Source: Candidatus Desantisbacteria bacterium CG1_02_38_46 (GTDB taxonomy: Bacteria; Desantisbacteria; UBA1551; UBA1559). From it: a DNA stretch of 12,573 nt. The position numbers and the translations under genes are program-made. The stretch is from assembly GCA_001871015.1 (NCBI GenBank), contig MNUO01000012.1:1-12573 (forward strand), read 5' to 3'. Positions within the stretch are counted from its first letter, which is position 1. Each line of letters opens with the position of its first letter. Shown in pieces: positions 1 through 12,573 of the stretch. A model generated the notes under the pieces. It searched no databases and had not been told where the DNA came from. It saw nothing but the letters and a program-made list of their open reading frames with translations.

Positions 1-113
1 TGGCAATGCCAGCGATTTCTCTTTTTACCCTTTTTAGTCTGGAAATTACCCTTGCGCTTTGTGTTTAAGCTTTGACAATTTGGACATCGCAGCCTGTGCT
101 TACATTTACGCAT
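1..113 (-). CDS. 5' end of a zinc-ribbon protein, probably a transposase (partial)
   Basis: An ATG at 113 follows a strong ribosome binding site (AAGGAGG, plus-strand positions 120-126) and opens a frame that runs off the left edge after 37 codons. The visible part is very basic. It has a CPNC pair at residues 10-13, then a lysine/arginine-rich stretch, then RWHC ending at residue 37. That is the first half of a C-x2-C ... C-x2-C zinc ribbon, where the fourth cysteine would lie outside the window. Such ribbons open many IS transposases (IS1 InsA and ISL3 types) and some other small DNA-binding proteins. The upstream palindrome and a possible IS end near 211 favour a transposase. No catalytic domain is visible, so the family is not settled. 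Confidence 0.6.
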   Translation of the reverse strand, partial: MRKCKHRLRCPNCQSLNTKRKGNFQTKKGKKRNRWHC

Positions 114-115
114 TT

Positions 116-178
116 TTAGCCTCCTTGTGAGTATGATATAGGGGATATTTTCCCTTAATTATATCACAAAAAGGCTAA
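116..178 (-). promoter_or_regulatory. Extended -10 promoter and RBS inside a long imperfect palindrome
   Basis: On the minus strand TGATATAAT (plus positions 158-166) is a consensus extended -10 element. No good -35 is visible. It lies in an imperfect inverted repeat with arms TTAGCC/GGCTAA (116-121 with 173-178), TTGTGA/TCACAA (125-130 with 164-169), TATA/TATA (137-140 with 160-163) and GGGA/TCCC (142-145 with 151-154). The ribosome binding site of the downstream gene lies in one arm. A transcript from outside could fold and hide it. A transcript starting at this promoter would lack most of the 5' arm. Control by a repressor at the DNA palindrome is an alternative. Confidence 0.5.
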
Positions 179-189
179 TTTTACGACGA

Positions 190-211
190 GAAAATTAATT
201 TTCAAAGAGCC
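190..211 (-). other. Possible insertion-sequence end
   Basis: Reading the minus strand from 211, the sequence begins GGCTCTTTGAAAATT, which resembles from memory the GGCTCTT ends of ISL3-family elements. It contains a perfect 14-nt palindrome, GAAAATTAATTTTC (190-203). It lies between the methyltransferase gene and the zinc-ribbon gene, where the upstream end of an IS would be expected. The other end is outside the window, so neither the terminal repeat nor a target duplication can be confirmed. Confidence 0.25.
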
Positions 212-245
212 CTTTTGGAACTTATTAGACCCAATTTTCTATACG

Positions 246-1505
246 CTACCCAAATTTTGTCTTATATTTATAATCAAGAACATTATCTGCATAAACCAGA
301 CCATTTTTAATCAGGTGCGCGTTTAAAAAAGTCCTATTCCATAGATAGAGATAGCAAAGTAAATTATTTTTTTCATCATATTTCACATTATCAAATTTCA
401 AAAACACCTTTTGCCCCTGGGTTTTTTCTCTTAAAAAATGAACTGCCTCTTCACTTTTTTCTGGTTTTTCTTTCACTCCCAATAACTTGATTTTTAATCC
501 ATTATTTAAAATCAAAGTTTCCGGGGAAATTATCTCCTTTACACTATAGTATCTTTCTCTTTCGTAATGGACACTATCTATTTTTGAACCAAATCTCAGC
601 TTTTTAATGTCTATTTTTTTGTCGAATTTTATCGGGTCTTTAAAAATATAGGGCAATTTTTTAATTTCTTCTTTAAAGTCTACTTTCGGTTTTTCCTGGC
701 TGATTATTTCAAAATTCGCATCTTGTTGTTTTGCCCCCAATTTTTCTTTTATGACTGGCAAAAAATCTTCATTTACTTCATATCCGATAGAGTTTCTATT
801 CAAATTTTTAGCCACCAGAGAAGTTGTCCCGCTTCCTAAGAATGGGTCAAGCACGGTATCGCCTACAAAACTGAACATTTTAATAAGGCGCCTTGGCAAT
901 TCTTCAGGAAACATTGCGAGATGTTTATCCTGCTTTGCACCAGAAAAATTCCAGTGTCCTATAAAATATTTATTCCATTCTTCCTGTGTTAGTTTTGATT
1001 GTTCTTTAATTTCTCTCGAAACCTTGGGTGGGTCCCCATATTTTTTAAAAATCAAAATAAATTCGTAGTCAAGTTTGATAATTCCGCTCCTTGGATAAGG
1101 AAAAGAACCCATTACTGTCGCACCGCCAGTTGTATGGCAGGTGGTAACCTTCTGCCAGATTATTGCACCCATATAATCAAAACCGGCACTTTCACAGAAT
1201 TTGATTATCTCTGTGCGGATTGGAATAATTTTATATCTCCCATAATAAACAGAGCGAGCAAACTGGTCACCGATGTTAACACATAGACGACACCCCTGAT
1301 ATAAAACTCTATGGCATTCATTCCATACTAAATTGAGATTGTTAATATATTCTTCGTAAGTATCATTAAAACCTATCTGCTTACTATTGCCGTAATCTTT
1401 CAGTTGCCAGTATGGCGGTGAAGTAATAACGAGATGGACCGATTCATCCTGCACTTCTTTCATCCATCTCGAATCCCCAATAATTATTTTATGTAATGTT
1501 TTCAT
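246..1505 (-). CDS. DNA methyltransferase (beta class, SPPY) with C-terminal SNase-like domain
   Basis: The protein is 419 residues from the ATG at 1505. The catalytic motif TSPPY (residues 28-32) precedes the AdoMet-binding motif DPFLGSGTT (220-228). This order defines beta-class amino-methyltransferases, and SPPY usually indicates N4-cytosine methylation, though N6-adenine cannot be excluded. From about residue 321 the C-terminus matches the staphylococcal nuclease (TNase) fold, with the pattern KIKLLGV ... KVFLKFD ... LLCYLYL ... FLNAHLI. By hand alignment the nuclease residues Arg35, Asp40 and Arg87 become Lys340, Lys345 and Asn381, so cleavage is unlikely. The usual final helix is absent and the protein ends at KFG. 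The ATG overlaps the kinase stop as ATGA. A TTG at 1517 has a better-placed GAGG and would add four residues. No restriction enzyme gene is nearby in the window. Confidence 0.85.
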   Translation of the reverse strand: MKTLHKIIIGDSRWMKEVQDESVHLVITSPPYWQLKDYGNSKQIGFNDTYEEYINNLNLVWNECHRVLYQGCRLCVNIGDQFARSVYYGRYKIIPIRTEIIKFCESAGFDYMGAIIWQKVTTCHTTGGATVMGSFPYPRSGIIKLDYEFILIFKKYGDPPKVSREIKEQSKLTQEEWNKYFIGHWNFSGAKQDKHLAMFPEELPRRLIKMFSFVGDTVLDPFLGSGTTSLVAKNLNRNSIGYEVNEDFLPVIKEKLGAKQQDANFEIISQEKPKVDFKEEIKKLPYIFKDPIKFDKKIDIKKLRFGSKIDSVHYERERYYSVKEIISPETLILNNGLKIKLLGVKEKPEKSEEAVHFLREKTQGQKVFLKFDNVKYDEKNNLLCYLYLWNRTFLNAHLIKNGLVYADNVLDYKYKTKFG

Positions 1506-3013
1506 AGTGAACTGCAATGTTCCTCAAATTCACTGATGTATTGCTGAATTAGTTTCTGGTCGATGTCGAGGTTCTTTATCGGTTTCTCGCTGATTTTTAT
1601 CAGGCGAGGGTCGATGTCCTCCGGCTGGATACCCTCTGCAGCACATTTGCCACAGATTGCTGCGCCAAGACTTGTGGCTTCCTGAATATTAGTAGCAACA
1701 ACATTCTGATTAGGAAAAAGGGTAGAAAGAATGTTCAAATAAATCGTGTTGTTTCTGAACCCACCTTCGACATATATCGGAATATTTTGATTTGCCTCGT
1801 GTCCCAGCGCCTGTCTAATTGCAAAATATGATTGTATTGCCAGCGAGAGATTGAGTAAGGTGTAAGCACTTTTTGCATCTCTGAAAAATTCTTCTTTGTT
1901 TATAATTCGCGGTTTAGAATTTGGAAACTGACCAGAACCCTTTGTGAGTGTCGGCGTGACAAAACAGGATTTTGAGTTTATTATTTTCTTTATAAGATTT
2001 TTATCCGGTTTTAATTTGCGCGGCTCAATACTGAATTTTTTCTCTATCATATCGCTATAATGGTCGTGCTCCTGTCCCATTGCAAAGCTTGCTGACCTCG
2101 CCGGACGACCAAATGCATCAATGTAATAGAGGGTGTCTTTTCGCATATCTTCTGGAGAAAGATAAAAAGAACTGCCACCTGTCCGCCTAAGGCGAGACGA
2201 GGTCTGGTGATTAAACATAAAAACTCCCCATGTACCGGTGCTCGCAAGCACGAATTTTCCTTTTTTTGCAAGCAGATATGGAAGAAGAGAAGCATTAGAA
2301 TCATGTATTCCAACTGAAACTCTGCACTCTTCAGGAAGACCTGTGCAATTAGATATATCTGGGTTTATTTTCCCCAGAATATCCCAAGGATTTGAAAATT
2401 TCTTTGGAAACCTTTTAGTAACACCCAATTTTTTAGCAACATCGCTCCAGGATTTCCCGTGGAAGTCATAGAGATATGTGTGACAACCTATACTTGTGAG
2501 TTCAACTGCTTTCTTCCCGGTGAGAACATAACCTTCATACTGCGGTAGAAAAAGTATATCTATGACTTTTTTAAACTCTGCTCTTCTTTTTGTTTTAAGC
2601 CAGAATAATTGCATACCAACACTGAGCAATTGTCCAAAAAGCGGAGTGGCAGTTTTAAGGTAAAGGTCCTGAGCAGAGCCGAGAGTAGAGTAGAACTTCT
2701 TGCGAATTTCCTCGCCCGGTTCGTGCATATAGGAAATCACTGGAAAAACAAGCTCTCCGCTATTTCCAATACAGGCAATCGTGGCTCCATAAGTGGTGGT
2801 AGAAATTACACCAATTCTGTACCGCTTACTGATTGATTTCAGCCTGTCCAGAACCCAGGCGTTCAACTCAGGGATCCTGTCACAGAGAATGCCGTCAATG
2901 AGTGCATCCCGGATCTGCGTTGATTCCTTTGAAATAAACTTTAGGTCACTGGAAAAAATTGCAATTTTTTTGTTGGTCTTGCCAATATCAAAAACAACTA
3001 TGTGGTAATTCAT
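1502..3013 (-). CDS. FGGY-family carbohydrate kinase
   Basis: This 503-residue protein has the full length and motif order of FGGY sugar kinases, which transfer the ATP gamma-phosphate to a sugar or polyol in the cytoplasm. Residues 8-16 (FDIGKTNKK) form the first phosphate loop of the actin-like ATPase fold. GIHDSNAS (235-242) supplies the likely catalytic base Asp238. ASTGTWG (257-263) is the second phosphate loop, and VEGGFRN (415-421) is the adenosine-binding segment. The DIGKTNKK variant is closest to rhamnulokinase/fuculokinase-like members, but the substrate cannot be read from sequence. The ATG at 3013 has no clear Shine-Dalgarno sequence, so translation may depend on the upstream coding. 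The stop overlaps the methyltransferase start. Confidence 0.85.
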   Translation of the reverse strand: MNYHIVVFDIGKTNKKIAIFSSDLKFISKESTQIRDALIDGILCDRIPELNAWVLDRLKSISKRYRIGVISTTTYGATIACIGNSGELVFPVISYMHEPGEEIRKKFYSTLGSAQDLYLKTATPLFGQLLSVGMQLFWLKTKRRAEFKKVIDILFLPQYEGYVLTGKKAVELTSIGCHTYLYDFHGKSWSDVAKKLGVTKRFPKKFSNPWDILGKINPDISNCTGLPEECRVSVGIHDSNASLLPYLLAKKGKFVLASTGTWGVFMFNHQTSSRLRRTGGSSFYLSPEDMRKDTLYYIDAFGRPARSASFAMGQEHDHYSDMIEKKFSIEPRKLKPDKNLIKKIINSKSCFVTPTLTKGSGQFPNSKPRIINKEEFFRDAKSAYTLLNLSLAIQSYFAIRQALGHEANQNIPIYVEGGFRNNTIYLNILSTLFPNQNVVATNIQEATSLGAAICGKCAAEGIQPEDIDPRLIKISEKPIKNLDIDQKLIQQYISEFEEHCSSL

Positions 3014-3031
3014 AATAAATCGGCTCTACAT

Positions 3032-3136
3032 TCAATTTGCTCTGAGAATATTGTCTCCGAGTTTTGCACCCATATATTTTGCAACCACAGGACACTTTGA
3101 TTGCATAAGAAAGAAAATGGGCGCACGGGATTTCAT
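3032..3136 (-). CDS. Possible 34-residue peptide coupled to ribE
   Basis: The ATG at 3136 overlaps the riboflavin synthase stop as ATGA, a typical coupling arrangement. The frame runs 34 codons and ends 18 nt before the kinase start. The peptide is basic with a short hydrophobic patch near the N-terminus (APIFFL), then KCPVVAKYMGAKLGDNIL. I do not recognise it. It could be a real small protein, a remnant of a larger gene, or a translated leader carrying ribosomes to the kinase gene, which lacks its own ribosome binding site. Chance occurrence is possible at this length. Confidence 0.3.
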   Translation of the reverse strand: MKSRAPIFFLMQSKCPVVAKYMGAKLGDNILRAN

Positions 3137-3726
3137 GCCTTTCCTATCTTCTCAACATACTTTGCAATTATATCAACTTCAAGGTTAACCTTGTCGCCAA
3201 TTCGTTTGAATCCGAGTATTGTGTTCTCAAGTGTAAAGGGAATTATAGAAACCGTAAAGGAAGAAGTTTTTGATTCCACAACCGTAAGGCTGATGCCATC
3301 AACAGCAATCGGACCCTTCTCCACAATGTATTTTGATATATGACGGATTTCAGAGGGAAGAGAAAACTCAAAAGTAGAAGCGTCCCCTTTTTGTATCTTG
3401 TTTTTAATTATTCCGACTCCGTCAATGTGCCCATTGATAATATGACCACCAAGTGGTTGATTTACTTGCAGTGGTGGCTCCAGATTCACCCTGTCCCTGA
3501 TTTTCAAGTTCCCCAGCGTTGTCTTTTTCAAAGTTTCAGCAACTGCATCCACTTTAAATTCATCCCCAGCAATATCAGTAACTGTGAGACACACTCCATT
3601 CACTGAGATGCTATCACCCGCGTGCAGACCTCTTGCAAGTTTTGCCTGAATTGTAAATTCAATGGTCAATCCACTGTGAATTATATTCTTTACAACACCC
3701 AATTCTTTTATAATACCAGTGAACAT
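3133..3726 (-). CDS. ribE: Riboflavin synthase, alpha chain
   Basis: Riboflavin synthase converts two 6,7-dimethyl-8-ribityllumazine molecules to riboflavin and 5-amino-6-ribitylaminouracil, the last step of riboflavin synthesis. The 197-residue protein has the family's normal length and starts with the diagnostic MFTGII. It holds two tandem lumazine-binding barrels. The first contains SVNGVCLTV (residues 41-49). The second begins around GGHIINGHIDGVG (93-105) and repeats the pattern as VDGISLTVV. The ATG at 3726 has AGGAGG at good spacing. The other riboflavin genes (ribD, ribBA, ribH) are not in this window, and no FMN riboswitch is visible upstream, where the sugar isomerase gene ends 36 nt away. 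Some annotations name this gene ribC. Confidence 0.96.
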   Translation of the reverse strand: MFTGIIKELGVVKNIIHSGLTIEFTIQAKLARGLHAGDSISVNGVCLTVTDIAGDEFKVDAVAETLKKTTLGNLKIRDRVNLEPPLQVNQPLGGHIINGHIDGVGIIKNKIQKGDASTFEFSLPSEIRHISKYIVEKGPIAVDGISLTVVESKTSSFTVSIIPFTLENTILGFKRIGDKVNLEVDIIAKYVEKIGKA

Positions 3727-3762
3727 CTTAACTCCTCCTATAAAAGTAGCCTGTCCCCTTTT

Positions 3763-4581
3763 TTATCCAAGTTTTGCCAGGACTGCGTCGAGGTTTTTCT
3801 TTGCATCCAGCATTATTTTTTCAGGGCTTTCCTTCCAGTACTCGTCGCGAAAAATCTCCACCGAAAGGAATCCCTTATAACCTTTCTCTTTGAGAATTTT
3901 TAACTCATCCACTAAAGGAATTACGCCCAGACCCGTATACAGTCTGTGTTTATCGGTTAATTGCTCCAGCGGTAGATTTTCGCAGTCATTAATATGAACA
4001 ATAAATAATTTCTCAACAGGGATTGCCCTTATGTCATCAAGACTTACTCCTGATTTGTAATAGTGAAAAGTGTCCATCATTATGCCAAGATTATTACTTC
4101 CAGCAATATTTATGATTTCCATCGCCTCCTGAGGACCCGGGACATAGGGATGCATACCGATTGGTTCAAAGGCAATCTTAACCTTGTAGGGTTTAATTGC
4201 CTCTGCATAAATTTGCAGAGCACCTGCTGCTTTTTTTATCGCCTCGGGCTTACTCACTCCTGCTGGCTGGACATCGCCTGGAAAAACTAAAAGTGTATCA
4301 CAGTCAATCTGTGGAGCAATCTGTGCTGCTTTTACCAATTCCTGAATGGCCTGTTCATTATCTGAAAAGGCGATAAGTGGAAACCCGCAAAGAGCTGCGG
4401 GGTCAAGTTCTGCACCCCACAGGAGTTCTTGTAATTTTACAGGAGTATTTCCTTCACTGAAAAATTTCTTTAATTTTTCATACCAGATTTCTATGCCCTC
4501 AAATTTTGCCTTGTGTCCAAAAACGATATCCTCCTGTAAAGAATACGGCATTGTTGTTGCTCCATTTATACAGGGTCGCAT
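3763..4581 (-). CDS. Sugar phosphate isomerase/epimerase-type TIM barrel protein
   Basis: The 272-residue protein belongs to the xylose isomerase-like/AP endonuclease family 2 TIM barrels, which include IolE, IolI and hydroxypyruvate isomerase. Candidate divalent-metal ligands sit at the usual strand ends: Glu139 in IAFEP, Asp170 in MMDTFHYY, His196 in FIVHINDCE and Glu242 in LSVEIFRDE. Family members act on small sugars or polyols by metal-assisted hydride shift or proton transfer, and the substrate here is unknown. The ATG at 4581 follows GGGAGG at good spacing. It lies 12 nt from the UPF0280 gene and is followed by riboflavin synthase. A sugar role would match the FGGY kinase downstream, although the immediate neighbours are cofactor genes. 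Confidence 0.85.
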   Translation of the reverse strand: MRPCINGATTMPYSLQEDIVFGHKAKFEGIEIWYEKLKKFFSEGNTPVKLQELLWGAELDPAALCGFPLIAFSDNEQAIQELVKAAQIAPQIDCDTLLVFPGDVQPAGVSKPEAIKKAAGALQIYAEAIKPYKVKIAFEPIGMHPYVPGPQEAMEIINIAGSNNLGIMMDTFHYYKSGVSLDDIRAIPVEKLFIVHINDCENLPLEQLTDKHRLYTGLGVIPLVDELKILKEKGYKGFLSVEIFRDEYWKESPEKIMLDAKKNLDAVLAKLG

Positions 4582-4593
4582 AATGACCTCCCT

Positions 4594-5310
4594 TTAGACT
4601 ATTTTAACATCTCCCCAGGCACCGAGTCTATCTTTAAAAATAATTAAAATACCCAGCACACCTTTAATCTTCCTTGCGAATTCAAGCGCCCTCTTTATAT
4701 CACCGACATCATTCACCATATTCCCTATTGCAGTAGCACAGGCATCAGCAAGTGCAGTAGAGCGGGAAATTACCACTGTCGCATCAGTTTTACCAAAACT
4801 CAATGATGGTCCAACCGTACCAGAAGAAGTGCATACACCCAGAGGAGTTTTTTTCCCATCAATTTCAATCGCAAGTTTATTGCTAAACTGGGAATCGCCT
4901 GCATAAATCCCCAGATTTCTCTTCTTCTGACTCTTAATGAATATGTCTCCTCCATTTTCTATGATGACTTCATCTGAGTATTTCAACAGGTCTCTTCCAA
5001 CAAATTCTGCAATTGCACCTGCAACTGATGCCATAGGTCCAACGCCTGCAATCCTGCTTGCAGCAAGCATTTCCTTGATAATTGGAGGAGCAAACAAATT
5101 AAAGAACAGAGGTGCAAGACTTGTTTGAAAATTGGGGTGTTTTTTAATATATTCTTCTATCTGGGTTCGGTATTTTAATGTAAAATTAACCGCTTCTTTA
5201 GATAAATTAGTCTTTGCACAGATATAGAGATCTGTTTCCTTGACGACAACCTCAAAACCTTTGAGGTCTTCTGTTATGTAATCCCGGCGATAAATTCTCT
5301 CTTCGTGCAT
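4594..5310 (-). CDS. UPF0280 family protein (ApbE-like)
   Basis: The 238-residue protein matches UPF0280, a family common in archaea and scattered bacteria and related in fold to ApbE, the FMN transferase. Visible family features are the start with ERIYRRDY, the glycine-rich GVGPMASVAGAIAEFVG (residues 89-105), ENGGDIF (118-124), CTSSGTVGPSLSFGKTDAT (160-178) and ADACATAIGNMV (188-199). The biochemical role of UPF0280 is not established, and a flavin-related function is inference from ApbE. No signal peptide or membrane segment is visible, unlike periplasmic ApbE. The ATG at 5310 is 7 nt after the Thi4 stop with TGAGG just upstream, so the two genes are almost certainly cotranscribed. A flavin synthesis gene lies two genes downstream. 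Confidence 0.85.
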   Translation of the reverse strand: MHEERIYRRDYITEDLKGFEVVVKETDLYICAKTNLSKEAVNFTLKYRTQIEEYIKKHPNFQTSLAPLFFNLFAPPIIKEMLAASRIAGVGPMASVAGAIAEFVGRDLLKYSDEVIIENGGDIFIKSQKKRNLGIYAGDSQFSNKLAIEIDGKKTPLGVCTSSGTVGPSLSFGKTDATVVISRSTALADACATAIGNMVNDVGDIKRALEFARKIKGVLGILIIFKDRLGAWGDVKIV

Positions 5311-5317
5311 AAAAACC

Positions 5318-6085
5318 TCAGAATAATCTTTTATGAATCAGGCGTGCGACTTTTTCACCTGACAGAAACATTCCTCCAAAAATTGGACCCATTCTTGGTC
5401 CGCCGAATACAGCATTAGCTGCCATTCCTGTTACAAAAAGCCCGGGATACACCTCTTTTGTATTTTCAATTGTCTGCCTTTCCGCTTCATCTGCCCACAT
5501 TGATTTCTCACCTTCTATTTTCCCGGAAGGCGTATTTAATTTTCCAACTTTGTTTTGAACAATATGACAGAGCTCAGCAGCGTGTCCTGTAGCATCAATT
5601 ACAAATTTAGCTCCAATTGTAAGCGGGTCAACATGCAATTGTGCTATTTCCACTGCTGACCAGTTAATCACTATACCACAGACCTTTTGTCTTCGGATTA
5701 AAACATCCTCTGCTGAAATACCATTAAAAATTTGCACTCCACTATCAATTACACGGGATGTAAGTTTTGCAACAACCTCAACTGAATTAGATGCATAAAG
5801 GTTTTTCTTTTTTTTAAGTTTGATTCCAAACTCATCTAAGATTTTCTTTGCCTGTTCCTGAACTACAATCTTAGGAAATAACATTCCGCCACCCCATACT
5901 CCACCTCCAGTGGAAAGTTTTCTCTCAAAAATGGCGACTTTGTGTCCCTGTCTGGCAAGATAAAATCCAGCAATCAATCCAGAAGGTCCGCCTCCGACAA
6001 TCGCGACCTCCACATCTAAATTGTGCAACAAATCAGCTGTGGCTTCTTCAATTATTGCACGGCTGATTTCAATTTCATTTAACAT
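5318..6085 (-). CDS. thi4: Thi4-type thiazole synthase
   Basis: The 255-residue protein is of the Thi4 family, which builds the thiazole half of thiamine from NAD and glycine plus sulfur. Archaeal-type members use sulfide rather than a protein cysteine, and some relatives are ribose-1,5-bisphosphate isomerases. The dinucleotide-binding loop GGGPSG is at 31-36, followed by [12 protein letters not shown] (60-71), the conserved HVDPLTI (151-157), DATGH (164-168) and GLFVTGM ... [13 protein letters not shown] (215-239). The yeast sulfur-donor cysteine (Cys205) has no obvious counterpart. A Cys173-His174 pair lies close by, and His174 may match the histidine of archaeal enzymes. The ATG at 6085 has TGAGG upstream. 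No TPP riboswitch signature is seen in the leader and no other thiamine gene is in the window. Confidence 0.92.
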
Positions 6086-6106
6086 AAAACCTCACTTTTT
6101 GTGCAT

Positions 6107-6137
6107 ATTATGGACATAGTTCATCCACTCGCTACAA
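6107..6137 (-). promoter_or_regulatory. Weak candidate promoter of the thi4 gene string
   Basis: On the minus strand TTGTAG (plus 6132-6137) and CATAAT (6107-6112) are separated by 19 bp. Transcription would start near 6100 and leave a short leader before the TGAGG of thi4. Spacing and the -35 match are poor, so this is only the best candidate in the 209-nt gap. Confidence 0.25.
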
Positions 6138-6154
6138 TTATTTTGACCTTTTAT

Positions 6155-6197
6155 CGACGTATCCCACGAAAAACAAGGTTCCCGCAGGGGTTCTTAT
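6155..6197. repeat. Diverged copy of the AACAAGGTTC repeat family
   Basis: Read on the plus strand, this stretch has CGACGT, then AAACAAGGTTC, then GGTTCTTAT. These are the same blocks in the same order and orientation as the two better-preserved copies at 6773-6944. The flanking stem sequences differ: here CCC and GGG segments replace CTTCG/CGAAG. It lies downstream of the exported protein gene, so that gene is bracketed by members of one repeat family. Confidence 0.5.
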
Positions 6198-6216
6198 ATT
6201 ATGAATTTATAAATCC

Positions 6217-6279
6217 AGGTCCCCCCCCTTCTTGCTTTCGTCGTAAGACCTACTCGGCAAGAAAGCAGGGGGGAAACCT
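6217..6279. repeat. C/G-rich imperfect hairpin
   Basis: Arms AGGT/ACCT (6217-6220 with 6276-6279), CCCCCC/GGGGGG (6223-6228 with 6268-6273) and TTCTTGC/GCAAGAA (6229-6235 with 6257-6263) give about 17 base pairs with one asymmetric bulge and a 21-nt loop. It follows the exported protein stop by 15 nt in the direction of transcription. It could end that transcript, but no T-tract follows, so a factor-independent terminator is not convincing. Confidence 0.5.
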
Positions 6280-6294
6280 TTTTGTCATATCCTT

Positions 6295-6690
6295 CTATTT
6301 TTTTGCCGCGGCCTTAACCTCACCCATTGCTTCTCCGGTTACTTTTTTTCCATCATCTGTAATATAAATCGCGGTTATAAATAAAGGGGCACCTGGTTTC
6401 AATGCTTTCACCGCAACTGTTTTGCTTCTTCCTTCTACAACTTTAATGGAAAGCTCTTTGTCTGTCTTCCAGGTGGGCCAGATTGGAACATCGTTTCCTT
6501 CTGCATCTGCACCCTTTGCCGTGAGGAACATTTCATCTCCGACCACAAGTTTGAAACTGCTGATTCCTACCCCGGTACCAACCGTCTCGCCTTTGTAGAT
6601 GATAATTTGAGTGAGTTCTCCGGCATAACTCAACGCCACCATAAACATAACACCCAACAAAATTCCCACAACTAAACCATTTTTTCTCAT
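6295..6690 (-). CDS. Small exported protein with Ig-like domain, unknown function
   Basis: The 131-residue protein begins with a clear Sec signal peptide: MRKNG, a hydrophobic stretch to about residue 20, then SYA before GE, a plausible signal peptidase I site near residue 23. The mature part of about 108 residues is rich in beta-prone segments (SFKLVVGDEMFLTAKG, SKTVAVKALKPG, LFITAIYITDDGKKVTGEA). This resembles a single bacterial Ig-like (BIG2) repeat. The end is lysine/alanine-rich. There is no lipobox, anchor or catalytic motif. The ATG at 6690 follows AAGGAGGG at good spacing. The gene stands alone between repeat elements, with its own candidate promoter. The family and role are not recognised. 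Confidence 0.75.
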   Translation of the reverse strand: MRKNGLVVGILLGVMFMVALSYAGELTQIIIYKGETVGTGVGISSFKLVVGDEMFLTAKGADAEGNDVPIWPTWKTDKELSIKVVEGRSKTVAVKALKPGAPLFITAIYITDDGKKVTGEAMGEVKAAAKK

Positions 6691-6729
6691 AACAATCCCT
6701 CCTTGTATTTTTAACTTTTACTCCACCGC

Positions 6730-6757
6730 TCTATAAAATCACCTCCTTTTTTGACAA
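6730..6757 (-). promoter_or_regulatory. Candidate promoter of the exported protein gene
   Basis: On the minus strand TTGTCA (plus 6752-6757) is followed after 16 bp by TATAGA (6730-6735). It lies just downstream of the repeat copies in the direction of transcription and about 40 nt before the start codon, with the ribosome binding site AAGGAGGG in between. Confidence 0.4.
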
Positions 6758-6772
6758 ATTACTTTGAGGAAA

Positions 6773-6944
6773 GTTCTTATTGCGACCCACTCCCGACGTT
6801 TTTCTTCGAGCAACAAGGTTCTGCGAAGCAGGTTCTTATTGCGACCCACTCCCGACGTTTTTCTTCGACAGGAGTATGCTCTGTAAGAGGCAACAAGGTT
6901 CTGCTCTTCCAGAGAGCCTACTTCTGGCGAAGCAGGTTCTTATT
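6773..6944. repeat. Two tandem copies plus a partial third of a hairpin-forming repeat
   Basis: A perfect 37-nt direct repeat occupies 6773-6809 and 6832-6868, beginning GTTCTTATTGCGACCC and ending TTTTTCTTCGA. After each copy comes GCAACAAGGTTCTG and then CGAAGCAG, so CTTCG/CGAAG can pair around a conserved loop. In the second copy about 45 extra nt sit on either side of the loop (6869-6889 and 6904-6927). They are complementary to each other apart from a few mismatches, giving a hairpin of about 23 base pairs. A third GGTTCTTATT (6935-6944) ends 1 nt before the CCA end of the tRNA gene. No protein-coding gene is supported in this stretch. Confidence 0.8.
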
Positions 6945-6945
6945 C

Positions 6946-7022
6946 TGGTCGGGGCGACCCGATTTGAACGGGCGACCACACGCACCCCAAGCGTGTGCGC
7001 TACCAGGCTGCGCTACGCCCCG
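6946..7022 (-). tRNA. tRNA-Pro (anticodon GGG), CCA encoded
   Basis: The minus strand folds as a complete cloverleaf of 77 nt. The acceptor CGGGGCG pairs with CGCCCCG, and the D arm is GCGC-AGCCTGGTA-GCGC. The anticodon stem CACGC/GCGTG holds loop TTGGGGT, so the anticodon is GGG, reading CCC and probably CCU proline codons. The T arm is GCCCG-TTCAAAT-CGGGT. The discriminator base is A, and CCA is encoded at 6948-6946. No promoter is visible between it and the PHP gene just upstream, so it may be processed from the dnaB-PHP transcript. Repeats touch both ends: a palindrome ends 2 nt before its 5' end, and a hairpin repeat begins 1 nt after CCA. Confidence 0.96.
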
Positions 7023-7024
7023 AT

Positions 7025-7060
7025 GAAGGTGTCAGGTCTTTGTCAAGACCTGACACCTTC
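7025..7060. repeat. Perfect 16-bp inverted repeat (GTCAGGTCTT family)
   Basis: The arms GAAGGTGTCAGGTCTT (7025-7040) and their exact complement (7045-7060) flank a 4-nt loop. The core GTCAGGTCTT is shared with the larger palindrome at 9688-9769. It overlaps the 3' end of the PHP gene and supplies its last codons and stop. No T-tract follows on the minus strand, so it is more likely a dispersed palindromic element (REP/MITE-like) than an intrinsic terminator. Confidence 0.85.
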
Positions 7061-7894
7061 TATTCGTTGTTTCATTTTTTCCAGTAATTCGTATGGGATA
7101 TCAAGCGTGCCCATCAGAATGCGTTCCTTTGCCAGCCCATGGCAATCGGTGCCGCCAGTGACCAATAAATTATATTCCTTTGCTATTTCTTTCAGATGAG
7201 TGATTACATTATTTCTATGTTCAGGATAATAAACCTCAATTCCATCAAGTCCGTTTTTAACCAGGCGATGGATTAGATTATCGACAAAATCTAAGTTAAG
7301 CAAGCCCGGATGAGCAATTACTGCAATCCCTCCTATTTCCTTTATAATTTGCGCTGCTCCTTCTGGGTTCAACTGATACTTTGAAACATAGCAGGGTTTA
7401 TTGTTTCCAATGTATTGGTCAAATGCCCGGTTAATTGATGAAACGCATCCTTCTTTCACCATTGCCTGTGCGATGTGAAGCCTGCCAATCGATTCAGTGG
7501 ATGGGGCAAATTCCTGAACATCTTCCATATCAAGAGAAATGCCATACTGTTTTAACTTTTCAATAATCTTTTCAGCTCTCTTTACCCTTGCCACAGAAAG
7601 GTCATCAAGTTTTTTCTGGAAATCCTGACTCTGCCAGTTAATAAAATAACCTAACATATGTATTTCCAGTTCTTGTTTTTCCTCTGTCCATTCAGCGCTA
7701 ATTTCAATGCCGGGAACAATTTCAATATCATATTTCTTTGCCTGCTCTATTGCTGGGCCAATACCGGCAACCGTATCATGGTCAGTGATTCCAATTGCTG
7801 CGAGCCCGATGCTATGCGCATAATCCACAACTTCCTCAGGCGAGAATGTTCCATCACTCTTATTTGTATGCACGTGCAAATCAATTTTTTTCAT
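7043..7894 (-). CDS. PHP-domain phosphoesterase (RNase AM/YciV-like)
   Basis: The 283-residue protein opens with KIDLHVHTNKSDGTFSPEE and has GITDHDT (residues 35-41), VIAHPG and a C-terminal GGTDCHG. These are the metal-binding motifs of the PHP family with histidine and aspartate ligands. Close relatives are E. coli YciV (RNase AM, a 5'-3' exonuclease that trims 5' ends of rRNAs) and 3',5'-nucleotide bisphosphate phosphatases. The exact substrate here is inference. The ATG at 7894 overlaps the dnaB stop as ATGA, so translation is probably coupled. The last five residues (EGVRS) and part of the stop codon come from the 16-bp inverted repeat, so the original C-terminus was probably altered by that element. 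The core fold is intact. tRNA-Pro follows directly. Confidence 0.9.
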   Translation of the reverse strand: MKKIDLHVHTNKSDGTFSPEEVVDYAHSIGLAAIGITDHDTVAGIGPAIEQAKKYDIEIVPGIEISAEWTEEKQELEIHMLGYFINWQSQDFQKKLDDLSVARVKRAEKIIEKLKQYGISLDMEDVQEFAPSTESIGRLHIAQAMVKEGCVSSINRAFDQYIGNNKPCYVSKYQLNPEGAAQIIKEIGGIAVIAHPGLLNLDFVDNLIHRLVKNGLDGIEVYYPEHRNNVITHLKEIAKEYNLLVTGGTDCHGLAKERILMGTLDIPYELLEKMKQRIEGVRS

Positions 7895-9213
7895 GTTTTA
7901 GCTAAATTTTCAAATCTGGTGAACCTGCCCAACCATGCAAGATTAATTTTTCCCACAGGCCCATTTCTCTGCTTGCCTATTATAATCTCAGCCAATCCCC
8001 TGACTTTCTCATTATCCGGATGATAAGCCTCTTCCCTGAACACGAAGGCAACCAGATCCGCATCCTGCTCAATTGCGCCTGATTCTCTTAAGTCGGAAAG
8101 TCTGGGTCTGTAATCTTCTTTCCTCGTTTCAACTGCCCGGCTCAATTGAGAAACTACAATGAGAGGAATATTCAATTCTCTCGCCAGGGACTTGAGAGAC
8201 CTTGAAATCTCCGAGACTTCCTGCTGTCTGGATTCAACTTTTTCATGGCTCTGCATCAACTGCAAGTAGTCAATAATCACTAACGCAATATCATGTTCTG
8301 CTTTCAGTCTTCTTGCCTTTGCCCTCACTTCAAGAACGCTAATACCTGGCGTATCATCAATAAATATTGGCGACTCAGAAAGCCTGCTTGCCGCAGTTGT
8401 CAGCGGATGCCAGTCCTCTTCGCTCAAGAATCCTGTCCGTAACTTGCTCATATCCACCCTGGCTTCAGAACACAGCATCCTCTGGACAAGATGGTCCTTT
8501 GACATTTCTAAACTGAACATTGCTACAGGTTTTTTTTCCTCTATAGCAACATGGGTTGCAATATTCAAACATAGAGATGACTTACCCATTGAGGGCCTTC
8601 CGGCAATAACTATGAAATCTGCTGTTTGAAGTCCACTTGTCATCAAGTCAAAATCTTTGAATCCTGTTGCCAGGCCTGTAACATGTTCTTTTCGATGATA
8701 AAGAGATTCAATGTACTCAAAACTGTCTTTTACTAACTGTTTGATGGATATAAATCCCTGTCCCATTCTATCCTGTGTGAGTCCAAATATCAAAGACTGG
8801 GCCCTGTCAATTAATGCATTGGCATCTCCCTCTTCATACCCCATCTGGACAATCTGCGATGAGGCATTGATAAGGGAACGCAGCATTGATTTCTCTTTTA
8901 CAATTTTTGCATAGTATTCAACATTTGCAGCGGTTGGAACAGCATCAAGTAAAGATGTCAGATATGTAGCACCGCCTATCTTCTCAAGAATTTCCCCCTT
9001 CCTCAATTCATTCGCCAGTGTAACAAGGTCAATGGGTTCACCTCTGTCATAAAGACTTGCTATCGCTCTGTAAATTTCCCTGTGTGCATCCTTGTAAAAA
9101 TCTTCCTCATTAAGTATCTCTATAACCTTTAAAATTGATTCCTTTTCTAACATCATTGAACCAAGTACAGATATCTCTGCTTCTAAATTTTGTGGCGGTA
9201 TCTTCTCCATCAT
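7891..9213 (-). CDS. dnaB: Replicative DNA helicase DnaB
   Basis: DnaB is the hexameric 5'-3' helicase that unwinds DNA at the replication fork and contacts primase. The 440-residue protein starts MMEKIPPQNLEAE, the usual DnaB N-terminus. The N-terminal helical domain covers about residues 1-110. The RecA-like domain has Walker A GRPSMGKSS (205-213), the catalytic glutamate in SLEMS (234-238) and Walker B VIIDYLQLM (312-320). The C-terminus has the conserved GKQRNGP and RFTRFENL. No intein or insertion is present. I chose the ATG at 9213, preceded by GGAG at 7 nt. A longer frame reaches 9324, but it would overlap rplI and adds sequence unlike DnaB. rplI lies 13 nt upstream and the PHP gene overlaps the stop. 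Confidence 0.96.
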   Translation of the reverse strand: MMEKIPPQNLEAEISVLGSMMLEKESILKVIEILNEEDFYKDAHREIYRAIASLYDRGEPIDLVTLANELRKGEILEKIGGATYLTSLLDAVPTAANVEYYAKIVKEKSMLRSLINASSQIVQMGYEEGDANALIDRAQSLIFGLTQDRMGQGFISIKQLVKDSFEYIESLYHRKEHVTGLATGFKDFDLMTSGLQTADFIVIAGRPSMGKSSLCLNIATHVAIEEKKPVAMFSLEMSKDHLVQRMLCSEARVDMSKLRTGFLSEEDWHPLTTAASRLSESPIFIDDTPGISVLEVRAKARRLKAEHDIALVIIDYLQLMQSHEKVESRQQEVSEISRSLKSLARELNIPLIVVSQLSRAVETRKEDYRPRLSDLRESGAIEQDADLVAFVFREEAYHPDNEKVRGLAEIIIGKQRNGPVGKINLAWLGRFTRFENLAKT

Positions 9214-9226
9214 TTTTTCGCTCCAT

Positions 9227-9670
9227 TTACTCTTTAACGACCCAGATTTTAATATGCGCTTCCACTTCAGGATGAATCCTGACCGGTATGGTGTAAATTC
9301 CAAATTCTCTAACGGGCTGGGCAATTTCTATTTTTTTCTTATCTATCTCCACGCCTTTTGCTAATAGCTCTTCCGATATATCAGCAGGCGTAATTGAACC
9401 AAACAATTTATTTTCCTGTTCTGTCTTGCGGGCGATTGTGCAGGATAAAGATTCGATTTTGGCTTTTAATTCTTCTGCTTCTTTTTTCTCTTTTTTCTTC
9501 GATGCTTCTTCTCTTTTCTTTTCTTCTTCAAGTTTCTTAAGATTTTGCGGCGTTGCAAGAAAAACCAACCCTTCAGGAATGAGATAATTACGAGCATGGC
9601 CATCTGCAACATTCACTACATCTCCGGTCTTACCAATATTTTCTATCTCCTTACGCAATATCACTTTCAT
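9227..9670 (-). CDS. rplI: 50S ribosomal protein L9
   Basis: L9 binds 23S rRNA at the base of the L1 stalk and extends a long helix that helps reading-frame fidelity. The 147-residue protein has normal length. The N-terminal domain holds the signature GDVVNVADGHARNYLIPEGLV from residue 16. A lysine/glutamate-rich connecting helix (about 45-75) follows, then a C-terminal domain with KLFGSITPADIS. The ATG at 9670 is preceded by GGGAG at good spacing. In many bacteria rplI directly follows rpsR. Here the two are separated by 101 nt containing a large inverted repeat. Confidence 0.97.
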   Translation of the reverse strand: MKVILRKEIENIGKTGDVVNVADGHARNYLIPEGLVFLATPQNLKKLEEEKKREEASKKKEKKEAEELKAKIESLSCTIARKTEQENKLFGSITPADISEELLAKGVEIDKKKIEIAQPVREFGIYTIPVRIHPEVEAHIKIWVVKE

Positions 9671-9687
9671 ATAAATCTCCCTTTTAT

Positions 9688-9769
9688 GGGGTCAGGTCTT
9701 GAATTGTGAATTTGTTAATTTGTAAAAACCTTCAGATCGAAGCGGATTCACAATTCAAGACCTGACCCC
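9688..9769. repeat. Large perfect inverted repeat, 24-bp arms (GTCAGGTCTT family)
   Basis: The left arm (9688-9711, starting GGGGTCAGGTCTTGAATTGT) and right arm (9746-9769) are exact complements over 24 nt, with a 34-nt loop that itself contains CTTC/GAAG. The element fills the rpsR-rplI gap, starting 2 nt after the rpsR stop and ending 17 nt before the rplI start. The shared core with 7025-7060 marks a dispersed family, plausibly a MITE or a REP element mobilised by a REP-associated (RAYT) transposase elsewhere. As RNA it would form a very stable hairpin inside the operon. Confidence 0.9.
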
Positions 9770-9771
9770 GT

Positions 9772-10041
9772 TTATTTGATGGTGTACGGCAGCAGCGCCA
9801 GATATCTCGCCCTCTTGATTGCACGGGAAAGCAATGCCTGATGTCGAGCACAATTTCCGGATATACGACCACCCAGAATTTTTGCTGAAGGAGTGGTATG
9901 CCTCCTCAACAAATTTATATCTTTGTAATCAATTGAATCAATTTTTTGCTTACAAAACCTGCATTTCTTCTTTATAAATTTTCTCATTCTCATTGGGATA
10001 AATTTCTTCTTTTCTTGCTGTCTTCCTTCCCTTCTTTCCAT
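9772..10041 (-). CDS. rpsR: 30S ribosomal protein S18
   Basis: S18 binds the 30S platform as a dimer with S6, encoded two genes upstream. The 89-residue protein has the S18 core [10 protein letters not shown] ... CRFCKQK ... [11 protein letters not shown] ... ISGNCARHQ, ending [14 protein letters not shown]. It keeps CRFC and CARH, the residues of the zinc-binding (C+) form of S18 common in deep-branching bacteria; E. coli S18 lacks this site. The basic extension before the core ([13 protein letters not shown]) is normal for the family. The ATG at 10041 follows a strong GGAGG. The gene lies 23 nt after the ssb-like gene. Confidence 0.97.
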
Positions 10042-10064
10042 TTTTCCTCCCTCTAAAATGATAA

Positions 10065-10373
10065 TTATGCTGGCTCAATCTTTTCAGCCAGCACTTCCAG
10101 AACTATTTTGCGTTCTCCATCTAAAGTGTTATAATTTCTACTATGTAATTTACCCTCTACAAAAATCTTATTTCCTTTTTTCAAATGCTGACTGCATTCC
10201 TCTGCAATTTTTCCCAGTGCTATAACAGGAATAAAATTACGCCAGATTGCAGTTTGACCATGCCCTCCACAGGATAAGGTTTGCAAATTGAAATTAACAA
10301 CCGCCTGCCCCGCAGGAGTATAGTACAACTGTACATCATTCAGGAGTGTTCCGCTGATTTTAACGCTGTTCAT
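10065..10373 (-). CDS. ssb: Short single-stranded DNA-binding protein, no C-terminal tail
   Basis: The 102-residue protein is an OB-fold protein of the SSB family: [19 protein letters not shown] at the start, [26 protein letters not shown] and [10 protein letters not shown] follow the SSB core in order. It ends right after the OB fold ([12 protein letters not shown]) and lacks the glycine-rich linker and acidic DDDIPF-type tail that recruits repair proteins. Only 23 nt separate its stop from rpsR, so no hidden tail exists. It overlaps the end of rpsF by 14 nt and has a weak ribosome binding site, so coupling is likely. Its size and place between rpsF and rpsR equal those of E. coli priB (primosome protein), itself derived from SSB. 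Whether it is the main SSB or a PriB-like paralogue cannot be told here. Confidence 0.88.
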
Positions 10374-10710
10374 TCGCAGACATTTCTTTTGGCTTAACTT
10401 TTTGAATTTTTATCTTCGCTGGGACCTTGCGGGTCAAAATAAGATGACGCAATATCCTCTCATTTAATTTTAGATACGACTCCATGTCCTTTACAAGTTC
10501 TGGATTGCCCTTCAGTGCAAGCCATAAGTAGTTTCCCTCGTTTTTCTTCTTAATTGAATAGGCGAGTGCTCGTTTACCCCATTCTTCAACCTTTTCAATC
10601 TCACCCTGATTTTGAATAAGCATTTCTTTAATTTTCTGGATTATCCCTTCTTTTTCTTCATCAGTTGCAACCACATCAAGCACCAGAACACATTCGTAAT
10701 TTCTTAGCAT
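10360..10710 (-). CDS. rpsF: 30S ribosomal protein S6
   Basis: S6 sits on the 30S platform with S18. The 116-residue protein has the ferredoxin-like S6 fold, starting RNYECVLVLDV, with VEEWGKRALAYSIKKKNEG in the centre and LNERILRHLILT near residue 90. A lysine-rich tail follows. The ATG at 10710 has GGAGG 4 nt upstream. The gene is 19 nt after ychF, so there is no room for the separate S6:S18 leader RNA found before rpsF in some bacteria. Its end overlaps the ssb start by 14 nt. Confidence 0.97.
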   Translation of the reverse strand: MLRNYECVLVLDVVATDEEKEGIIQKIKEMLIQNQGEIEKVEEWGKRALAYSIKKKNEGNYLWLALKGNPELVKDMESYLKLNERILRHLILTRKVPAKIKIQKVKPKEMSANEQR

Positions 10711-10729
10711 CCTGCCTCCTCTTTCTTTG

Positions 10730-11770
10730 TTAGACGTTGAACCTAAATTGCACTACATCTCCATCCTGTAAAATGTAATCCCTGCCCTCTGTGCGTATCA
10801 ATCCTTTTTCTCTTGCTTCATGGATGGAGGATAATTTAATAAGTTCACTAAAGTGAATAACTTCAGCGCAGATAAAACCTTTCTCCATGTCAGAATGGAC
10901 TTTTCCCGCTGCCTGCGGAGATTTCGCCCCTTTAGTAATTGTCCATGCCCTGGTCTCTTCACCCTTAACTGTAAAAAAAGTTATCAGGTTAAGCAACTCG
11001 TAGCAGGTTTTCGCAAGTCTGGCAAGTCCACAACCTTCCTCACTCCTAAATTCCTTTCTTTCTTCTTCTGGAAGTTCTGCAATCTCCATCTCTAATTTTG
11101 AATTTAAACTGACAAGCGGTGAATAGCCCGATAGTTCCTGTGGAATTTTTTCCTCTCCGGCATTTACAACATAAACCACTGGCTTGAGCGTGAGAATGGA
11201 ATGTGGTAGCATCAATTCCAGCTCCGCATGACTGAGGTCATCTTTTTTAAGCGGTTTGCCGGCATTTATAGCATCTCTGACCTTTTCTATCACTGCCAGA
11301 TCTTTTTTTTCTTCGGCACCCGCTTTCCTTTTCTTTTCTGCCTGGCTTGTAAGATAACCCATATCCGCATAACCAAGTTCAAGGCTTATAACCTCAATGT
11401 CCCTGACAGGGTCCACGCTTCCGCTCACATGCACTACATTAGAATCCTCAAACAAACGCACAACTTCAACAATTAAATCCACTTCTCGGATATGAGACAA
11501 AAATTGATTTCCAAGCCCTTCACCTTTGTGGGCATTCTTAACAAGTCCTGCAATGTCAAGGAATTTTATTGTAGCAGGAGTTAACTTTTTAGGCTTGATT
11601 ATTTTTGCAAGTGCCTGGAGTCTCTCATCCGGGACCTCTACCGCCCCCACATTTGGGTCAATCGTCGTGAAGGGATAGTTGGCAATTGCGGCATTCGCCT
11701 GGGTAAGCGCATTGAAAAGCGTGGACTTTCCAACATTGGGCAAGCCCACGATTCCACAAATAAGTCCCAA
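10730..11770 (-). CDS. ychF: Redox-responsive P-loop ATPase/GTPase YchF
   Basis: YchF is the Obg-related P-loop NTPase that binds ribosomes and prefers ATP. The 346-residue protein is close to the normal length. The P loop is GLPNVGKST (residues 9-17), switch II is DIAGLVKNAHKGEGLG (72-87), and the G4 region is VVNAGEE rather than NKxD, as in this ATP-preferring family. A coiled-coil insert (about 135-175) and a C-terminal TGS domain (about 265-346) complete it. The start is TTG at 11770, fixed by homology to the normal MG-x-CGIVGLPN N-terminus. GGGGGAG lies close upstream. It is the first gene after a strong promoter and probably heads the operon. Confidence 0.95.
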   Translation of the reverse strand: MGLICGIVGLPNVGKSTLFNALTQANAAIANYPFTTIDPNVGAVEVPDERLQALAKIIKPKKLTPATIKFLDIAGLVKNAHKGEGLGNQFLSHIREVDLIVEVVRLFEDSNVVHVSGSVDPVRDIEVISLELGYADMGYLTSQAEKKRKAGAEEKKDLAVIEKVRDAINAGKPLKKDDLSHAELELMLPHSILTLKPVVYVVNAGEEKIPQELSGYSPLVSLNSKLEMEIAELPEEERKEFRSEEGCGLARLAKTCYELLNLITFFTVKGEETRAWTITKGAKSPQAAGKVHSDMEKGFICAEVIHFSELIKLSSIHEAREKGLIRTEGRDYILQDGDVVQFRFNV

Positions 11771-11792
11771 AACTCCCCCTGATTAAAATAGA

Positions 11793-11829
11793 GATTGCTG
11801 ACGAAGCAATCTTGAATCAATGCTTCAAG
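11793..11829 (-). promoter_or_regulatory. Two small hairpins in the ychF leader
   Basis: Within the predicted leader, CTTGAA/TTCAAG (11811-11816 with 11824-11829) and GATTGCT/AGCAATC (11793-11799 with 11805-11811) can form two adjacent stem-loops before the ribosome binding site. Neither is followed by a T-tract, so they are not terminators. A role in mRNA stability or translation control is possible but unproven. Confidence 0.35.
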
Positions 11830-11834
11830 TATAT

Positions 11835-11862
11835 ATCATATATAAAAATTTCTTTTTGTCAA
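11835..11862 (-). promoter_or_regulatory. Promoter of the ychF-rpsF-dnaB operon
   Basis: On the minus strand a perfect -35 TTGACA (plus 11857-11862) is separated by 16 AT-rich bp from TATGAT (11835-11840). Transcription would start near 11828, about 58 nt before the TTG start of ychF. No equally good promoter is seen further downstream in this operon. Confidence 0.7.
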
Positions 11863-11868
11863 GTTAAA

Positions 11869-12000
11869 TCAGACCTGAAGGTCTGAGTTACGTAACTCAG
11901 GACTTTAGTCCTGACCTGCTGTAACTCAGGACTTTAGTCCTGACCTGCTGTAACTCAGGACTTTAGTCCTGACCTGCTGTAACTCAGGACTTTAGTCCTG
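11869..12000. repeat. Palindrome cluster with 29-bp tandem repeats (3.7 copies)
   Basis: A 29-nt unit beginning TAACTCAGGACTTTAGTCCT starts at 11893, 11922, 11951 and 11980, with the last copy cut at 21 nt. Copies are identical, and each holds the stem-loop CAGGACT-TT-AGTCCTG. Left of the array are two more exact palindromes, TCAGACCTGAAGGTCTGA (11869-11886) and CTGAGTTACGTAACTCAG (11883-11900). There are no unique spacers, so it is not CRISPR. The array begins 7 nt upstream of the ychF -35 box and lies between that operon and the M23 remnant. Confidence 0.9.
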
Positions 12001-12098
12001 AAGGTTGTGGAACACTCCAACTAAACTGTTATTCTGTCAATTCCTTTGCTTTAACCATAACATGATATTTTCATCTGCAATCTGTGATGAACTGTTTG
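12001..12098. other. Intergenic stretch with no recognised feature
   Basis: This gap between the tandem repeats and the M23 remnant holds no open frame, RNA gene or convincing terminator. On the minus strand a TTGACA occurs near 12036, but without a matching -10 box. Confidence 0.5.
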
Positions 12099-12554
12099 CT
12101 ACTCAATCCTGGCAGCGCTGCCTTTTACTGCAGCAAGCTGTCTGATAATACTTTTTTTTAGTTCTGTGAAAGCGGGCATATCTTTTTTCCCAACATCATA
12201 CTTTGAAGGAAATTTCAAAGCCAGAAAATTTATGGGTTTGCCATTTTTTTTGATACTAAAATCCAGGTGTGGACCTGTAGCAAGCCCGGTCATGCCCACA
12301 TATCCAATTACTTGCCCCTGTCTGACTTTCTTTCCATTTCTTATTCCTGATATAATATTCACATGGGTTCTAACAGTGGGTTTTTGTAAAGTTAAACAAG
12401 AATGAACCTCAGAGGCGAATATTATTGAAATTTTTTGTAAATCTTGTATAATATAGTTCAAAGATACCCTTAAAGCAGGATTGACAATTTTTAACGCTCC
12501 TTGTGGGTTACAGGGATTCTCAAACTCTGTTTGAGGGGGGTATTGAAGTATCAA
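12099..12554 (-). pseudogene. C-terminal remnant of an M23 (LytM) peptidase
   Basis: Residues from about 60 (position 12377) to the stop match the end of a LytM metallopeptidase domain: [38 protein letters not shown], then [15 protein letters not shown] and a basic tail. M23 enzymes cut cross-links of peptidoglycan. The first half of the domain, with the zinc-binding HxxxD, is missing. The upstream frame stays open to the window edge but reads like non-coding sequence (FENPCNPQ ... [11 protein letters not shown]). The HxH motif is HLD, so the second zinc histidine is also lost, as in some non-catalytic M23 relatives. I judge it a 5'-truncated gene. The TTG at 12554 is only the first possible start. 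A larger gene with an unusual N-terminus continuing past the edge is the alternative. Confidence 0.6.
12519..12535. repeat. Short perfect inverted repeat
   Basis: CTCAAAC-TCT-GTTTGAG forms a 7-bp stem with a 3-nt loop, followed by a G run. It lies in the stretch that replaces the N-terminal coding region of the M23 remnant and might be the edge of an inserted element. There is no second copy in the window to test this. Confidence 0.4.
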
Positions 12555-12573
12555 CCACCTCGAGAAAATTGAA

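Follow-up and report, generated by a model that had tools for sequence, protein, structure and literature searches.

The fusion gene at positions 246-1505 of the analysed DNA (the window, 12,573 nucleotides of the Candidatus Desantisbacteria bacterium CG1_02_38_46 genome) is the M gene of an ordinary two-gene MjaI-type (RE_MjaI) type II restriction-modification system. It encodes a protective methyltransferase with a C-terminal staphylococcal nuclease (SNase) tail, and we think it probable that this tail was gained once, was disarmed and has since been kept for accessory, sequence-nonspecific DNA binding. The features discussed below are, with the evidence for each in brackets:

246 to 1505, minus strand: methyltransferase-SNase fusion, M gene of an MjaI-type restriction-modification system, 419 amino acids (open reading frame, homologues)
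720 to 1505, minus strand: beta-class N4/N6 DNA methyltransferase domain, residues 1-262 (Pfam N6_N4_Mtase, PDB 2zie, Foldseek 2zig)
552 to 719, minus strand: linker, residues 263-318 (low pLDDT at 293-316, alignment)
249 to 551, minus strand: SNase/OB-fold domain predicted to be catalytically dead, residues about 319-419 (Pfam SNase, model, residues)
1 to 250, minus strand: left end of a repeated insertion-sequence-like element; a zinc-ribbon ORF starts inside it at about 113 and runs downward (copies on other contigs)

The boundaries given for the gene in the original prediction proved correct and the strand is minus, with the ATG at 1505 and the stop codon at 246-248. An intact beta-class methyltransferase had been proposed for the N-terminus, and this was borne out: residues ~1-262 match Pfam N6_N4_Mtase (E 7.4e-44, 150.8 bits against a cut-off of 26.7), and SPPY (motif IV, residues 29-32) precedes DPFLGSGTT (motif I, residues 220-228, with FLGSGTT at 222-228), as is the motif order of the beta class. 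In the PDB the best match of this part is TTHA0409 (2zie, E 7.5e-53), a putative modification methylase of Thermus thermophilus that is also the Foldseek match (2zig) and the closest solved methyltransferase fold, at 34% identity, but whose 297-residue chain has no SNase tail. The protein also matches PADLOC PDLC03259 (MTase_II) over its full length (residues 3-418 aligned to profile positions 2-419 of 423); the family is thus already catalogued as a type II methyltransferase, although the entry is named only ‘Type II methyltransferase’ and leaves the SNase domain unmentioned. The linker between the two domains contains a conserved LRFGSK in the alignment and is partially disordered in the model, where pLDDT is low at residues 293-316. 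The fusion gene is preceded by an apparently intact sugar-kinase-like gene (1502-3013, minus strand), whose stop codon overlaps the ATG of the fusion at 1502-1505.

The staphylococcal nuclease pattern noticed at the C-terminus was upheld both by profile searches and by structure prediction. The tail scores above the curated cut-off of Pfam SNase (25.1 against 21 bits), the same domain is matched at E<=0.01 in 66 of the 67 aligned relatives, and a PDB search with a tail profile brought up staphylococcal nuclease (E about 5e-4). When the tail alone was modelled using AlphaFold2, the mean pLDDT was 89 (92-97 in the folded core), Foldseek matched the model to SNase at E 4e-7, and the model superposed on solved SNases using VIA-align with Z 14.9 and an rmsd of 2.1 Å over 103 residues, rather than adopting a fold outside the OB/SNase class. 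Since Pfam, the relatives, the PDB profile and the AlphaFold2 model all point the same way, the claim of an SNase fold stands, and as far as a predicted structure can do so the model confirms it as a true one. A chance match was ruled out by the structure model together with the matches of the relatives.

While the tail shares the full fold of the staphylococcal nuclease family (PF00565), the residues of an active nuclease (D21, R35, D40, E43 and R87) are gone across the fusion clade. We aligned the tail with five ordinary SNases taken from other genomes; in four of these the catalytic set is complete or almost complete. This revealed that in the window protein D21 is replaced by E, R35 by K, D40 by K, E43 by P, which is not acidic, and R87 by N. 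The earlier hand alignment, which had reported the replacement of R35, D40 and R87 by K, K and N, was right, because the alignment with ordinary SNases gives the same replacements; D21 and E43 are additionally gone. A survey of 110 fusions found the replaced residues consistently lost: at most three of the five catalytic residues survive in any of these proteins, and no homologue has a conserved triad. The position of R35 is R or K in 106 of them, that of D40 is K or R in 98 (with D40 itself kept in one), and that of R87 is N in 78 and R in 8. Judged from these residues, the nuclease site is predicted to be dead here and in essentially all relatives, a loss that appears consistent across the family and not peculiar to the window gene. 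The fold is identical to that of SNase, as it would be in an active one-chain enzyme that modifies with one domain and cuts with the other. Such an enzyme, as the original prediction had considered, is extremely improbable given the missing catalytic residues in all 110 fusions, and it was rejected also because the endonuclease of the relatives, RE_MjaI, is encoded by a gene of its own immediately downstream.

This gene arrangement was surveyed at 80 named loci, in which the fusion and its relatives (67-84% identity) span both bacteria and archaea, with more than 20 phylum-level groups represented according to the record titles. A near-full-length RE_MjaI ORF (at least 185 amino acids) lies downstream of the methyltransferase in 60 of the 80, no more than 100 bp away and on the same strand in 54 and farther than 100 bp away in 6. 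Fragments of RE_MjaI are present at 10 further loci, 4 loci end too soon, 1 has a broken methyltransferase ORF, and 5 have no RE_MjaI despite room for it. The M and R genes of the named loci mostly abut or overlap; at five loci (L082, L088, L103, L127 and L112) an additional 285-1753 bp separates the methyltransferase and endonuclease genes. When the search was reversed, starting from RE_MjaI, an SNase-fused methyltransferase was found to adjoin it in 16 of 19 bacterial genomes, a tally that includes one decayed copy and the partial copy of the Desantisbacteria genome. In the archaeal phylum of locus L050, the SNase is fused, partial or split in 21 of the 30 loci examined, with 5 others having a methyltransferase without SNase and 4 having no methyltransferase in view. 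In the MjaI/BfaI/MthZI-type CTAG systems, too, the endonuclease belongs to this family (RE_MjaI, PF09568); their beta-class m4C methyltransferase agrees with the fusions in class and motif order. The characterised methylases of these systems differ, however, in being too short for the SNase domain borne by the fusion clade: M.MjaI, M.BfaI, M.MthZI and HVO_0794 comprise 303-364 amino acids (PMC5867850).

The window copy itself is an orphaned or separated M gene, with its 3' end cut by the insertion-sequence-like element. The element enters at window position 250 and takes away the variable residues that usually form the C-terminus (‘KFG*’ in place of ‘KFL...’). It leaves both the methyltransferase and the folded core of the SNase intact, and this copy may be active as a methyltransferase. 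A 99% identical copy of the element's left end lies on contig 7, its 27-base terminal stretch recurs on contigs 51, 126 and 38, and left-end matches are found near several contig ends. The 38 visible residues at the start of the zinc-ribbon ORF matched no Pfam transposase family at its cut-off. No RE_MjaI adjoins the window copy: past position 250 comes the element, within which the contig stops. Contigs 58 and 67 are the only ones in the assembly on which RE_MjaI was found. As the genome is 88% complete and the gene may lie in unassembled sequence, this does not prove that it is absent; the missing neighbour therefore lowers only the claim that the window copy is a complete system. On contig 67, a second copy of the fusion, 85% identical (L038, 2542-4114), bears an internal deletion that joins the end of the methyltransferase out of frame to the last half of the endonuclease, which shows that the endonuclease has been deleted there. 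On contig 58, a third copy, a partial methyltransferase, is followed by an intact 210-amino acid ORF that matches Pfam RE_MjaI at E 1.4e-49.

As to the tail's origin, a maximum-likelihood tree built quickly from 131 rows of the methyltransferase part (SH-aLRT supports only, many weak forks) gathers the fused forms into a single 112-row clade with support 97. The fused SNase is kept in 109 of the 112 members, and the three exceptions are nested inside the clade. L046 is bacterial and has an intact endonuclease and no SNase. L130 (3992-4855) sits on a phage-like 147-kb contig without SNase tail or endonuclease, where it possibly serves counter-defence by self-methylation. At L253 (204-2124), methyltransferase, SNase and RE_MjaI form three overlapping ORFs, the SNase in the middle; the fusion may have split naturally here, or a frameshift may account for the pattern. 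The sister rows of the clade, L223 and L133, have no SNase, and the simplest reading of this tree is that the tail was apparently gained once and then lost a few times. A search of phages and plasmids for full-length matches found no place that covers 80% of the protein.

Selection on the tail was estimated from 54 pairs with usable dS, which are not independent of one another; the methyltransferase part has a median dN/dS (omega) of 0.05, against 0.12 in the linker and 0.11 in the SNase. Since omega is about 0.11, the dead SNase is under purifying selection. It is very unlikely that the tail is an inert relic, a fold stabiliser or a passenger, even though it is missing from L046 and L130 and separate in L253: its low omega across the clade and its presence in nearly all members speak against this, and the near-uniform changes of D40 to K or R and of R87 to N resemble repurposing rather than decay. 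The original prediction had also proposed that the lost residues reflect a fold used for DNA or protein binding. A domain that is dead and conserved fits such a use.

Because the cutting residues are gone in essentially every relative, the tail is probably kept to hold DNA, not to cut it. In the scenario we favour, a bacterial SNase domain would have been joined once to the C-terminus in the ancestor of the methyltransferase clade, after which its catalytic site would have been lost and the basic OB-fold retained. By accessory, sequence-nonspecific binding, the tail would then hold the methyltransferase on DNA and raise the efficiency of protection, which would benefit a system that is often transferred from one host to another, unrelated one. 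The tail is indeed basic, with a median net charge of +8 and a pI of about 9.5 among the 110 fusions. Against a role in DNA binding, the conserved tail residues belong mostly to the fold core and mark no obvious binding patch, the known CTAG methylases M.MjaI, M.BfaI, M.MthZI and HVO_0794 manage without a tail, and so does L046 with its intact endonuclease. In beta-class enzymes, the target-recognition region sits within the methyltransferase part, between SPPY and FxGxG. For this reason, and because tail-less CTAG methylases work (PMC5867850) and L046 lacks the tail, the further suggestion that the tail chooses targets found no support.

The tail might instead be a protein-binding platform that touches the cognate MjaI-type endonuclease, to restrain or deliver it. 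The SNase is found almost always in methyltransferases that adjoin RE_MjaI, and of the clade's phage-like copies, the two that were readable throughout (L130 and L132) have neither endonuclease nor SNase. Dead SNase folds also serve as protein-binding scaffolds in the extended Tudor domains of eukaryotes (metazoan Tudor-SN relatives; PMC7641849), in proteins that are unrelated to the fusion and offer an analogy only. We nevertheless regard this platform as unlikely. Two endonuclease subtypes that are only ~25% identical (63 A, 24 B) partner fusions of similar methyltransferase identity, some of them nearly identical. At equal methyltransferase distance, the divergence of the SNase does not track endonuclease subtype (partial correlation of SNase identity with subtype difference 0.06, permutation sd 0.05; limited power). 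L046 has an intact endonuclease without the SNase, and L061, L072, L076 and L125 keep the SNase without an endonuclease. A subtype-specific partnership of SNase and endonuclease thus gave no signal, which weakens the partner role; divergence independent of subtype argues against subtype-specific contact and is easier to square with a constant partner such as DNA.

N-terminal helix-turn-helix extensions autoregulate some other methyltransferases. That the tail does the same for its operon, through its own promoter or mRNA, would suit its basic character and the abutting or overlapping M and R genes, which leave no space for a controller gene between them, but we consider it quite unlikely, as the tail is retained by orphan copies and in hosts that differ widely.

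The fusions show clearly how an enzyme domain can become a non-catalytic module inside a widely transferred defence system: it was apparently gained once, lost its active site and has long been retained by selection. Rather more tentatively, a nuclease captured once and disarmed may now be a DNA-clamping or partner-control module, nearly obligatory in a bacterial-archaeal restriction-modification lineage, and so a new type of accessory domain for DNA methyltransferases. Among open-licence papers we found no description of SNase-methyltransferase fusions, though one may exist elsewhere. The natural tail-less, split and orphan copies make the function of the tail directly testable, and the RE_MjaI systems of uncultured lineages can now be annotated correctly, rather than as methylase-nuclease fusions.

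The target of the methyltransferase is probably CTAG, methylated at N4 of cytosine. CTAG does not occur in the window, where 28 sites are expected from dinucleotide shuffles, and it occurs 13 times in 72.6 kb of the same genome against a Markov estimate of 78 (ratio 0.17, the lowest among palindromic tetramers). The ratio is 0.13 in archaeal RE_MjaI loci, and 0.45 (47/105) in loci of first-survey genomes without the fusion. CTAG is scarce in most prokaryotes generally, and because of this general avoidance its depletion here counts as supporting evidence only. In the window and the 72.6 kb, GATC (0.24 of expected) and GGCC (0.39) are also depleted, hinting at other restriction systems.
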